Shown here piece by piece: positions 1 through 64,000 of a DNA stretch of 64,000 bases. The stretch spans positions 1 through 64,000 of the forward strand of contig NZ_LVEG02000014.1 in assembly GCF_001614315.2 (NCBI RefSeq). Reading direction: 5' to 3'. The stretch comes from Halofilum ochraceum (GTDB lineage: Bacteria; Pseudomonadota; Gammaproteobacteria; XJ16; Halofilaceae). Position 1 is the stretch's first letter. Every line of letters begins with the position of its first letter. Under the pieces are notes generated by a model that was not told the DNA's origin, did no database searches, and saw only the letters and a program-made list of their open reading frames with translations. The position numbers and the translations under genes are program-made.

Positions 1-14
1 ACACCCTCGCGTGC

Positions 15-139
15 ACATTCGGGATCGGAGTAACAACTCAAACAACCCTGAGGGGCCTCCCGTGAGTTTTTACTCCGACCCCGAACATCCAAAGAAACTC
101 TGACGGGACCACCCGTGAGTCGTTACTCTCGCCCGAAAT
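15..139. repeat. Degenerate inverted and direct repeats beside an AT-rich gene
   Basis: Bases 15-40 and 63-88 form an imperfect inverted repeat (about 22 of 26 positions pair, 22-base loop) built on the core TCGGAGTAANAACTCA. The second arm with its left flank (46-88) recurs as a diverged direct copy at 99-139, a period of about 53 bases, and a weaker trace follows near 190-212. A related core, GGTCGGAGTAATAAC, recurs at about 2256-2270 on the other side of the neighbouring AT-rich gene. They could be element ends, a regulatory array or a REP-like family. No function can be assigned. Confidence 0.5.
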
Positions 140-240
140 TGCAGGAACTCTATTTCGGAGATCGGTATACCCTCCCCGGAACTCCCTTCCGAGTATCATT
201 GACTCCGTGACCTGCGCTTCTTGCAGTCTTTCCCCTATTG

Positions 241-2130
241 TTACGCGTCCAGCACCAATCTCATTCGTCCGCCTCGCACATGTCCAGTAACCCGATTACC
301 GCTGAGCACTGCATCGCGAAGGATCGGCTTGACATTCGATCGCAACTCTTTTTTGGCAGCACTCGTGGATCCGCTACCAGGCACCTTAGCTTCATACAAA
401 TCGACACGCACGCGGCTCCCCGAAACGGTTACCGTGAGGCCATCAATATCCGTTACGCGTCGCTTTTCGGGCGGACGCGTCGTGTCTAATACCAATATTC
501 GGTCAAAACAGGCCAAACGAAACCACATTCCTTTCGGACGTCTCTGCATCCTTAACAGCTGCAACTCGTTCTCCCTTCCTGGATCTCTAGCTTCCTGAAT
601 TAGCGCGTCAATCTCATCTAGATACTGATCAACGACAAGACGCCCATCGCGGATTATCTGAAGACCAAAACTACAGCCATCAAGTGTTGTTGGCTCAATC
701 GACGCCGAATATTTAGGCCGCAATATCATCTGCATAACAGAACTAACCACCGCTGCACATCTCTGCTCTATAATATCCCTAACATCCACCTCAACATTGA
801 GCCTCTCAATGTACTCTCTATCTACACGCGCAATTCTTTTCCTATCGACTCCCTCATCCGAAAGTCTCTGCTTCCACCAATCCCGTTCCTTTAAATGAAT
901 ATTCGCGCGCTCCCGCGCATTAAATGAAATTGAGTTAAACAGATTCCTGCATGCCACATATATCCATTGACCTACGTCACTCGACGCTACTCCCTCGGCA
1001 GGAGCGATAAAATCCACATATCGCTTTCCCTGAATTGCATTATCATCTACCTGCACTCTGACTGATCCGAGACCACGGATCAGCCTTTCAGACCGCCTTC
1101 TCTCATCGTGAATATCTCTTTCCCTGCTGACCGGAATCAGTTGCCGATGTATATGCCTAAGCGAAGGCTGAAAGGGACTAACCAACCCATTGGCAATCCC
1201 GTCCAAACATGCCTGCACACTCCCTACACTTCCTGCGGGCGCGGCCGCCTGAACTTCGTAATCTCGCATAAGACACAAAACATTCTTGTCTGCATACAGT
1301 AAATCCGTAAGCATCCCCATTATCGGATTCACGATGCTTTCAATGCTTTGTCCAGTCGTTCTTTGCTCGCTTAAATCCATCCCCAATATTGCCGCGGAAA
1401 GATCAAACGTCGTGGGCAAATGGGAATTTCGCGAATCTATTGCCACGATTGCCAATTTTCTAACCAACGCAAACATTCGTCTCAGTTGAGTCAGTTTTTC
1501 TAAATTAACATTCGTGGAATTACCATAGGTCTTCAGAAGACGCACTAACTCTTCGATCGGCTTCTTATTTCGGGAGTACTTCTTCAATTCTCTGCGAACC
1601 CGAATAAGAGTTACACACCAGTGGAATTCGGCGTAAATGTAATTAGATACAATATTTTTTGCGTAGTCTTTCAGATCTCCGCTTGGAATCGTGGCAATAA
1701 ATGCCCGCCTCTCCGCGTTACTCCGACGCAATAGGTTCATAATGGCTTTCTCGTCGGCAAACGTATTCCGACAATGGCCAAAATTCGAAAGAAGAGCCCA
1801 CGACTTTAGGAGTTCGGAACCAGGAATCGCATCACCGTCGATTTTGATCGATCCTAAGCCAATTTCCGGATTACCTTTATGAATCCGGTCAATTATGTCG
1901 ATAATTGCGCACTGCAGGGCCGCATACTCCCATCGGGTGTGTTGCGACCCGGAGTACTCACGCGCTATTAATCCAAGATGCGGAATGGACGATTGCCTCG
2001 TGATCTCGTCGGTTGACTTATACAACTCGTAACAAAGGGCAGCACAACTGTAGAAGTTTATTTGAACATAACCGAGCGCTGGCAGATGCAGCCGCTCAGT
2101 GTACGTATTTTTGCTTTCGAGACGTGCCAT
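241..2130 (-). CDS. Uncharacterised 629-aa protein, AT-rich, degenerate HD-like N-terminus
   Basis: I do not recognise a named family. Base composition is far richer in A and T than every neighbour, so recent acquisition is likely. Residues 60-70 (SGSQHTRWEYA) resemble the entry of dGTPase/YfhH-type HD phosphohydrolases (usually PGATHTRFEHS). Residues 112-120 (ALLSNFGHC) sit where such proteins carry LLHDIGH, so the metal-binding His-Asp pair appears replaced by Ser115-Asn116. Near the C-terminus, D577 and E580-A-K582 give a D-x2-E-x-K arrangement like a PD-(D/E)XK nuclease core. Both readings come from motif shape only. The gene is alone, downstream of parC in the same direction and flanked by related short repeats. 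A single-gene defence protein is possible but unproven. Confidence 0.6.
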   Translation of the reverse strand: MARLESKNTYTERLHLPALGYVQINFYSCAALCYELYKSTDEITRQSSIPHLGLIAREYSGSQHTRWEYAALQCAIIDIIDRIHKGNPEIGLGSIKIDGDAIPGSELLKSWALLSNFGHCRNTFADEKAIMNLLRRSNAERRAFIATIPSGDLKDYAKNIVSNYIYAEFHWCVTLIRVRRELKKYSRNKKPIEELVRLLKTYGNSTNVNLEKLTQLRRMFALVRKLAIVAIDSRNSHLPTTFDLSAAILGMDLSEQRTTGQSIESIVNPIMGMLTDLLYADKNVLCLMRDYEVQAAAPAGSVGSVQACLDGIANGLVSPFQPSLRHIHRQLIPVSRERDIHDERRRSERLIRGLGSVRVQVDDNAIQGKRYVDFIAPAEGVASSDVGQWIYVACRNLFNSISFNARERANIHLKERDWWKQRLSDEGVDRKRIARVDREYIERLNVEVDVRDIIEQRCAAVVSSVMQMILRPKYSASIEPTTLDGCSFGLQIIRDGRLVVDQYLDEIDALIQEARDPGRENELQLLRMQRRPKGMWFRLACFDRILVLDTTRPPEKRRVTDIDGLTVTVSGSRVRVDLYEAKVPGSGSTSAAKKELRSNVKPILRDAVLSGNRVTGHVRGGRMRLVLDA

Positions 2131-2402
2131 TTTCGGTTACAACTTGGGTCTTTTTCTTTGTCAGTCGAGTACTTAATCGACAACCTAATCTAGAGCAGCG
2201 GTTCAACGATTATCGTAGGATTTGCGCTGTTCTCATTAGTCTCCACAAATATACGGCGGTCGGAGTAATAACCGGTCTGACTGTGACGAAACCGCCGGCA
2301 GGTTTCTTTGTCGTGGGTTCCCGGTTGCCGGCAGAGCGGAGCCGGCATCCGTGAGCACGTTGGGTCGTCTCGGGCGCAATCCGGCCCATGGCGCCTCCGG
2401 AG
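2131..2402. other. Intergenic region between parC and the AT-rich gene
   Basis: On the minus strand, just after the parC stop, there is a short hairpin at 2289-2305 (AAACC/GGTTT arms around a GCCGGC core) and GCCGGC pairs at 2327-2332/2341-2346; either could be a weak terminator. The motif GGTCGGAGTAATAAC at about 2256-2270 matches the repeats at 15-139. GTCGA/TCGAC arms at about 2164-2181 make a small palindrome upstream of the AT-rich gene, which must be transcribed from this region. Composition changes from GC-rich to AT-rich here, marking the junction of the acquired segment. Confidence 0.45.
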
Positions 2403-4658
2403 TCAGACCTCCACTTCGACGCCATCAACTTTCTGGAAACCTCTCGGGAGGCGGCCACCGCGTTTGCCGCGTTCGCTCCAGTACTCTTCCAGTTCCTGCC
2501 TTCTGAGCGTGGTGTGGCGCTTGCCCGCATAGATGGTCAGTTTGCCTTTCTCCGGCACGGAGGCCAGCGCGACCATACGCTCTTCACCGCTGGTGAACTT
2601 CTTGCCCGGAATCCCGAGAATCCGTGAGCCTTTCCCCCTCGCCATCACGGGAATCTCATCGGCCGCAAACACCAGCAGATTCCCATTCGAATGAATCGCG
2701 CAGATCCAGTCGGTTTCCATGTTGTAGATAGGGCTCGGGATCAGGGGCTTGCTGCCCTTCGGAACGGTGAGCACGGCCTTGCCCGTGCGGGTGCGGGCCT
2801 GGATCTCGCCGAGGGTGGTGATGAAACCGTTGCCCGAGTCGGTGGCGAACAGATACGGCTGGTCGTCCCGGCCCATCAGCGTGGCGAGGAAGGTAGCGCC
2901 GTCCGGCGGCTTGAGTTTGCCGGAGAGGGGTTCGCCGTGGCTTCTCGCGCTCGGGAGTTTATGCGCGGGCAGTGTGTAGATGCGGCCGGTGCTGTCGAGG
3001 AACATGACGCTCTGGTTGGTCTTGCCCCAGGCGGCGTCCTGGAAGTCGTCGCCGGCCTTGTAGTTGAGCTTCTCGGGGTCGACGTCGTGGCCCTTGGCGG
3101 CGCGGACCCAGCCCTGTTTGGAGAGGACGACGGTGACCGGTTCGCTCGGGACGAGGTCGGTTTCCTGCAGGGCCTTGGCCGGGCCGCGTTCGGTGATGGG
3201 TGAGCGGCGTTCGTCGCCGAATTTATCGCCGGCGGCCTTGAGTTCCTTCTTGACCAGGGTTTTGAGGCGGTTCTGGGAGCCAAGGGTTTTCTCGATGTCC
3301 GCCTTTTCCTTTTCGAGTTCGTCCTGCTCGCCGCGGATCTTCATTTCCTCGAGCTTGGCGAGGTGGCGCAGGCGCAGTTCGAGGATAGCCTCGGCCTGGC
3401 GGTCGGAGAGCTGGAAGCGCTTCATGAGCGCGACTTTGGGCATGTCCTCCTCACGGATGATGCGGATGACCTCATCGATGTTGAGGTAGGCCGTCAGCAG
3501 GCCCTCGAGGACATGCAGGCGGTCCGTGACCTTGTCGAGGCGCCACTGCAGGCGGTTGCGCGTGGTCTCGGTGCGCCAGTCCAGCCACTCCTTCAACAGA
3601 TCGCGCAGATTGCGCACCCCCGGGCGGCCGTCCGTGCCGATGAGGTTCATGTTGACGCGGTAGCTGCGCTCAAGCTCGGTGGTAGCGAACAGGTGGTCCA
3701 TGAGCTGTTCGATATCCACACGGTTCGAGCGCGGGGTGATGACCAGGCGCACCGGGTTCTCGTGGTCGGACTCGTCGCGCAGGTCCTCGACCATCGGCAG
3801 TTTCTTCGCCTGCATCTGCTCGGCGATCTGCGCGAGCACGCGGCTGCCGGAGACCTGGTACGGCAGCGCGGTGATGACGACGTCGCCATTCTCCCGTTCG
3901 TACCGTGCGCGGGCGCGGAGCTGGCCGCCGCCGGTCTCGTAGATCTTCTTCAGGTCCGCGCGCGTGGTGATGACCTCGGCCGCGGTCGGGTAATCCGGGC
4001 CCGGCAGGGCCTCGACGAGTTCGTCGGTGGTCGTGCTCGGCTTCTCCAGCAGCATGACGCAGGCGTTCACGACTTCCTGGAGGTTGTGTGGCGGGACATC
4101 GGTGGCCATGCCGACCGCGATACCGGTGGTGCCGTTCAGCAGCACGTGCGGCACCTGTGCGGGCAGCAGCGTCGGCTCGTTGAGGGCGCCATCGAAGTTC
4201 GGCTGCCAGTCGACCGTGCCCTGGGGCAGCTCATCCAGCAGCACGGCGGAGAAGGCCGACAGGCGCGCCTCGGTGTAGCGCATGGCGGCGAAGGACTTGG
4301 GGTCGTCGGGCGAGCCCCAGTTGCCCTGCCCGTCCACCAGCGGATAGCGGTAGGTGAACGGCTGCGCCATGAGGACCATGGCCTCGTAACAGGCGCTGTC
4401 GCCATGCGGATGGAACTTGCCGAGGACGTCGCCGACGGTGCGCGCCGATTTCTTGTGCTTGGAACCGGATGACAGCCCGAGCTCGGACATGGCGTAGACG
4501 ATGCGTCGCTGCACGGGTTTGAGGCCGTCGGCGATGTGCGGCAGTGCGCGGTCGAGGATGACGTACATCGAGTAGTCGAGGTACGCCTTCTCGGCGAACT
4601 GGGAGAGCGGCTGGCTCTCGGATCTTGCGTCGAAGAGGTCGTCGGTGGATTCGGTCAT
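2403..4658 (-). CDS. parC: DNA topoisomerase IV subunit A
   Basis: The 751 residues (E. coli ParC has 752) form the DNA-cleaving subunit that, with ParE, decatenates daughter chromosomes. The active-site tyrosine is in [10 protein letters not shown], about Y128. The quinolone-determining segment reads [12 protein letters not shown] (Ser88, Glu92), the wild-type residues. The N-terminal breakage-reunion domain is followed by a coiled-coil region and a C-terminal beta-pinwheel from about residue 490. The start at [14 protein letters not shown] is chosen over an upstream extension rich in Pro and Arg that has no homology to the family. parE lies 3.3 kb upstream on the same strand; four smaller genes intervene. 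Confidence 0.97.
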
Positions 4659-4816
4659 CCGGGGGTCGCCTGGGTTGCGTTGAGTCGGCGCCTGCGGGCG
4701 CGTGGTCGGATTGGGGGATGATCTTCGCATGTGCGGAGATTTGGTTCACGGAGGTGTGTTTTTTCCGGGGCTTCGATTGGCGCGTGGGATTGCGACGGCA
4801 TGTGGGGGTCTTTGGC

Positions 4817-4875
4817 TGTCGGGCTGGAAGCCCGACCTACACCATTCCCCAACCCGACCCACGCCATTCCCCAAC
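4817..4875. repeat. REP-like palindrome, class GTCGGGCT..AGCCCGAC
   Basis: TGTCGGGCTGGAAGCCCGAC at 4817-4836 is followed by CTAC, so the opposite strand reads GTAG and then the stem, as in classical REP elements. Two near-copies of the tail CCATTCCCCAAC follow at about 4842-4853 and 4864-4875. The same class occurs at 40461-40521 and 59539-59669. It lies between the AbiEi-like gene and parC and could act as an mRNA-stabilising hairpin. The rest of 4659-4888 holds nothing else I can support. Confidence 0.75.
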
Positions 4876-4888
4876 GGATTGGCTGCAT

Positions 4889-5587
4889 TTACCCGGAGTA
4901 CGCCTGGACAGTGGAATCCGCGGCGGTCGGGATCAGGAGGTGGTTCAGCGAATCCGATACGCCGGCGGCCTGCGCGAGGCGTTGCAGGCGCGGCCGGTCG
5001 AGCAGATCGAGGTCGAGATCGTCACGGGGCGGCGGTGTGCGGCGGCTGTGGGGGCTCGCCGCGAGGTAGAGCCAGTCGATCAGCGCTTTCTCCGGGGTCG
5101 CGCGGGCATGCTCCCAGGTATCGCCGAGTTCGAGGCGATCTTCCGGGTTGCCGGCCTCGAGTATGCGCCGCGGTATCCCGTGGAACTGGAACATGCCGAT
5201 GCGGGTCGTCTGCCGGCCCAGTTTCGGAGGCGGGGCGGCCGCGTCCATTGGCACGACCGCCATGGTGGTGCGCACGGGGTTGTTGAGCACGCCGGCGTCG
5301 CCGAGCACCGTGTTCAGGGACACCACCGCCTCGGGCCGCAGCCAGGCGGCGGCATCGGCCGGGTGCCCGGGGCGGGCGCGAAACGCATTGAGGTAGAGGC
5401 CCCGCTGCACCGGCCGCAGGCGTTCCTCGGCCACGGCACCGCGAATCCAGTGCGTGAGGCTGCTAGGCGGTACGAGCTCACCGTCGCGGGCCGTTCGCGC
5501 GAATCGCGACAGCAGATCGCGGGTGAGCACGGGCGGAGCGTCGGTACGGGCGAGCGCGCGCTGGAGGTGAAGCTGCCAGGGCTTCAT
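4889..5587 (-). CDS. AbiEi-like antitoxin/transcriptional regulator
   Basis: The 232-aa protein has an N-terminal winged-helix region (RPVQRGLYLNAF matches the wing of AbiEi proteins) and a C-terminal domain with the family signature TPEKALIDWLYLA. AbiEi proteins repress their own operon by binding inverted repeats and neutralise the partner nucleotidyltransferase without direct contact (type IV toxin-antitoxin). Its ATG overlaps the stop codon of the AbiEii-like gene (ATGA at 5584-5587), so the two are translationally coupled. Order is unusual: the regulator is the second gene, whereas abiEi normally precedes abiEii. A longer arginine-rich upstream reading was rejected because it lies inside the AbiEii gene. 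Confidence 0.8.
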   Translation of the reverse strand: MKPWQLHLQRALARTDAPPVLTRDLLSRFARTARDGELVPPSSLTHWIRGAVAEERLRPVQRGLYLNAFRARPGHPADAAAWLRPEAVVSLNTVLGDAGVLNNPVRTTMAVVPMDAAAPPPKLGRQTTRIGMFQFHGIPRRILEAGNPEDRLELGDTWEHARATPEKALIDWLYLAASPHSRRTPPPRDDLDLDLLDRPRLQRLAQAAGVSDSLNHLLIPTAADSTVQAYSG

Positions 5588-6369
5588 TGTCCTTCTCCGG
5601 CATCCGCCAGCAACGCCTCGGCGTACTCGCCGACCCGGAGCTTCATGGCCTCCCATTCCTCCTCGTCGATGCGCTCGGCGACGTCGTCGGGCAGCGCATC
5701 GCGCAGTTCGTCGAGGTATCGGTGCCAGTTCAGTTCGTCGAGCCGGGCCCAGAGCAGGTCTACGGGTGGGCGATCTTCGATACCGGCACGACGCACCGCC
5801 CATGCGATCTGCTCCGCGCTCGGTCGTTCGCCGCTGTCCATCAACAGATCGAGGTCATAGACGTCTCGCGGTGCTGCACGCCCGAGCAAGGCGGCGAGTT
5901 TGGTCGTGGCCAGCGTCGCGTCGTCGTAGATGTCCACCCAGAAGCGGGTACCGCCACGGCGCGCGAGCGGCTCGAAACGCTGCTGGACGACCTGGCCGGG
6001 CGCCACGCGCGCGGGGTCGCGCGAAACCTCGACCTCGACGTGGACCGGGTGCCCTGCAGCGTCGCGGAAGTTTACCTTCCAGCGGGGGCTGGCCTCGGCT
6101 TTGCCGGGCTCATGGACGCGGAGATCGGTGAGCCGCAGGCCGCGGGCGGCGTGCTCGATCGCATGTTGCACGGTGTTGTGCAGGGAGTCGGCGCTTCGTT
6201 TGGGGTTGGTGAAGTCGAGGTCGAGGTCTTTCGTCATGCGCTCGTTGCCGAAGCGCGCGCGCATGGCGCCCCCGCCTTTCAGCACGAAGCCCTCGCCGCG
6301 CTTGCGGAACAGCGCGGCAGCCAGGCGTTCGAGGAATTGTTCGCGGATGTTGTCCACGGTTGCGCCCAT
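5584..6369 (-). CDS. AbiEii-like nucleotidyltransferase toxin
   Basis: The 261-aa protein belongs to the AbiEii/AbiGii (COG2253) nucleotidyltransferase family. FVLKGGGAMRARFG (residues 28-41) is the GG-x-x-R nucleotide-binding motif and MTKDLDLDF (45-53) supplies the metal-binding aspartates D48 and D50. KLAALLGRAAPRDVYDLDLL is the conserved C-terminal block. Such toxins transfer nucleotides, in studied members to tRNA, and cause reversible growth arrest or phage abortive infection. The start codon lies inside the left arm of a large palindrome whose loop holds a TATAAT box, so the leader is only about a dozen bases and no ribosome-binding site is visible. The function is known for the family; activity here is inferred. 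Confidence 0.85.
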   Translation of the reverse strand: MGATVDNIREQFLERLAAALFRKRGEGFVLKGGGAMRARFGNERMTKDLDLDFTNPKRSADSLHNTVQHAIEHAARGLRLTDLRVHEPGKAEASPRWKVNFRDAAGHPVHVEVEVSRDPARVAPGQVVQQRFEPLARRGGTRFWVDIYDDATLATTKLAALLGRAAPRDVYDLDLLMDSGERPSAEQIAWAVRRAGIEDRPPVDLLWARLDELNWHRYLDELRDALPDDVAERIDEEEWEAMKLRVGEYAEALLADAGEGQ

Positions 6370-6410
6370 TAAGTCGTTTATGCCGATTATATTAGCATAA
6401 ATGACTTAAT
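6368..6410 (-). promoter_or_regulatory. Palindromic operator-promoter of the AbiE-like operon
   Basis: Bases 6368-6383 and 6395-6410 are 16-base inverted arms (15 of 16 pair) separated by 11 bases. The loop carries a perfect -10 box, TATAAT, on the minus strand (plus-strand ATTATA at 6386-6391). No convincing -35 box is present. Transcription would start inside the distal arm, just before the ATG at 6369-6367. AbiEi repressors are known to bind inverted repeats at their own promoter, so this is the natural operator. The tract is AT-rich compared with its surroundings. Confidence 0.8.
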
Positions 6411-6530
6411 CGCGCTGTTTCATGGCGTCCCGCGCCATGAACGGCTGCACCGTGTCTCGGCTCGGTGCGTTCGAGATGAGGCTGGTTCGATCCGGGTTGA
6501 TCCGCGTTGCCCGGTTACGGGCCGACACCG

Positions 6531-7463
6531 TCACTCTCCGTAGCCGCCGTCGATGCCCTCGGCTTCGGGGTCGTCGATGTTGGGGACGCGGCCGGTGGGG
6601 ACGCCGCCGGCGGCTTCGTCGCAGTGGCGGGGCTGGTCGTCGAAGTACATGTGGGGGCGGAAGGCGCGCAGGACGTTGCGTTTGGCCATGCCGCCGAGGA
6701 AAAAGGTCTCGTCGATCGACACGCCCCACTCCATCAGGGTCCGGATCACGCGCTCGTGGGCCGGGCTGTTGCGGGCGGTGACGAGCGCGGTGCGAATGCT
6801 GGGGCTGTTCGGGTCAGCGCTCTTGCGCACGTCCGCGAGGCTCTTGAGCAGCTTGGCGAACGGGCCCTCGGGCAGCGGGCGGCGCGCGTGCTCGATCTCG
6901 TGGGCCTGGAAGGCCTCCAGACCGTGCTCGCGGTAGACGCGGTCGGCCTCGTCGGAGAACAGGACCGAGTCGCCGTCGAAGGCGATGCGGATCTCTTCGA
7001 TCTCTTCATACGGTTCGGTCGGCACCGAGTACAGCAGCGCGGAGGCGACGCTGGACGCCAGGCCGCGCTCGACGTCGGCCGGGTCCTGGGAGAGGAACAG
7101 GTCGACGTCGAAGGCGTGCAGGTAAGCCGCCAGCGGGTTGCCGCCCGTGAGGGCCGCGCGGGTGATGTCTAGGCCGTAGTGGTTGATCGAGTTGAAGATG
7201 CGCAGGCTCGTCTCGGACGAGTTGCGCGACATGATCACCACCTCGACCCGCCGGCGCTCGGGCTCCAGCGAGTTCAGGCGCAGCAGGGCCTTGGCCAGCG
7301 GGAAGCCGGTGCCGGGCGCCAGGATATCCGCCTCATGGTCGAGCTGATACTGCCGGTACGCCTCCAGGCCCTGGGTCTGAAAGAGATGATCCTCTTCCGA
7401 GAGATCGAACAGGGCGCGGGAGGAAATCCCGACCACGAGGTATTGGCTGAGATCTACGGCCAT
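6531..7463 (-). CDS. Cytosolic 5'-nucleotidase, cN-I-like family
   Basis: The 310-aa protein belongs to the 5'-nucleotidase family PF06189, related to animal NT5C1A, which removes phosphate from nucleoside monophosphates, mainly AMP. Recognisable blocks are LVVGISSRALFDL near the start (haloacid-dehalogenase-like motif I region), EVVIMSRNSSETSLRIFNS, RIAFDGDSVLFSDEADRVY and ETFFLGGMAKRNVLRAFRPHMYFDD. It is probably cytoplasmic; no signal peptide is seen. The start at MAVDLSQYL is preferred because upstream in-frame sequence is the CACGAATG-type repeat, not protein. It follows the GxxExxY element and parE on the same strand. Confidence 0.85.
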   Translation of the reverse strand: MAVDLSQYLVVGISSRALFDLSEEDHLFQTQGLEAYRQYQLDHEADILAPGTGFPLAKALLRLNSLEPERRRVEVVIMSRNSSETSLRIFNSINHYGLDITRAALTGGNPLAAYLHAFDVDLFLSQDPADVERGLASSVASALLYSVPTEPYEEIEEIRIAFDGDSVLFSDEADRVYREHGLEAFQAHEIEHARRPLPEGPFAKLLKSLADVRKSADPNSPSIRTALVTARNSPAHERVIRTLMEWGVSIDETFFLGGMAKRNVLRAFRPHMYFDDQPRHCDEAAGGVPTGRVPNIDDPEAEGIDGGYGE

Positions 7464-7478
7464 GATCAGGTCTCGAAA

Positions 7479-7967
7479 GAACCACGAATGAACACGAATG
7501 AACACGAATACTTCATAAAACCACCCGTTTCCATTGCAGCCTCGATTGCCGGAAGTTCAGCAGTAAACCAGCCTGAAGGCCGGTTACGCGAAGATAGTTG
7601 ATCACCTGACCGTACTCTGTCTCTCCGATCTGGTCGATCACTTTGGTTTCAACAATCAGTCCATCAAACACTACAAGATCCGGAACAAACTGCCCCACTG
7701 ATCTGCCGCGGTATACCACGTCGAATCGCGGCTGCTGGTGATACGGTATCCCCTGATACTCCAGCTCGACGACCAGCGCATTCTCATACGGCTTTTCGAG
7801 CAACCCACCGCCAAGATGATTCAACACCCGCATTGCACACCCGACAACCCGCCGGGTTTCGTCCCACATAACGCCCTGAACTCCTTCGCTCTCCTCCATG
7901 TTGCCTCCCTGCAACCCGCCCCGGTTTTGACCTTCTATTCGTGTCCATTCGTGTTCATTCGTGGTTC
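7479..7967. mobile_element. Minimal inverted-repeat element enclosing a GxxExxY gene
   Basis: Bases 7479-7510 and 7936-7967 are 32-base inverted repeats with 31 of 32 positions matching, made of three CACGAAT units. Between them lies almost only the GxxExxY gene: its stop codon is 2 bases from the left repeat and its start is 36 bases from the right repeat. The right repeat ends 7 bases from the parE stop codon and the left one 15 bases from the 5'-nucleotidase start, so the unit sits exactly between two genes. No target-site duplication is obvious. Related inverted repeats without a gene occur at 19810-20128 and 23887-24267. Mobility is inferred from structure only. Confidence 0.6.
7513..7899 (-). 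CDS. GxxExxY family protein, PD-(D/E)XK-like fold
   Basis: The protein is 128 aa from the ATG that follows a strong GGGAGG ribosome-binding site; a second in-frame start lies 15 bases upstream. The family signature is GGGLLEKPYENAL (G-x2-E-x2-Y form). QFVPDLVVFDGLIVETKVI supplies the D-x(n)-E-x-K pattern of PD-(D/E)XK nuclease folds (PF13366/TIGR04256). Family function is unknown. Members are often multicopy and intergenic. Here the gene fills the space between 32-base inverted repeats, which suggests that it either mobilises them or travels with them. The active-site pattern looks intact. Confidence 0.85.
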   Translation of the reverse strand: MEESEGVQGVMWDETRRVVGCAMRVLNHLGGGLLEKPYENALVVELEYQGIPYHQQPRFDVVYRGRSVGQFVPDLVVFDGLIVETKVIDQIGETEYGQVINYLRVTGLQAGLLLNFRQSRLQWKRVVL

Positions 7968-7974
7968 GATCTTT

Positions 7975-9870
7975 TTACCCCAGGATCTCGGCCAGATTGC
8001 CCCGTTCCTCCAGCCAGGCGCGGCGGTCGGCGACGCGTTTTTTGCCGAGCATCATATCGAGCAGGGTGTTGGTGTCGTCGCCGTCTTCGACGGTGAGCTG
8101 GACGAGGCGGCGGGTGTCGGGGGCCATGGTGGTTTCGCGGAGCTGGAGCGGGTCCATTTCGCCGAGGCCCTTGAAGCGGGTGACCTGGGGTTTGCCCTTC
8201 TGTTTCTCGGCGGTGATGCGCTCGAGGACGCCGTCTTTTTCCTCATCGTCGATGGCGTAATAGATGTTCTTGCCGATGTCGATGCGGTACAGCGGCGGCA
8301 TGGCGACGTAAACGTGGCCGGCGGCGACGAGCGGGCGGAAGTGGCGGACGAACAGGGCGCACAGCAGCGTGGCGATGTGGGCGCCGTCCGAGTCGGCATC
8401 CGCCAGGATGCAGAGCTTGTTGTAGCGCAGCTTGCTGAGATCCGCGTTGCCGGGCTCGACGCCGAGGGCGACGGTGATGTCGTGCACCTCCTGGCTGCCG
8501 AAGACCTCTTCCGGTTTGATCTCCCAGGTGTTCATGATCTTGCCGCGCAGCGGCATGACGGCCTGGAACTCGCGATCGCGCGCCTGTTTGGCGGAGCCGC
8601 CGGCGGAGTCGCCCTCGACCAGGAACAGTTCGGTGCGGCTGACGTCCTGGCTGGTGCAATCGGCGAGCTTTCCAGGCAGCGCGGGGCCGCTAGCGACCTT
8701 TTTGCGCTGCACCTTGCGGGCCTTCTGCTGGCGACGCTGGGCGGTGCTGACCGCGAGCTGGGCGAGCGCGTCGCCGGACTGCGGGTGACGATTGAGCCAC
8801 TGCTCGAAGTGGTCGCTGACCACGCCGGAGACGAACGCCTGGCAGGAACGTGAGGCGAGCTTCTCCTTGGTCTGGCCGGCGAACTGCGGGTCCTGCAGTT
8901 TGACGGACAGGACCCAGCTCGCGTGCTCGGTGACGTCATCGCCCGTGATCTTCACGCCCTTGGGCAGCAACCCGCGCCGGTCGGCGAACTCGCGCAGGGC
9001 CTCGGTGAGACCGCTGCGCATGCCGTTGACGTGCGCGCCGCCGGCAGGCGTCGGCACGAGGTTCACGTAGCTCTCACTGAAGCCCTCACCACCTTCCGGC
9101 AACCAGGTCACGGCCCAGTCGGCGGCCTCGTGCTCGCCCGTCATATGGCCCACGAAGGGCTGCTCGGGCGTGCGCGGGTAGCCGCTGACGGCCTGCACCA
9201 GGTAGTCGGCCATGCCGTCTGCGTACTGCCACTCGATCTTCTCCTGCGCCGCCTCGTCGTGCCAGGTGACGAGCAGGCCCGGGCAGAGCACGGCCTTGGC
9301 GCGCAGGAGCTGGGTCAGGCGCTGCTTGTTGAACTTCACGCTGTCGAAGTACTTCGCGTCCGGCAGGAACTTCAGGCGCGTGCCGGTATTGCGCTGACCG
9401 ACTTTGCCGACGACCTCGAGCTCCGTCTTTTTCTCGCCGCCGGCGAAGCTCATCGCGTATTCCTTGCCGCCGCGCTTGACCGCGATCTCGAGGTGACGCG
9501 AGAGGCCGTTGACCACGGAGACGCCGACGCCGTGCAGACCGCCCGAGAAACGGTAGTGGCCCTCGGAGAACTTGCCGCCCGAATGCAGCGTGGTGAGGAT
9601 GACCTCGACGCCGGGCTTGTTGAGCTGCGGGTGGTTATCGACGGGCATGCCGCGGCCGTCATCGATGACTTCGATCGAGCCGTCCGCGCCGAGGGTCACG
9701 TCGATGCGTTTGGCGTAGCCGGCGAGCGCCTCGTCGACGGCATTGTCGATCACCTCCTGGGCGAGGTGGTTCGGGCGCATGGTGTCGGTGTACATGCCCG
9801 GGCGCTTGCGCACGGGCTCGAGTCCGGAGAGGACCTCGATCGCGGACGAGTCGTAGGCGGCTGTGGTCAT
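7975..9870 (-). CDS. parE: DNA topoisomerase IV subunit B
   Basis: The 631 residues (E. coli ParE has 630) form the ATPase subunit of topoisomerase IV. The GHKL ATP-binding site is seen as QEVIDNAVDEA (about 39-48), DDGRGMP (70-75) and GGLHGVGVSVV (110-120). The TOPRIM domain has VEGDSAGGSA from about 418, PLRGKIMNTWE, and the metal-binding aspartates in ADADSDG (about 491-495). The start at MTTAAYDSS is the family start; upstream in-frame sequence is non-homologous. A TACAAT box on the minus strand at 9929-9924 may be its -10 element. The stop codon is next to the inverted-repeat element. Confidence 0.97.
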   Translation of the reverse strand: MTTAAYDSSAIEVLSGLEPVRKRPGMYTDTMRPNHLAQEVIDNAVDEALAGYAKRIDVTLGADGSIEVIDDGRGMPVDNHPQLNKPGVEVILTTLHSGGKFSEGHYRFSGGLHGVGVSVVNGLSRHLEIAVKRGGKEYAMSFAGGEKKTELEVVGKVGQRNTGTRLKFLPDAKYFDSVKFNKQRLTQLLRAKAVLCPGLLVTWHDEAAQEKIEWQYADGMADYLVQAVSGYPRTPEQPFVGHMTGEHEAADWAVTWLPEGGEGFSESYVNLVPTPAGGAHVNGMRSGLTEALREFADRRGLLPKGVKITGDDVTEHASWVLSVKLQDPQFAGQTKEKLASRSCQAFVSGVVSDHFEQWLNRHPQSGDALAQLAVSTAQRRQQKARKVQRKKVASGPALPGKLADCTSQDVSRTELFLVEGDSAGGSAKQARDREFQAVMPLRGKIMNTWEIKPEEVFGSQEVHDITVALGVEPGNADLSKLRYNKLCILADADSDGAHIATLLCALFVRHFRPLVAAGHVYVAMPPLYRIDIGKNIYYAIDDEEKDGVLERITAEKQKGKPQVTRFKGLGEMDPLQLRETTMAPDTRRLVQLTVEDGDDTNTLLDMMLGKKRVADRRAWLEERGNLAEILG

Positions 9871-9990
9871 GGGATCGGTCGAGACTCCATATGCGGTGGT
9901 TTTCTGGCCGGCAGGCCCAGGATATTGTAAACGACCCGGGGCCGGAACGTGGTGGCCCGATTCACTGGACCCACCGGAGTACACGGGCGC

Positions 9991-11130
9991 ATGACACGTC
10001 GGAACCGCGCACGCGCCTGGTGGGTGCGCCTGCATCTCTGGCTGGGCCTCAGCGCCGGCGCGGTCTTCGCCCTGCTCGGGGTGACCGGCAGCGTACTCGT
10101 CTTCGACCACGAACTCGACGCCCTGTTGCACCCCTCATTGTTCGCTTCCGGGCCGGAATCACGCGCGATCGCCTCTTCCGCGGCGATTGCCGTGGCGGAA
10201 GATGCCCTGCCGGCGAGTCACAGCGTCGCTTGGCTTTCCTGGCCTGGTGATGCCCGCGATGTGTTCCGCGCCTATGGCGGCCCACCCGACGACCGGTTCG
10301 GCCGGCTCGTCACTGTCGACCCCGCCAGCGGCGAGGTCCTCGGCGCGCGCGCCGGCGATGGCGGAGTGCTGCGCTTTATCTACGATCTGCATTTTCAGTT
10401 GCAGCTCGGCGCCGGGGGCCAGACGGTCGTCGGGATCGTGGGCGTGCTGATGCTGTGCTCTCTCGGTTCCGGCCTGTATCTGTGGTGGCCGCGCAAACGC
10501 CATTGGCGGACGGGGCTGACGGTGCGTCGCGGTGCACGGCCTCAGCGGCGGGATTTCGATCTGCATCGCGTAACGGGCATTTACGGCGCCGCCCTGCTGC
10601 TGGCGATGAGCGGGACCGGCATCTTCATGGCCCTGCCGGATTACACCGAGCCGGTGGTCGAGCTGTTCAGCCCGATCACGCCGCGGATCGGCACGATCGC
10701 CCCGAACGGGGCTCGCGATGCGACTGATATCGATGTGGATACGGCCGTCGACATCGCACGGAACCACTTATCGGGCGCCCGCGTGACAGGGGTGGGCATC
10801 CCGCATCGCGGTGCAGGAACGTACCGCGTAGCCCTCAGTGAGCCGGAACATCCGCGCGACAGCGCGGGCCGTTCGTATGTGCGTGTGGATCGCCATACCG
10901 GTGAGGTCCGAGCGGTGCGAACCTGGGCCGGCATGACCGCCGCGGACCGATTCCTGGACTGGCAGTTGCCGCTGCACAACGGCGAGGCATTCGGGCTGAT
11001 CGGGCGGCTGATCGTATTCGTGACGGGCCTGTTGCCGCTGGCACTGCTGGTCACAGGATTCCTGATCTGGCGCCATAAACGCCGTGCGGCGTACAGACAG
11101 CGGGAAAAACGACCCGATTCTCCGTCGTAG
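9991..11130 (+). CDS. PepSY-associated transmembrane protein
   Basis: The 379-aa inner-membrane protein belongs to the PepSY_TM family (PF03929). Four hydrophobic segments are visible: about 13-38, 150-170, 205-225 and 340-362. Soluble PepSY-type stretches lie between them, for example the region containing RLVTVDPASGEVLGAR. Relatives are often linked to siderophore-iron uptake or ferric reduction, but nothing nearby supports a specific substrate. The start at MTRRNRARAWW has a CGGAGT ribosome-binding site 10 bases upstream. It diverges from parE. The stop codon TAG is contributed by the GTAG head of the first REP unit of the following tandem array. Confidence 0.8.
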   Translation: MTRRNRARAWWVRLHLWLGLSAGAVFALLGVTGSVLVFDHELDALLHPSLFASGPESRAIASSAAIAVAEDALPASHSVAWLSWPGDARDVFRAYGGPPDDRFGRLVTVDPASGEVLGARAGDGGVLRFIYDLHFQLQLGAGGQTVVGIVGVLMLCSLGSGLYLWWPRKRHWRTGLTVRRGARPQRRDFDLHRVTGIYGAALLLAMSGTGIFMALPDYTEPVVELFSPITPRIGTIAPNGARDATDIDVDTAVDIARNHLSGARVTGVGIPHRGAGTYRVALSEPEHPRDSAGRSYVRVDRHTGEVRAVRTWAGMTAADRFLDWQLPLHNGEAFGLIGRLIVFVTGLLPLALLVTGFLIWRHKRRAAYRQREKRPDSPS

Positions 11131-11620
11131 GAGCGGGCTTGCCCGCGAACCGCTGACAGAATTCCCCGAAAACCGAAATCATCACTATGGTCGCACGTCG
11201 CCGAATCCGGCCGATGCATGCGCGCATTCGCCTTCGGCGAAGACGCGCCTACGAGGATTACCGTCGCGGCGCGGTACACAGACGGTAGTGACGGTTCGAT
11301 CCCCGGGTAGGAGCGCGCTTGCCCGCGAACCGCTGACAGAATTCCCCGAAAGCGGGAATCATCACTATGGTCGCCCGTCACTGAATCCGGCCGATGCGTG
11401 CGCGCATTCGCCTTCGGCGAAGACGCGCCTACGATGATTACCCTCCGGCGCGGTACACAGACGGCAGTGACGGTTCCATTCCCGGTAGGAGCGGGCTTGC
11501 CCGCGAACCGCTGACAGAATTCCCCGTAAAGCGGAAATCATCACTGTGGTCGCCCGTCACTGAATCCGGCCGATGCGTGCGCGCATTCGCCTTCGGCGAA
11601 GACGCGCCTACGATGAGTGA
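11127..11620. repeat. Three tandem copies of a 180-bp REP composite (BIME-like)
   Basis: Units start at 11127, 11307 and 11485, giving periods of 180 and 178 bases; the third is truncated near 11620. Each opens with GTAG plus the stem GAGCGGGCTTGCCCGCGA. A well-conserved spacer of roughly 80 bases follows, and then a different inverted palindrome, GCGCATTCGCCTTCGGCGAA, closing as GACGCGCCTAC. Each unit is therefore two REP classes facing each other. Copies differ by point changes such as GAGCGGG/GAGCGCG. A linker containing GGTACACAGACGG separates the units. The remaining 11621-11765 shows no gene or clear site. Confidence 0.9.
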
Positions 11621-11765
11621 TCGTCAGGGTCGGCGGCGCGGGGAAGGCCAATGGCTGTTCTCATCTTTGCCTTCTGCGCGCGCCTTGGCGTACTCCTCGC
11701 CTTTGCGAGAACCCGGTCCAGGCCCGATACCGGCTACCCGACGTCCACTGCCCGATGAACCGGAG

Positions 11766-12596
11766 TTATTCGGAGATCCCCATCATCGACAGCAGCTGTT
11801 TGCGCGGGCGGTAGCCCGGTACGATCGGGCCGTCGTCGCCGACCACGATATAGGGCGTGCCGCGGACGCCGATCGCCTTCGCCGCCTGCATGTGGGCATC
11901 GAGCGGCGTGCTGCAATCGGACTCTCGCGACGGTACCGAGCGCCCTTCCTTCGCCGCGGTCATCGCACCGGCCGGATCGTCCGCGCACCAGATATCACGC
12001 AGCGTATCGGCGGCCGACGAGCTGGTCCCCGCGCGCGGATACATGGCGTAGCGCACTTCGACCGGGTGATCCTGGACCATCTGCAGGACTTCCTCGTGCA
12101 GCCGCTGGCAGTACGGACAGGTGTGGTCCGTGAACACGGTGAGGTGATTCTCGGCGGGCCCATTGGCCGGCTCGAATACGACCAGATCGCTGCGATCCAT
12201 TTCGCTGACAACATCGTGCGCGATCTCGGCGCGTCGATCGTCCGTGAGATTCCGGCCCTCTTCCAGATTGATCAGATCGCCGCTGAACAGATAACGCGCG
12301 TCGGCGCTTACGTAATACACGCCACCACCGGACACGACCTCGTAGATATCCGACACGGGCGTATCCCGGACGGATTCGATATCGAGCTGGGGACGCGCCT
12401 CCTTCAGTCGTGCCCGAAGCCGCTCTTTTGCGTCAGCATTGTCCCCGCCCCCTTCCTCGGCCGCCGCGCTCGCATCGGAACCGCTCGAGGTGGATGTGCC
12501 GGAACCGCCGTCGCCGGCGTTTTCTTCCGCCGTGCAGGCAATCGGAACCATCGCCAGCAGACAGACGGCGGCGAAGAGCGTGGTTTTCAGCGGCAT
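11766..12596 (-). CDS. dsbC: Thiol:disulfide interchange protein, DsbC-like isomerase
   Basis: The 276-aa periplasmic protein has the redox motif C160-P-Y-C163 in FTDHTCPYCQRLH, the active site of DsbC/DsbG isomerases that reshuffle wrong disulfides. The N-terminus (MPLKTTLFAAVCLLAMVP then IAC) is a signal peptide ending at Cys21. The lipobox is imperfect, so lipoprotein status is uncertain. A Gly/Ser/Asp/Glu-rich linker (about 23-55), absent from E. coli DsbC, precedes the dimerisation domain. A final cis-proline loop is seen in RGTPYIVV. A GGAGG site precedes the start. It follows xerD by about 100 bases on the same strand, the arrangement found in enterobacteria. Confidence 0.92.
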   Translation of the reverse strand: MPLKTTLFAAVCLLAMVPIACTAEENAGDGGSGTSTSSGSDASAAAEEGGGDNADAKERLRARLKEARPQLDIESVRDTPVSDIYEVVSGGGVYYVSADARYLFSGDLINLEEGRNLTDDRRAEIAHDVVSEMDRSDLVVFEPANGPAENHLTVFTDHTCPYCQRLHEEVLQMVQDHPVEVRYAMYPRAGTSSSAADTLRDIWCADDPAGAMTAAKEGRSVPSRESDCSTPLDAHMQAAKAIGVRGTPYIVVGDDGPIVPGYRPRKQLLSMMGISE

Positions 12597-12694
12597 GGAC
12601 AAGGGCCTCCAGAGCAAACGGGCGATCGGGCGGATTACCGGGTATTCGACCGCCATCACGGATCGGGGTTCAGACGACGCGACATCGGAGCATA

Positions 12695-13627
12695 TCAGCC
12701 ACGCGGATGGTGTTGCGCGTGCACTTCCTGCAACCGTGCGCGTGCGACATGGGTGTAGATCTGTGTGGTCGACAGGTCACTGTGGCCGAGCAGCATCTGG
12801 ACCGCGCGCAGATCCGCACCATGATTCAACAGATGCGTCGCGAATGCATGCCGCAGCGTGTGCGGCGACAGCGGTCGCTCGATACCGACCTGCTTCGCAT
12901 AGCGTTTAACAATATACCAGAACGCCTGGCGGGTCATCGCGCCACCCCGCGTGGTCACGAACAGCGCATCCGTATCATTGCAGCCTTTCAGCAGGGCCGG
13001 TCTGGCGGCCTCGAGGTAGCGATTGATCCAGTCCAGCGCCTCTTCGCCCACGGGCACGAGCCGCTCCTTGTCCCCCTTCCCGCGCAACCGCAAGACGCCA
13101 TGCGTGCGGTTGAGCGCACCGGCCTGCAGGCCCACGAGTTCACTCACGCGCAGACCACTCGCATACAGCAGTTCGAGCATCGCCCGATCGCGCAGCCCGC
13201 GGTCGGTGCCGGTATCTGGCGCGGACAACAGCGCACTGACCTCCCCCTCCGAGAGGGAATCGGGCAGCGGCCGTCCAAGGCGGGGCGTGTCGATGCGTGC
13301 GCTGGGATCTTCCGCCATGCGTCCCGAGCGGATCTGGAAGCGATAGAAGCGTTTGATGGTGGACAGGACGCGCCGGATGCTGCGCCAGCGCATGCCGCCG
13401 GCGATCCGATCCGCCACGTATGCCTGCAGATCCTGGCGGCGGGCGCCGTGCAGGGTTCGATCGCGCGCCGCCAGCCAGCCTGCGAGACCGCGCAGATCGG
13501 TGCCATAGGCACTGAGCGTGTTGCCGCTCAGACCGCGTTCCATCCAGAGCGCGTCAAGGAACGCGTCGATGATCGCCTGATCGGAATCCGCGGGGCGGTT
13601 GCTGCCACTATCAGCGTCTGCACTCAT
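12695..13627 (-). CDS. xerD: Tyrosine recombinase XerD
   Basis: The 310-aa site-specific recombinase acts with XerC at dif to resolve chromosome dimers at the FtsK septum. All catalytic residues are visible: R160 (SGLRVSEL), K184 (GKGDKERL), H256 and R259 (HTLRHAFATH), H282 (LGHSDLSTTQIYTH) and nucleophile Y291. The N-terminal SAM-like core-binding domain spans about 15-105. The start at MSADADSGS is preferred over a slightly longer alternative. Adjacency to dsbC and the sequence fit XerD better than XerC. Confidence 0.95.
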   Translation of the reverse strand: MSADADSGSNRPADSDQAIIDAFLDALWMERGLSGNTLSAYGTDLRGLAGWLAARDRTLHGARRQDLQAYVADRIAGGMRWRSIRRVLSTIKRFYRFQIRSGRMAEDPSARIDTPRLGRPLPDSLSEGEVSALLSAPDTGTDRGLRDRAMLELLYASGLRVSELVGLQAGALNRTHGVLRLRGKGDKERLVPVGEEALDWINRYLEAARPALLKGCNDTDALFVTTRGGAMTRQAFWYIVKRYAKQVGIERPLSPHTLRHAFATHLLNHGADLRAVQMLLGHSDLSTTQIYTHVARARLQEVHAQHHPRG

Positions 13628-13769
13628 GGTCAGCGCAGTGTACAACGGCAGATGGGCTATACGCGCCCAGCAGTGGACTGGAACGCGAAACGGCGACCAG
13701 GAAAGGCCGCCGGGAAAGCGCTTCAGGGCCCCATTACACGGTCGCGTGGCAGGGGGCCTGCAAACGGAT

Positions 13770-13791
13770 GGGGCGGCCCGGAGGCCGCCCC
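13770..13791 (-). terminator. Hairpin downstream of the H1-like gene
   Basis: GGGGCGGCC and GGCCGCCCC form a perfect 9-bp stem with a 4-base loop, 28 bases after the stop codon of the H1-like gene. Only a weak T-rich tail follows (ATCCGTTTG on the minus strand), so termination efficiency is uncertain. Confidence 0.6.
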
Positions 13792-13819
13792 ATGGATCAA
13801 CCAGTCACAACCACCCGCA

Positions 13820-14383
13820 TCACGGCGATGTGGTCGTGCTACTGGCTTTCTTCTTCGAGGCGGCCTTCTTCTTCGAGCCCGCCTTCTTCTTGGAGGCGGC
13901 CTTCTTCTTCGAGGCGGCCTTCTTCTTGGAACGACGCTTCTTCGAAGTGCCCAGCTTGTCGATCCGCGCGAGTTCCGACCGCTCGAACTTCGAGGCGGCC
14001 TGAGACATCGCCTTGTCGCGCTTCTCGGCGAGCTTGCGCAGGGCCGTTTCCCGCTTCTGCGCGTCCTTCAGCTCATCGGCCGTCTGCTTGAGTTCGGCCT
14101 TGAGCTCCCGGACCTGCTCGCGCAGGCGCTGGGCCGTGGCGGTTGCCGAAGACTTCTTCTTGGAACCCGCCTTCTTCTTCGAGGCGGCCTTCTTCTTCGA
14201 GCCCGCCTTCTTCTTCGAAGCGGCCTTCTTGCCGGAGGATTTCTTCTTCGAGGCGGCCTTCTTGCGACCCGAAGACTTCTTCTTTGACGCGGTCTTCTTC
14301 GAGGTTACGCTCGCCGTCCCCGAAGGAGACATTGCGGCGGCGACTGTCGTATCCGACGACGCGTTATCTTTCATGCGGGGCAT
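13820..14383 (-). CDS. Lysine-rich histone H1-like/AlgP-type protein
   Basis: The 187-aa protein has two lysine-rich repeat blocks (about 30-80 and 150-182) built on SKKKAA/SKKKAG, separated by a charged predicted coiled coil (QRLREQVRELKAELKQT...). This is the composition of eukaryotic-H1-like bacterial proteins such as AlgP/AlgR3, which bind DNA non-specifically. The repeats are encoded by near-identical 18-21-base units, so the length is probably variable between strains. The start at MPRMKD follows GGGAG by 9 bases; MKD three codons later is possible. Its promoter contains a -10 box inside a small palindrome. It is monocistronic and ends before a GC hairpin. Confidence 0.8.
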   Translation of the reverse strand: MPRMKDNASSDTTVAAAMSPSGTASVTSKKTASKKKSSGRKKAASKKKSSGKKAASKKKAGSKKKAASKKKAGSKKKSSATATAQRLREQVRELKAELKQTADELKDAQKRETALRKLAEKRDKAMSQAASKFERSELARIDKLGTSKKRRSKKKAASKKKAASKKKAGSKKKAASKKKASSTTTSP

Positions 14384-14412
14384 ACGCTGTGACTCCCGTG
14401 AGTGGCAATGCA

Positions 14413-14446
14413 CTACGCATTATAGGATTGCGTAGCTCGTTTGCAA
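14413..14446 (-). promoter_or_regulatory. Sigma70 promoter with palindrome over the -10 box
   Basis: On the minus strand TTGCAA (14446-14441), a 16-base spacer and TATAAT (14424-14419) make a near-consensus promoter upstream of the H1-like gene. Inverted arms CTACGCA (14413-14419) and TGCGTAG (14429-14435) bracket the -10 region. A protein bound there would block RNA polymerase, so this is a possible operator. Confidence 0.65.
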
Positions 14447-14601
14447 TTACCAATACTCGCGCATCAGTTCAAGCATCGCAACAACCCCATCGCATGCAAC
14501 CCGTGAATGAAGGTGTAATATCCCGCCTGCTACCCCGATATGCATTCTTGAATGGGCTGATTCATGCCCGCTCATTACGACCAACCGGAAGCGATCCGAT
14601 C

Positions 14602-15024
14602 ATGACCGAATGGAACTACTGCGGCCTTGGCCGCCGTCTTCTGGCCATCCTCTATGACTCGATCGTGGTGCTTGCGATCCTGTTCATCGCGACGCTGCCG
14701 GTCGTATTGCTCACCGGCGGCGCACTCGAGGAGTCCCTCCTCTATCGCACCGCACTGCAGGCCTACGAGTTGCTCGTCGCATTCGCGTTCTTCGGGGGAT
14801 TCTGGCGCTCGGGCGGGCAGACCATCGGTATGCGGGCATGGCGTATCCGCCTCGTACGGGACGACGGTGGACGCCTGCGCTGGCGCGATGCGGCGCTGCG
14901 TTACCTCGTGGCGATCGTTTCCTGGGCGCTGCTCGGACTCGGTTTCGCATGGAGTCTGTTTGACCGCGAACGCCGTACCTGGCACGACATCGCGTCACGC
15001 ACCCGCCTGATCAGGGATCCATAA
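14602..15024 (+). CDS. RDD family membrane protein
   Basis: The 140-aa protein has the RDD arrangement: GLGRRLLAILYDSIVVLAILF at residues 8-28 (Arg and Asp of the first helix) and a second hydrophobic stretch near 56-70. QTIGMRAWRIRLV follows, and then a third helix, YLVAIVSWALLGLGFAW, before the terminal DRERRTWHDIASRTRL block typical of the family. RDD proteins are small inner-membrane proteins of mostly unknown function; some are thought to be transporters or ion exchangers. The gene faces lptG tail to tail, a neighbourhood also seen in pseudomonads. The 14447-14601 leader has no strong promoter. Confidence 0.88.
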   Translation: MTEWNYCGLGRRLLAILYDSIVVLAILFIATLPVVLLTGGALEESLLYRTALQAYELLVAFAFFGGFWRSGGQTIGMRAWRIRLVRDDGGRLRWRDAALRYLVAIVSWALLGLGFAWSLFDRERRTWHDIASRTRLIRDP

Positions 15025-15131
15025 GAGGGTTCGAACGCGCGCATGCGCGCCACTGGCGCGTTGTCGGCACGGCCGGCACAACCGGATCGACGAGGCGCGC
15101 GACCATGCATACGCCGGCCTAGCGGGCGCAC

Positions 15132-16202
15132 TCAGTGCATGCGACGCAGAAGCAGCAGGCCGGTGATCGTGAACAGGATAGCCGGGGCCATGACGGCGAC
15201 CGGTGCCGCCAGGCCGTACACGATGCCGATATGGGAAAACAGCTCGGCCAGCAGCAGATAACCGACACCGATTACGCTGCCGATGAACACGCGCTGACCG
15301 GCACCGGTCGCGCGGATCGAGCCGAACACCATCGGCAACGCGAGCAGGAGCATGACGAGCGTCGACAGCGGCGTGGCGATTTTCTTCCAGAACGCGAGCG
15401 CGAAGCGGGCGGATTCGAGGTCGTTATCACTCAGATAATCGACATAGCTGAATAATCGCCAGCCCGGCAGGGTCTCCGGACTGACCGTGAGCACCTCGAA
15501 CAGATCCGGCGGCACGAGGCGTGGCCAGATGGCCTCGGCCTCCCGCTGCGTGGCGATGCGATCGCCGTTCAGGCGTGTGCTGCGCACGTCGAGAAGCCGC
15601 CATTGATCCTCGCGACGTTGATAATGGGCGCGTTTCGCGTGCAGTGACCGCTGCAATTGCCGCCCATCGAACTCATACACGGTGACATTGCGCAGCACAT
15701 ATCCAGGCAGGATCTCCCCTACGTTCACGAATCGGTTCTCATCCCGCAGCCAGAGACCGCCCGGCCCGCGCGCATCACTCTGACCGGCGATGGCGCTGGA
15801 ACGCATGCGTTCGGCATATTGCTGGCTCGGCGGCGCCACGACCTCACCCACGAAAACGATGACCGCCATCAGCACGATCCCGCCCTGCATGACCATGCCG
15901 ACGATACGGCCATTGGAGACGCCCGCGGCGCGCATGATCAGCAGTTCGGAATTCGCGGCCAATGCGCCGAGCCCGACCACGCCACCGATCGCGACCGCCG
16001 CGGGGAAGAGCTCATAGATGTCGGCCGGCATCGTCAGCAGGACGTACAGCAGGGCCTCGGCGACGCCGTAATCGCCCTGGCCGGTGCTGCCGAATTCGCG
16101 CGTGACCGCGAACAGCGTATTGAGCGACAGCAGGACGGCGAGTACCAGCACCGAGCCCGCGATCACGGTGCGCGCGATGTAACGCCCCAGCAGCGTGGTC
16201 AT
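15132..16202 (-). CDS. lptG: LPS export ABC transporter permease LptG
   Basis: The 356-aa inner-membrane subunit of the LptB2FGC complex extracts lipopolysaccharide and feeds it to the LptA bridge. It shows the YjgP/YjgQ layout: helices near 10-35, 55-85 and 95-120, a large periplasmic beta-jellyroll domain (about 130-265), then three C-terminal helices (about 270-350). The sequence SELLIMRAAGVSNGRI is the coupling-helix region that contacts LptB. The ATG overlaps the lptF stop codon (ATGA), showing translational coupling. Facing the RDD gene, it ends about 100 bases away. Confidence 0.93.
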   Translation of the reverse strand: MTTLLGRYIARTVIAGSVLVLAVLLSLNTLFAVTREFGSTGQGDYGVAEALLYVLLTMPADIYELFPAAVAIGGVVGLGALAANSELLIMRAAGVSNGRIVGMVMQGGIVLMAVIVFVGEVVAPPSQQYAERMRSSAIAGQSDARGPGGLWLRDENRFVNVGEILPGYVLRNVTVYEFDGRQLQRSLHAKRAHYQRREDQWRLLDVRSTRLNGDRIATQREAEAIWPRLVPPDLFEVLTVSPETLPGWRLFSYVDYLSDNDLESARFALAFWKKIATPLSTLVMLLLALPMVFGSIRATGAGQRVFIGSVIGVGYLLLAELFSHIGIVYGLAAPVAVMAPAILFTITGLLLLRRMH

Positions 16203-17308
16203 GCCCCGACCCCGCTCCGGCTGAAGATCACCGAATGCGCCCAGCGCCAGCCGACGCGATGCGCCACCAGCGCGGCGACGGCCACCGCCGTGGCGACGTG
16301 CACCCACCACATCCCGAGCGCTGGCGGCACGGTCCCCTCCTCAACCATATCGCGGGCGAAGACCAGCAGGTTGGAGTACGCGAGGTAGAGCAGCAACGCG
16401 ATCGCGATCTTGCCGTAGCGGCCCTTGCGGGGGGTGGTATGGCTCAGGGGCAACGCGGCCAGCGCGAGCAGGAAGCAGGCGATCGGCAGCGATACGCGCC
16501 ACTGGAACTCGGCCGTATATTTCGGTTCCCCGCGTGCGAGCAGCCGCCCCATCGACATGCCCTCGGCACCGGGGCCGCTCGTCTCGACACGCTGGCTCGG
16601 GATATGGATGCCGTGCTCGGAGAACGTGATCGACCGCGCCACATCGGAACCGGGCTTGATCGTATAGCGCTGCCCCTCCGTGAATTCGAGATATCGGCGC
16701 CCGGACTCCCGATCGATGCGCTCGTCCGCGGCGCGTGCGCGCACGATATGCTCGCCGCCCTGATCCGCCGGCGACACGACGAACACCTCGCGCAATCCCC
16801 CGTCGTCCGAGCGCGTTTCCGCGAACAGCACCGCCCCGGCTCCGGCACGATTGAAACGCCCCGGCGCCAGCCCCGCGAATTCCGATTCGGCGGCCACCCG
16901 GGCGGTGATCTCCGAACTTGCACGTTCGGCCCACGGCGACGCCCACAGCGTGAGCGCGGCCGTCATACCGGCCCCGGCCAGAGCGAGGATCGCGACCGGT
17001 CGGAACAGCTTTGCGAGCCCGATGCCACAGGCCCCCAGCGCCGCCATCTCGCTCTCCGCGTAGAGGCGCCCGAACGCGAGCAGCAAGGCCAGGAACAGAC
17101 CCAGCGGAATCAGCGTGACGAAATAGCTCGTCAGATGCAGCAGGAAAAACGGCAGGATCACCTGACCGGTCAACTCGCCCTCGACCACCTTGCCGAGGAG
17201 CTGCACGAGCGAGTTGCTCGCAAGGACCAGGATCAGGATCACCATGACCGCGATCCAGACCTGGATGACCTCGCGAAGGATGTAGCGATCGACAATCGTC
17301 AGGCGCAT
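16199..17308 (-). CDS. lptF: LPS export ABC transporter permease LptF
   Basis: The 369-aa partner of LptG has the same six-helix plus periplasmic-domain layout. Helices are seen in the first 120 residues (IVDRYILREVIQVWIAVMVI... and FYVTLIPLGLFLALLLAFG-type stretch), the periplasmic domain spans about 130-270, and the C-terminal helices contain LPIACFLLALAALPLS. The coupling segment is RLYAESEMAALGACGIG. It is the first gene of the lptFG operon and diverges from pepA across about 250 bases, the standard gammaproteobacterial arrangement. Confidence 0.94.
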   Translation of the reverse strand: MRLTIVDRYILREVIQVWIAVMVILILVLASNSLVQLLGKVVEGELTGQVILPFFLLHLTSYFVTLIPLGLFLALLLAFGRLYAESEMAALGACGIGLAKLFRPVAILALAGAGMTAALTLWASPWAERASSEITARVAAESEFAGLAPGRFNRAGAGAVLFAETRSDDGGLREVFVVSPADQGGEHIVRARAADERIDRESGRRYLEFTEGQRYTIKPGSDVARSITFSEHGIHIPSQRVETSGPGAEGMSMGRLLARGEPKYTAEFQWRVSLPIACFLLALAALPLSHTTPRKGRYGKIAIALLLYLAYSNLLVFARDMVEEGTVPPALGMWWVHVATAVAVAALVAHRVGWRWAHSVIFSRSGVGA

Positions 17309-17556
17309 GTGCGGCCTTGAGATGGCTTGCGGGGCGACCCGATGGCGTGGGAGGGGGAATGCCCCGGACGGCGACTGTGTGCTGCGTGCGGCACGCTCAT
17401 GGCTTTCCGGGAGGGCTCCTGGACAGGGCGCGGCTGCAACCCGTACCGATTTTGCCTAAAATCCGTCGGCAATCCTAACCGGTTCTGCGCCAGGTCGCCG
17501 CAATCGTCGCCGGGTGCTTCTGGATTTCCCCCTCTCCGCATGCGCGAGGCCCATCG

Positions 17557-19056
17557 ATGGAATTCACCGTTACGACCGCGAACCCGGCGCAAAAAAAGGC
17601 CGGCGTACTCGTGATCGGCGTCTTCGAACGCCGCCGGCTGTCGGATATCGGCGCCCGGATCGACCAGGCTACCGACGGCTACCTGCGCGGTATCCTCGCC
17701 AATGGCGATCTGGACGGCGAAACGAATACATCGCTGCTGCTCTACGATGTGCCCGGTATTCGCGCGCGGCGCGTGCTGCTGGTCGGCTGCGGCAAGGCGA
17801 GCGAATTCGATCGACGCGCCTATCGCAAGGTCAACGCCTGGGTCGCTGGCCTGCTCGAGCGCAGCCGGGCGACCGATGCACTGACCTGCCTGCCGGCCAT
17901 CCAGGTGCGTGGTGTCGACGCCGGCGATCGCGCCCGTGTAACGGTCGAGGCGACCGAGACCCGCCGCTACCGATTCGACGAGTTCCGCAGCGAACCGAAT
18001 ACCCCGAAGCACCCGCTCAGCCGCCTTGCTCTGCACGTAGCCGACGGGGACGATAAGGCGAAGGCCGAGGCCGGGATCGCACACGCGCGGTCGCTGGCCG
18101 CCGGCGTCCATCTCGCACGCGATCTCGCCAACCGCCCCGCCAACGTGTGCACGCCCACCCATCTCGCCGAGCAGGCGCGTGCGCTCGACCAACAGTACGA
18201 CCACGTCCACACGACCGTGCTCGAGGAATCCGATATGGAGGAACTCGGGATGGGCGCGATGCTCGCGGTCAGCCGTGGCAGCCGTGAGCCGGCGAAACTC
18301 ATTACGATGTCCTGGCAGGGTGCCGGACCCGACAAGGCCCCCGTGGTCTTCGTGGGCAAAGGGGTGACGTTCGACAGCGGCGGCATCTCGATCAAACCCG
18401 CCGCCGCCATGGATGAGATGAAATACGACATGGGTGGCGCGGCGAGCGTGTTCGGCCTGATCCGCGCCTGCGCCGAATTGCGCATCGATGCCAACGTGGT
18501 CGGACTGGTCCCCGCGGCCGAGAACATGCCGGATGGCGCCGCCTATCGCCCGGGCGACATCCTCAAGACCATGTCCGGTCAGACCATCGAGATCATCAAT
18601 ACCGATGCCGAAGGCCGGCTCCTGCTTTGCGACACGCTGACGTACGCCAAGCGCTTCTCCCCGGACACGATCATCGATATCGCGACGCTGACCGGCGCCT
18701 GCATCGTCGCGCTCGGTCATCACGCATCGGCCGTACTGTCGACGAACGACCAGCTCGCGCGTCAACTCATGCAGGCCGGCGAACGCGCTGGTGATCGCGC
18801 CTGGCAGTTGCCCATCTGGGACGAATACCAGGAGCAGCTCAAGAGCCCGTTCGCGGATTTCTCGCACGTGGGCGGACAACCGGCGGGCACGATCACGGCC
18901 GCCTGTTTCCTGTCGCGCTTCACGAAGGACTACAAACGCTGGGCCCATCTCGATATCGCCGGTACCGCCTGGACACGCGGCGACAGCAAGGGCGCGACCG
19001 GCCGGCCGGTGCCGCTGATGCTCCAGTACCTGCTGGACCATCACGATGGCCGCTGA
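17557..19056 (+). CDS. pepA: Leucyl aminopeptidase (M17), cytosol aminopeptidase PepA
   Basis: The 499-aa dimanganese/dizinc aminopeptidase removes N-terminal residues from peptides; in E. coli PepA also serves as a DNA-binding accessory protein in Xer recombination at plasmid cer sites. Metal and catalytic residues align two positions before E. coli: K268, D273, K280, D291, and D350, E352, R354 in the signature NTDAEGRLLLCDT. The N-terminal macro-like domain covers about 1-170. The stop overlaps the holC start by 11 bases, so the two genes form an operon. Divergent to lptF. Confidence 0.96.
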   Translation: MEFTVTTANPAQKKAGVLVIGVFERRRLSDIGARIDQATDGYLRGILANGDLDGETNTSLLLYDVPGIRARRVLLVGCGKASEFDRRAYRKVNAWVAGLLERSRATDALTCLPAIQVRGVDAGDRARVTVEATETRRYRFDEFRSEPNTPKHPLSRLALHVADGDDKAKAEAGIAHARSLAAGVHLARDLANRPANVCTPTHLAEQARALDQQYDHVHTTVLEESDMEELGMGAMLAVSRGSREPAKLITMSWQGAGPDKAPVVFVGKGVTFDSGGISIKPAAAMDEMKYDMGGAASVFGLIRACAELRIDANVVGLVPAAENMPDGAAYRPGDILKTMSGQTIEIINTDAEGRLLLCDTLTYAKRFSPDTIIDIATLTGACIVALGHHASAVLSTNDQLARQLMQAGERAGDRAWQLPIWDEYQEQLKSPFADFSHVGGQPAGTITAACFLSRFTKDYKRWAHLDIAGTAWTRGDSKGATGRPVPLMLQYLLDHHDGR

Positions 19057-19495
19057 GGGTGCGACGGTGACGCGTGTCGATTTCTACATCCTGCCCGATG
19101 CCGACGAGGATCGGCGTCAGGTCTACCTGTGCCGGATCGTCGACAAGGCGTACCGGCTCGGTCACCGCATCTGGATCCACGCGCCCGCGAACGCCCGGGC
19201 CGCGGCGCTGGACGATCGCCTGTGGACGTTCAGCCAGGAGAGCTTCGTCGCCCACGACCGCAGCGGCGGCGAGACTGCCCTCGCCGCGCCCGTGGTCATC
19301 GGTGACGGTGAAGAGCCGGACGGCAAGCGCGCGCTGCTGGTCAACGAGGACGCGGAGATCCCGGCGTTCGCCGAGCGTTTTGCGCGCATCGCCGAGGTCA
19401 TCAACCAGGACGACGCGATCCGCCGCAGCGGCCGAGCGCATTATGCGTATTATCGGGATCAGGGATTCGAGCTGCACTATCACCGGATCGAGTGA
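19046..19495 (+). CDS. holC: DNA polymerase III chi subunit
   Basis: The 149-aa clamp-loader accessory protein links the replicase to single-strand binding protein. The family signature VDFYILPDADEDRRQVYLCRIVDKAYRLG is seen in pieces from about residue 10 onward (DFYIL; VYLCRIVDKAY), followed by IWIHAPANARAAALDDRLWTF and a C-terminal DQGFELHYHRIE. An alternative GTG start 21 bases later (VTRVDFY) would match the usual N-terminus better. Gene order pepA-holC-small gene-valS is conserved in pseudomonads; here an inverted-repeat locus and a reversed gene separate the valS end. Confidence 0.92.
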   Translation: MAAEGATVTRVDFYILPDADEDRRQVYLCRIVDKAYRLGHRIWIHAPANARAAALDDRLWTFSQESFVAHDRSGGETALAAPVVIGDGEEPDGKRALLVNEDAEIPAFAERFARIAEVINQDDAIRRSGRAHYAYYRDQGFELHYHRIE

Positions 19496-19496
19496 C

Positions 19497-19790
19497 ATGG
19501 GCAACGAAGACGACGACAACATCCCGACGCTGCACGACATCCTCCGCCCGGGAGACGGCGCCCCCGCCCGCCGCACCGACGAGACATCGGACACCGAGCC
19601 GGAAACTGCCAGCGAACGCAGCGACTCCCCCCTCACCGAGGCCGAAATCGAGGCCATCGCCCACCGCGTCATCGAGAAACACACCGAACACCTGCGGCAA
19701 GCCATCACCCAAGCCATCCACGAGGCCATCGACACCAAAAACGGCGAACGCCAATCAGGCGGTGAAGATGGGGACGGCTATCAGGGCTGA
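19497..19790 (+). CDS. Small acidic protein between holC and valS
   Basis: The 97-aa protein starts one base after the holC stop codon. It is very acidic at the start (MGNEDDDNIPTLHDILRPGD) and has a predicted amphipathic helix, LTEAEIEAIAHRVIEKHTEHLRQAIT, near residues 46-71. The IPTLHDI motif resembles that of short proteins encoded next to holC in other proteobacteria; I recall this only loosely. The function is unknown. The spacing shows that it belongs to the pepA-holC transcription unit. No transmembrane segment or cysteine is present. Confidence 0.7.
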   Translation: MGNEDDDNIPTLHDILRPGDGAPARRTDETSDTEPETASERSDSPLTEAEIEAIAHRVIEKHTEHLRQAITQAIHEAIDTKNGERQSGGEDGDGYQG

Positions 19791-19809
19791 CTGGTTCGGA
19801 ACGGCATTT

Positions 19810-20128
19810 AGAACCACGAATGAACACGAATGGACACGAATGCTGCCGCAGGGCTCTTATCGCTCCGGGGAGCTTCGCTGAAATGTCTGCGCGAATGGAG
19901 TCTCGTTTGAACCACAGATAGACACAGATGAACACAGATAAGGTCAAAAGCGGCGATGAGGTGAGATCACCCGCTCGCGGTCTGCCATCGACCGCCGTTG
20001 ACTTTTATCTGTGTCCATCTGTGTTCATCTGTGGCTCTCATCCCCGCTTCAGGACCATCACCCCTTTCAGCGAAGCTCCAACCACATCACAGCGCCCTGC
20101 GGCAGCATTCGTGTTCATTCGTGGTTCT
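19810..20128. repeat. Nested inverted-repeat locus (CGA-type outer, CAG-type inner arms)
   Basis: Outer arms lie at 19810-19854 and 20094-20128. They are identical except that the right arm lacks one GGACACGAAT unit. Subterminal 15-base arms at 19869-19883 and 20065-20079 (GGAGCTTCGCTGAAA) also pair. Inside are second arms at 19909-19940 and 20006-20037 with the same layout, but CAG replaces CGA at each variable position. Pairing continues inward toward a GC-rich loop near 19965-19985. The whole 319 bases can fold into one long interrupted hairpin. The ten-base AAGGTCAAAA next to the inner left arm (19940-19949) also occurs next to the right repeat of the GxxExxY element. No protein-coding gene is present. 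Confidence 0.85.
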
Positions 20129-20136
20129 AGCCCGTC

Positions 20137-20925
20137 CTAGGCAGCAGAACGGATACGTTCAGCCAATTGCGTAAGGCCGTCGGTGAGAGCGGCTGGGCCG
20201 GGTTGGAGGATGTCGGGGGATTTGATTTCGTAGAGGTGGCCGTTGCGCACGGCGGGGATGGCATCCCAGCCCGGGCGGGCGGCGACTTTTTCGGGGCGGA
20301 AACGTTTGCCGCACCAGGAGCCGATGATCAGATCCGGCGCGGCCGCGACGACTTCGTCCGGATCGGCGATGATGCGGCTGGCCGCATCGGGGCAGGCGGC
20401 GCGTTCGGGTAAGCAGTCCCTGCCACCGGCGACGCCGATCAACTCGTGCACCCAGCCGATACCGGTGATCAACGGCTCGTCCCACTCCTCGAAATACACG
20501 CTCGGGGTCCGCGGCAGCTCGGCCGCCTCCCGGCGCACGCGCTCCATGCCCTCCTCCAGCTCCTGGATCAGCGCATCCGCCTTCCGGGCAGCGCCGATCA
20601 GGGCACCGAGGCGCCGGATCATGGTCAGGATGCCGGCGATCGAGCGCTGATTGAACACGTAGACCTCGACACCGGCGCGGATGAGTTCCGCGGCGATCCC
20701 CGCCTGCATGTCGGAGAAACCGAGCACCAGGTCCGGCTCGAGTTCCAGAATGCGGTCGATTTTCGCGCTGGTGAAGGCCGATACCTTGGGCTTTTCCCGC
20801 CGCGCCGCGGCCGGGCGCACGGTGAACCCGGAGATGCCGACGATGCGGTCCGCTTCACCGAGCAGGTAGAGGGTCTCGGTGGTCTCTTCCGTCAGGCACA
20901 CAATCCGTTGTGGGTAGTCGTCCAT
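20137..20925 (-). CDS. Cobalamin-binding protein, BtuF-like, without signal peptide
   Basis: The 262-aa protein has the periplasmic-binding-protein fold of BtuF/FecB (PF01497). RIVCLTEETTETLYLLGEADRIVGIS opens the first lobe, seen as RIVCLTEETTE and LYLLGEADRIVG; IDRILELEPDLVLGFSD and AAAPDLIIGSWCGKRF follow in the second lobe. The start follows a strong AAAGGAG site, and no signal peptide or lipobox is present, so the protein appears cytoplasmic. No BtuC/BtuD transporter genes are nearby. It lies opposite to its neighbours, between the holC unit and valS. It may be a cobalamin chaperone or sensor; the ligand is inferred from family resemblance alone. Confidence 0.75.
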   Translation of the reverse strand: MDDYPQRIVCLTEETTETLYLLGEADRIVGISGFTVRPAAARREKPKVSAFTSAKIDRILELEPDLVLGFSDMQAGIAAELIRAGVEVYVFNQRSIAGILTMIRRLGALIGAARKADALIQELEEGMERVRREAAELPRTPSVYFEEWDEPLITGIGWVHELIGVAGGRDCLPERAACPDAASRIIADPDEVVAAAPDLIIGSWCGKRFRPEKVAARPGWDAIPAVRNGHLYEIKSPDILQPGPAALTDGLTQLAERIRSAA

Positions 20926-21064
20926 CGGTCCGGCTCCTTTGCCATGAGCGGCCGGAGGATACCGGAACGCCCCTGCTGCTGCCACTGGACGGTCGGAGGC
21001 AGGCGCCCGGTATGCTATCTTTCACGGTTTTCATGACTCCCCCGGAACGATGCGGAACCGCCCT

Positions 21065-23839
21065 ATGACCACGCTCGCAAAGACCTACGACCCGCAAGCG
21101 ATCGAACGCCGCTGGTACGACTTCTGGGAGCAAAACGGGTATTTCCGCCCGCAGGGGGACGGCCCGCCCTTCTGCATCATGATCCCGCCGCCGAACGTGA
21201 CCGGCACCCTGCACATGGGGCACGCGTTCCAGGACACGATCATGGACACCCTCATCCGCTACCACCGGATGCGCGGAGAGCAGACGCTGTGGCAGCCGGG
21301 CGCGGACCACGCCGGCATCGCCACGCAGATGGTCGTCGAGCGCCAGCTGGCCGCGGAGGGCGTGACGCGCCATGAACTCGGGCGCGAGACCTTCATCGAC
21401 CGCGTCTGGCAGTGGAAGGAGGAGTCCGGCAACCAGATCTCCGTGCAGCTGCGCCGCCTCGGCGCGTCCCCGGACTGGAGCCGCGAGCGCTTCACGATGG
21501 ACGACGGGCTCTCCGAGGCCGTGGTCGAGACCTTCGTGCAGCTCTATGACGAAGGGCTGATCTACCGCGGCAAGCGGCTGGTCAACTGGGACCCGGTTCT
21601 GCACACGGCGGTCTCGGATCTCGAGGTCGAATCCGAAGAGGAGCAGGGTCATATCTGGCATATCCGCTACCCGCTGGCGGATATCGACGGCCATGTCTCG
21701 GTCGCCACGACGCGTCCGGAGACCATGCTGGGCGACACGGCGGTCGCGGTCCATCCGGAGGACGAGCGCTACGCCCACCTGATCGGCCATTACGTCGATC
21801 TGCCGCTGTGCGACCGCAAAATCCCCATCGTCGGCGACGAATACGTGGATCCCGAGTTCGGCAGCGGCTGCCTCAAGATCACCCCGGCGCACGACTTCAA
21901 CGACTACGCGGTGGGCGAGCGTCACGGCATGGAGCCGATCAACATCTTCACGCCCGACGCGAAGGTGAATGAGCACGCACCGGCCGCCTACCGTGACCTC
22001 GACCGCTTCGAGGCACGCGAGCGCGTGGTCGCCGACCTGGAGGCAGCCGGCCTGCTCGAGCAGGTCGAGGACCATAAGCTGATGATCCCGCGCGGCGACC
22101 GCACGGGTGCGGTGATCGAGCCCTACCTGACGGACCAGTGGTTCGTGCACGTGAAGCCGCTGGCCGAACCGGCCATCGAGGCCGTGCGTGACGGTCGCAT
22201 CGATTTTGTGCCGGGCAACTGGGCCAAGACCTACTTCAACTGGATGGAGGAAATCCAGGACTGGTGCATCTCGCGCCAGATCTGGTGGGGCCACCGGATC
22301 CCGGCGTGGTATGACGACGATGGCCACGTGTACGTCGCGCGCACAGAGGCGGAAGCCCGTGAAAAATACGGCCTCGGCGCCGATACCACGCTGACCCGCG
22401 ACGATGACGTGCTGGATACCTGGTATTCCTCGGCCCTTTGGCCGTTCTCCACACTCGGCTGGCCCGAACAGACCGACGCCCTGAAGACCTTCTATCCGAC
22501 TTCGGTGCTGGTCACCGGGTTCGACATCATCTTCTTCTGGGTCGCCCGGATGATCATGTTCGGACTCAAGTTCATGGGCGACGTGCCGTTCCATCAGGTC
22601 TACATCCACGGCCTCGTGCGCGATTCCGAAGGCCAGAAGATGTCGAAGTCCAAGGGCAACGTGCTCGACCCGATCGACCTCATCGACGGCATCGACCTCG
22701 AAGGCCTGGTCGAGAAGCGCACGTCGGGCATGATGCAGCCGCAGAAACGCAAGGGCATCGAGCGCATGACGCGCAATGCGTTCCCCGACGGCATCCCCGC
22801 CTTCGGCACCGACGCCGTGCGCTTCACCTTCGGCGCCCTCGCCTCCACGGGCCGCGATATCCGCTTCGACCTCGGCCGCGTCGAGGGCTATCGCAACTTC
22901 TGCAACAAGCTGTGGAACGCCTCGCGCTACGTGCTGATGAACACCGAGGGCGAGGACACCGGCGCCGACGACGGCGAAGTGGAACTCACCGTGGCCGACC
23001 GCTGGATCATCTCGCGTCTGCAGCGCACCGAGCGCGCCGCGCGCGAGCACATCGAATCGTATCGGTTCGATCTGATGTCGCAGGCCATTTACGAGTTCAC
23101 CTGGGACGAGTACTGCGACTGGTATGTCGAGCTCGCCAAGACGGTCCTGACCGACGACGACGCTCCGGCCGAACGCAAACGTGGCACGCGACGCACGCTG
23201 GTCCGCGTGCTCGAGGCGCTGCTGCGTCTGATGCATCCGCTGATGCCGTATATCACCGAGGAGCTGTGGCAAAAGGTTGCCCCGCTGGCCGGCCAGACCG
23301 GCGAAACGATCTCACTGGCCGCCTGGCCCGAGGCCGATGAGGCCCGCATCGACGCGACCGCCGAGGCGGATATCGACTGGCTGCAGAAAGTGGTGCTCGA
23401 GATTCGCCGCGTGCGCTCGGAGATGAACCTCAAACCGGGTCAGCGCGTGCCGCTGGCGATGACGGAAGGCGGCCCCGAGGACCAGCGCCGCATGCAGTCA
23501 CTCGAAGACGCGATCCGCACGCTGGCGCGCCTCGAGTCGCTGGAATGGGTCGATGACGAATCGGCGGTGAGCGGCAACGTGACCGCACTCGTGGGCGAGC
23601 TCAAGCTCCTGATCCAGCTCGGCGGCCTCATCGACCGCGACGCCGAACTCGCGCGGCTCGACAAACAGACCGGCAAGCTCGAACAGGAAATCGAGCGCGT
23701 CGACAAAAAACTCGACAACGCCAACTTCGTCGACCGCGCCCCGGCGGACGTCGTCCAGAAAGAACGCGACAAACGCGCCGAAATGGCCCACTCCCTCACC
23801 GAACTCCGCGCCCAGCGGGAGCGGATTGCGGAACTGTAA
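21065..23839 (+). CDS. valS: Valyl-tRNA synthetase
   Basis: The 924-aa class I synthetase charges tRNA-Val. The HIGH motif appears as HMGH (about residues 50-53, in [13 protein letters not shown]) and the KMSKS motif as [14 protein letters not shown]. The CP1 editing domain lies between them ([17 protein letters not shown] is the signature). The C-terminal coiled coil ([19 protein letters not shown]) is present, so the protein is complete. The start [10 protein letters not shown] is preferred over one five codons upstream. In other species it is co-transcribed with pepA-holC; here roughly 1.3 kb separates them. Confidence 0.97.
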
Positions 23840-23870
23840 GACCAACCTGGTTCAGGGATGAACCCGGTCT
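23839..23870 (+). terminator. Possible hairpin terminator after valS
   Basis: GGTTCA (23849-23854) and TGAACC (23859-23864) form a stem with a GGGA loop, and AGACC/GGTCT (23839-23843/23866-23870) extend it across an internal loop. It starts at the valS stop codon. No T-run follows, so it may instead protect the mRNA end. Confidence 0.45.
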
Positions 23871-23886
23871 GGAATCACGACTGAAA

Positions 23887-24267
23887 GAACCACGAATGAA
23901 CACGAATGGACACGAATGCTGCCGCTTGGCTCGTTGAGCGTTCGGGAGCTTCGCTGTGATGCTGTGGGGAATTTTGCCCGTTCTGATAACCAAAAAATGA
24001 ACAAAAGATATACAAAAAATAGTAATGCGCTGGATTCGAGGCTGTGGTCACGGTCAGCCATCAACTATTTTTTGTCCATTTTTCGTTCATTTTTTGGTTA
24101 TGCAGTTTGCACGTCATACACGACGCCATAACAGCGAAGCTCCCTGTAGCTCAGTAGGCCAAGCGGCAGCATTCGTGTCCATTGCTCGGCGCGTCCATGC
24201 GCCTCGCCCCTTTGGGGCTGGCGCGAAGATTCGCTCCCGGCGAATCTTTCGTGTTCATTCGTGGTTC
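23887..24267. repeat. Nested inverted-repeat locus (CGA-type outer, A-rich inner arms)
   Basis: The outer left arm 23887-23930 pairs with the right arm 24158-24267 once a 66-base insertion in the right arm (24184-24249) is removed. Subterminal arms GGGAGCTTCGCTGT (23944-23957) and their complement (24131-24144) match perfectly. The inner arms, 23986-24023 and 24064-24101 (38 bases each), repeat the same plan with AAAA at the variable positions. The order of parts is the same as at 19810-20128. The locus lies between valS and the DUF2970 gene and contains no credible coding sequence. Confidence 0.85.
24184..24249. repeat. REP-like insertion within an inverted-repeat arm
   Basis: This 66-base segment interrupts the right CACGAATG arm after CCATT, and the arm resumes with CGTGTTC. 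It consists of small palindromes: GCGCC/GGCGC arms around CCCCTTTGGGG, then GATTCGC/GCGAATC. The left arm of the locus has no such insert, so the insertion is younger than the inverted repeat. Confidence 0.7.
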
Positions 24268-24274
24268 TCTCTTT

Positions 24275-24493
24275 TCATTTCACCCCCGCAAGCGTCAAAA
24301 CCAGCTGCACGACCCCCCACAGGACCAGGACGAACACCACGGTCGCGACGAGGCCCGCGAGGACGTAGTGGTGGAGTTGGCCGTGGGTGAAGTCGCGTTG
24401 GCGGTTGGCTTCGGACTGGACGCCGAAGAAGGCCGCGCCGACGCTCTTGAAGATCTGCAGCACACCCGGGCGTTTGTCGCGTGAATCGTTCAT
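24275..24493 (-). CDS. DUF2970 family small membrane protein
   Basis: The 72-aa protein matches the DUF2970 pattern: a polar N-terminus with VLQIFKSVGAAFFGVQSEANRQRDF (seen as IFKSVGAAFFGVQS and NRQRDF), then one C-terminal transmembrane helix, YVLAGLVATVVFVLVLWGVV, near residues 43-62. The family is widespread in beta- and gammaproteobacteria and its function is unknown. The gene diverges from acpH across about 107 bases. Its stop codon is 8 bases from the inverted-repeat locus. Confidence 0.88.
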   Translation of the reverse strand: MNDSRDKRPGVLQIFKSVGAAFFGVQSEANRQRDFTHGQLHHYVLAGLVATVVFVLVLWGVVQLVLTLAGVK

Positions 24494-24600
24494 GGCGGGC
24501 GATTCCCGTATCCTGAGGCTGGAGCGACGCCGATCGTACCGCGGAGCGGGCCGTCGGTGTCAGGGGTTCCTTCGCAGCGAACCGGAAATCGTTTTCAGCC

Positions 24601-25308
24601 GTGAACTACCTCGCCCATCTCGCCCTCGCCGACGGCTCGCCCGAGTCGATCCTCGGCAATTTCCTCGGCGATTTCGCCAAGGGGCGCCCCGAGGGGCGTT
24701 TTGCCCCGGCCGTGGTCCGGGGCATTCGCTTGCACCGGTCCGTTGATGGGTTCACCGACGCGCATCCCGTGGTGCACCAGGCCATCGCGCGGTTGCCCCA
24801 GGCGCATCGACGGTTTGCCGGTATCGCGATCGATATGGCCTTCGATCACTTCCTCGCCGCGCGCTGGGAACAGGTGGCATCCGACGAGTTCCGTCGCTGC
24901 CGCAGGCACGCGTACGCGGTCCTCACGGCCCGATACGCGATCCTGCCGCCGCGCCTGCAACGGATCCTGCCCTCGCTGCGCGAGGATGACTGGCTCGGCT
25001 CCTATGCCCGATTCCAGGGCATGGCCTTCGCGCTGGCACGCATGAGCCGGCGGCTGTCGCGGGAAAATCCGCTGGCGCTGCTGGCGGACGATATCGGCGC
25101 GAATTACGATGCGCTCCGCGCCGACTTCGATCTCTTCTGGCCGGATGTACAGGCCTTCGCCGTCACCGAAGGCCGCCGCCTTGCGCGGCATTTGCCGGAT
25201 AGCGGGAGCGGCGGGCATCCTGGCGATATGGCGTGCCTGAACGCGGCCGGCCCCGAGGCGTCGTCCGGGCACGATCGCGAGCAAGCTCGCTCCTACAAGG
25301 GCACCTGA
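24601..25308 (+). CDS. acpH: Acyl-carrier-protein phosphodiesterase
   Basis: The 235-aa protein (GTG start) releases the 4'-phosphopantetheine arm from holo-ACP, giving apo-ACP. MNYLAHLALADG, SILGNFLGDFAKG and RGIRLHRSVDGFTDAHPVV carry the His/Asp residues of this HD-like family (PF04336). E. coli AcpH has 193 residues. The extra tail from about residue 205 is encoded by intergenic DNA, including a REP palindrome at 25273-25296, so the frame appears to have run into a REP insertion. The tail is unlikely to be functional. Confidence 0.88.
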   Translation: MNYLAHLALADGSPESILGNFLGDFAKGRPEGRFAPAVVRGIRLHRSVDGFTDAHPVVHQAIARLPQAHRRFAGIAIDMAFDHFLAARWEQVASDEFRRCRRHAYAVLTARYAILPPRLQRILPSLREDDWLGSYARFQGMAFALARMSRRLSRENPLALLADDIGANYDALRADFDLFWPDVQAFAVTEGRRLARHLPDSGSGGHPGDMACLNAAGPEASSGHDREQARSYKGT

Positions 25309-25430
25309 TCGTAGGCGCGTTTTCGCCGACGGCGAACGCGCGCGAGTACGGTGCGGGCCCGATCGGATGTTTCGGGCAGGCCGCGCGCATTCAACCGGTG
25401 CGGTGGCGCCGGTTGAAGACGCGCCTACGG
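25273..25430. repeat. REP cluster after acpH
   Basis: Three GTAG-headed palindromes lie here: 25273-25296 (complement of GTAGGAGCGAGCTTGCTCGC), 25311-25343 (GTAGGCGCG then TTCGCC/GGCGAA arms) and 25383-25430 (GCGCGCATTCAACCGG, GCCGGTTGAA arms, ending GACGCGCCTAC). The last two face each other as a composite; the same pair, in reversed order, is at 62029-62135. The first overlaps the acpH coding end. Bases 25431-25562 hold no gene. Confidence 0.85.
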
Positions 25431-25562
25431 TTCGATCAAGAGGTCGGTGCAAACCATACCGCCGAGGGCTCGCCGTACGCGGGTCTCGGCACCGGTTCCG
25501 GCCTGGTCGGGGATCGGGTACGGTAGCGTGCGGTTCGCGGAGTGATGGCCGATGGAGGCCGA

Positions 25563-26348
25563 ATGATTGCCGATTTCACACGTGGGGCGGGTTATGCGCT
25601 GCAGGGGTTCCGCCTGGTCCGGCGCCCCGGCGTTACCCGTTACGCGATATTGCCGCTGCTGATCAACATACTGATCTTCGGTACGGGGATCTGGTTCGGG
25701 GCGGCGGCGTTCCAGGATTTCCTGCAATGGATCCTGCCGGAGTGGCTCGACATCTGGTTCGTGCGGGCGCTGCTGTGGCTGATTTTCGCGGTGGGCGCGG
25801 CGCTGGTTTCGTTCTATGCGTTCACCCTGCTGGCCAACCTCGTCGCGGCGCCATTCAACGGGTTGCTCGCGGACCGGGTCGAGCGTGATCTGCGGGGCGG
25901 CCGTGGTGACGAGGGGATCCAGCGTGGTCTGATGGGCGAAGCGAGCGCGAGCATCGGCGCCGAGATCCGCAAGCTGATCTATCTCGCGGCGTGGTCGTTG
26001 CCGCTGCTGCTGCTGTTCCTGATCCCGGGCCTTAACCTCGTGGCCCCGTTCCTGTGGCTCGCCTTCGGCGCCTGGATGATGGCACTCGAATACGCCGACT
26101 GCCCGCTCGGCAATCATGGGGTCACCTTTCGCGAAGCGCGCGGCCTGATCGCCCGGCGCCGCGGCGTGGCGCTGGGTTTCGGGACGGTCATCATGGGGAT
26201 GACCGCGACCCCCGGTCTGAACCTGATCGCGATGCCGGTCGCGGTCTGTGGGGCAACCGCGCTCTATGTGGGCGAGCTTTCGGCGCTGGTTCCGCGAGGG
26301 CATGAGAGCGCAACGGCGACGAAGGGCCGGCACCGGAAGGGTGCGTGA
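25563..26348 (+). CDS. cysZ: CysZ/EI24-like sulfate transporter
   Basis: The 261-aa membrane protein belongs to the EI24/CysZ family (PF07264), which imports sulfate for cysteine synthesis. The N-terminus (TRGAGYALQGFRLVRRPGVTRYAILPLLIN) is characteristic, read in pieces as YALQGFRLV and YAILPLLIN. Helices are visible near 25-50, 65-95, 145-165 and 195-225, with NLVAAPFNGLLADRVE at the helix 3-4 hinge. The start is set by a GGAGG site 4 bases before ATG; two upstream in-frame starts are worse placed. No other sulfur genes are adjacent, although cysE is 12 kb away. Confidence 0.88.
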   Translation: MIADFTRGAGYALQGFRLVRRPGVTRYAILPLLINILIFGTGIWFGAAAFQDFLQWILPEWLDIWFVRALLWLIFAVGAALVSFYAFTLLANLVAAPFNGLLADRVERDLRGGRGDEGIQRGLMGEASASIGAEIRKLIYLAAWSLPLLLLFLIPGLNLVAPFLWLAFGAWMMALEYADCPLGNHGVTFREARGLIARRRGVALGFGTVIMGMTATPGLNLIAMPVAVCGATALYVGELSALVPRGHESATATKGRHRKGA

Positions 26349-26402
26349 ACCGTCGATGGATGCCGGTGACGCAAACCGAAAATCAAAACGAGGGAGAGTT
26401 TC

Positions 26403-26780
26403 ATGGAAGCTGATACGCAGGCGGGCAAGGACATCCAGCGACTGATCGAGCCGTTGTATCGCGGCAAATTCTGGATGCAGCTGGTCGGCGTGATGCTGAT
26501 CATCAGCGGCGTGTTAACCGCGCTGAGTATCGTCGGCATCCTGATCTGCTGGATCCCGATCTGGGCCGGCATCTCGCTGATGCAGGCCGCCGGCAGTATC
26601 GATCAGGCGTATATCACCGGCGACGACGCGGTGGCCGAACTGGCGATGCGCCGGTTGAAAACCTACTTCACGATCTTTGGCGTACTCACGCTCATCTACA
26701 TCGTGATCGGCGTGCTCGGCATGCTGTTCGGACTGGGAGCGGGCATGATGGGCGGCGGTCACGGGATGGGGGCGTACTGA
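26403..26780 (+). CDS. DUF5362-like small membrane protein
   Basis: The 125-aa protein has two long hydrophobic helices, near residues 22-60 (VGVMLIISGVLTALSIVGIL plus LICWIPIWAGISL) and 86-115 (YFTIFGVLTLIYIVIGVLGM). The loop between them carries QAAGSIDQAYITGDDAVAELAMRRLKTYF, which contains the GSIDxAY and LKTYF residues I associate with DUF5362. The family function is unknown. A GGGAG site lies about 10 bases upstream. It follows cysZ on the same strand with a 54-base gap and ends opposite der. Confidence 0.75.
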   Translation: MEADTQAGKDIQRLIEPLYRGKFWMQLVGVMLIISGVLTALSIVGILICWIPIWAGISLMQAAGSIDQAYITGDDAVAELAMRRLKTYFTIFGVLTLIYIVIGVLGMLFGLGAGMMGGGHGMGAY

Positions 26781-26823
26781 CGCACCGCGGGGCGCCGTGC
26801 CGTCACACGGGGCCTGCGACCGT

Positions 26824-28200
26824 TCAGGAGCGACTGCTGCGCTTCTTTTTGGGTCGCTGGGCGCGATCCTTCCTCGAATACGGGTTCTCGCCGCTGCGGA
26901 ACTCGAATCGGACCGGCGTGCCGCGCAGGCCGAACTTCTCGCGAAAGCGCTTCTCCAGGTAGCGCCGGTACGCAGCCGGGAGGCGGTCCACGCGGTTGCC
27001 GTGGACGACGATCGTGGGCGGGTTGCTGCCACCCTGGTGCGCGTAGCGCAGCTTGACGCGCGCGCCGCCGACCAGCGGCGGCTGATGCTCGGCGACGGCG
27101 TCTTCCAGCGTCGTGGTCAATTGGTGCGTCTGCAGATTCACCATCGCGGCGCCATGCGCCCGGTCCACGGACTTCAGCAGATCGCCCACGCCCGTGCCGT
27201 GCAGGGCGGAGATGTAGCGCGTCTCGGCGAAATCGACGAAGCCGAAACGGCGCTCGCGATCCGCGCGTACGCGATCTTTCGTGTAGCGATCCAGGCCATC
27301 CCACTTGTTGATGGCCACGACCAGCGCCCGGCCCGCGTCGAGGACGTGACCGACGACATGCTGATCCTGCTCCGCGAGGCCCTGGCGGGCATCCAGCACG
27401 AGAATCACGACGTTGGCGGCCTTGATGGCCTCGAGCGTCTTCAGCGCGCTGAACTTCTCCACCGCGCCATCCACCCGTGAGCGCCGGCGCAGGCCCGCGG
27501 TATCGATGAGGGTGTAGTTGCGGCCATCACGCTCGAACGGGATCTCGACCGCATCGCGCGTGGTCCCGGGCTGATCGATCGCGAGCATGCGCTCCTCGCC
27601 CAGCAGCCGATTCACCAGGGTGGATTTGCCGACGTTGGGGCGCCCGACGATGGCGACACGCACACCGCCGGCAGCGACCGTCTCATCCGTTTCGGGCGAT
27701 CCACCGGCCTCGGGCAGCAGCGTCGCGACGGTATCCGCCAGACGCGCCACTCCGCGCCCCTGGCTCGCCGCGATCCCGATCGGGGCGTCGCCGGCGAGGC
27801 CATGGAAGTCGGCCAGCGCGGCGTCCGGGTCGAGCCCGTCGGTCTTGTTGACGACGATCCGGAAGGGCTTGCCGTTGCGGCGCAGGCGTTCGATGACGGC
27901 CGAATCGGCCGGCAATACGCCATCGCGCGCATCCATCAGGACCAGCACGACATCGGCCTCTTCGATCGCCGCTTCGGTCTGGACCGCCATCTGCTGATCG
28001 AGCGCTTCACGCTCATCGGTCAGCCCACCGGTGTCCACCACGATGATGTCGCGCTCACCGACGCGGGCCATGCCGTATTGCCGGTCGCGCGTGAGACCGG
28101 GCACATCGGCGACCAGCGCGCGCCGCGAGTGCGTCAGCACATTGAACAGCGTGGATTTGCCCACATTCGGGCGCCCTACGAGGGCAACTACGGGGGTCAT
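26824..28200 (-). CDS. der: Ribosome-associated GTPase Der (EngA)
   Basis: The 458-aa double-GTPase works in 50S subunit assembly. Two complete G domains are present, each with GRPNVGKST (P-loop), DTGG/DTAG and NKTDG/NKWDG motifs. A KH-like C-terminal domain contains [17 protein letters not shown], and the tail is basic ([10 protein letters not shown]). The start at [16 protein letters not shown] is the family start; upstream in-frame codons run into a dispersed repeat and were rejected. It is the last gene of the rlmN-to-der block, 366 bases after bamB, with an inverted-repeat locus between. Confidence 0.96.
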
Positions 28201-28279
28201 CGGTCTGTACAGCCCTCGGGGGATTGCGGCCAGCGGGCGATACGATACACGCGAATGCAAGTTCGTGCTGCGTGGATGC

Positions 28280-28526
28280 GTTGTCGTTATCTCTCGCAGA
28301 GACGCGGAGGGCGCCAAGAGCGCAAAGCGGAGAAGGGCAAACTCCGGACACTTGCCACATTGACGTAGGCCGGCTTGCGGCCAAAGGGAGCCAGCCGGCG
28401 ATGTCGCCACGGATACACCGGTGCGCCGGCTGTTGCCTTCGGCAAAAGCCGGCCTACTTGCTATCGATTATCGAGTTTCTCTGCGCTCTTGGCGCCCTCC
28501 GCGCCTCTGCGAGAAAAAACGACAAC
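28280..28526. repeat. Inverted-repeat locus with CGCAGAG..GGAGGGCGCC arms
   Basis: Outer arms at 28280-28330 and 28476-28526 (51 bases, about 43 matching) contain CTCGCAGAGRCGCGGAGG and GGCGCCAAGAGCGCA. Inner arms at 28365-28400 and 28424-28456 are a GTAG-headed REP (GTAGGCCGGCTT with CCAGCCGGCG). The layout, a palindrome inside a palindrome, parallels the loci at 19810 and 23887 although the sequence differs. A solo partial outer arm is at 54825-54860. The locus fills the bamB-der gap (28201-28566), in which no gene is seen; der must be transcribed through or from within it. Confidence 0.85.
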
Positions 28527-28566
28527 CTGGACCTGACCCACCACCATGAATCCCCGGACCGCGGCC

Positions 28567-29724
28567 TCAGTCTTCCTCGAGCCTGCTGATCTCGAGGATG
28601 GCGAGGTCGTCGCCCTGGGTCTGGACGGCGATGCGCCCCTCGGCGACGGCGAGCGGGTCCGCCAGGATACCGTCCCCGCCGATCTGCTCACGCGCGACGA
28701 TGCGGCCGTCGGCGCGGGTCAGGATGTGGACGTAGCCGTCGTAATCGCCGAGCGCGAGGAACGGGGTGCCGGGTACGGGGACGGGCGCGGTGAGACGGCG
28801 ATGGGCGAGCTTCTCCTGCCGCCAGCGGGTCGTCCCGTTGCTCTGGCCCAGCGCGACGACGTGGCTGTCCGCGGTGCTGACGTACACCCGCGAGCGGTCG
28901 ACGCCGAGTCCGGCATAGGACGACATCTCGCGTGACCACCGGACGTTGCCCCGCTGCGGTTCCACCTGGGCGATTTGCCCCTGATAGGTGACCGCATAGG
29001 CGACATTACTGCCGAGGCCGATGGCGCCGTCGATATCGACCATGCGCTCGACCGGCGAGCCGCCGGTCGGTTCGGCGACGGCCGTCTGCCACAGCGCCTG
29101 GCCGTTGCGCGCGGACAGCGCCGCGAGCTGGCCATCGTCGAGGCCGACCAGGACACCGCCCGGGACCCGTAGCGGCGCGCCGTTTCCGCGCAGGGACAGG
29201 GAGGGGACATCGGAGGTAAAGGTCCACTCACGCTCGCCGTCGTCGGCACTGAGCGCGATCAGGCGTCCATCGACCGTGCGGACGATGACCCCGCCGGCAC
29301 CACCCGCCGGCGGCGCGAGCAGTTCGCCACCGACATCCTCGCGCCAGCGTTCTGTGCCGTCTTCCCGGGCGAGCGCGACCACCTCCCCCTGGGCCGTGCC
29401 GACGTAGACCGTTTGTTCGTCGCCGCCGACACCGGCCGTGAGTTCGGTGTCCAGATCCGTGCGCCAGGCGCGGTCACCGGCTTCGAGTGCCCAGGCACTG
29501 ACCTCGCCGCTGTAATTGGCGGCGTAGACCGTGCCACCGTCGGCGAACGGGGCGAGGCTGACCCATTTCTCGGTGCCGCCCCAACCGGTGTCCGCGGACC
29601 AGACTTCCCGCAGCTCGGCGCCGGGCTCGAAATCCGTGAGTTCGTTGGGCGGTGCGGCGGTATCTTCCGTCGTACTGCAGGCGGACAGAAGCAGGGCCAG
29701 AAACGGCAGTAACGCTCTTCGCAT
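28567..29724 (-). CDS. bamB: Outer membrane assembly lipoprotein BamB
   Basis: The 385-aa outer-membrane lipoprotein of the BAM complex forms an eight-bladed beta-propeller. The signal peptide ends with the lipobox LLSAC (Cys16). PQQ-like blades are visible as repeats such as GTVYAANYSGEVSAW, QTVYVGTAQGEVVALAREDG, RLIALSADDGEREW, QLAALSARNGQALW and YAVTYQGQIAQVEPQRG. Its ATG overlaps the yfgM stop codon by one base (TGATG). Order hisS-yfgM-bamB-der is conserved in gammaproteobacteria. Confidence 0.95.
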   Translation of the reverse strand: MRRALLPFLALLLSACSTTEDTAAPPNELTDFEPGAELREVWSADTGWGGTEKWVSLAPFADGGTVYAANYSGEVSAWALEAGDRAWRTDLDTELTAGVGGDEQTVYVGTAQGEVVALAREDGTERWREDVGGELLAPPAGGAGGVIVRTVDGRLIALSADDGEREWTFTSDVPSLSLRGNGAPLRVPGGVLVGLDDGQLAALSARNGQALWQTAVAEPTGGSPVERMVDIDGAIGLGSNVAYAVTYQGQIAQVEPQRGNVRWSREMSSYAGLGVDRSRVYVSTADSHVVALGQSNGTTRWRQEKLAHRRLTAPVPVPGTPFLALGDYDGYVHILTRADGRIVAREQIGGDGILADPLAVAEGRIAVQTQGDDLAILEISRLEED

Positions 29725-30389
29725 CAGGAGGCTTCTTCTCCGTCGCCGCCGCGATTGGCCCCGGCGGCCTGGGCTTCGTTGAGTTTGCGCTGCACCGCTT
29801 CCGGATCCGGTGGCGGCACTTCGGCATCAAGCGCGGCCCGATAGGCCTCGATGGCCGCCTCCCGATCCCCTTTCTCCGTCAGCAGATCACCGCGGATCTC
29901 GCCATAGAGACCGACCCACGCGGCCGGGGGATCCACGTCCAGCAGTGCCAGGCCTTCATCGATCCGGCCTCGCGCCGCTTCGATCCGGGCGAGCCGCCCG
30001 CGGGCCAGATAGCCGAGCTTCACGTCGTCGCCATTGTCCATCGCCCAGCGGAGCCACTCGGCGGCGGCGGCGAGGTCGCCCGCGTCTACGGCCGCGCGCG
30101 CCGCGGCCAGTGCCCCGAGCGAGGCGTAAGCGGTCGAGGCGTAATCCGCGCGCAGCTGTTCCGCGGCCGAGACCAGCGCCTCGCGGTCGCCATTCTCGAT
30201 GCGCGCACTGACCTCGTCATACAGCCTGGATGCTTCCAGTGCCTGCGTTTCCTGGTGCCAGGTCCAGCCGCGCCAACCCACCAGCGCCAGAATACCGAGC
30301 GCCGCGCCGGCGATGATGGATGTCCCGTTCTCCCTCCACCAGCGCTTGAGGGCCTCGACCTGTTCTTCTTCAGTGGCGTAATCGACCAA
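29724..30389 (-). CDS. yfgM: YfgM-like tetratricopeptide membrane protein
   Basis: The 221-aa protein belongs to the TPR_21 family (PF09976). A short cytoplasmic N-terminus (EEEQVEALKRWWRENG) is followed by one transmembrane helix, SIIAGAALGILALVGWRGW (about 24-42), and periplasmic TPR helices. In E. coli YfgM attaches to SecYEG and the chaperone PpiD and helps handle exported proteins. It sits between hisS and bamB with 14-base and one-base-overlap junctions, the usual operon. Confidence 0.9.
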   Translation of the reverse strand: MVDYATEEEQVEALKRWWRENGTSIIAGAALGILALVGWRGWTWHQETQALEASRLYDEVSARIENGDREALVSAAEQLRADYASTAYASLGALAAARAAVDAGDLAAAAEWLRWAMDNGDDVKLGYLARGRLARIEAARGRIDEGLALLDVDPPAAWVGLYGEIRGDLLTEKGDREAAIEAYRAALDAEVPPPDPEAVQRKLNEAQAAGANRGGDGEEAS

Positions 30390-30403
30390 TGGACTCCCCC
30401 GAT

Positions 30404-31687
30404 TCAGACCTGTTCGGCCACGACTGCGGCCAGACGGCCGGCGACTTCGGTGACCGGCACCGATTCCTGTTCACCCTCGGCCCGCAGCGGCTTGATCGCC
30501 ACGGTGCCAGCGGCGACCTCGTCATCACCCATGACCAATGCAAACGCCGCGCCACTTCGATCGGCCCGCCGGAACTGGCTTTTCAGGCTGCCGCCGCCAC
30601 ACAGGCTCTCCAGACGCAGCCATGGCAGCGCCTCGCGCAGGCGTTCGGCGACCAGCAGCCCCTCGAGGGTGGCCCGTTCACCGGCCATTACGAGACAGGC
30701 GTGCGGTGGTTGCGGTTCGGGCCACTGCCCTTCCGCCTCCATCAATGCCAGCAGGCGTTCGACGCCGAGCGCGAACCCGGCCGCCGGTGTACCGCGCCCA
30801 CCCAGTTGTTCCACCAGTCCGTCGTAACGCCCGCCCGCGCAGACCGTGCCCTGCGACCCCAGGCGGTCGGTCGTCCACTCGAACACGACGCCGGTGTAAT
30901 AGTCGAGGCCGCGCACGAGGCGCGGATTCACGCGGTAGTCGACGCCGGCGGCGTCGAGCCCCGCCAGAATCCAATCGAACTGGCGCCGGCTCTCCTCATC
31001 GAGCGAATCGACCAGCGAGGGTGCGGTGGCGATCACCTCGGCGAGGTCCGCGTTCTTGCTGTCGAGCAGCCGCAGCGGATTCTCGTGCAGGCGGTGGCGT
31101 TCGTGTTCGTCGAGCCGATCGACGTGCGGCTCGAAGTGCGCGATCAGCGCCTCGCGATAGGCCTTGCGGCTTTCGGGCGTACCCAGTGAGTTCACCTCGA
31201 GCGTGACCGCGGCGTCGAGGCCCAGTCGGCCCCAGAGGCGCTCGCCCAGCAGAAGCAGTTCGAGGTCGACATCCGGACCCGCCATGCCGAAGGTCTCGAC
31301 GCCAACCTGGTGGAACTGGCGGTAACGCCCCTTCTGCGGACGCTCGTGACGGAACATCGGGCCCGTATACCAGAGCCGCCGGGTGGCGTTGTGCAGCAGG
31401 CCGTTCTCGATACCGGCGCGCACCACACTGGCGGTGTTCTCGGGGCGCAGCGAGAGGCTGTCGCCATTGCGATCCTCGAAGGTATACATCTCCTTCTCGA
31501 CGATGTCGGTGACCTCGCCGATGGAGCGTTTGAACAGCTCGGTGCGTTCGAGCATCGGCGTGCGGATTTCCGCGTAGCCGTAGGCGTCCATGAGCGCGCG
31601 TACCTGGCCCTCCAGCCACTGCCAGGCGGCCGACTCGGGCGGCAGGATATCGTGCATGCCGCGGACTGTACGGATTGCTTTCGTCAC
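30404..31687 (-). CDS. hisS: Histidyl-tRNA synthetase
   Basis: The 427-aa class II synthetase (GTG start) attaches histidine to tRNA-His. Motif 1 region TPMLERTELFKRSIGE, motif 2 FRHERPQKGRYRQFHQ, the histidine-A loop LVRGLDYYTGVVFE and motif 3 GFALGVERLLALM are all present. The anticodon-binding domain follows (about 330-427). In most gammaproteobacteria ispG lies immediately upstream. Here the 190 bases before hisS contain no gene, and rodZ comes next. Confidence 0.96.
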   Translation of the reverse strand: MTKAIRTVRGMHDILPPESAAWQWLEGQVRALMDAYGYAEIRTPMLERTELFKRSIGEVTDIVEKEMYTFEDRNGDSLSLRPENTASVVRAGIENGLLHNATRRLWYTGPMFRHERPQKGRYRQFHQVGVETFGMAGPDVDLELLLLGERLWGRLGLDAAVTLEVNSLGTPESRKAYREALIAHFEPHVDRLDEHERHRLHENPLRLLDSKNADLAEVIATAPSLVDSLDEESRRQFDWILAGLDAAGVDYRVNPRLVRGLDYYTGVVFEWTTDRLGSQGTVCAGGRYDGLVEQLGGRGTPAAGFALGVERLLALMEAEGQWPEPQPPHACLVMAGERATLEGLLVAERLREALPWLRLESLCGGGSLKSQFRRADRSGAAFALVMGDDEVAAGTVAIKPLRAEGEQESVPVTEVAGRLAAVVAEQV

Positions 31688-31879
31688 GGATCGAACCCGG
31701 GATTATGGTGCGGGACTGAAAAAGTTACCCATGGGCCTGCCGCGCGGGCGCCACGTGGGCAAGGAACACATTACCGGTTTCAGTGAAGCAACCGGTCGGG
31801 GCGGCGCGCGGAAGCGCGCAATATACACGCTCGCTGCAGGACGACCCAAGCCCGCGCGCGACGCGGCCCGCCAGACGAA

Positions 31880-33193
31880 TCAGGGGGCGCGAACGCCCGC
31901 TGCATCCACGACGAAACGGGCCGTGTTATTGCCGCGGTTGAATGCGGACTTGTCGATGACCTCGCCGTTGAACCGTACCGTCACGGCCGGCGAATTGCCG
32001 AGGAAGATCTCGAACGGTGCATAGCCCTGGAGCGTAATCGGCTCGGAGCCGAAATAGAGCGTGTAGACGAGCTCGCGGTTGCGGTCGTCGTATACCTCGA
32101 GCCAGGAACGCGACGAGAACTCGAGCGTAACCTCGTCTGGGCCGCTGCGCGCCGCCTCGGTGGCCGCCCGCGTCGGCGAGTCGGTCGCGGCGGGGGAAGT
32201 CGCGCCCGGTTCCGCGGCTGCTGCGGTGCGGTCGCCCTCGGCATCGTCCGCGGCGCCTTCGCCGGCCACGGGGGCGTCCGCGTCATCCTCGGCGGTACCC
32301 GCAGTGTCGTCATCCCCGTCGCCGGCCCCGTCACCAGCCTCTTGGCCAGCGTCCGCGGCCGCTTCCTCGCCACCGCTCTGCAGCGATTCACGATCGGCGG
32401 ACGCCAGGACAGCCTGTTCCGTTTCTTCACCGGTGGCGTCGCCCGCGTCGGCGCCGTCGCCGGAAGCGGCCTCATCGCCATCGTCTCCGGCGTCCTCATC
32501 CGCGCCTTCCGCGGCGGCCGCCATGGCCTCCACCGCATCCGAATCCGTAGCGGCGGCATCGCCACCCTCGGTGCCGCCGCCCGACGCCGTATCGGTATCG
32601 TTTTCTTCCGGGGACGCCCCCTCGCTGCCCGTATCGGCGCCCGCCGTGGCGTCATCCGTATCCGTGCCGCCGCCGGCCGCGTCACCGCTATCCGGATCCG
32701 TTTCGGGCTCCGCATCGGCAGCGCTGCGTTCTTCCTCGACGCTTGCGGGCGCACCGCCGTCACCGGTGGCGTCGCCCGAGCGCTGCTGATACCACCAGGC
32801 GGCGATACCACCGGCCGCGACCAGCGCAATCATCAGCAGACCGATCATGCCCCCGCGACCGCCGGAGGCCGTTTCCGTCACCCCGCCGCTCCGGATCTCC
32901 GGGTCGCGCGCGGACACGCCGCTGCGATTGTAGGCGGCGATATAGTCTTCATGGTCGAGGCCGAGTTCGCGCGCGTACGCACGGAAATAACCGCGCACGA
33001 ACGCCGGTGGCGGCAGTTCCGCGTAGTCGTCGCGCTCCAGCGCATCGAGCTGCGCGGGGGCGAGGTGCAGGCGCTCCGCCATGGAGTCCCGGCTGATCCC
33101 GGCCCGTTCGCGCGCCTCGCGCAGTTCCTGGCCGGGCCGCGGTTCATCGAGGGTCGGGTGCTCGGACATATCCTTTTCGGTATGAGTCGTCAT
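31880..33193 (-). CDS. rodZ: Cytoskeletal protein RodZ
   Basis: The 437-aa inner-membrane protein links MreB to the elongation machinery. The N-terminal helix-turn-helix (GQELREARERAGISRDSMAE, about 21-40, continuing to LERDDYAELPPPAFVRGYFRAYA) binds MreB. One transmembrane helix, MIGLLMIALVAAGGIAAWWY, is near 116-135. An exceptionally long linker (about 140-350) is composed almost only of Asp, Glu, Ala, Gly, Ser and Thr. The C-terminal DUF4115 domain has LEFSSRSWLEVYDDRNRELVY. E. coli RodZ has 337 residues; the excess is the linker. Confidence 0.9.
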   Translation of the reverse strand: MTTHTEKDMSEHPTLDEPRPGQELREARERAGISRDSMAERLHLAPAQLDALERDDYAELPPPAFVRGYFRAYARELGLDHEDYIAAYNRSGVSARDPEIRSGGVTETASGGRGGMIGLLMIALVAAGGIAAWWYQQRSGDATGDGGAPASVEEERSAADAEPETDPDSGDAAGGGTDTDDATAGADTGSEGASPEENDTDTASGGGTEGGDAAATDSDAVEAMAAAAEGADEDAGDDGDEAASGDGADAGDATGEETEQAVLASADRESLQSGGEEAAADAGQEAGDGAGDGDDDTAGTAEDDADAPVAGEGAADDAEGDRTAAAAEPGATSPAATDSPTRAATEAARSGPDEVTLEFSSRSWLEVYDDRNRELVYTLYFGSEPITLQGYAPFEIFLGNSPAVTVRFNGEVIDKSAFNRGNNTARFVVDAAGVRAP

Positions 33194-33195
33194 GA

Positions 33196-33957
33196 TCAGC
33201 GGGTATCGAGGAACTGTTGCGCCTGCTCGGAATCGCGGAAGCGCCGCAGGAGCTGAAGGCCATATTCCTCCGCCCCTTTGCGGTCACCGAGGGCCCGTTC
33301 GATCCGCACGCCAAGCCAGAGCGTCTCCGGCCCCTGCTGGGCCACTTCGCTGTAGCGGCTGAAATACTCGGCCGCCCTTGCCGGCTGACCCGCCTCGAGG
33401 GCGAGCCCAGCGGACTCGATCAGGGCGCTCGGCAAGCGCGGATTCAGTTCCAGTGCCTGGCGGAAGTATTCGCGCGCCTCGCCATCACGACCCGCTGCGC
33501 GCGCGCAGCGCCCGGCGTTGGAATACGCGTAGGCGGGCGTATCGTAGAGCCGGTTCTCGGCCGCCTGCAGGAACTGCTCGATCCCTTCGTCGTGCTCGCC
33601 CTCGCCACAGAGGAACGTGCCGTAGTTGTTACGGATCTGCGGGCTCTCCGGATCGAGGTTGAGCGCGGTCTCGAAATGATCCCGCGCTTCATCCGGTTTA
33701 TCGAGCCGCATATTGAGCAGCGCGAACGCGGTGTGTGCATCGACGTTCTCGCTGTCCTGATCCAGCGCCTTGCGCAGTTTGTCGTCGGCGCGCTGCAGTT
33801 GGCCGGCCTGCAGATAATTGGCCCCGAGCTGGGCGTTCACCCGGGAGGCTTCCTTGAGCGACGTCTTGTAGCGCGGCTCGGGATTCGAGGCACAGCCGGC
33901 GGCCAGCACGAGCAGCAGCAGCACGGCAATGGATCGCAACACCCTGGAACCGCTCAT
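33196..33957 (-). CDS. pilW: Type IV pilus biogenesis lipoprotein PilW/PilF
   Basis: The 253-aa outer-membrane lipoprotein has signal peptide SIAVLLLLVLAAGCAS with Cys near residue 22, then at least five TPR motifs (for example ANYLQAGQLQRADDKLRKAL and GTFLCGEGEHDEGIEQFLQA). PilF/PilW promotes PilQ secretin multimer formation. The ATG overlaps the rlmN stop (TGATG), although a TTG codon just upstream is an alternative. The rlmN-pilW-rodZ order is conserved even where no other pilus genes are nearby. Confidence 0.9.
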   Translation of the reverse strand: MSGSRVLRSIAVLLLLVLAAGCASNPEPRYKTSLKEASRVNAQLGANYLQAGQLQRADDKLRKALDQDSENVDAHTAFALLNMRLDKPDEARDHFETALNLDPESPQIRNNYGTFLCGEGEHDEGIEQFLQAAENRLYDTPAYAYSNAGRCARAAGRDGEAREYFRQALELNPRLPSALIESAGLALEAGQPARAAEYFSRYSEVAQQGPETLWLGVRIERALGDRKGAEEYGLQLLRRFRDSEQAQQFLDTR

Positions 33958-35111
33958 CAAGCGCGCTCCCCGAAACGGGGCTCCGCGAATTTCCGCCAGC
34001 GCTTGCTGCGATCCTCGACCTCGCCGGCGAGCTGGCCGCAGGCCGCGTCGATATCGTCGCCGCGCGTACGCCGGGCGATCGCGAACACGCCCCGGTCGCG
34101 CAGGATTTTCGCGAACCGCTGGATCGCCTCCTCGGACGAACGCCGATAGCCCGAACCCTCAAACGGATTGAACGGGATCAGATTGACCTTGGCGGGCATG
34201 TTGCCGAGCAGGGATACGAGTTCATGCGCATGCTCCGGGCGGTCATTGACCCCGTCGAGCATCACGTACTCGAACATGATGTGCTTCTTGCGGTTGCCAT
34301 CGGCGAGCCAGCGCCAGCATGCCGCCATCAGTTCATCGAGCGGGTGGCTTTTGTTAAGCGGGACCAGCTCGTCACGCAGCGTATCGTTCGGCGCATGCAG
34401 CGATACCGCCAGACTCACGTCGACGGCCTCATGCAGGCGGTCCATCTTGGGCACCACCCCGGAGGTACTGACGGTGACGTGACGCTTGCTCAGCGCGAAG
34501 GCCATGTCATCGATCATCAGTTTCAGCGCCGGCACGACCGCTTTCATGTTCAGCAGCGGCTCGCCCATCCCCATGAGTACGACGTTGCTGACCCCGCGCT
34601 CACCCTGGGGGTGATCCCGCAGCAGGCTGCGGTTCGCCATCCAGATCTGGCCGACGATCTCCGAGACGGTGAGGTTGCGGTTGAAGCCGGCGCGGGCGGT
34701 CGCGCAGAAGGAGCAGTCGAGCGCACAACCCACCTGGGTGGATATGCACAGCGTGTTGCGGTCCTCGTCCGGGATGAACACGCACTCGATGGAGTTGCCG
34801 CCGCCGATCGCGAACAGCCACTTGCGCGTGCCGTCCGCGGAATCCTGGCAATTGAGCACCTGCGGCGCGCGGATCTCGGCGATCTCGGAGAGCCGCTCGC
34901 GCAGGGGCCGCGAGATATTGGTCATCTCGTCGAAATCGGTCACGCCGTAGTGGTAGACCCACTTCATGACCTGTTCGGCCCGGAACGGTTTTTCGCCCAG
35001 TTCGACGAAAAACGCGCGCAGGCCTTCGCGGTCGAGGTCGAGCAGATTGGTGCGCTCGACCTCGTCCGCGTTTTCCCCGGGGGAAAAGAACGTTACAGGG
35101 TGCGTGGACAT
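33957..35111 (-). CDS. rlmN: 23S rRNA/tRNA adenine-C2 methyltransferase RlmN
   Basis: The 384-aa radical-SAM enzyme methylates A2503 of 23S rRNA and A37 of some tRNAs. The iron-sulfur cluster motif is C129-x3-C133-x2-C136 in [12 protein letters not shown]. The catalytic partner cysteine lies near the end in [21 protein letters not shown] is the SAM-binding GGE-type motif. It overlaps ndk by 19 bases and pilW by one, so all three are probably co-transcribed. Confidence 0.96.
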
Positions 35112-35524
35112 ACATCCTCTTCGGAGAAGAAGAACGCGATCTCCGTGCGCGCCGTCTCGGGTGCATCCGAGCCGTGGACCGCGTTGGCGTCGATCGTGGT
35201 CGCGAAATCGGCGCGGATCGTGCCCGGGTCGGCCTCTTCCGGGTTGGTCGCGCCCATGACTTCGCGGTTTTTCGCGATCGCGTCTTCGCCTTCCAGGACC
35301 TGGACCATGACCGGGCCGGAGGTCATGAATTCGACCAGCGCATTGAAGAACGGGCGCTCACGATGAACGGCGTAGAAACCCTCGGCCTGCTCCCGGGTGA
35401 GGTGGAGCATACGGGCGGCGACGATCTGCAGCCCGGCGCCCTCGAAGCGTTTATAGATCTCGCCGATCAGGTTTTTCGATACGGCATCGGGTTTGACGAT
35501 CGAGAGCGTGCGTTCAACAGCCAT
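35093..35524 (-). CDS. ndk: Nucleoside diphosphate kinase
   Basis: The 143-aa enzyme transfers the gamma-phosphate from ATP to other NDPs through a phosphohistidine. Catalytic H117 lies in the signature NAVHGSDA, and the N-terminal [12 protein letters not shown] (substrate Lys11) is intact. Length equals the family norm. A promoter with TACAAT as -10 lies at 35578-35606. Its 3' end overlaps the start of rlmN. Confidence 0.97.
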
Positions 35525-35577
35525 TCGGACGACTCCTGTTGTGCGGGTTGGTGATTTGGCAAAGGGGTAACCGCGCG

Positions 35578-35606
35578 ATTGTACGGGCGGGGCGCTCTCT
35601 GCGCAA
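35578..35606 (-). promoter_or_regulatory. Sigma70 promoter upstream of ndk
   Basis: On the minus strand TTGCGC (35606-35601), a 17-base spacer and TACAAT (35583-35578) form a good housekeeping promoter. It starts a transcript about 45-50 bases before the ndk ATG. A run of six T's on the minus strand (35611-35606) could also serve the end of the iscA transcript, but no convincing stem precedes it. Confidence 0.6.
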
Positions 35607-35680
35607 AAAACACCACCGTGGAGCCGTTCTGCGAGCGATCTTTCGCTATCGCCCCTGGCGTAGCGCCGCCCTCACATCGC

Positions 35681-36004
35681 TCAGACCGTGAAGCTCTCCC
35701 CGCAACCGCACTCGTCGCGCACATTGGGATTGTTGAACACGAACGTCTCGTTGAGGCCCTGGCGGGCGAAATCGAGTTCGGTGCCGTCGAGATAAGGCAG
35801 GTGATCCTGGGCGACGACGACCTTCACCTTCCCGTGCTCGAACACGTGGTCCCCATCGGCGACGTCGTCGGCGAAATCGACCACGTACGCGAAGCCGGAG
35901 CACCCGGTCTTGCGCACGCCCAGGCGCACGCCGACACCCCGCCCACGTTTGGCGATGAACCGCTCGACGCGATCAACGGCTGCTTCGGTCAGCGTAATGG
36001 ACAT
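35681..36004 (-). CDS. iscA: Iron-sulfur cluster assembly protein IscA
   Basis: The 107-aa A-type carrier has the three ligand cysteines C35 (TGCSGFAY), C99 and C101 (ECGCGESF), at exactly the positions and length of E. coli IscA. It passes clusters to apoproteins. A GGAGG site 7 bases upstream fixes the start. It follows iscS by 79 bases; iscU, hscB, hscA and fdx, which normally surround it, are absent. ErpA is an alternative name, but length and motif spacing favour IscA. Confidence 0.9.
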
Positions 36005-36083
36005 TGGTGATCCTCCGGTACAGCGTACAGACAATATATGGCGTGTCGCGGGCGCCCGCACAAGCCCTCTCGGGGGCTGAAAT

Positions 36084-37247
36084 TCATGCGACCGCGGCGC
36101 CGTGGCGCAGACGACTGACGGTATCGACCAGCGTCCGCGCCGCGTGTTCCATCTCTTCCGTCGTGGTCATGCGCCCCCACGACAGACGCACGGCCTCGGC
36201 CGCCTGATCCGCGGGCTGGCCCATCGCGCGCAGGACGTAGGACGGCTCCGTGCTGGCGCTGGTGCAGGCCGAGCCGGTCGCGACCGCCACCCGATCGGCC
36301 AGCGCCGCGGCCAGAGCCTCGCCCTCGACCCCGGTGAACGCGATATTCCGCGTCCACGGGAGCCGCTGCGCGCCGGCACCGTTATCGCGCACGCCCTCCA
36401 GGGTGTCGAGCTGCGCGAACAGCCGCGCCCGCAGATCCTCGGCGTGCGCCCGATCGGCGTCGCGTTCCGACTGCGCGAGCGCGAACGCCTCGCCCATCCC
36501 GACGATCTGATGGGTGGCCAGCGTCCCGGCCCGCAGGCCGTGCTCGTGCCCCCCGCCATGCATCTGCGGCAGCAGCCGCACGCGCGGCCGGCGCCGCACC
36601 CAGAGCGCCCCGATTCCCTTGGGGCCGTACGTCTTGTGGGCCGACAGGGAGACCAGATCCAGATCGAGCGCCTCGACGTCCAGCTCGAGCCGCGCGCCGG
36701 TCTGCGCCGCGTCGACGTGGAAGCGCGCCCCGTGCCCGCGCACGACCCGGGCGATCGCCCCGATGTCGTTGATCGTGCCGGTCTCGTTGTTCGCGTGCAT
36801 CACCGAGACCAGCACCGTGTCCGGGCGCAGCGCGCCCTCGATCGACTCCGGCGTGACGGTGCCGTCGCCCCGGGGCTGGACCCGCGTGACCTCAAAGCCG
36901 TCGAACTCGAGCGCCCGGCACACGTCCAGCACCGCCTTGTGCTCATTCGCGGCCGTGACGATATGCCGCCCGCGGTCGCGCTGGAATCCGGCCACACCCT
37001 TGAGCGCCAGATTGTCGGCCTCGGTCGCGCCCGAGGTGAACACCAGTCCGCGCGGATCGCCGTTGATCGCCGTCGCCACCTGCTCGCGCGCCTGCTCGAC
37101 CGCGTTCGCGGCGGCCCGACCCGGCGCGTGCGTCCGCGACGCCGGGTTGGCAAACACACCGTCGCGCGTCAGGCAGTCCGCCATCCGGCGCGCGACCCGG
37201 TCATCAACCGGGGTCGTGGAGGCGTAATCGAGGTACACGGCTTCCAC
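36084..37247 (-). CDS. iscS: Cysteine desulfurase IscS-like
   Basis: The 387-aa PLP enzyme mobilises sulfur from cysteine as a persulfide for Fe-S clusters and tRNA thiolation. PLP Lys205 is in [11 protein letters not shown]. The catalytic-loop cysteine, C328, is in [15 protein letters not shown], matching E. coli IscS C328. The N-terminal [10 protein letters not shown] is typical. It is 8 bases after iscR. The final 15-20 residues of E. coli IscS that dock IscU are shorter and different here, in keeping with the missing iscU gene. Confidence 0.92.
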
Positions 37248-37255
37248 GTCACACC

Positions 37256-37735
37256 TCAGCGATTCTCGAGTTCAACCGGTGAATCGGCCCAGTGGATCGG
37301 TGCGGCGTCCTGGCGCGCGGCGACCTCGCGTACCGCCGGCCGCTCCATCAGCCTGGCCAGCGTCACCTCATCCAGGAACGAGCGCACGTGCTCGCTCAGG
37401 CTCGCCCAGAGGTCATGCGTCAGGCAGCGCTGCTGATTCTGACAGTTTTCGAGCCCGCCACAGCGCGTGTATTCGACGTTTTCATCCACCGCATCGACGA
37501 CCTGCGCCACCGAGATGTCGGCTGCATCGCGACTGAGGCGATAACCGCCGCCCGGCCCGCGCGTGCTCAGCACGAGCCCGCCGCGCCGCAGGCGCGAGAA
37601 GATCTGCTCCAGGTACGACAGGGAGATGTCCTGCCGGGCGGAGATATCGCCCAGCGCCACGGGACCGCCGGTCTCGTGCAGCGCGAGGTCGAGCATGGCA
37701 GTGACGGCATAGCGGCCGCGCGTCGTAAGCTTCAT
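37256..37735 (-). CDS. iscR: Rrf2-family Fe-S regulator IscR
   Basis: The 159-aa regulator has the N-terminal winged helix [18 protein letters not shown] and the cluster ligands C92, C98, C104 and H107 ([16 protein letters not shown]) at the E. coli positions, so it should carry a [2Fe-2S] cluster. It normally represses its own operon when cluster supply is sufficient. An IscR type-1 operator lies 40 bases upstream. The start at [10 protein letters not shown] is the family start. It heads iscR-iscS-iscA. Confidence 0.95.
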
Positions 37736-37774
37736 CGGGCCTGATCCGTCGTGTTCCGTGAGTGTGAACTTTTC

Positions 37775-37799
37775 ATACCTGACAACAGCAGTCAAGTAT
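37775..37799 (-). promoter_or_regulatory. IscR type-1 binding site over the iscR promoter
   Basis: Read on the minus strand, this 25-base site begins ATACTTGACT and ends TGTCAGGTAT. It agrees with about 22 of 25 positions of the published E. coli type-1 IscR consensus (ATASYYGACT arm, five-base centre, AGTCRRSTAT arm). It contains TTGACT, a candidate -35 element, so holo-IscR bound here would block transcription. The site lies between cysE and iscR. Confidence 0.85.
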
Positions 37800-37809
37800 T
37801 AGCCGGGGC

Positions 37810-38643
37810 TCAGCTTTCCCCGGTATCGGCCGAGGTGCGCTCGCCGGCCGAGGTGCGCTCGCCGGCGGCCGGACGCTCGTCCTCGCCGGTATCGTCGAGG
37901 CTGATGTCGCAGGGGCTGATATCCGGCATCTTCACATCCGGCATCTGGGTTCCCATTTCCTGCAGCGCCTTGCACAGGGCCTCGGTCCGCCGGTCCTGGA
38001 TATGGATGTGGTCGAGGAGCTGATTGAGGGCGTTGGCGACCGGATCGGGCATCTCGCCGCGCTGGCCGTAGGCGTCGAAGCCGATCTTGCGGGCGGTTGC
38101 CTCGCGCGTCTTCTCGCGCGCGTCCGCGGCCTCCTTGCGGACGACGCGACCGGGAATACCGACCACGGTCGAACCCGCGGGGATATCCTTGGTGACGACG
38201 GCGTTGGAACCGACCCGCGCACCGTCGCCCAGCGTGATCGGACCCAGGATCTTCGCACCGGCCCCGATGACCACGTTGTTGGCCAGGGTCGGATGCCGCT
38301 TGCCCTTGTTCCAGGTGGTCCCGCCCAGGGTCACGCCGTGGTAAAGCGTGCAGTCGTCGCCGATCTCGGTGGTCTCCCCGATCACCACGCCCATACCGTG
38401 GTCGATGAAGAACCGCCGCCCGATCCGCGCGCCCGGATGGATCTCGATGCCGGTCAGGAACCGCGCGATATGGGAGCCCATGCGCGCCAGCCACTTGAGG
38501 CCCAGGTTCGACAGGCGATGGTTGAGGCGATGGAACAGCAGGGCGTGCACACCCGGGTAGGTGGTCAGTATCTCGAAGCGGTTCCGCGACGCGGGGTCGC
38601 GCTCGAACACGCAGTCGATGTCTTCGCGGATATTGTCGAACAT
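37810..38643 (-). CDS. cysE: Serine O-acetyltransferase
   Basis: The 277-aa enzyme acetylates serine as the first step of cysteine synthesis. The left-handed beta-helix hexapeptides are visible ([22 protein letters not shown] read as [10 protein letters not shown] and [17 protein letters not shown]), with catalytic His in DHGMGV and [10 protein letters not shown]. It is the short-type SAT common next to iscR. The C-terminal tail contains an exact 18-base tandem duplication (37827-37862) giving two copies of GERTSA. It shares the strand with trmJ (8-base gap) and iscR. Confidence 0.94.
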
Positions 38644-38651
38644 GGCCGGCC

Positions 38652-39434
38652 TTATTCCTGATCGTCACGCTCGGATATCGTACCACCACGCGGCCGCGTG
38701 CGTGAGTCGCGCGCACGCCGCCAGGCGGCGGTGTCGCGTTCGGGCCACTGCGCCGCCTTGAGAATGCCGCGCAGGATGTTGAGCTCGAGCGCAGTCGGCC
38801 GGCTGCGCGCGAAGAAACGCCGCAACCGCCGCATGAGCAGCCGCGGGTTGTCCGGGTCCAGAAAGCCGATATCGGTCAGCGAGCTCTCCAGGTGCTCATA
38901 GAAGCGCGCCAGATCCTCGTGCGCCGGCATCGGTTCCGCCGGCGGCTCGGGCTCGGGGTTCGCCAGCGTCGCCATGCGCAGCTCGTAGGCGACGATCTGC
39001 ACCGCCTGGGCCAGATTCAGGGAGCCGTAATCCGCGGCGGTGGGGATATGGAGCAGGTAATGGCAGGCATCGAGTTCCTCGTTGGTGAGGCCGGTGCGCT
39101 CGCGCCCGAACAGGAATGCGACGGGCTCGCCGCCGGCGGCCGCGAACTCCGCCGCCCCGCGGGCATTGTGCTCCGGCCAGTCGAGCCGGCGCCGGCGGGC
39201 GCTGGTACCGAACACGACGCCCGTGCCGGCCAGCGCCTCTTCCAGGGTTTCGCAGACCCGGGCGCCTTCGAGGACGTCATCGGCGCCGGCCGCCATCGCG
39301 GTGGCATCGGCGTGCGGGAACGCGTGCGGGCGCACGAGCACGAGTTCGTGCCAGTCCATGACGCGCAGGGCGCGCGCGGCGGCACCGATATTGCCGGGAT
39401 GGGAGGTCTCGACCAGTACGAAGCGTGCGTTCAT
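38652..39434 (-). CDS. trmJ: tRNA (cytidine/uridine-32-2'-O)-methyltransferase TrmJ
   Basis: The 260-aa SPOUT methyltransferase modifies the ribose of nucleotide 32 in several tRNAs. [17 protein letters not shown] near the start, [13 protein letters not shown] and [19 protein letters not shown] form the knotted SAM-binding site. An AGGAAACG site precedes the ATG; the longer upstream reading overlaps the divergent suhB promoter region. Gene order trmJ-cysE-iscR is common in gammaproteobacteria. Confidence 0.94.
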
Positions 39435-39596
39435 CGTTTCCTGTTCCGCCCTGGAGCGCCAGGCGGCCACGGACCGGCCGGCGTCTGCTAGAATTCGCAT
39501 CCCGCTGCGGGCCCCTGGTGGGCCATGCCCCACTCGCCCGCCGACCGGGTTGCGCGTATGGCCGCGCTGCCCCGACCCCGTCCGGAGTCACCCTGA

Positions 39597-40406
39597 ATGC
39601 AACCGATGCTCAACATCGCCGTGCGCGCGGCACGATCCGCCGGCGATCTGATCGCCCGGCGAATGGAGCGCCTCGACTCGATCGCCGTCGAGACCAAACA
39701 GCGCAATGATTATGTCACCGAGGTCGATCGCGAGGCCGAGACCCGCATCATCCAGACCCTCCAGCGCTCCTACCCCGACCACGGCATCCTGGCCGAGGAA
39801 TCCGGGCGCCAGGAGGGCCAGCAAGGCAACGACTACGTCTGGATCATCGATCCGCTGGACGGTACCACGAACTTCCTGCACGGCTTCCCGCATTTCGCCG
39901 TGTCGATCGCGCTCGCCAACCGCGGCCGGCTGGAGCAGGCCGTCATCTACGACCCGATCCGCCAGGACCTGTTCACCGCATCGCGCGGCGATGGTGCCGC
40001 GCTCAACGATCGCCGCATCCGCGTCAGCAGCCGCAAGGGGCTGGAGGGCGCGCTGCTCGGTACCGGCTTCCCGTACCGCGACGACCAGCCCGGCGACGCG
40101 TACATGGCCATCCTGCGTGAGTTCATGAAGCAGAGCGCCGGGATCCGGCGCCCCGGCTCGGCGGCACTCGACCTCGCATGGCTGGCCGCGGGCCGGATCG
40201 ACGGGTTCTGGGAGGCGGGGCTCCAGCCCTGGGACATCGCGGCCGGCGCCCTGCTCGTGCGCGAGGCCGGCGGCATCGTCGGCGACCTCTGGGGCGGCGA
40301 CGACTACATGACCAGCGGCAATGTCCTCGGGGCCAACCCGAAGGTGTTCCACGCCATGAAACAGGTCATCGACGCCTGCAGCGCGGAAGCGCCAGAAAGC
40401 AGGTAA
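39597..40406 (+). CDS. suhB: Inositol-1-monophosphatase family protein SuhB
   Basis: The 269-aa Mg-dependent phosphatase has the metal site EESG plus IIDPLDGTTNFLHGFP and the second motif ALDLAWLAAGRIDGFWE, AGLQPWDIAAGALLV. In E. coli SuhB also joins the rRNA antitermination complex. Divergent from trmJ, the usual arrangement. It is followed by a pair of REP palindromes that face secF. Confidence 0.95.
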   Translation: MQPMLNIAVRAARSAGDLIARRMERLDSIAVETKQRNDYVTEVDREAETRIIQTLQRSYPDHGILAEESGRQEGQQGNDYVWIIDPLDGTTNFLHGFPHFAVSIALANRGRLEQAVIYDPIRQDLFTASRGDGAALNDRRIRVSSRKGLEGALLGTGFPYRDDQPGDAYMAILREFMKQSAGIRRPGSAALDLAWLAAGRIDGFWEAGLQPWDIAAGALLVREAGGIVGDLWGGDDYMTSGNVLGANPKVFHAMKQVIDACSAEAPESR

Positions 40407-40460
40407 CACCCGCCTCGCGCCCCGGAACAAAGAAACCTCTGACGATGGGCAACGCTGCAG

Positions 40461-40521
40461 GTCGGGCTTATAGCCCGACAGATCAGGGGCTTACGACTGT
40501 CGGGCTATAAGCCCGACCTAC
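40461..40521. repeat. Paired GTCGGGCT REP elements with conserved linker
   Basis: GTCGGGCTTATAGCCCGAC (40461-40479) and TGTCGGGCTATAAGCCCGAC plus CTAC (40498-40521) are separated by AGATCAGGGGCTTACGAC. The linker is the reverse complement of CTCGTAAGCCCCTGATCT at 59564-59581, so the same composite was copied to two loci. It lies between convergent suhB and secF and can act as a bidirectional terminator or mRNA-end stabiliser. Confidence 0.85.
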
Positions 40522-40592
40522 ATCACTCCCCAACTCGCTGCCCGGTTTTCGTCAGGGCTTCCCTGCATCCCACCGCCAGGGCACCACACTGA

Positions 40593-40613
40593 CCCACCCG
40601 CCTTACGGGTGGG
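40593..40613 (-). terminator. Hairpin enclosing the secF stop codon
   Basis: CCCACCCG (40593-40600) and CGGGTGGG (40606-40613) form a perfect 8-bp stem. Its 5-base loop contains the secF stop codon (TAA on the minus strand at 40605-40603). No T-run follows. It may stabilise the message end or terminate weakly, and it forces ribosomes to finish inside a hairpin. Confidence 0.55.
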
Positions 40614-41541
40614 AGTCGGCCTGGGCGCCTTCCTTCTCCACCGGCATCATGTCGTCGCGCGACAGCCCCGTCGCCAGCAGCAGCGTGCTCGCCACGAAGA
40701 TCGACGAATAGGTACCGATTACCACGCCCACGGTGAGCGCGAACGCGAACCCGTAGATGGTCTCGCCACCCAGGAACAGCAGCGCCAGCAGCACGAGCAG
40801 CGTCGTGAGCGACGTCATCAGCGTCCGCGGGATGGTCTGGTTGATCGAGGCGTTGGTGACCTCTTCCGCCGTGCCGCGGCGCTGGCGCCGGAAATTCTCG
40901 CGGATACGGTCGAACACCACGATGGTGTCGTTGAGCGAGTAGCCGATCACCGCGAGCAATGCACCCAGCACCGGCAGATCGAATTCGATCTGCAGGATCG
41001 AGAACACGCCCACGACGATCACCACGTCGTGAATCAGTGCCGCGACCGCGCCGACGGCGAAACGCTTCTCGAAACGGAACGCGACGTACGCGAGGATCAG
41101 CAGCAGCGCGATCAGCATGGCGAGCCCGCCCTGATCGCGCAGCTCGGCCCCCACCTGTGGCCCCACGAATTCCACGCGCCGCATATCGGCGGACATGTCG
41201 AAGGTGGTATCGAGCACGCGCAGGACCCGGTCGGAGAGCTCGGCGCTGCTCGTCTCGCCCTGCGGCGCAATGCGCACCAGCACATCGTTCCGGGCACCGA
41301 AATGCTGTGCCTGGGCATCCTGGAATCCGGCCTCCTCCAGCGCGTCGCGGATCGGCTGGAGTTCCACCTCTTCCGGGAACCCGGCCTCGATCAGGTAACC
41401 GCCGGTGAAATCGATCCCGAACTTCAGCCCCTGCACGGCGAGCGACAGGAGCGCCGCCAGCAGCAGCGCGCCGGAGAGGATGAAGGCCCGCCGCCGGTGG
41501 CCGACGAACTGGAACTGCCGTTCAAATTTGAACCACTGCAT
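40603..41541 (-). CDS. secF: Protein translocase subunit SecF
   Basis: The 312-aa inner-membrane RND-like protein works with SecD to use the proton gradient for late steps of export. Six helices are visible, beginning AFILSGALLLAALLSLAVQG, with the signature FGIDFTGGYL, a periplasmic domain (about 50-130), and later LLAVIGYSLNDTIVVFDRIREN. It is 12 bases after secD and the last gene of the queA-tgt-yajC-secD-secF operon. Confidence 0.96.
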   Translation of the reverse strand: MQWFKFERQFQFVGHRRRAFILSGALLLAALLSLAVQGLKFGIDFTGGYLIEAGFPEEVELQPIRDALEEAGFQDAQAQHFGARNDVLVRIAPQGETSSAELSDRVLRVLDTTFDMSADMRRVEFVGPQVGAELRDQGGLAMLIALLLILAYVAFRFEKRFAVGAVAALIHDVVIVVGVFSILQIEFDLPVLGALLAVIGYSLNDTIVVFDRIRENFRRQRRGTAEEVTNASINQTIPRTLMTSLTTLLVLLALLFLGGETIYGFAFALTVGVVIGTYSSIFVASTLLLATGLSRDDMMPVEKEGAQADSHP

Positions 41542-41553
41542 CGGTAGCGGCTC

Positions 41554-43407
<1,854 letters not shown>

Positions 43408-43425
43408 TTCGGCGACCGTATGCCT

Positions 43426-43752
43426 TTAATTTTTGAGGGTGCCCTTGGGCAGAAGGCTCGCCACGGACTGCTTCTGGACCTGGACCTCGATCCCTTCCGC
43501 GATCTGAAGCTGCACGAAGCTGTCGCCGACCTCGGTCAGCTCGCCCGCCAGGCCGCCGCTGGTCACGACCTCGTCGCCCTTCTTGAGCTCACTGACCATC
43601 TGCTTGTGTTCCTTCACACGCTTCTGCTGCGGACGAATCAGCAGAAAGTAGAAGACCACCAACAGCAGGATCGGGAGCATCAGGCTCATCAGCGGGCTAC
43701 CCGCGGCCTCGCCACCGGCCTGTGCGTGCGCGCTCTGCACCAGGAAATCCAT
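43426..43752 (-). CDS. yajC: Sec translocon accessory subunit YajC
   Basis: The 108-aa single-pass membrane protein has one helix, LMSLMLPILLLVVFYFLLI (about 20-40), followed by RPQQKRVKEHKQMVSELKKGDEVVTSGGL, the YajC signature (read in pieces as RPQQKRVKEHK and LKKGDEVVTSGG). It associates with SecDF. A GGAGGTAAC site precedes the start. Confidence 0.95.
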   Translation of the reverse strand: MDFLVQSAHAQAGGEAAGSPLMSLMLPILLLVVFYFLLIRPQQKRVKEHKQMVSELKKGDEVVTSGGLAGELTEVGDSFVQLQIAEGIEVQVQKQSVASLLPKGTLKN

Positions 43753-43813
43753 CGTGTTACCTCCGTCTCAAGTGGCGGGCCTCGCCGGGGCCGGCGCCCG
43801 CGAAAAGCGGCGA

Positions 43814-45978
<2,165 letters not shown>

Positions 45979-46150
45979 GGCGCGCGATGGTAGCAGCGCC
46001 CCGATGGCCCGGCGAGACCGATCTGGCGCCCGGCGGGATCGCCCATGCCGCACCGGCCACCGGCCGCCCCATCCACCGCTTGCGGGCCGCGCGCGTTCGG
46101 ATTACTGTGCGCTCCCTCGGCGCCCGCATCGGCGGCGCGCCGGATCCCGT

Positions 46151-46237
46151 GCCGGGATGGCGGAACCGGTAGACGCGCCGGACTCAAAATTCGGTGGTGG
46201 AGACACCGTGTGGGTTCGAGTCCCACTCCCGGCACCA
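46151..46237 (+). tRNA. leuX-like: tRNA-Leu (anticodon CAA)
   Basis: Acceptor arms GCCGGGA (46151-46157) and TCCCGGC (46227-46233) pair perfectly, and CCA is encoded at 46235-46237. The anticodon stem CCGGA/TTCGG encloses loop CTCAAAA, giving anticodon CAA for UUG codons. The long variable arm (TGGTGGAGACACCG) and the T-loop GGTTCGAGTCC are those of a class II leucine tRNA. The accessory genes that follow begin about 370 bases later; no copy of the tRNA 3' end was found that would mark an integrated island. Confidence 0.97.
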
Positions 46238-46603
46238 TTTCAATCAGCAGTTTACGTAACCACCACTCCTGCCGCCTCTCGCGCATTTCTGTGTAAGTAC
46301 ATCGTGAGCAGCCACCGTCTTACGCCCAGCGTGCGAGACTGTCCGAGTCGGCGCCCCGAAGGCCTGAACCGGCATCGATTGCCGACGGCCGCCGGTGTGA
46401 GGGGATTGATCTCTCCCGATTGATTGCACACAATCGAGCTGTATAATTCGCACTATAGTTGCGTCGTTGCTATCACGACGACGCCATTCCGCGCGCGGAT
46501 CGGGCAGCGGCCATAGACTCGATTGCGCGTGATCCGCGATCTCCGCGTTCCCGACAAGGCCCTCCGGGAATCGACAGGCGCCCGAGCGCCTCCCCCTGCA
46601 TCA
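46238..46603. other. Non-coding stretch after tRNA-Leu
   Basis: These 366 bases separate the tRNA from the response regulator. Apart from the promoter at 46420-46447 and an untranslated leader of about 150 bases, I see no gene, REP or attachment-site duplicate. Local composition is more mixed than the core genes on the left. A TTG codon at 46523 could extend the regulator reading frame, but the added residues are not receiver-like. Confidence 0.5.
46420..46447 (+). promoter_or_regulatory. Sigma70-like promoter for the response regulator
   Basis: TTGATT (46420-46425), a 16-base spacer and TATAAT (46442-46447) form a near-consensus promoter. The short inverted repeat GATTG-CACA-CAATC (46422-46435) lies in the spacer and overlaps the -35 box, a possible regulator site. 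The expected transcript has a leader of about 150 bases. Confidence 0.6.
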
Positions 46604-47275
46604 ATGAGCGACCCCGACGCCAAACAGACGCTTCGAGTGGCCCTGGTGGACGACCATGGCCTTGTGCGCAGCGCGCTCGCACGCCTCGTGGACTCCTGCT
46701 TAGACATGAAGGTCGTCGTGGAAACCACCGACGGACCGGGGCTGATCGAGGCGATGCGCGACACGCCTGTGGACGTGGCGACGATCGACGCGGTGATCCC
46801 CGGCGGCAACGGATTCGAAACGATCCGGGACCTGGCCCAGACCCATCCCGACGTTCGGTCGCTGGTGCTCTCGATTTACGTAAACGCCACGTACGTATCC
46901 AACGCCCTCGAGGCGGGCGCCCACGGGTTCGTCGCGAAGGGTGCGGACGCAAGCCAGTTCCTGGGCGCCATCCGGAGCGTCGCCCGCGGGGAACGTTTCA
47001 TCGTCGCCCCCGTGGAACCCGACCCGGTCGACGCGGAATCTGTTCGGCCGGGTCCCAGCGGTGCGTCGCCCGTAGCGCTCACGCCCCGGCAGCGCGAGAT
47101 CCTGCAACTCATCGTCGACGGTCTGCGCACGGCGGAGATCGCCCACCGCCTACGACTCGACGTCAAAACGGTCGAGAGCCATCGCGCGAGCCTGATGCGA
47201 CGGATGGAGGTCCGCAACATCGCCGCGCTCGTGCGCGAGGCACTGCGCCTTGAACTGGCGTCGTTCGCCCCCTGA
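46604..47275 (+). CDS. NarL/LuxR-type response regulator
   Basis: The 223-aa protein has a receiver domain (about 10-125) with acidic pocket D16-D17, phospho-acceptor D62 (VATIDAVIPGGNG), S90 and K112 (GFVAKGAD). A C-terminal LuxR helix-turn-helix, LTPRQREILQLIVDGLRTAE then IAHRLRLDVKTVESHRASL, recognises DNA. No sensor kinase is adjacent, so the signal is unknown. The start at MSDPDAKQ is chosen because the longer reading uses a TTG codon and adds unrelated residues. GC and codon use resemble the surroundings. Confidence 0.88.
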   Translation: MSDPDAKQTLRVALVDDHGLVRSALARLVDSCLDMKVVVETTDGPGLIEAMRDTPVDVATIDAVIPGGNGFETIRDLAQTHPDVRSLVLSIYVNATYVSNALEAGAHGFVAKGADASQFLGAIRSVARGERFIVAPVEPDPVDAESVRPGPSGASPVALTPRQREILQLIVDGLRTAEIAHRLRLDVKTVESHRASLMRRMEVRNIAALVREALRLELASFAP

Positions 47276-47375
47276 TTCCTGGTGGCAATCCCGCGCCTCC
47301 ACCCGCTCGATCCAGGGATCGGTTTGGGGTGTGTCCCGAAGGTATTCCAGTGCACGGCAAAGCGGCATTCCCCGC

Positions 47376-48104
47376 TCAGCAATCGAAGCGGGTGCGTGAG
47401 AATTCATCGAGCGGAAGAACCTCCGTGCGATCCGCCACTCGCTGGTTGTAGCGTCTGCCGTAATTGATGCTCAGGCGGTGGCCGAAACGATCGAGGAAGC
47501 GATCGAACATCGTGCCGCCTGTTGCGCCCACGGCCGTCAGGGTGCGGTCGGAGTCATCGTAGATGAGTTCAATGGCCGCGAGCGGTTCCGGGGCCGGGCC
47601 CGACAGCACCTGGGCGCCGTTGAAGGGGTCGTAGATGCTGTTCTCGGAGCAGCAGTGGATGACGCCGCGGTCTTCGGGCGCGTGGCGTCCGGGCGGGTGA
47701 TAGCTGATGAAGCTCACGTCCGGATCCGGGTGGGTCATGCGGTGCGAGCAGATCGCCGAGAAGGCGACGATCGAATGGTTCGGGCCGACCCCGCCCTGCC
47801 ACACATAGGTTTCGTCATCGCGCGTGCGCAGCTCAACGTTGGGCGTGACCGGGCGGCCGAGATCCAGCAGGAAGCACGGCGTGCTCGCGTAGGGATAGTT
47901 GAAGATGTAGTTCACGCCGGGCTCGAGGGTGGCGGCGTCGAGCGGGCTGCGGTCAGGGTGCACAAGCAGGGCGCGTCCGTACGGCTGTACCTGCCCCGAG
48001 TCGCCGGTGGTGGCCAGCACCTCGGGCAGTGCTGCGGCCATGGCCGCGGACGACGCACAGAATCCGATGAAACGCCGACGACGACGATCAATGCGGTCAC
48101 TCAT
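47376..48104 (-). CDS. Tat-exported Rieske-like iron-sulfur protein
   Basis: The 242-aa protein begins with a twin-arginine signal (RRRRRFIGFCASSAAMAAALP). A Rieske-like domain follows: box 1 is AICSHRMTHP (C119, H121) and box 2 is VIHCCSENSIYDP (C151, C152). In a canonical Rieske protein box 2 is C-P-C-H-G-S; here no His sits two residues after either cysteine (C-C-S-E-N). The downstream GAQVLSGPAPEPLAAIEL is typical of Rieske subunits. It may belong to an arsenite-oxidase- or bc1-like family with a divergent cluster, or the cluster may be lost. A GAGG site fixes the start. No partner oxidoreductase is nearby. Confidence 0.75.
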   Translation of the reverse strand: MSDRIDRRRRRFIGFCASSAAMAAALPEVLATTGDSGQVQPYGRALLVHPDRSPLDAATLEPGVNYIFNYPYASTPCFLLDLGRPVTPNVELRTRDDETYVWQGGVGPNHSIVAFSAICSHRMTHPDPDVSFISYHPPGRHAPEDRGVIHCCSENSIYDPFNGAQVLSGPAPEPLAAIELIYDDSDRTLTAVGATGGTMFDRFLDRFGHRLSINYGRRYNQRVADRTEVLPLDEFSRTRFDC

Positions 48105-48410
48105 GGTCACCTCACCAGCAGAGCCAACCGGCGCCGGGGCCGGTGCTCGGGTCTTCCGAGGGCCTGCTTGTGGAACTCTAGACCATGGGTCGCGTGGTGA
48201 CCACTTGCGACGCGTCTGTGCCGGGTCGGATCGAAACAGCCTCCCGGGTCGGCACGTCGGAAGGACTTTGCGTCGAATATGACGGGCGGTGGGCTGCGAG
48301 TGTCGGACTGAAGTCCGACCTACGGCTGTCGGGGTGAAGTCCGACCGGCGACTGTCGGGGTGACGTCCGGCCTGCGATGGGGGTTCGATCCGCGGTGCCC
48401 TGGGCGCCGG
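48105..48410. other. Intergenic region upstream of the Rieske-like gene
   Basis: The 306 bases between the Rieske-like gene and the protease gene carry a three-copy tandem palindrome (48302-48372, listed separately). The first 190 bases must hold the Rieske-like gene's promoter, but I see no near-consensus box. No small gene is supported. Confidence 0.5.
48302..48372. repeat. Three tandem GTCGG..TCCGAC palindromes
   Basis: GTCGGACTGAAGTCCGACC (48302-48320), GTCGGGGTGAAGTCCGACC (48328-48346) and GTCGGGGTGACGTCCGGCC (48354-48372) repeat with a period of 26 bases. The first is followed by TACG (GTA on the other strand), linking it to the REP family; later copies have lost stem pairing at one or two positions, so the array is decaying. 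Confidence 0.8.
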
Positions 48411-50402
48411 TTACCGGGATGCGGGGGTGAGCAGCCCGTTCTCGGTGCCCCGCTGGACAATGTCCCTGCACTGTTGCGTGGTCAGTTTGGTATTGGCGGG
48501 TGCAGTGTCGGCGCGCATCAGATTACCGGGTGTTTCGACATGCTCGCCGCTGTCCATGAGGAGATGCACCAGCTCATGAGCGAGTGCGAGGCCGGGGTCG
48601 CGCGTATCCTCGGTGAACCAGACCGTGTCGCGCAACGCGGGGCGCGTGGTGCTGTTGCTCTTGCCGAACGCTACGGCATCGTAGGCGTGGATCTCCAGCG
48701 TGTCCCGCACGAAGTAAACCGTCGGTCTCGGCAGTTCCAGTCGACGCGCGAGTCGTTCCGCGATCCCGGTGCGGAAATAGCGATATACCGTTGGCCCGTC
48801 CAGTACGTGGACCTCGACCCGTGACACGCGGATGCCGCAGCGTCCCAGTATGTGCGCCATCCGTTGGGCATGGCGCCGCAGGTCGGCGCGCCTCCATGCC
48901 GTATCCGCGAAGTACGCGAAAGTCGGCGCAAAGACAAAGTCACTCGGGCGTGTGGCGTCGGCTGCGTCGTGGAGCCGGTCACCAATGAACGTGTATTTCG
49001 CGACGCCGCTCGGCTCGCCTTCACCCGCCAGGGGCGGCAGCTCCTCCGCCTTGTCGGGGCGCGGGATGAAGCCTTCGGCCATCTCGCCGGGCTCGTCGGA
49101 GAATGCCGGCAGGACACGGGCGAAGATCGCCTCCTTCAGACGTGCGGCGTGCCAGTCGGGATGCGCTGCCAACAGCCGCGCCGCCAGGGCTGATATCCGC
49201 ACGGCCGCATAGCTCGATCCCGAAGCGACCGTCTCCTGGCCGTCAAAGTCCGTCACCCGCACGCGCTCAGCGGGCACCAACAGATCCACCGATTCCCTGC
49301 CCCAGTTGGAGCCGCGCGCGGGCTCGCCGTCGCGGTCCGCGGAAGTCACAGTGATGGTGTTATCGAGCGACAGCACCGCCGGGTAGATGGGGTCGGCATC
49401 GATGTCGCGACCGTTGTTCCCGGCGGAGAGCACAAACAGGGTATCGGGGTGGGCCTTTGCCGCCGCCTCGAACGCCTCCCACTCGCCGCGATCGCCGCTG
49501 CCCAGCGAGATATTCACGATGCCGATGCCCTGGGCCGCGGCATCGTCGACAAGATCCTCCATGCGGTCCATGTCGGGTCGCGGGTAACGGTACGGCACCA
49601 GCCGCGCCTGCGGCGCCTCGCGCAGCAACAGGCTCGCCGTTCGGGTACCGTGCCGCTGCGGAAAGAATGGTGAGCGCGCGGGATTGGCGTCGAAGGGCCG
49701 CTCGTCCATGGCCCAGTAGTCGTAACCGAGAATGGCGCCGGCGTCGTCGCGCGCGAGCCGCCGGCCGATCCGCGGCAGGAGGTAGTTGACCCCCGAGTCC
49801 ACCAGCGCCACGGCCACGCCGCCCGGGTCGGTGCCTGCGGGCACGGGGGGATCCAGTGGTTCGCGCTCGCCGGTCGGATCGAGTTCGCCGTCCAGGTATT
49901 CGATGGCGACAGCCTGGGGCAGTTCCTGCTCGTAGACGAGAAGACGCCCGTGGCGGATCGTGCAATCGGCGTCGGCAACCGCTGCAATCCGGGGCCGGAC
50001 GCCGCCGCCCGGATCGGTCGCCCAATACTCGACGACCAGCCGGCGCAGTCGCTCCCCGGGCGCAAAGCGCTCGATCCTGAGCTCGGCGTTACCCGGCAGC
50101 GCGATCCGCCACTCCCGGCCTACCACGGTATCGCGCATCTCCAGTGGCGCCTCGGCGATGCCGGTGCCGCCGGGGATCCTCTCGGCCATCTGCGTCAAGC
50201 CGGCGGCCGGCGCGTCGCAGGCGGCCGTGATCCCCTGGCGGATCGGTGGGCCCGCTTCCTCCGCGCCGCGCGCGATCACCGTGAAGCACGCGATACACGC
50301 GAGCAGCAGCACCCTCACGAGCAATAGATCGGCCGCACGCGGCCCACGTTTCGGCACCCGTGTTCGTCCGGGGAAAGTGTTCGGGACTCGTTCTGCCACC
50401 AT
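48411..50402 (-). CDS. Exported subtilisin-like protease with C-terminal HExxH domain
   Basis: The 663-aa protein has an N-terminal hydrophobic signal/anchor (LLLVRVLLLACIACFTVIA, about 26-44) after a basic stretch. The S8 catalytic residues are D202 (VALVDSGVN), H251 (QRHGTRTAS), oxyanion N329 (SAGNNG) and S397 (ASGSSYAA). After about residue 450 the sequence is no longer subtilase-like and carries H609-E-L-V-H613 followed by GEHVETPGNLM (619-629), a gluzincin- or metzincin-like zinc-protease pattern with E620 or H621 as possible third ligand. Two proteolytic centres in one chain are unusual. It is probably periplasmic. A pro-domain or beta-rich region fills about 50-190. No substrate is evident. 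Confidence 0.8.
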   Translation of the reverse strand: MVAERVPNTFPGRTRVPKRGPRAADLLLVRVLLLACIACFTVIARGAEEAGPPIRQGITAACDAPAAGLTQMAERIPGGTGIAEAPLEMRDTVVGREWRIALPGNAELRIERFAPGERLRRLVVEYWATDPGGGVRPRIAAVADADCTIRHGRLLVYEQELPQAVAIEYLDGELDPTGEREPLDPPVPAGTDPGGVAVALVDSGVNYLLPRIGRRLARDDAGAILGYDYWAMDERPFDANPARSPFFPQRHGTRTASLLLREAPQARLVPYRYPRPDMDRMEDLVDDAAAQGIGIVNISLGSGDRGEWEAFEAAAKAHPDTLFVLSAGNNGRDIDADPIYPAVLSLDNTITVTSADRDGEPARGSNWGRESVDLLVPAERVRVTDFDGQETVASGSSYAAVRISALAARLLAAHPDWHAARLKEAIFARVLPAFSDEPGEMAEGFIPRPDKAEELPPLAGEGEPSGVAKYTFIGDRLHDAADATRPSDFVFAPTFAYFADTAWRRADLRRHAQRMAHILGRCGIRVSRVEVHVLDGPTVYRYFRTGIAERLARRLELPRPTVYFVRDTLEIHAYDAVAFGKSNSTTRPALRDTVWFTEDTRDPGLALAHELVHLLMDSGEHVETPGNLMRADTAPANTKLTTQQCRDIVQRGTENGLLTPASR

Positions 50403-50699
50403 TCGGAACTCCGGGGGACAGTATAGGACCGTCCGCCCGCCTCCGGGACCGTGAGTTCATACGGGGACGTATTTTCAGGCGGCTTCCGGAGCCCGCGGGA
50501 AAGGGCAATACTGCGAGTTGAGCACCATGAAAGGCCCGACCCGGACTTGTCGGGTCGCTGTCCGTGGGAACAGCGCTGGATCTGGAATTCTGCGGAGCGG
50601 GCTTTGGCCCGAGAGATCGGTGGCGTGCGCGTGTCGGACCGAAGTTGGTGTTACGGCAAGCCGGTGGGCGGGGCGCTCTCGCCCCGCCCGTCTAGTCCT
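50403..50699. other. Intergenic region with decayed palindromes
   Basis: It contains CCCGAC/GTCGGG arms near 50534-50553, a decayed GCGGGCTTTGGCCCG stem near 50597-50611 and the hairpin at 50666-50689. It probably also holds the protease promoter, which I cannot place. No coding sequence is supported. Confidence 0.5.
50666..50689 (-). terminator. GC-rich hairpin downstream of comEA
   Basis: GGGCGGGGCG and CGCCCCGCCC form a perfect 10-bp stem with loop CTCT, 10 bases past the comEA stop codon. No T-tract follows on the minus strand, so it may terminate weakly or protect the 3' end. Confidence 0.55.
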
Positions 50700-50969
50700 C
50701 TACTCGGCCGCGCCGACGGTCAGGCGGTCGCGGTTGCTCTCGAGCGTGGCCGGGCCGATGCCGCTGACGCTGGTCAGCGCGGCGACGCTCGGGAAGTCCC
50801 CGTTGCTCTCGCGGTACTCGACGATCGCCTGTGCGCGAACTTCGCCGACGCCGTCGAGTGCGGTGGCGAGGCGTTCGGCGTTGGCGGCGTTGATGTCGAC
50901 CTTCTCCTGGGCGACGGCGGCGCCGGCGGCGAGCGCCAGCACCATGGCCAGTACGATCTTCCGGATCAT
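50700..50969 (-). CDS. comEA: ComEA-like helix-hairpin-helix DNA-binding protein
   Basis: The 89-aa exported protein has signal peptide MIRKIVLAMVLALAAGAAVA (cleavage after AVA-Q), then the helix-hairpin-helix pair VDINAANAERLATALDGVG and LTSVSGIGPATLESN. ComEA-like proteins bind incoming double-stranded DNA in the periplasm during natural transformation. GGGAGG lies 7-8 bases before the ATG. No other competence gene is adjacent, although pilW is in the window. Confidence 0.92.
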   Translation of the reverse strand: MIRKIVLAMVLALAAGAAVAQEKVDINAANAERLATALDGVGEVRAQAIVEYRESNGDFPSVAALTSVSGIGPATLESNRDRLTVGAAE

Positions 50970-51223
50970 GTCGGATCCTCCCTGTTGTTGTCGGATTCGC
51001 GTGCATCGGATGATCCGATCGCGCGCCGGTCCATTGTTCGCGCCGCCGCGGTGTCATAACAATTGGCGCTCGGCCGCTTCCGCGGTCGGCGGCGAACGAC
51101 CTGACGTGTAGGCCGACACCTACAGGGAGCGGCCGCAAGGGAACGCTACTTCATGGCCCGGCGGGGCTGTGTCATCATCGTTCGCCTCGCCGCCGCCGGC
51201 GAGGCCCGGAACGAACGCTCGCA

Positions 51224-52030
51224 ATGATGCACACCCTGATCGGTCTGCTCGCGGCCGCCATCTATGCCAGCGCGACGCTGCTGCTCGTGCGCGATCTGCG
51301 CGGTGGCACGCCGCGGCGCCCGCTGATCCTCGGCCTCACGGCCGCGGCGCTGGTGCTGCATGCATTCCTTCTGCAATCCACGGTGCCGGGGGCGGACGGG
51401 CTCGACCTGGGATTCTTCAATGCCCTTTCGCTGGTGGGCTGGGTCGCCGTTCTGCTGCTGCTGATGCTGGCGATCGGCCAGCCGGTGACGAGCCTTGGAC
51501 TCGGGCTGCTGCCGTTCGCGGGGCTCACGGTCCTGGCGGCACTGGCATTGTCGAACGGACAGCCGGGCCCGATGATCCCGCCGCGGCCTTCGGGCATCGA
51601 CGTGCACGTACTCCTGTCGATCTGCGCCTATGCCGTGCTGACGCTGGCGGCGATGCAGTCCGTTCTGCTCGGGATCCAGCACCGCCAGCTCCACGAGCAC
51701 CGCCCGACACGCGTGATGCACGTGCTCCCGCCGCTGTACGTGATGGAGACGCTGCTGTTCCGGATGACCGCGATCGGGTTCGCGCTGCTGACCCTGGCAC
51801 TCGGCTCCGGGTTCGTGTTCCTGGAGGACATGTTCGCCCAGGATCTCGTGCACAAGACCGTGCTGTCGCTGGTTGCCTGGGCCGTGTTCGGCGCCCTGCT
51901 GGCGGGCCATCATTTCGCGGGCTGGCGCGGACCCACCGCGGTCAAGTTCACGCTGGGCGGTTTCGCGCTGCTGGTGCTCGGCTATTTCGGCAGCAAGCTC
52001 GTGCTCGAACTGATCCTCGGCCGCGCCTGA
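51224..52030 (+). CDS. ypjD: YpjD-like inner-membrane protein of the CcsA/CcmC family
   Basis: The 268-aa protein has eight predicted helices, beginning LIGLLAAAIYASATLLLVRDL. The conserved histidine-bearing segments IDVHVLLSICAYAVLTLAAMQ and LVHKTVLSLVAWAVFGALLAGHHFAGWRG belong to the cytochrome-c assembly (PF01578) fold. In gammaproteobacteria ypjD lies between ffh and the corB-like gene; the corB partner is here, but ffh is not in front. Its exact role is unknown. comEA diverges from it. Confidence 0.85.
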   Translation: MMHTLIGLLAAAIYASATLLLVRDLRGGTPRRPLILGLTAAALVLHAFLLQSTVPGADGLDLGFFNALSLVGWVAVLLLLMLAIGQPVTSLGLGLLPFAGLTVLAALALSNGQPGPMIPPRPSGIDVHVLLSICAYAVLTLAAMQSVLLGIQHRQLHEHRPTRVMHVLPPLYVMETLLFRMTAIGFALLTLALGSGFVFLEDMFAQDLVHKTVLSLVAWAVFGALLAGHHFAGWRGPTAVKFTLGGFALLVLGYFGSKLVLELILGRA

Positions 52031-52073
52031 AGCGCGCCGGGATACCCCACCACCTGAACCGACACCTGATGCC

Positions 52074-53420
52074 GTGAACGATTTACCGCTCTACATGCAG
52101 ATCGGCGCCCTGGCGATCCTGCTCGTGCTTTCGGGCTGTTTCTCCGGCTCCGAGACGGCGCTGATGACGGTCAACCGCTACCGGCTCCGTCACCGTGCGC
52201 GGGAGGGCCATCGCGGGTCGCGGCTGGCGCTGCGGCTGCTCGACCGCACGGACCGCCTGATCGGCCTGATCCTGCTGGGCAACAATTTCGTGAACGTGCT
52301 GGCGTCGATGCTGGCGACGATCGTCGCGATCCGGCTCTGGGGCGAAGGCGAAGGCGTGCTGGGCATCACGGCGATCGGTCTGACGGTGATCGTCCTGATC
52401 TTCGGCGAGACGGCGCCGAAGACGTTCGCGGCCCTGCACCCGGAGCGCGTCGCCATCCCCGCGGCCTTCGTCTACACGCCCATGCTGCGGCTGCTGTACC
52501 CGATCGTGTGGATGGTGAATCTGCTCGCCAACGGTGTCCTCTGGTTGCTGGGCATGCGCCGAAACGACGCCGATGGCGACCGCCTCAGCGCGGAAGAACT
52601 GCGCACGGTCGTCAACGAGACCGGCCACATGATCCCGAAGAACCACCAGGAGATGCTGGTCAATATCCTCGACCTGGCGAAGGTCTCGGTGAACGACATC
52701 ATGGTGCCGCGCAGCGAGATCCAGGGCGTCGACCTCGACGAGGACTGGGATGACGTGGCCGACCAGATGGAAAACGCGTCGAACAGCCGACTGCCGGTCT
52801 ACCACGAGAGCATCGACCAGGTGGTCGGATTCGTATTCCTGCGCGATCTGATCGGGCGCGATCTGCACGAGATGGATTTCGACGGGTTCCGCGCCCTGCT
52901 GCGCGAGCCGTATTTCGTGCCCGAGGGGACCGCGCTCACGCGCCAGCTGGTGAATTTCCAGCGCCATCGGCGCCGCATCGGCCTGGTGGTGGACGAATAC
53001 GGCGACATCCTGGGGCTGATCACGCTCGAGGACATCCTCGAGGAGATCGTGGGCGAGTTCACCACGGACCGGATTCCATCCAGCCGCGATATCCACCCGC
53101 AGGCGGACGGCAGTTACATCTGCACGGGCGGCACCAACCTGCGCGATCTCGGCCGGCTGCTCGGCTGGCGGGCGCCGACCGACGGACCGAAGACGCTCAA
53201 CGGGCTGATCCTCGAATACATGGAGATGATCCCGGAACCGGGCACGACCTTCCTGGTCGCGGACCATCCGGTGGAGATCATCCAGACGCGTGACAACGCG
53301 GTTCGTTCCGCCCGTATCTGGCCCCGCATCGAGCGCAGCGCGCGGCTGGCGCGCGGGGTGGCCGAGATCCCGATGCCGATGCGCGCGCAGGACGCCGAAG
53401 CCGACGACGGGGAGGCCTGA
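52074..53420 (+). CDS. CorC/HlyC-type Mg/Co transport protein (CorB/YfjD-like)
   Basis: The 448-aa protein (GTG start) has an N-terminal DUF21 membrane domain (about 1-180; SGCFSGSETALMTVNRYRL is its signature), a pair of CBS domains (about 205-330, IMVPRSEIQGVDLDEDW and VVDEYGDILGLITLEDILEE), and a C-terminal CorC_HlyC domain. These proteins are implicated in Mg2+ efflux or homeostasis. The stop overlaps the radA ATG by one base (TGATG). Confidence 0.92.
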   Translation: MNDLPLYMQIGALAILLVLSGCFSGSETALMTVNRYRLRHRAREGHRGSRLALRLLDRTDRLIGLILLGNNFVNVLASMLATIVAIRLWGEGEGVLGITAIGLTVIVLIFGETAPKTFAALHPERVAIPAAFVYTPMLRLLYPIVWMVNLLANGVLWLLGMRRNDADGDRLSAEELRTVVNETGHMIPKNHQEMLVNILDLAKVSVNDIMVPRSEIQGVDLDEDWDDVADQMENASNSRLPVYHESIDQVVGFVFLRDLIGRDLHEMDFDGFRALLREPYFVPEGTALTRQLVNFQRHRRRIGLVVDEYGDILGLITLEDILEEIVGEFTTDRIPSSRDIHPQADGSYICTGGTNLRDLGRLLGWRAPTDGPKTLNGLILEYMEMIPEPGTTFLVADHPVEIIQTRDNAVRSARIWPRIERSARLARGVAEIPMPMRAQDAEADDGEA

Positions 53421-54781
53421 TGGCGCGCCAGCCGAAAAGCCTGTTCCGCTGCGAATCCTGCGGCGCGGAGGCGCCCAAGTGGGCGGGCCAGTGCGCCGAC
53501 TGCGGCGCGTGGAACACGCTCGTCGAGGTCCCGACCGGCGCGGCCTCGGGCACGGGCCGCGGGGGCCGGCGCTCGCCCAGCGCCGCACCGCGGACCTGGC
53601 AGCTGCAGGAGGTCTCCACCGCGGAGGACCCGCGCCACCCGACCGGCCTGGCCGAGCTCGATCGCGTACTGGGTGGCGGGCTGGTGCCGGGCTCGGTGAT
53701 CCTGCTGGGCGGCGATCCCGGCATCGGCAAGTCCACGCTGCTGCTGCAGACGCTGGCCTCGCTGGCGGCGGACCACCGCGTGCTCTACGTCACCGGCGAG
53801 GAGTCGCTCTCCCAGGTCACGCTGCGCGCAAGGCGGCTGGGCGTCGAGGGCCAGGACGTGCGGCTGCTGGCCGAGACGGGCGTGGAACGGATCCTGGACG
53901 CGGCGGCGGCGGAGAGCCCCGGCGTGCTGGTGATCGATTCCATCCAGACCATGATGAGCGAGGAGGTCCAGTCGGCGCCGGGCGGCGTCGCCCAGGTACG
54001 CGAGAGCGCCTCGCGCCTCGTGCGCTATGCCAAGGACCACGACGTCGCGCTGTTCCTGGTCGGCCATGTCACCAAGGAAGGCACCCTCGCCGGTCCGCGC
54101 GTGCTGGAGCACATGGTCGACACGGTCGTGTACTTCGAGGGCGACGGCAGCAGCCGCTGGCGCATGGTGCGCGCGATCAAGAACCGCTTCGGCGCGGTCA
54201 ACGAGCTGGGCGTGTTCGCCATGGGCGACCGCGGCCTCAAGCCGGTGGCGAACCCCTCGGCGATTTTCCTTTCGCGGCACGAGGAACCGGTCGCCGGCAG
54301 TATCATCCTGGTGACGCGCGAGGGCACGCGGCCGTTGCTGGTCGAGATCCAGGCGCTGGTCGACGACAGCGCCCTGTCGAATCCGCGCCGGGTCGCGCTG
54401 GGCCTCGAGCAGAACCGGCTGTCGATGCTGCTGGCGGTCCTGCACCGCCATGCCGGCGTGGCCATGCAGGATCAGGATGTCTATGTGAACGCGGTCGGCG
54501 GCGTGCGGATCGCGGAGACGGCGGCCGATCTGGCGGTGCTCGGGGCCTGCATCTCCTCGTTCCGCGACCGCCCCCTGCCCACCGACCTGGTCGTGTTCGG
54601 CGAGGTCGGTCTCGCCGGCGAGATCCGGCCCGTGCCGAATGGCGAGGAGCGCCTCAACGAGGCCGCGAAGCATGGGTTCACGCGGGCCATCGTGCCGCGC
54701 GCGAATGCGCCACGCCGTGCGATCGAGGGGATGACCGTCGAACCGGTCGGACGGCTGGCGGAGGTGCTCGATCTGTTGTGA
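53420..54781 (+). CDS. radA: DNA repair ATPase RadA (Sms)
   Basis: The 453-aa protein promotes branch migration in recombination and processes repair intermediates. It has an N-terminal zinc finger (FRCESCGAEAPKWAGQCADC), Walker A GGDPGIGKSTLL near residue 96, the RadA-specific KNRFG motif in AIKNRFGAVNELG, and the C-terminal Lon-like domain. Full length. The upstream CorB-like gene overlaps it, so they are co-transcribed. Confidence 0.96.
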   Translation: MARQPKSLFRCESCGAEAPKWAGQCADCGAWNTLVEVPTGAASGTGRGGRRSPSAAPRTWQLQEVSTAEDPRHPTGLAELDRVLGGGLVPGSVILLGGDPGIGKSTLLLQTLASLAADHRVLYVTGEESLSQVTLRARRLGVEGQDVRLLAETGVERILDAAAAESPGVLVIDSIQTMMSEEVQSAPGGVAQVRESASRLVRYAKDHDVALFLVGHVTKEGTLAGPRVLEHMVDTVVYFEGDGSSRWRMVRAIKNRFGAVNELGVFAMGDRGLKPVANPSAIFLSRHEEPVAGSIILVTREGTRPLLVEIQALVDDSALSNPRRVALGLEQNRLSMLLAVLHRHAGVAMQDQDVYVNAVGGVRIAETAADLAVLGACISSFRDRPLPTDLVVFGEVGLAGEIRPVPNGEERLNEAAKHGFTRAIVPRANAPRRAIEGMTVEPVGRLAEVLDLL

Positions 54782-54824
54782 TGCCGGCGCCCAGTCGGAC
54801 GACTGTGGCCTTGCCCCAGAAGGC

Positions 54825-54860
54825 TTTTTCACGCAGAGCCGCGGAGCGCGCTGAGAGAAG
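54825..54860. repeat. Solo CGCAGAG-type repeat arm
   Basis: TTTTTCACGCAGAGCCGCGG, followed by AGCGCGCTGAGAGAAGG, is a diverged single copy of the outer arm at 28280-28526, without an inverted partner nearby. It lies between radA and xseB. Nothing else in 54782-54958 is identifiable. Confidence 0.65.
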
Positions 54861-54958
54861 GCGTAATGACAGAAAACCGGGCGGTAACAGGGCGAGAGTG
54901 GCTGATTGACCGCCCTCACCCCCTCGGCTACCGTACCCCGACCCTGCAGGATGGCTTC

Positions 54959-55276
54959 ATGAGCAAACAGAAAACCACTGACAACGAGGCTGCGCCGGAA
55001 CCCGCATCCGGTGAGGGCGAGCCCTCCCCGGCCCGTTTCGACGAGGCGCTCGGCGAGCTCGAGAACCTGGTCGAGACGCTGGAACAGGGCGATCTCTCGC
55101 TGGACGAGTCGCTCGCGCACTTCGAACGCGGTGTCGGTCTGGCCCGGGAATGCCGGGCGTCGCTGCAGTCCGCGGAGCAGAAGGTGCAGATCCTGCTCGA
55201 CCGGGACGCGGAGGACGCCGGCGAGCGCGGTGACGGCAGCCTGGAAGACTTCGAGCCGGATCGCGACGAATCGTGA
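54959..55276 (+). CDS. xseB: Exodeoxyribonuclease VII small subunit
   Basis: The 105-aa subunit forms a helical scaffold on XseA in the single-strand DNA nuclease ExoVII. The core is [20 protein letters not shown] and [20 protein letters not shown], with QLLDRDAED-like tail. N- and C-terminal acidic extensions are longer than in E. coli (80 aa). The stop overlaps the GTG start of ispA, the standard xseB-ispA-dxs unit. Confidence 0.94.
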
Positions 55277-56166
55277 GCGACGCCGGAAAGACGCTGGAGC
55301 GTGGACGCGAGCGCGTCAACGCGGCGCTGGAAGGCTGGCTGCCCGCGGCCGAACAGGCGCCGGAGCGACTGCACCGCGCCATGCGCTATGCCGTGCTCGG
55401 CAGCGGCAAACGCCTGCGCCCGGCACTGGTGTACGCCACCGGTGACGCCCTCGGCGCCGCACCCGAGGCACTCGATCCGCCCGCCTGCGCCGTCGAGCTG
55501 ATCCACGCCTATTCGCTGGTCCACGACGACCTGCCGGCGATGGACGACGACGATCTGCGCCGCGGCTCACCCACCTGCCACCGCCAGTTCGACGAGGCCA
55601 CGGCCATACTGGCCGGCGATGCGCTGCAGGCGCATGCATTCGGGCTGATCACGGAGACGGCCTACGCCAGTGCGATCCCTGAGGCCGTGCGCGCGCGCAT
55701 GGCGGCCACCCTGGCCGCGGCCGCCGGCGCCGAGGGCATGGCCGGCGGCCAGGCCTTCGATCTGTTCGCCTGCGGCCACAGACCGGAACTCGCGGAACTG
55801 GAGCGGATGCACCGCTACAAGACCGGGGCACTGATCCAGGCCAGCGTCCTGCTGGGCGCCATCGCGGCCGGCGCCGACGATGACGAGCGCGCCCGGCTGG
55901 CCCGCTACGGCGCCGCGATCGGCCTCGCCTTCCAGATCGTCGATGACATCCTCGACGTGACGGCGGATACCGCTACGCTGGGCAAGACCCAGGGCGCCGA
56001 TGTCGAGCGCAACAAGCCGACCTATCCAGCCCTGCTTGGCCTGGAGGGCGCGCGTGATCACGCAGCCACCATGCGCGATGAGGCGCTGGCGGCGCTCGAC
56101 GGGGACGACGACCGCTTCGAGCCGCTGCGCGCCCTCGCGCGGTTCGTGGTCGAGCGCTCTTGGTGA
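55273..56166 (+). CDS. ispA: Farnesyl diphosphate synthase (geranyltranstransferase)
   Basis: The 297-aa prenyltransferase makes farnesyl diphosphate for ubiquinone and undecaprenyl synthesis. The first aspartate-rich motif is [15 protein letters not shown], the second is [13 protein letters not shown], and GKRLRPAL is the substrate-binding lysine/arginine block. The GTG start overlaps xseB by four bases (GTGA). Confidence 0.96.
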
Positions 56167-56255
56167 GCATGCCCGTGCATAAAGCCGATCGCGCGCAATC
56201 TCCTTGCACCCCCCGGCAGCGCCTCCGATAATGGTCGGCTCCCAGGTCACCGGGC

Positions 56256-58157
56256 ATGCCCATGGCTGAGCCCTCCCGCTATCCGCTGCTCGACGGTCTG
56301 CGCTCGACCGCGGATCTGCACGAGATGGACATCGAGACGCTGCAGCGCCTCAACGACGAGGTGCGCGCGTTCCACATCGAGTCCGTCGCGGCGACGGGCG
56401 GCCACCTCGCCGCCGGGCTGGGCGCGGTCGAACTCACGACCGCCCTGCACGCCGTGTACCGCACGCCGGAAGACCGCCTCGTGTGGGATGTGGGCCACCA
56501 GACCTATCCGCACAAGATCCTCACCGGCCGCCGCGAGCGCATGGATACGATGCGCATGTGGGGCGGACTCTGCGGCTTCACCAGTCGAGCGGAGAGCGAG
56601 TACGACACCTTCGGGGTGGGTCACTCGTCGACCTCGATCAGCGCCGCGACGGGTATGGCGATCGCAGCCAAACTGCGCGGCGACGACCGGCGCGTGGTCG
56701 CGATCATCGGCGACGGGGCCATGACCGCGGGGATGGCCTTCGAGGCCCTCAACCACGCCGGCGATGTCGGCGCCAACCTGCTGGTCATCCTCAACGACAA
56801 CGACATGTCGATCTCGCCGAACGTCGGCGCGCTGAACAAGTACCTGACGCGGCTGCTGTCGGGGAAGCTGTACTCGCAGGCGCGCGAGGGCGGCAAGAAA
56901 GTGCTGCGCGCGATGCCGCCGATGTGGGAACTGGCGCGGCGCACGGAGGAGCACTTCAAGGGCATGGTCGTGCCCGGGACCATGTTCGAGGAATTCGGGT
57001 TCAACTACTACGGCCCGGTCGACGGCCACGACCTCCCGAACCTGGTGAAGACGCTCGGCAACCTGCGCGACCTCGAGGGGCCGCGCCTGCTGCACATCGT
57101 CACCGAGAAGGGCAAGGGCTATAAGCTCGCCGAGGACAATCCGGTCACCTATCACGGCGTGAAGCCGTTCGATCCGGCCACCGGCAAGAAGCTGGCCGGG
57201 TCTTCGGGGCCATCCGGGCCCGCCTATACGGAGGTCTTCGGCCAGTGGCTGTGCGACATGGCCGCACGCGATGAGCGGGTGGTCGGCATCACGCCGGCGA
57301 TGCGCGAGGGCTCCGGGCTGGTCGAGTTCGAGCAGCAGTTCCCGCAGCGCTATTTCGATGTCGGCATCGCCGAGCAGCACGCGGTAACGCTGGCCGCGGG
57401 CCTCGCCTGCGAGGGCCAGAAGCCGGTCGTGGCGATCTATTCCACGTTCCTGCAGCGTGGTTATGACCAGCTCGTGCATGACGTCGCCGTGCAGGGGCTG
57501 CCGGTGCTGTTCGCGCTCGATCGGGCCGGCTTCGTCGGCGAGGACGGACCGACCCATTTCGGCAGTTTCGATTTCGCCTACATGCGCTGCCTGCCGGGCA
57601 TGACGGTCATGGCGCCGGCCGACGAGAACGAATGCCGCCAGATGCTGTACACGGGGCTCCAGCTCGATGGCCCGGCCTCGGTCCGCTATCCCAAGGGGCC
57701 CGGGCCCGGCGCCGCGATCGAGGAGACCATGCAGGCGCTGGAGATTGGCCGCGCCGAGAAGCGCCGCAGCGGCCAGCGCATCGCCCTGCTGGCGTTCGGC
57801 AGCATGGTCGCGCCGGCCGCGGAGGTCGCTGAGGCGCTGGACGCCTCGCTGTACAATATGCGGTTCGTGAAGCCACTGGACGAGGCCGCCGTGCTGGAGG
57901 CCGCGGAGCATCACGATGTGCTGGTCACGCTGGAGGAAGCGGCAGTGCCGGGCGGCGCCGGCGAGGCCATCAACAGCTGCCTGACGGCCCATCGCGTCCG
58001 GGTCGATGTGCACAACATCGGTATCCCGGATCGGTTCGTCGGCCACGGTTCCCGCGGCGATCAATTGCGCGACGCCGGCCTGGACGCGGCCTCGCTGCAG
58101 GCCCGCATCGAGGCCCTGCCCGCCCCCCTGGCCGGAGACCGACAGCGACAGGCCTGA
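56256..58157 (+). CDS. dxs: 1-deoxy-D-xylulose-5-phosphate synthase
   Basis: The 633-aa thiamine-diphosphate enzyme opens the MEP isoprenoid pathway. The ThDP/Mg motif is [18 protein letters not shown] followed by NDNDMSIS; catalytic His is in [14 protein letters not shown]. The transketolase-type pyrimidine-binding domain (about 320-490) contains [16 protein letters not shown]. An ATG two codons later is an equally good start. ispG, another pathway gene, is missing from its usual site next to hisS. Confidence 0.96.
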
Positions 58158-58251
58158 CGGCGACACGCCGGGGCATGGCGGGCCATGCGGGGTTGCGCAG
58201 TGCAGCACGGTCCTCTAATATCCCACCGCTTTGGTCGGGTACCCACCCCAT

Positions 58252-58635
58252 ATGGCCACCTACGAACTCCGCGTCGTAACCGAATTCGCCGCCGCGCACA
58301 GCCTGCGCGGCTATCCGGGTTCGTGCAGCCGACTGCACGGGCACAACTGGAAAGTCGAAATCGAAATCCGGGCCGACGAGTTGGACGAAACGGGTATGGG
58401 CATGGACTTCCGGGAGATCCGGAAGATCGCCCGCGAGGTAACGGATCGGCTGGACCACCGCTACCTCAACGAACTGGAACCGTTCACCGAGATCAATCCG
58501 ACAGCCGAGAACATTGCCGCGCACTGCTTCCACGAAATCGGCGCGCGAATCGACCGACCGGCCGTATCCGTACAGGCCGTGACCGTTTGGGAAAACGACC
58601 GCGCCTGCGTGCGATACACTGAAGGGGAGGCTTGA
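58252..58635 (+). CDS. queD: 6-carboxy-5,6,7,8-tetrahydropterin synthase QueD
   Basis: The 127-aa enzyme makes 6-carboxytetrahydropterin for preQ0/queuosine synthesis. Zinc-binding histidines are in FAAAHSLRG and [12 protein letters not shown], with C-x3-HGH typical of QueD; DHRYLNE and [11 protein letters not shown] complete the site. It is immediately followed by folE2 (7-base gap), which makes its substrate. The start at MATYELRV is preferred over an upstream alternative. Confidence 0.93.
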
Positions 58636-58642
58636 TACCACG

Positions 58643-59452
58643 ATGGTGGCCAACATCAACGACATTCCGGACATCCAGGGCACAGCCGATACGCGCCGGA
58701 TCGCGATCGATCAGGTCGGGATCAAGGATATCCGCTACCCGATCACGGTTCGCGACCGCGCCGGCGAGGCCCTGCCGACGGTGGCGCACGCGACCATGAC
58801 CGTGCAGCTGCCCGAGCAGTACAAGGGCACGCACATGTCGCGCTTCATCGAGATCCTGCACCAGCACAAGGAGCCGATCTCCGCGGACACCTTCGGCGCC
58901 CTGCTCGAATCCATGCTCGCGCGCCTCGAGGCCGAGGCCGGCCGGATCGTGCTCGCATTCCCGTTCTTCGCCCGCAAGGCCGCGCCGGTCACCGGCACCG
59001 AGAGCCTGCTCGATTATGAGGTGACCCTCACCGGCGAGCGCGATCTCGACGGCAATCGCAGCTTCTACATCGGTGTCCAGATCCCGGTCACGAGCCTGTG
59101 CCCGTGCTCGAAGGAGATCTCGGACTACGGTGCGCACAACCAGCGCGCCCACGTGACCGTGAACGCGCGCGTCGACGGCCCGATCTGGATCCAGGACATC
59201 ATCGACCTGGTCGAGGAAGCCGCGTCGTGCCAGCTCTACGCGATCCTCAAACGCCCGGACGAGAAGTACGTGACCGAGCGTGCCTACGACAACCCCAAGT
59301 TCGTCGAGGACATGATCCGCGATATGGCCGGTGCGCTCGACCGCGAGGACCGGATCCGCGCCTACAAGCTGGAGGCCGAGAATTTCGAGGCCATCCACAA
59401 CCACCAGGCGTACGCGATCATCAACCGGGTCAAGGACGCCGCCTCCGCCTGA
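58643..59452 (+). CDS. folE2: GTP cyclohydrolase FolE2 (type IB)
   Basis: The 269-aa enzyme converts GTP to dihydroneopterin triphosphate for folate and queuosine. Signatures are [20 protein letters not shown], the active-site cysteine in [20 protein letters not shown], and [13 protein letters not shown]. Type IB enzymes can use metals other than zinc and are often induced in zinc shortage by Zur; I see no Zur box here. Pairing with queD suggests a role in queuosine supply. Confidence 0.95.
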
Positions 59453-59821
59453 TCCGACGCGCGCTGACGGCCGGGCCGGCGATCATCGCCGGTCCGGCAG
59501 CATTTCCTCTAAGGGAACGTCTGATCATCGGGAATTCTGTAGATCGGGCTTACAGCCCGACACTCGTAAGCCCCTGATCTCTCGGACTGACCGATCCGCC
59601 GGGAGCGGATCGGCGCGGCAGCCCGACACTCGTGAGCCCCTGATCTGTCGGGCTTGAAGCCCGACCTACACCGTTACTGAACATGGTGCCTCGACTTGAT
59701 CAGAGGCTCCTTGGCGCATCACTCGCCGCCCGATCGTCCACCCGCCTCGCGTATCCATCGAACCAGTCCGCCGCCCCGTGCGGGACATCCGCGCAGGTCC
59801 GTCCGGCCGCAGAGGGCGACC
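59453..59821. other. Intergenic region with REP composite
   Basis: The 369 bases between folE2 and the oxygenase gene hold the REP composite at 59539-59669 and, before it, GGCCGGGC...GCCGGTCC arms near 59470-59495 that may terminate folE2. No gene is supported. Confidence 0.5.
59539..59669. repeat. Facing GTCGGGCT REP elements with duplicated linker
   Basis: GTAGATCGGGCTTACAGCCC (from 59539) faces TGTCGGGCTTGAAGCCCGAC plus CTAC (59646-59669). The linker CTCGTAAGCCCCTGATCT (59564-59581) is repeated as CTCGTGAGCCCCTGATCT (59629-59646). Between them is a second stem, CCGATCCGCC/GGAGCGGATCGG. The linker matches the one at 40480-40497 in reverse orientation. Confidence 0.85.
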
Positions 59822-60940
59822 TCAGGCCGCCCTGCGGTGTTCCCGGTTGAGGGTCCGGTACAGGCTGCGCGGGCCATCCAGGTCGATGTAACAGCCCTGC
59901 AGGTGACGGAACCCCTCGGACGGGTCATAGGATGTCCGGCCGTGCAGCACGCGGCTGTTGTCGAACATCATCAACTCGCCCGCGGCGAGCGGGAACCGCA
60001 GTTCGAACGCGGGATCCGAGAACAGCTCACCGAGGCGCCGCCGCGCGCGCTGGAACCGACGCGTGCTCTCGGCGTCCATCACCGGCAGATAATCCAGCCG
60101 CGGGCTGTAATGCACGCCGGTCATCCGGCCGGTGGCATCGCGCTGCACGATCGGGCGGCGTTCGACGAGTTCTTCATGATCGTCGATAAAACGGAACCTG
60201 ACCGGCGTGTTCGCGAGCAGTTCGAGGCCTTCCGGGTCTTCGCGCTGCAGTGCGGAAGCGACCGCAAGGCTGTCCACGAGCGTGGACTCGCCGCCCGTGG
60301 TCTCGTTCACCAGGCAATGCAGCAACTGGATGCCCGGCACCGGTTCGCGGTAGGGATTGTCGGTGTGCGCGCCGAGGGCGACCGGCCGATAGGCGAGATC
60401 GTTCGAGCGCGGCCGCGAATAGACTTCGAAGTAGCGGCCGAAGTTGGTCTCGCGCGGGTGCCCGAAGGTCCGTGCCACCTCGAGGATCCGCTCCGAATCG
60501 GTCGGGACGTTGTAGAGCACGATGAAGCCGTACGCCAGGAAGGTACCGACGGCATCCTGCAGGGCCGCCGGATCCCCCAGCGCCGTCCAGTCGACACGGA
60601 CCGAGTCCAGCGCCAGCTCCGCGTCCCATGCCACGGCCGCGGGGAGGCCGTCCGTCGGATCGAAGTCCGCGGCCAGCCCGTTCGGGTCATAGCGACCCTC
60701 ATAGCCATCACTGAACGCGAGGCGGAGATGGCCGTCGCCGTCTTCGCTGGCCGCGACGAGTTCGAGGTCCTCGGGCAGACGATGCGGGTCGAACACGCGC
60801 TGGGCCGTATCGGGATCGACGTGGTCCGGATCCTGGCAACGCTCGCGCAGCCACAGGGCCGGCAGTTCGAATTCATCCTGCGGGGTCCGCGCCAGCACAC
60901 GCGGTGTCCCGGACTCGACGTGGAAACGCACGGACGTCAT
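59822..60940 (-). CDS. Gamma-butyrobetaine-hydroxylase-like Fe(II)/2-oxoglutarate dioxygenase
   Basis: The 372-aa protein has an N-terminal DUF971-type domain (about 10-90) and a TauD/CAS-type double-stranded beta-helix. The iron site is H192-x-D194 (LGAHTDNPY) and H333 (SRVLHGRTSY); R345 is placed to bind 2-oxoglutarate. In gamma-butyrobetaine hydroxylases the N-domain binds zinc through C-x-C-x2-C plus His; here the segment reads C35-x-D37-x2-H40. Candidate substrates are gamma-butyrobetaine and trimethylaminoethylphosphonate (as TmpA). The HD-domain gene at the window end favours the latter. The start at MTSVRF has a GGAGAG site. It diverges from the LysR gene. Confidence 0.85.
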   Translation of the reverse strand: MTSVRFHVESGTPRVLARTPQDEFELPALWLRERCQDPDHVDPDTAQRVFDPHRLPEDLELVAASEDGDGHLRLAFSDGYEGRYDPNGLAADFDPTDGLPAAVAWDAELALDSVRVDWTALGDPAALQDAVGTFLAYGFIVLYNVPTDSERILEVARTFGHPRETNFGRYFEVYSRPRSNDLAYRPVALGAHTDNPYREPVPGIQLLHCLVNETTGGESTLVDSLAVASALQREDPEGLELLANTPVRFRFIDDHEELVERRPIVQRDATGRMTGVHYSPRLDYLPVMDAESTRRFQRARRRLGELFSDPAFELRFPLAAGELMMFDNSRVLHGRTSYDPSEGFRHLQGCYIDLDGPRSLYRTLNREHRRAA

Positions 60941-60961
60941 AGGTCTCTCCATCGCAATTTA

Positions 60962-61018
60962 TACCGGATTTATTATGTGGTTCTTTCCAACTGCCGGTAA
61001 ACTGGCCATATCATGATA
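60962..61018. promoter_or_regulatory. AT-rich divergent control region, LysR-type
   Basis: The 97 bases between the dioxygenase and lysR genes are AT-rich. TACCGG (60962-60967) and CCGGTA (60994-60999) form a spaced inverted repeat, and TATCATGATA (61009-61018) is a perfect 10-base palindrome containing a T-A pair as in LysR-type boxes. LysR regulators usually bind between themselves and the divergent target gene. Confidence 0.5.
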
Positions 61019-61037
61019 CGAACCATAACGTTTTCTT

Positions 61038-61946
61038 ATGAAAGAGGATGATCCACCGCTGAAATGCCTGACCGCGTTCGACGCGACCGTGCGACGGGAA
61101 TCGATGACGGCGGCGGCACGCGAACTCGGCACTACCCAGCCGGCGATCTCGCAGCGGATCCGGCAGCTGGAAGACGCCCTCGGGCTGCCCCTGTTCGATC
61201 GGACGCAACGCCGCCCCCGGCTGACCGCCGATGGCCGTTCCTACCATGAAGAGATCGCCGGCGCGCTGCGCCGGATCCAGGGCGCGACCCGGCGTCTGCG
61301 GGCCCGCGCCAGTGCGCGCAGCCGCGAACTCAGCATCGCCGTGCATTTCGGGTTCGCGCATCTGTGGCTGCTGCCGAGGCTGCCGCGGCTCGAGGCGGCG
61401 TTTCCCGGCACCGAATTCGAGGTGCTGCCGGTCGACCAGCTCTGGGGCGAGGAAGTGACCGGCGCGGATCTGACGGTCCGTTTCGGCCGTTTCGCGGAGA
61501 GCGGCTTGAACGAACGTCCCCTGATCGCCGAATCCGTCTATCCGGTCTGCAGTCCCGCGTTCGCCGCCACGCACGGTATCGAGGGGGAACTCGACAGCGC
61601 GGCGATCGCGCGCCTGCCGCTGTTGCACATGGACGATCGCGACCCACGCTGGCTCGATTGGCCGCGCTGGTGCGAACTCGCCGGACTGAGCGCGCCACCG
61701 CGGGCCGCGCGCTTTCACTACAACAACTATCCGCTGCTGCTGAACGCGGCCATCGAGGGCAAGGGCGTCGCGCTCGGCTGGCACGGGCTGATCGGTTCCC
61801 TGCTGGAAGAAGGCACGCTGGTCGCCTTGTCACCGGTGGTCGAGCGCACCGGTCAGGGTTATCTCCTCGGGACGCCCCATGAAGACAGCGCCGTGATCGC
61901 ACCGATCGTGGACTGGTTCGTGCGGGAGTGCGGGGAGTTGGCCTGA
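61038..61946 (+). CDS. LysR-family transcriptional regulator (GcvA-like)
   Basis: The 302-aa protein has the N-terminal winged helix LKCLTAFDATVRRESMTAAA, RELGTTQPAISQRIRQLE and a substrate-binding domain. SIAVHFGFAHLWLLPRLPRL and DLTVRFGRF match the GcvA/AmpR subgroup. It diverges from the dioxygenase and probably controls it; relatives beside betaine or choline genes respond to quaternary amines, but the effector here is unknown. The ATG at 61038 gives the standard N-terminus. Confidence 0.92.
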   Translation: MKEDDPPLKCLTAFDATVRRESMTAAARELGTTQPAISQRIRQLEDALGLPLFDRTQRRPRLTADGRSYHEEIAGALRRIQGATRRLRARASARSRELSIAVHFGFAHLWLLPRLPRLEAAFPGTEFEVLPVDQLWGEEVTGADLTVRFGRFAESGLNERPLIAESVYPVCSPAFAATHGIEGELDSAAIARLPLLHMDDRDPRWLDWPRWCELAGLSAPPRAARFHYNNYPLLLNAAIEGKGVALGWHGLIGSLLEEGTLVALSPVVERTGQGYLLGTPHEDSAVIAPIVDWFVRECGELA

Positions 61947-62028
61947 GGTAACAGCGCGAAAATCCGCTCAACGTGAAACCGAACCTTTGATCGGTCCTGC
62001 CAGTGGGATCTGGCGTTTCGGGCCGGCT

Positions 62029-62135
62029 GCGCGCATTCGGCCGGTGCGGTGGCGCCGGCCGAAGACGCGCCTACGGTGTTACGGGCGCCGCCCCGTGGCG
62101 TAGGCGCGTTTTCGCCGAAGGCGAACGCGCGCTAC
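62029..62135. repeat. Facing REP pair before the aldolase stop codon
   Basis: GCGCGCATTCGGCCGG with arms GCCGGCCGAA, ending GACGCGCCTAC (62029-62075), is followed by GTAGGCGCG with TTCGCC/GGCGAA arms and GCGCGCTAC (62100-62135). The two palindromes are those of 25311-25430 in exchanged order. The final CTAC supplies, on the minus strand, the TAG stop codon of the aldolase gene. Confidence 0.85.
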
Positions 62136-62860
62136 TGTCGATAGCCAGGGCTCTCTTCGTCGAGGATCGCGCGGATTTCCGCAAAGTGGTTTTCGGGGCC
62201 GTCCGGGTAGGCCTCCCACTGGTCGCGGGTCAGGCGGGCCGTGGCCGGGTCGACGCGGCGTAGCTCGCGTCCGGTCGACATGGCGAGGACCTGGGCCTCG
62301 CACGCCTTTTCGAGGAAGTAGAGCCGGTCGAAGGCCTCGGCCACGTCGCGCCCGGCCACCGTGACGCCGTGATTGCCCATGAACAGGACCGGCTTGTCGG
62401 CGAGCGCGCGGGCGAGACGCGTGCCCTCGTCATCGTCCAGCGCCATGCCGGCGAAGTCCTCGTCCCACGCGACGCGCTCGTAGAAGCGCAGTGCGTTCTG
62501 GCTGACCGGCTCCAGGTCCACGCCCTGCAGGCAGGTCAGCGCGGTCGCGTACGGCATGTGGGTATGGAGCACACAGCGCGCCGCCGGCACCTGGCGATGG
62601 ATCGAGCCGTGGATGTGCAGCGCCGTGGGGTCCGGCGTGGCATCACCCGCGAGCACTTCCCCGTCCGGGCCGATCTTGAGCAGTTCACTCGCGCGGACAC
62701 GCGAGAAGTGACAACCGCTGGGCTGAATCAGGAACGGCGCCTCGGGCCCGTCACCCAGGGCCACGCTGAAGTGATTGGAGACCGCTTCATGCAGCCCGAG
62801 CCGCGCTGCCCAGCGAAAGGCGGCTGCCAGGTCTTCACGGGCGCGGGTTTCATTGACCAT
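62132..62860 (-). CDS. Class II aldolase/adducin family protein
   Basis: The 242-aa protein has the FucA-like fold (PF00596): RLGLHEAVSNHFSVAL (about 20-35), FLIQPSGCHFSRVRASELL, and zinc-site candidates HIHGSIHRQ, VLHTHMPYATAL (H99, H101) and MGNHGVTVAGRD (H164). Such enzymes split hydroxy-aldehyde/keto acids or act as decarboxylases; the substrate here is unknown. It overlaps the GntR gene by 11 bases and so shares its operon with GntR and the HD-domain gene. Confidence 0.88.
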   Translation of the reverse strand: MVNETRAREDLAAAFRWAARLGLHEAVSNHFSVALGDGPEAPFLIQPSGCHFSRVRASELLKIGPDGEVLAGDATPDPTALHIHGSIHRQVPAARCVLHTHMPYATALTCLQGVDLEPVSQNALRFYERVAWDEDFAGMALDDDEGTRLARALADKPVLFMGNHGVTVAGRDVAEAFDRLYFLEKACEAQVLAMSTGRELRRVDPATARLTRDQWEAYPDGPENHFAEIRAILDEESPGYRQ

Positions 62861-63533
62861 CGGTATCCTCCGCACCGGCATCCCCGGAAGATGCCGGAGC
62901 TGACAAGAACGTGACATTGGCCTCGGCCAGGCGCCCTGCCCGCTCGCCCTCCCCGGCGCAGATGCTCTCGACCAGTGCGCGATGGGATTCGCAGATTTCC
63001 TGCGAATCGACGGCGCGGTTCGCGAGCGAGATATAGGCACGCACCTGGTTGGCGACGCGGGCATAGTGCTGCACCAGGCGTTCATTGCCCGAAAGGCGGA
63101 TGATCAGCAGGTGCAGTTCATGATCGCAGCGGTTGGCCTCGCTCTGGTCGTCGGCGGAGGCAGCGGCTACCAGCGCGTCGAAAGCGGCGCGCAGTTGCTC
63201 ACGACCGTCCGCGGTAATCCGCCCGGCCGCCAGTCGCGCACCAAGCGCTTCGAGTGCGCCGCGCAGCGTGTAGAGTTCCCACAGATCGTGGTCGCTGAAA
63301 TCGACCACGCGGTAACCGGCATACGGGACCTGGCGCACGAGCCCTTCGTCGACGAGGCGCCGCAGTGCGGCCCGAATGGTGCCGCGTGACAGGCCGTAAC
63401 GCTCGGCCAGCGCAGTCTCGACCAGACGCTCGCCGAGTCCGAGATCGCCCGACACGATCCGGCGCCGCACGAGATCGGTCGCCTGGGCTTCCAGGCTGCG
63501 CTTCGTGATCGAATCGACTTCTCCGGTCGCCAT
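62850..63533 (-). CDS. GntR-family regulator, FadR/FCD type
   Basis: The 227-aa protein has an N-terminal winged helix (LVRRRIVSGDLGLGERLVET and LAERYGLSRGTIRAALRRL) and a C-terminal FCD domain with metal-ligand positions in EANRCDHELHLLIIRLSGN and ESHRALVESI. It is probably a ligand-released repressor of its own catabolic operon. It lies 22 bases after the HD-domain gene and overlaps the aldolase gene. Confidence 0.92.
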   Translation of the reverse strand: MATGEVDSITKRSLEAQATDLVRRRIVSGDLGLGERLVETALAERYGLSRGTIRAALRRLVDEGLVRQVPYAGYRVVDFSDHDLWELYTLRGALEALGARLAAGRITADGREQLRAAFDALVAAASADDQSEANRCDHELHLLIIRLSGNERLVQHYARVANQVRAYISLANRAVDSQEICESHRALVESICAGEGERAGRLAEANVTFLSAPASSGDAGAEDTDGQ

Positions 63534-63555
63534 TCCCGTATGCCTCCCTGCGCCG

Positions 63556-64000
63556 TTACGCCGCCAGCGCCTCGGTCCGGTTCACCACCGCGGGATCGAA
63601 GGCCTCGCGCGCGAACATCCGGCGCACGAGGGGCTCGAAGTACTCGAGCGGCTGGGTCGGGTAGTCCGGATCGAAGGCCGCCTGGTCCCAGCGCTCGCAG
63701 AAGCGCACGCAGGAGTCGTAATACGGGTGATCCCGGTAGATATCGCGCTGGTTCGGATCCTCACCGAAATGGTGCGCGAAATAGACCTTCTGGAACAGAC
63801 CGTGGTGCTCGACCACCCAGGTCACCTCGGGGCGCACGTAGGGCTGAATGATCGACGCGGCATAACGCGAGTGGTTCTCCGGCGCCAAGTCGTCGCCGAG
63901 ATCGTGCAGCAGCGCGCCCAGCACCATTTCCTCGTCGGCACCATCGGCCTCGGCGCGGGTGGCCGTCTGCAGCGAGTGCTCCAGGCGGGTGACCTGGTAT
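63556..64000 (-). CDS. HD-domain protein (COG4341-like), 5' part outside the window
   Basis: Only the C-terminal 147 residues are present; the frame is open through position 64000. RLEHSLQTATRAEADGADEE and GALLHDLGDDLAPENHSRYA give the H...HD metal motif; WVVEHHGLFQ and HPYYDSCVRFCERWDQAAFD follow. This resembles mixed-valence di-iron HD oxygenases (PhnZ, TmpB, myo-inositol oxygenase relatives) more than phosphohydrolases. With the gamma-butyrobetaine-hydroxylase-like gene nearby, a TmpA/TmpB-type pathway that releases glycine betaine and phosphate is a plausible reading. Confidence 0.8.
   Translation of the reverse strand, partial: YQVTRLEHSLQTATRAEADGADEEMVLGALLHDLGDDLAPENHSRYAASIIQPYVRPEVTWVVEHHGLFQKVYFAHHFGEDPNQRDIYRDHPYYDSCVRFCERWDQAAFDPDYPTQPLEYFEPLVRRMFAREAFDPAVVNRTEALAA

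Follow-up and report, generated by a model that had tools for sequence, protein, structure and literature searches.

A GxxExxY nuclease gene between inverted word-bearing arms: evidence for a single-gene mobile cassette in Halofilum ochraceum and other prokaryotes

A 64,000-nt stretch of the Halofilum ochraceum genome (NZ_LVEG02000014.1, hereafter the window; genome G000, 3.64 Mb) carries at positions 7479-7967 a 489-bp unit in which a single GxxExxY gene is enclosed by inverted arms. The reading that we favour, with a probability of roughly two in three, is that this unit is a mobile cassette with one gene, coding for a lambda-exonuclease/Cas4-like nuclease that works on the cassette's own arms, and that it has MITE-like gene-less relatives.

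The left arm of the unit (7479-7510, plus strand) contains three CACGAAT words reading inward (GAACCACGAATGAACACGAATGAACACGAATA), and the right arm (7936-7967, minus strand) is complementary to it at 31 of 32 positions (97%) at a separation of 425 nt. The arm pair scored 59, compared with a maximum of 30 in shuffles of the same flanks, confirming the near-perfect 32-bp inverted repeats that a sequence-only reading of the window had noticed around one 128-aa gene. This gene (7513-7899, minus strand) is the only one in the cassette. The unit has parE (7975-10131; stop at 7975) upstream in the direction of transcription and a gene for a 5'-nucleotidase (PF06189; 6531-7463; start at 7463) downstream, exactly the position described before, between parE and the next start codon; all three genes are on the minus strand. 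Just inside the right arm is the subterminal sequence AAGGTCAAAA (7925-7934, minus strand). Its recurrence beside an inner arm at 19940-19949, also pointed out before, is real, and it is common to the cassette, the gene-less units L022 and L023 and the ACAGAT inner arms. The cassette arm itself recurs throughout the genome, 159 matches being counted on both strands together.

The earlier assignment of the product as a PD-(D/E)XK-like GxxExxY protein was borne out by profile scores of 127.9 bits against TIGR04256 (cut-off 35, E=2.3e-37) and 121 against PF13366, PDDEXK_3 (cut-off 22, E=4e-35). The catalytic motif is intact (E22, D61, E71xK73 and Q85xxxY89; residue numbers follow alignment A1), and its residues were invariant or nearly so in aligned sets of 13 and 38 sequences. 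Sequence searches retrieved no relatives of solved structure. The AlphaFold2 model (pLDDT 92) had as nearest solved folds SSO0001, of the Cas4 family, and lambda exonuclease (best Foldseek E 1.5e-3, with modest scores); further folds, also at modest scores, were a Holliday junction resolvase and, at rank 17, the homing endonuclease domain I-Bth0305I. Motif and model together predict a member of the RecB/Cas4 QxxxY class of PD-(D/E)XK nucleases. The trpE-trpG cassettes described below gave a dN/dS of 0.08 between G000 and G001, indicating that the protein is under purifying selection.

The second, and only other, GxxExxY gene of the genome is located at the trpE-trpG junction between 42-nt inverted arms of a different sequence (...CTCGCCAAGACACCAAGCGCGCCAAG). 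A framed gene with an arm sequence of its own is a strong argument against framing by chance. The survey covered 238 distinct GxxExxY loci from relatives, from the phylum and from many other phyla, archaea among them, a gene being scored as framed when its inverted repeat was reached by none of 200 dinucleotide shuffles (p<=1/201). Framing was found at 196 of the 238 loci (82%; median score 41), and a weaker word-bearing repeat was present at 11 of the 42 loci unframed at this threshold. Among neighbouring open reading frames, drawn from 80 of the GxxExxY loci, 13 of 178 (7%) were framed (odds ratio 59, p=4e-58), and in several of these the arms carried words of the type seen at GxxExxY genes. 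UPF0102 genes from the same genomes, whose products are PD-(D/E)XK-type nucleases about as long as GxxExxY, were framed in none of 28 cases (median score 19; p=5e-19). These results indicate that inverted repeats flank GxxExxY genes far beyond chance, as had been proposed from the window. The AACCA-NNN-ATG type of repeat put forward in that proposal is a real arm type but only one among many dialects of a common grammar.

This grammar usually consists of three C[AG]CNRNN words placed 8-10 nt apart, with a spacing mode of 9 nt; three words were present in 125 of 172 left arms. The most frequent words were CACGAAG, CACAGAG, CGCAGAG, CACGGAG, CGCAAAG, CACAGAT, CGCCAAG and CACGAAT. The words read inward at 176 of 196 loci and outward at 7, and the median element length was 489 bp. 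Word identity was 0.85 within an arm as against 0.67 between arms (maximum 0.686 in 500 permutations). Arm similarity was correlated with protein identity (Mantel r=0.27, p=0.001), and the correlation persisted when labels were permuted within genomes only (0.270 against 0.137 +/- 0.020, p 0.001). More than one dialect was found in 29 of the 36 genomes having more than one labelled framed copy, and cassette pairs from the same genome were about as unlike in their arms as pairs from different genomes at equal protein identity. The last letter of the word, mostly G or T, required 15 changes on the protein tree and 42 after shuffling. The dialect belongs to the cassette or protein lineage and not to the host genome. 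The correlation of dialect with protein shows joint inheritance of gene and arms; taken alone, it does not establish that the protein recognises the arms. Candidates for word reading are the residue following GxxE (K or S) and a handful of other columns, all of which vary with the clade; covariation of residue and word was inseparable from phylogeny, the supported branches yielding just 2 independent pairs for the clearest word letter.

GxxExxY genes occur in many phyla, and among the genomes searched single ones carried as many as 15 copies; relatives in viral contigs, sought as a check for phage carriage, numbered only three. In the phylum sample, at least three matches to a strict three-word pattern were found in 17 of 37 genomes bearing GxxExxY and in 11 of 262 without it (p 7e-11). 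Inside one family the same pattern gave 15 of 22 and 4 of 17, respectively (p 0.01).

The occupancy of orthologous sites was compared between related genomes. In a sister species of the same genus (G002) the parE site is empty, parE directly adjoining the nucleotidase gene, whereas in G001 the site is occupied by a cassette with CACAGAT arms and a protein only 60% identical, within flanks 90-94% identical. The trpE-trpG cassette, on the other hand, is common to G000 and G001 throughout (89%). In 23 genomes of another genus searched at the trpD-trpC junction, about 14 were occupied, one of them (G093) by a gene remnant only, and in five (G097, G063, G406, G071 and G161) the junction was continuous, indicating an empty site. 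There the cassette begins at the trpD stop, often supplied by the left arm (TGAACCGC), and ends just before trpC. Empty sites, and framing of GxxExxY genes elsewhere, were the two things whose absence would have refuted the sequence-only reading, and both were found. Presence and absence at orthologous sites, as expected of a mobile element, show by comparison that the cassette is mobile as a unit. At this junction cassette identity did not follow TrpC identity (Mantel p 0.45, r 0.01); the TrpC proteins of G101 and G404, for example, are 95% identical and their cassettes less than 60%. Cassettes at one site have thus been replaced or re-inserted. The insertion sites are junctions between genes, with the genes on both sides intact, and the empty sites whose sequence was read (parE in G002 and trpD-trpC) carry no solo arms. 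No large target duplication was seen in the gene-less units of the own genome or in the parE and trpD-trpC flanks, the relatives' flanks (70-75% identical) being too diverged to reveal small ones or the exact junctions. In the trp operon, two separate junctions have received cassettes, each in one of two distantly related groups (trpE-trpG, L029; trpD-trpC, L368-L397).

Related repeats without a gene were also present in the window, as had been reported, but they number three and not two. The first is a nested palindrome at 19809-20129, with outer CACGAAT arms (19809-19857 and 20091-20129) and an inverted pair of inner CACAGAT arms (19909-19941 and 20005-20037). As a single strand, its 317-nt stretch 19811-20127 is predicted to form a long hairpin (z -15), and related copies of about 320 bp are dispersed in G001. 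The second, at 23883-24271, has outer CACGAAT arms, the right one split by another palindromic repeat, and inner arms of the AACCAAAAAATGAAC type (23986-24023 and 24064-24101). The third, previously overlooked, lies at 28280-28526 and has 48-nt arms, 92% complementary, with the words GCAGAG, GCGGAG, GCCAAG and GCAAAG in the same grammar as the other arms. About 23 matching arm pairs read from the own genome enclosed no gene and formed units of 167-436 bp. The majority are nested palindromes with a second arm dialect inside, in the order outer CACGAAT arms, CTGCCGCAGGGC and GGAGCTTCGCTGA boxes, and inner arms of the CACAGAT or A-rich AACCAAAAAATGAAC type, and they are predicted to fold as long hairpins when single-stranded. 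The simplest units, L022 and L023, carry RAARGTCAAAACCG just inside the arm as the gene-bearing unit does, with small differences, a feature that a derivative of the gene-bearing unit would keep. The suggestion that the gene-less units are derivatives is thus supported by L022 and L023, but most of them form a separate nested family and not simple gene deletions. Descent of the gene-less units from the gene-bearing one is an inference, and the best explanation of those with the same arms is that they are MITE-like relatives of the cassette. Comparison of G000 with G001 and G002 near 19.8 and 23.9 kb gave no clean junctions for gene-less polymorphism.

At 24116-24250 of the window and near position 690 of L023, right arms are interrupted or adjoined by GC-rich palindromic repeats of another, unrelated kind (GCTCGGCGC...). 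In the other genus, right arms in G404 and G093 (L374 and L382) are likewise broken or bordered by GC-rich palindromic GACGTGCAGGATGCAC..., as if hairpin repeats inserted into arms.

The gene-less palindromes could also be an independent REP/MITE-like family whose centres are invaded by GxxExxY as a homing-type nuclease, the arms then being its target and not part of the element. The large excess of gene-less arms over genes in the own genome, the nesting of gene-less units inside each other and the presence of I-Bth0305I in the fold search are in keeping with this explanation. We nevertheless consider it unlikely, since arm dialect tracks the protein and not the genome, even under the host-controlled Mantel test, since several dialects coexist in one genome, and since the empty sites that were read carry no solo arms. 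PD-(D/E)XK-core homing endonucleases do resemble the cassette as small mobile nuclease genes whose site is occupied or empty between relatives. The usual seat of a homing gene is an intron, an intein or a conserved gene, and homing genes are not known to have inverted dialect arms. The cassette was not assigned to this class, its sites being intergenic junctions with both flanking genes intact.

Somewhat less probable still is that an unrelated mobility enzyme encoded elsewhere recognises the arms, the nuclease gene being a passenger retained for some different function, for example defence. The cassette lacks a transposase, and some genomes (G090, G161 and G059) have arms without a GxxExxY match. 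Arms in such genomes are consistent with decayed or trans-mobilised repeats, and this explanation fits them as well. PF05635 four-helix genes are likewise found between comparable tandem-word inverted arms, so that a single machinery could serve both cargoes. Against it, the grammars of the two cargoes differ, spaced C[AG]CNRNN words for GxxExxY and tandem heptamers for PF05635, and among GxxExxY cassettes the dialect goes with the protein. The PADLOC defence models gave no match, and the cassette was accordingly not placed in any known anti-phage defence system. The idea that REP/BIME-kind intergenic palindromes of the host flank the gene by accident, which the high copy number of the arm sequence in the own genome might suggest, is refuted as the main explanation by the UPF0102 and neighbour-ORF controls (0/28 and 7% framed against 82%), and also conflicts with the different arms of the trpE-trpG cassette and the constrained polarity and length.

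In a separate observation, PF05635 genes were framed by tandem-heptamer inverted arrays at 7 of 11 loci: L222 (G000:C20:45712-46017), L212, L214, L221, L223, L228 and L229. The heptamers, for example GGGCCAA repeated four times, TGAGATG and GTGAGTA, follow a grammar different from that of GxxExxY arms; PF05635 is possibly a second family of single-gene cassettes. The arrays may also be linked to the cyanobacterial STRR heptamer repeats.

Under the favoured reading of a self-directed cassette, the unit would insert between the stop of one gene and the start of the next, without a large target duplication, so that host genes stay intact. The 125-aa nuclease would most likely recognise the arm dialect of its own cassette, usually three phased 7-bp words, and then cut or nick at the arms. 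Host repair or recombination would copy or swap the cassette into new places, and an occupied site could be taken over by other cassettes. Gene-less units with the same arms would behave like MITEs, moved in trans now or once. Binding and cutting of the arms by the nuclease would thus drive movement, and the nuclease itself would be the mobility enzyme, making the cassette autonomous. That each protein lineage has its own dialect, and that the empty sites are clean, speaks for one self-directed unit. No known transposase chemistry was recognised in the cassette, and the genomes with many arms and no GxxExxY match suggest that something else may move gene-less units.

The nearest known kinds are REP/RAYT systems, insertion sequences with their MITEs and the intervening sequences (IVS) of 23S rRNA, and the cassette differs from each in a defining feature. 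REP/REPIN sequences with their IS200/IS605-like RAYT resemble it in having one small gene for a DNA-processing enzyme, adjoining short inverted repeats, many gene-less copies and several repeat classes per genome. However, RAYT is an HUH (Y1) single-strand transposase, whereas the only gene of the cassette encodes a predicted PD-(D/E)XK nuclease. REPs are palindromes of 20-40 nt (PMC3733652); cassette arms, unlike REPs, are not hairpins alone but usually three phased words inverted across a gene, and no inverted repeat was reported inside a single arm of the window cassette. A REP/RAYT system was rejected on both the protein and the missing REP hairpins. Insertion sequences and MITEs share the terminal inverted repeats around one gene, the dispersed gene-less relatives and the presence or absence between relatives, but the cassette has no DDE, HUH, Tyr or Ser transposase and no large target duplication was seen, and its arm sequence varies from copy to copy within one genome. 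It was not classed as an insertion sequence with a transposase of known class, GxxExxY being its sole gene. The 23S rRNA IVS encoding S23p/IVP (PF05635), about 430 bp long with one ORF and terminal inverted repeats, has long been proposed to be mobile (PMC4990558). It is similar to the cassette in size, single ORF and terminal repeats, but its protein is a four-helix bundle mostly studied within rRNA genes, whereas the cassette occupies protein-coding junctions. Lambda exonuclease, Cas4 and RecB-type nucleases share the predicted fold, PD-(D/E)XK with the QxxxY motif; those enzymes work together with partner proteins, in recombination or in CRISPR adaptation, whereas GxxExxY is shorter and without a partner gene.

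A search of the open-access literature found no prior description of mobility for GxxExxY, PF13366 or TIGR04256, or of six arm sequences. The cassette is best described as an inverted-repeat mobile element, and there is a fair chance that its enzyme class makes it a new class. The wider proposal of a new class of transposable element in many bacterial phyla and archaea, with a lone PD-(D/E)XK nuclease, no transposase, three-word arms in its own dialect and nested gene-less palindromes as non-autonomous derivatives, seems to us evenly balanced. A role in the cassette would give GxxExxY, a family without an assigned function, one that is immediately testable, and would explain a class of dispersed related repeats in many bacterial genomes. 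The hundreds of natural enzyme-target pairs with differing dialects would also provide ready material for studying how a 125-aa nuclease may select its DNA.

Other repeats and gene differences were observed along the way. An AbiEii-type toxin gene (PF08843; window 5584-6369) and the neighbouring ORF 4889-5803 are missing at the equivalent place in G001, which has instead a 146-bp gene-less CACAGAT unit (window 4658-6528 compared with L042 2836-3030). A REP-like inverted repeat of 36 nt, its loop 15 nt long (GTCGGGCTATAAGCCCGAC), occurs at window 40446-40532, and a 9-mer tandem array (CGCTGAGTC) occupies G083:C5:3-135, at the end of the contig.

Follow-up and report, generated by a model that had tools for sequence, protein, structure and literature searches.

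We have analysed a window of 64,000 nucleotides (positions 1 to 64,000 of contig NZ_LVEG02000014.1) from the 3.64-Mb genome of Halofilum ochraceum, here called G000. It holds a small element built around a gene of the GxxExxY family and two nested palindromes that carry no gene, all delimited by inverted arrays of the word CACGAAT. The features on which the analysis rests are the following.

7480..7966, minus strand: gene-bearing element, a GxxExxY gene between two inverted three-word CACGAAT arms (from the sequence, its ORFs and an arm scan)
7937..7966, minus strand: arm 5' of the GxxExxY gene, AACCACGAATGAACACGAATGGACACGAAT
7480..7509, plus strand: arm 3' of the GxxExxY gene, AACCACGAATGAACACGAATGAACACGAAT
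7513..7914, minus strand: GxxExxY gene, assigned to a PD-(D/E)XK nuclease family (PF13366 / TIGR04256) by profile searches, alignment A1 and a structure model
19812..20126, no strand: first nested palindrome, without a gene, between convergent gene ends
19812..19841, plus strand: its outer left arm, three copies of CACGAAT, sequence AACCACGAATGAACACGAATGGACACGAAT
20106..20126, minus strand: its outer right arm, two copies of CACGAAT
19911..19940, plus strand: its inner left arm, three copies of CACAGAT
20004..20035, minus strand: its inner right arm, three copies of CACAGAT
23888..24268, no strand: second nested palindrome, without a gene, flanked by valS and a convergent gene; outer word CACGAAT, inner word A-rich
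23986..24023, plus strand: its inner left arm, of the CAAAAAAT/CAAAAGAT type, with an 11-bp period
24064..24101, minus strand: its inner right arm, an A-rich word matching the left arm
24183..24248, no strand: G+C-rich hairpin of ca. 65 bp, within the second palindrome's outer right arm

Each arm is thus a short tandem array of two or three words. The stretch 19805-20135 folds as DNA with z = -13 against shuffled sequences, and the hairpins are very stable when folded as RNA (z -18.7). An Rfam scan of the window returned a single tRNA and no rRNA. A separate type of repeat lies at 11150-11640, where about three tandem copies of a unit of ca. 200 bp carry REP-like hairpins (GTAGGAGCG..CTTGCCCGCGAA; TTCGCCTTCGGCGAA), with a related stretch at 25300-25430.

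Dozens of such palindromes are present in G000. The pattern ATGAACANNNATGGACANNNAT has 61 exact matches in the genome versus none for the reversed pattern, and AACCANNNATGAACANNNAT, with up to two mismatches allowed, has 220 versus 1 for its control, so the palindrome pattern occurs far beyond chance. In the usual arrangement the arms form pairs that face inward, often with a second pair about 100 bases further inside; nesting is seen in both orders and there are copies with three shells. A preliminary description of this DNA had placed the arms of the two palindromes where we find them, with a triplet X that is CGA in the outer arms and CAG, three times per side, in the inner ones, and had read the inner arms at 23986-24101 as an AAAA type with some divergence, all of which the sequence bears out. 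It had also spoken of a constant frame around X. In the sequence this frame is not strictly constant: the connecting letters vary (AA/GA/GG/AG). In the first palindrome, just two words make up the outer right arm.

The central claim of that description was that X is essentially identical throughout a copy and diverse between copies. We examined 192 complete three-word arms, 122 from G000 and 70 from a sister species (G001). The same X was found three times in 105 of the 122 arms of G000, where 52 were expected from the column frequencies; these arms come from loci chosen by frame matches, so that the proportions of the different words are biased while the agreement within an arm is unaffected. 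In G001 the figure was 42 of 70 (21.5 expected). Not one of the 192 arms mixed CGA with CAG, and the departures within arms were mostly between CAG and CGG. The same correlation within copies and diversity between them, which the description had named as its test, was found across phyla: the X core was uniform in 109 of 282 arms, versus 9.7 expected, and since 61% of the arms in this sample have some variation in X the concertedness is not absolute. Over the 149 loci described below, identity at the variable positions was 0.795 for words of one arm and 0.503 for words of different elements. Mirroring from one arm to the other, index by index, was not found in the cross-phylum set (0.787 for words of the same index, 0.776 for words of different index).

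The arms of the element at 7480-7966 agree with the outer arms of both palindromes (19812-20126, 23888-24268), i.e., the gene-less palindromes share their terminal inverted repeats with a coding element, and the sole ORF between the arms at 7480-7966 is the GxxExxY gene. Its product matched both Pfam PF13366 (E 4e-35, 121.1 bits, cut-off 22) and NCBIfam TIGR04256 (E 2.3e-37, 127.9 bits, cut-off 35). Numbered from the TTG start, its motifs are G37xxE40xxY43, D79, E89xK91 and Q103xxxY107, and T20 and R21 (positions alpha and beta below) lie at the start of helix 1. The catalytic residues of the PD-(D/E)XK fold are present, D79, E89, K91 and Q103 being invariant or nearly so in alignment A1 and Q103xxxY107 conserved, and the protein is accordingly a predicted nuclease. 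The structure model was confident (pLDDT 91.7), and its best Foldseek matches were DNA nucleases (a restriction-like protein, the LHK exonuclease and the Cas4-like SSO0001), at low sequence identity; tRNA splicing endonucleases appeared among the weak matches, and no sequence relative with a solved structure was found.

At the same locus G001 has a GxxExxY gene whose protein is 60% identical, within flanking DNA of ca. 82-87% identity, and both of its arms carry CACAGAT in place of CACGAAT. A further comparison genome, G002, has an empty site there, too diverged for a target-site duplication to be read. G000 contains a second GxxExxY element with CGCCAAG arms between trpE and trpG (L009, C11:178927-179268), within the operon and in sense orientation. 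This insertion is old, being common to G000 and G001 (L308), with a fragment left in G002 (L310).

The comparison of the two sister species illustrates how the words change. At 26 loci matched by their flanks (83-94% mean identity) the palindrome was present in both, and the palindromes themselves were just 32-79% identical. As all 26 of the compared loci are occupied in both species, they give no sign of recent movement between sites. The outer word is CGA in one species and CAG in the other at four loci (L019, L021, L035, L040), and at three more (L034, L036, L051) an A-rich inner word in one species corresponds to CAG in the other. At corresponding sites of the two sister species one entire word set thus stands in place of another, and a locus can have every copy of its site replaced with its neighbours barely changed. 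At 20 of the 26 loci, a left and a right arm from one genome were more alike than a left and a right arm taken from different genomes. The overall proportions also differ: among the matches listed, CGA and CAG arms stand at 90:11 in G000, which has the CGA gene, and at 29:20 in G001, which has the CAG gene (p 6e-5). This shift of the ratio with the word of the resident gene supports the idea that the gene-less palindromes may be non-autonomous copies. In a second group of genomes the abundance of CACGAAG relative to CGCAGAG tracked the resident gene (p 0.007) but, contrary to prediction, the raw counts of CGCAGAG did not visibly do so.

The link between gene and arms extends far beyond this genus. 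We took 79 GxxExxY loci from genomes of many phyla and compared the two flanks of each by local alignment, with no word motif used. A flanking inverted repeat with a score of at least 30 was found at 81% of them; among 283 controls taken from the same DNA at shifted positions the figure was 1.1%. Adding 70 loci from the phylum of the window gave a set of 149, of which 141 have word triples on both sides. The word is about 7 bases long, roughly C-R-C-N-R-A-K, with about three copies per arm that start 8-10 bases apart; because the spacing varies to this extent, the idea that the words keep to a constant helical face was dropped. Protein distance correlates with word distance (Mantel r 0.42, p 0.0005). 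In genomes with several copies, the word distance among a genome's own GxxExxY elements was 0.54, while to the nearest protein in another genome it was 0.21 (p 1e-6). The gene and its arms belong together across bacteria, and the word follows the protein, not the host genome. One query found no GxxExxY relatives in annotated phages; four relatives were found in viral contigs and eight in plasmids.

Genes for four-helix-bundle proteins (S23-type, TIGR02436) were also found between inverted arrays of tandem words (L133-L161). Their words are of another class (such as GTGAGGA, AGTGAGT and TAGGCAG), with a period of 7-8, and the flanks scored at least 30 at 65% of 26 loci compared to 0 of 104 controls.

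The strongest association with bases 4-5 of the word was found at two adjacent alignment columns at the start of helix 1, alpha and beta in [LI]-alpha-beta-x-[VI]-[VI]-[DG]. A rule by which base 5 depends on beta alone had been stated beforehand; on held-out elements it failed, with 19/31 correct. After the fact, the same held-out loci showed that alpha Thr goes with G at base 5 (21/21) and Ala or Gly with A (7/7). The replacement code, assembled after seeing this set, reads alpha first and uses beta when alpha is Ser; its alpha part was fixed before a fresh sample was drawn and its Ser/beta part was not. In the fresh sample Thr predicted G in 9 of 10 cases and Ala predicted A in the single case available (Thr versus non-Thr, p 0.005), and where alpha was Ser, beta Lys or Asn went with A (10/10) and Gly or Glu with G (3/3). 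Altogether the combined code gives the right base 5 in 180 of 189 non-redundant elements. A tree built without the helix-1 segment that contains alpha and beta shows 26 changes of base 5 and 18 of the residue class; 17 of the latter fall on a branch where base 5 also changes, versus 2.2 expected and at most 8 in 5000 random draws, so common ancestry alone does not account for the match of residues and word. For the GxxExxY protein of the window (alpha Thr, beta Arg) the code gives the wrong base, and the sister protein with the same two residues has the other word; residues besides alpha and beta must therefore matter too. The elements with CACGAAT or CACGAAA (that of the window, and L360 and L307 in other genomes) share a helix-1 motif that sets them apart, D-E-x-[YR], and may form a subfamily with a code of its own.

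The word changes along with particular residues of the nuclease, which suggests a protein that reads it; it is most likely the site that this protein recognises, and for that reason its copies would co-evolve with the protein. We consider it likely that the palindromes are gene-less members of the GxxExxY element family and that the word is the putative recognition site of the nuclease, with base 5 set by the residues of helix 1. The nuclease would recognise the arm word, the arms would be arrays of its sites, and alpha and beta would specify base 5. An element would function only when its arm words fit its nuclease, and because of this need to fit, the copies within an element would change together and different elements would carry different words. 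The gene-less palindromes would be non-autonomous copies, spread or maintained in trans. Direct DNA binding, cutting, and the moving or maintenance of gene-less copies by the nuclease are steps that we infer from these patterns. Three causes had been offered in the preliminary description for the concerted change of X, namely templated rewriting, slippage-driven homogenisation and selection on a repeated recognition word. Selection on a recognition word is the one that gains support, from the correlation of word and protein distances and from the residues that predict base 5; strict templating between the arms is unsupported, given the near equality of same-index and different-index identities.

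There are other ways to explain these arrays. The arms might act as RNA, in the form of a long hairpin bound or cut by GxxExxY or by a cellular RNase, in which case the word would be an RNA recognition site and the elements would resemble intervening sequences or be selfish at the RNA level. We take RNA recognition as a serious rival to the reading of DNA, even if we judge it unlikely. The great stability of the hairpins as RNA, the weak matches to tRNA splicing endonucleases, the trpE-trpG copy lying in sense within an operon, and the analogous arms around four-helix-bundle genes of the S23 type, known from rRNA intervening sequences (PMC4990558), would all agree with it. However, the best fold matches are DNA nucleases, most copies seen are intergenic and not within transcripts, and base pairing by itself needs no match among the three words of one arm.

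Slippage and template switching act on tandem repeats and quasi-palindromes, so that mutation bias could in principle be enough, with slippage homogenising the words and template switching correcting one arm from the other, and no protein reader at all. The better agreement of left and right arms within than across genomes (20/26 loci) and the minor drift between CAG and CGG within a type would fit, and slippage or conversion may help to spread a word inside an arm. As a full account we find mutation bias improbable, because it leaves unexplained that protein residues predict the word (the 180/189 code and the co-change on the tree disfavour it), that the word tracks the protein rather than the genome, and that index-by-index mirroring between arms is nearly absent. 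Slightly less credit still is due to the possibility that these are ordinary transposon-derived repeats, REP/BIME or MITE-like, dependent on an unrelated transposase, in which case GxxExxY would be a passenger. In favour are the many copies, their extragenic position, their hairpins and a separate REP-like type in the same window, but no other gene family was consistently found in these arms, and a passenger gene should not co-vary with the arm word.

The GxxExxY elements are reminiscent of several known systems. REP/BIME sequences are short, palindromic, extragenic and high-copy repeats thought to depend on a gene, the RAYT, flanked by the same repeats (PMC2817692). The palindromes described here are likewise short, extragenic and high-copy, and would likewise depend on a gene flanked by their own repeats, but that gene is a PD-(D/E)XK nuclease and not a Y1 (HUH) tyrosine transposase. 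Each of their arms is an array of about three words, and the arms lie 150-350 bp apart and are nested in shells. As with MITEs and their parent insertion sequences, gene-less copies share terminal inverted arms with a coding copy; unlike in MITEs, there is no DDE transposase between the arms at 7480-7966, only the GxxExxY ORF, and the word in the arms is not the same from element to element and varies along with the protein. The 23S rRNA intervening sequences, which carry the S23 four-helix-bundle protein (PMC4990558), are likewise small selfish elements with one small gene, and genes for four-helix-bundle proteins also occur, at other places, between inverted arrays of words. The GxxExxY elements, however, are not in rRNA, and they have another protein family and another class of word (the S23-type period being 7-8 bases). 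With Cas4 and the RecB-like nucleases of mobile elements (PMC5704561) the protein appears to share the PD-(D/E)XK fold and the arrangement of D, ExK and QxxxY. The resemblance to Cas4 is one of fold only: no CRISPR genes were seen at the loci and no cas gene between the window arms, and the conserved columns of alignment A1 contain no Fe-S cysteine cluster and no invariant cysteine. Iterons of plasmid replication origins are spaced direct repeats read by one protein and co-evolving with it, and the arms proposed here would be similar in having spaced direct repeats and a single protein reader. They differ in that the arrays lie at both ends, inverted, around a nuclease gene, and are chromosomal and not an origin. 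In the open-access literature that we searched there was no prior description of the word arrays or of their link to GxxExxY, though one may exist in subscription papers or preprints.

A great many bacterial genomes have GxxExxY genes annotated without function, and unnamed arrays such as those of CACGAAT, CGCAAAG and CACAGAG are scattered between genes. Linking one to the other gives both a probable role, and the co-variation of two residues with one base makes the specificity predictable from sequence and directly testable. A wider view, for and against which we see the chances as balanced, would be that GxxExxY genes form palindromic elements that are pan-bacterial and self-contained and follow a protein-DNA code that can be read. 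The helix-1 residues would set the word, whole word sets would be exchanged at a fixed site, and the nested shells would keep a record of earlier words; together with the parallel four-helix-bundle family, palindromes of short-word arrays would then be a general class of selfish elements.

Some smaller features recur within the palindromes. The G+C-rich hairpin of ca. 65 bp (GCTCGGCGCGTCC...GGCGAATCTT) is also found inside one arm of many other palindromes of G000 and G001, usually placed at CATT/CGTG, as though it targeted the arm word. A box, GGAGCTTCGCTG / CAGCGAAGCTCC, lies between the shells in most copies of both species, for example at 19868-19880 and 20067-20079 of the window.
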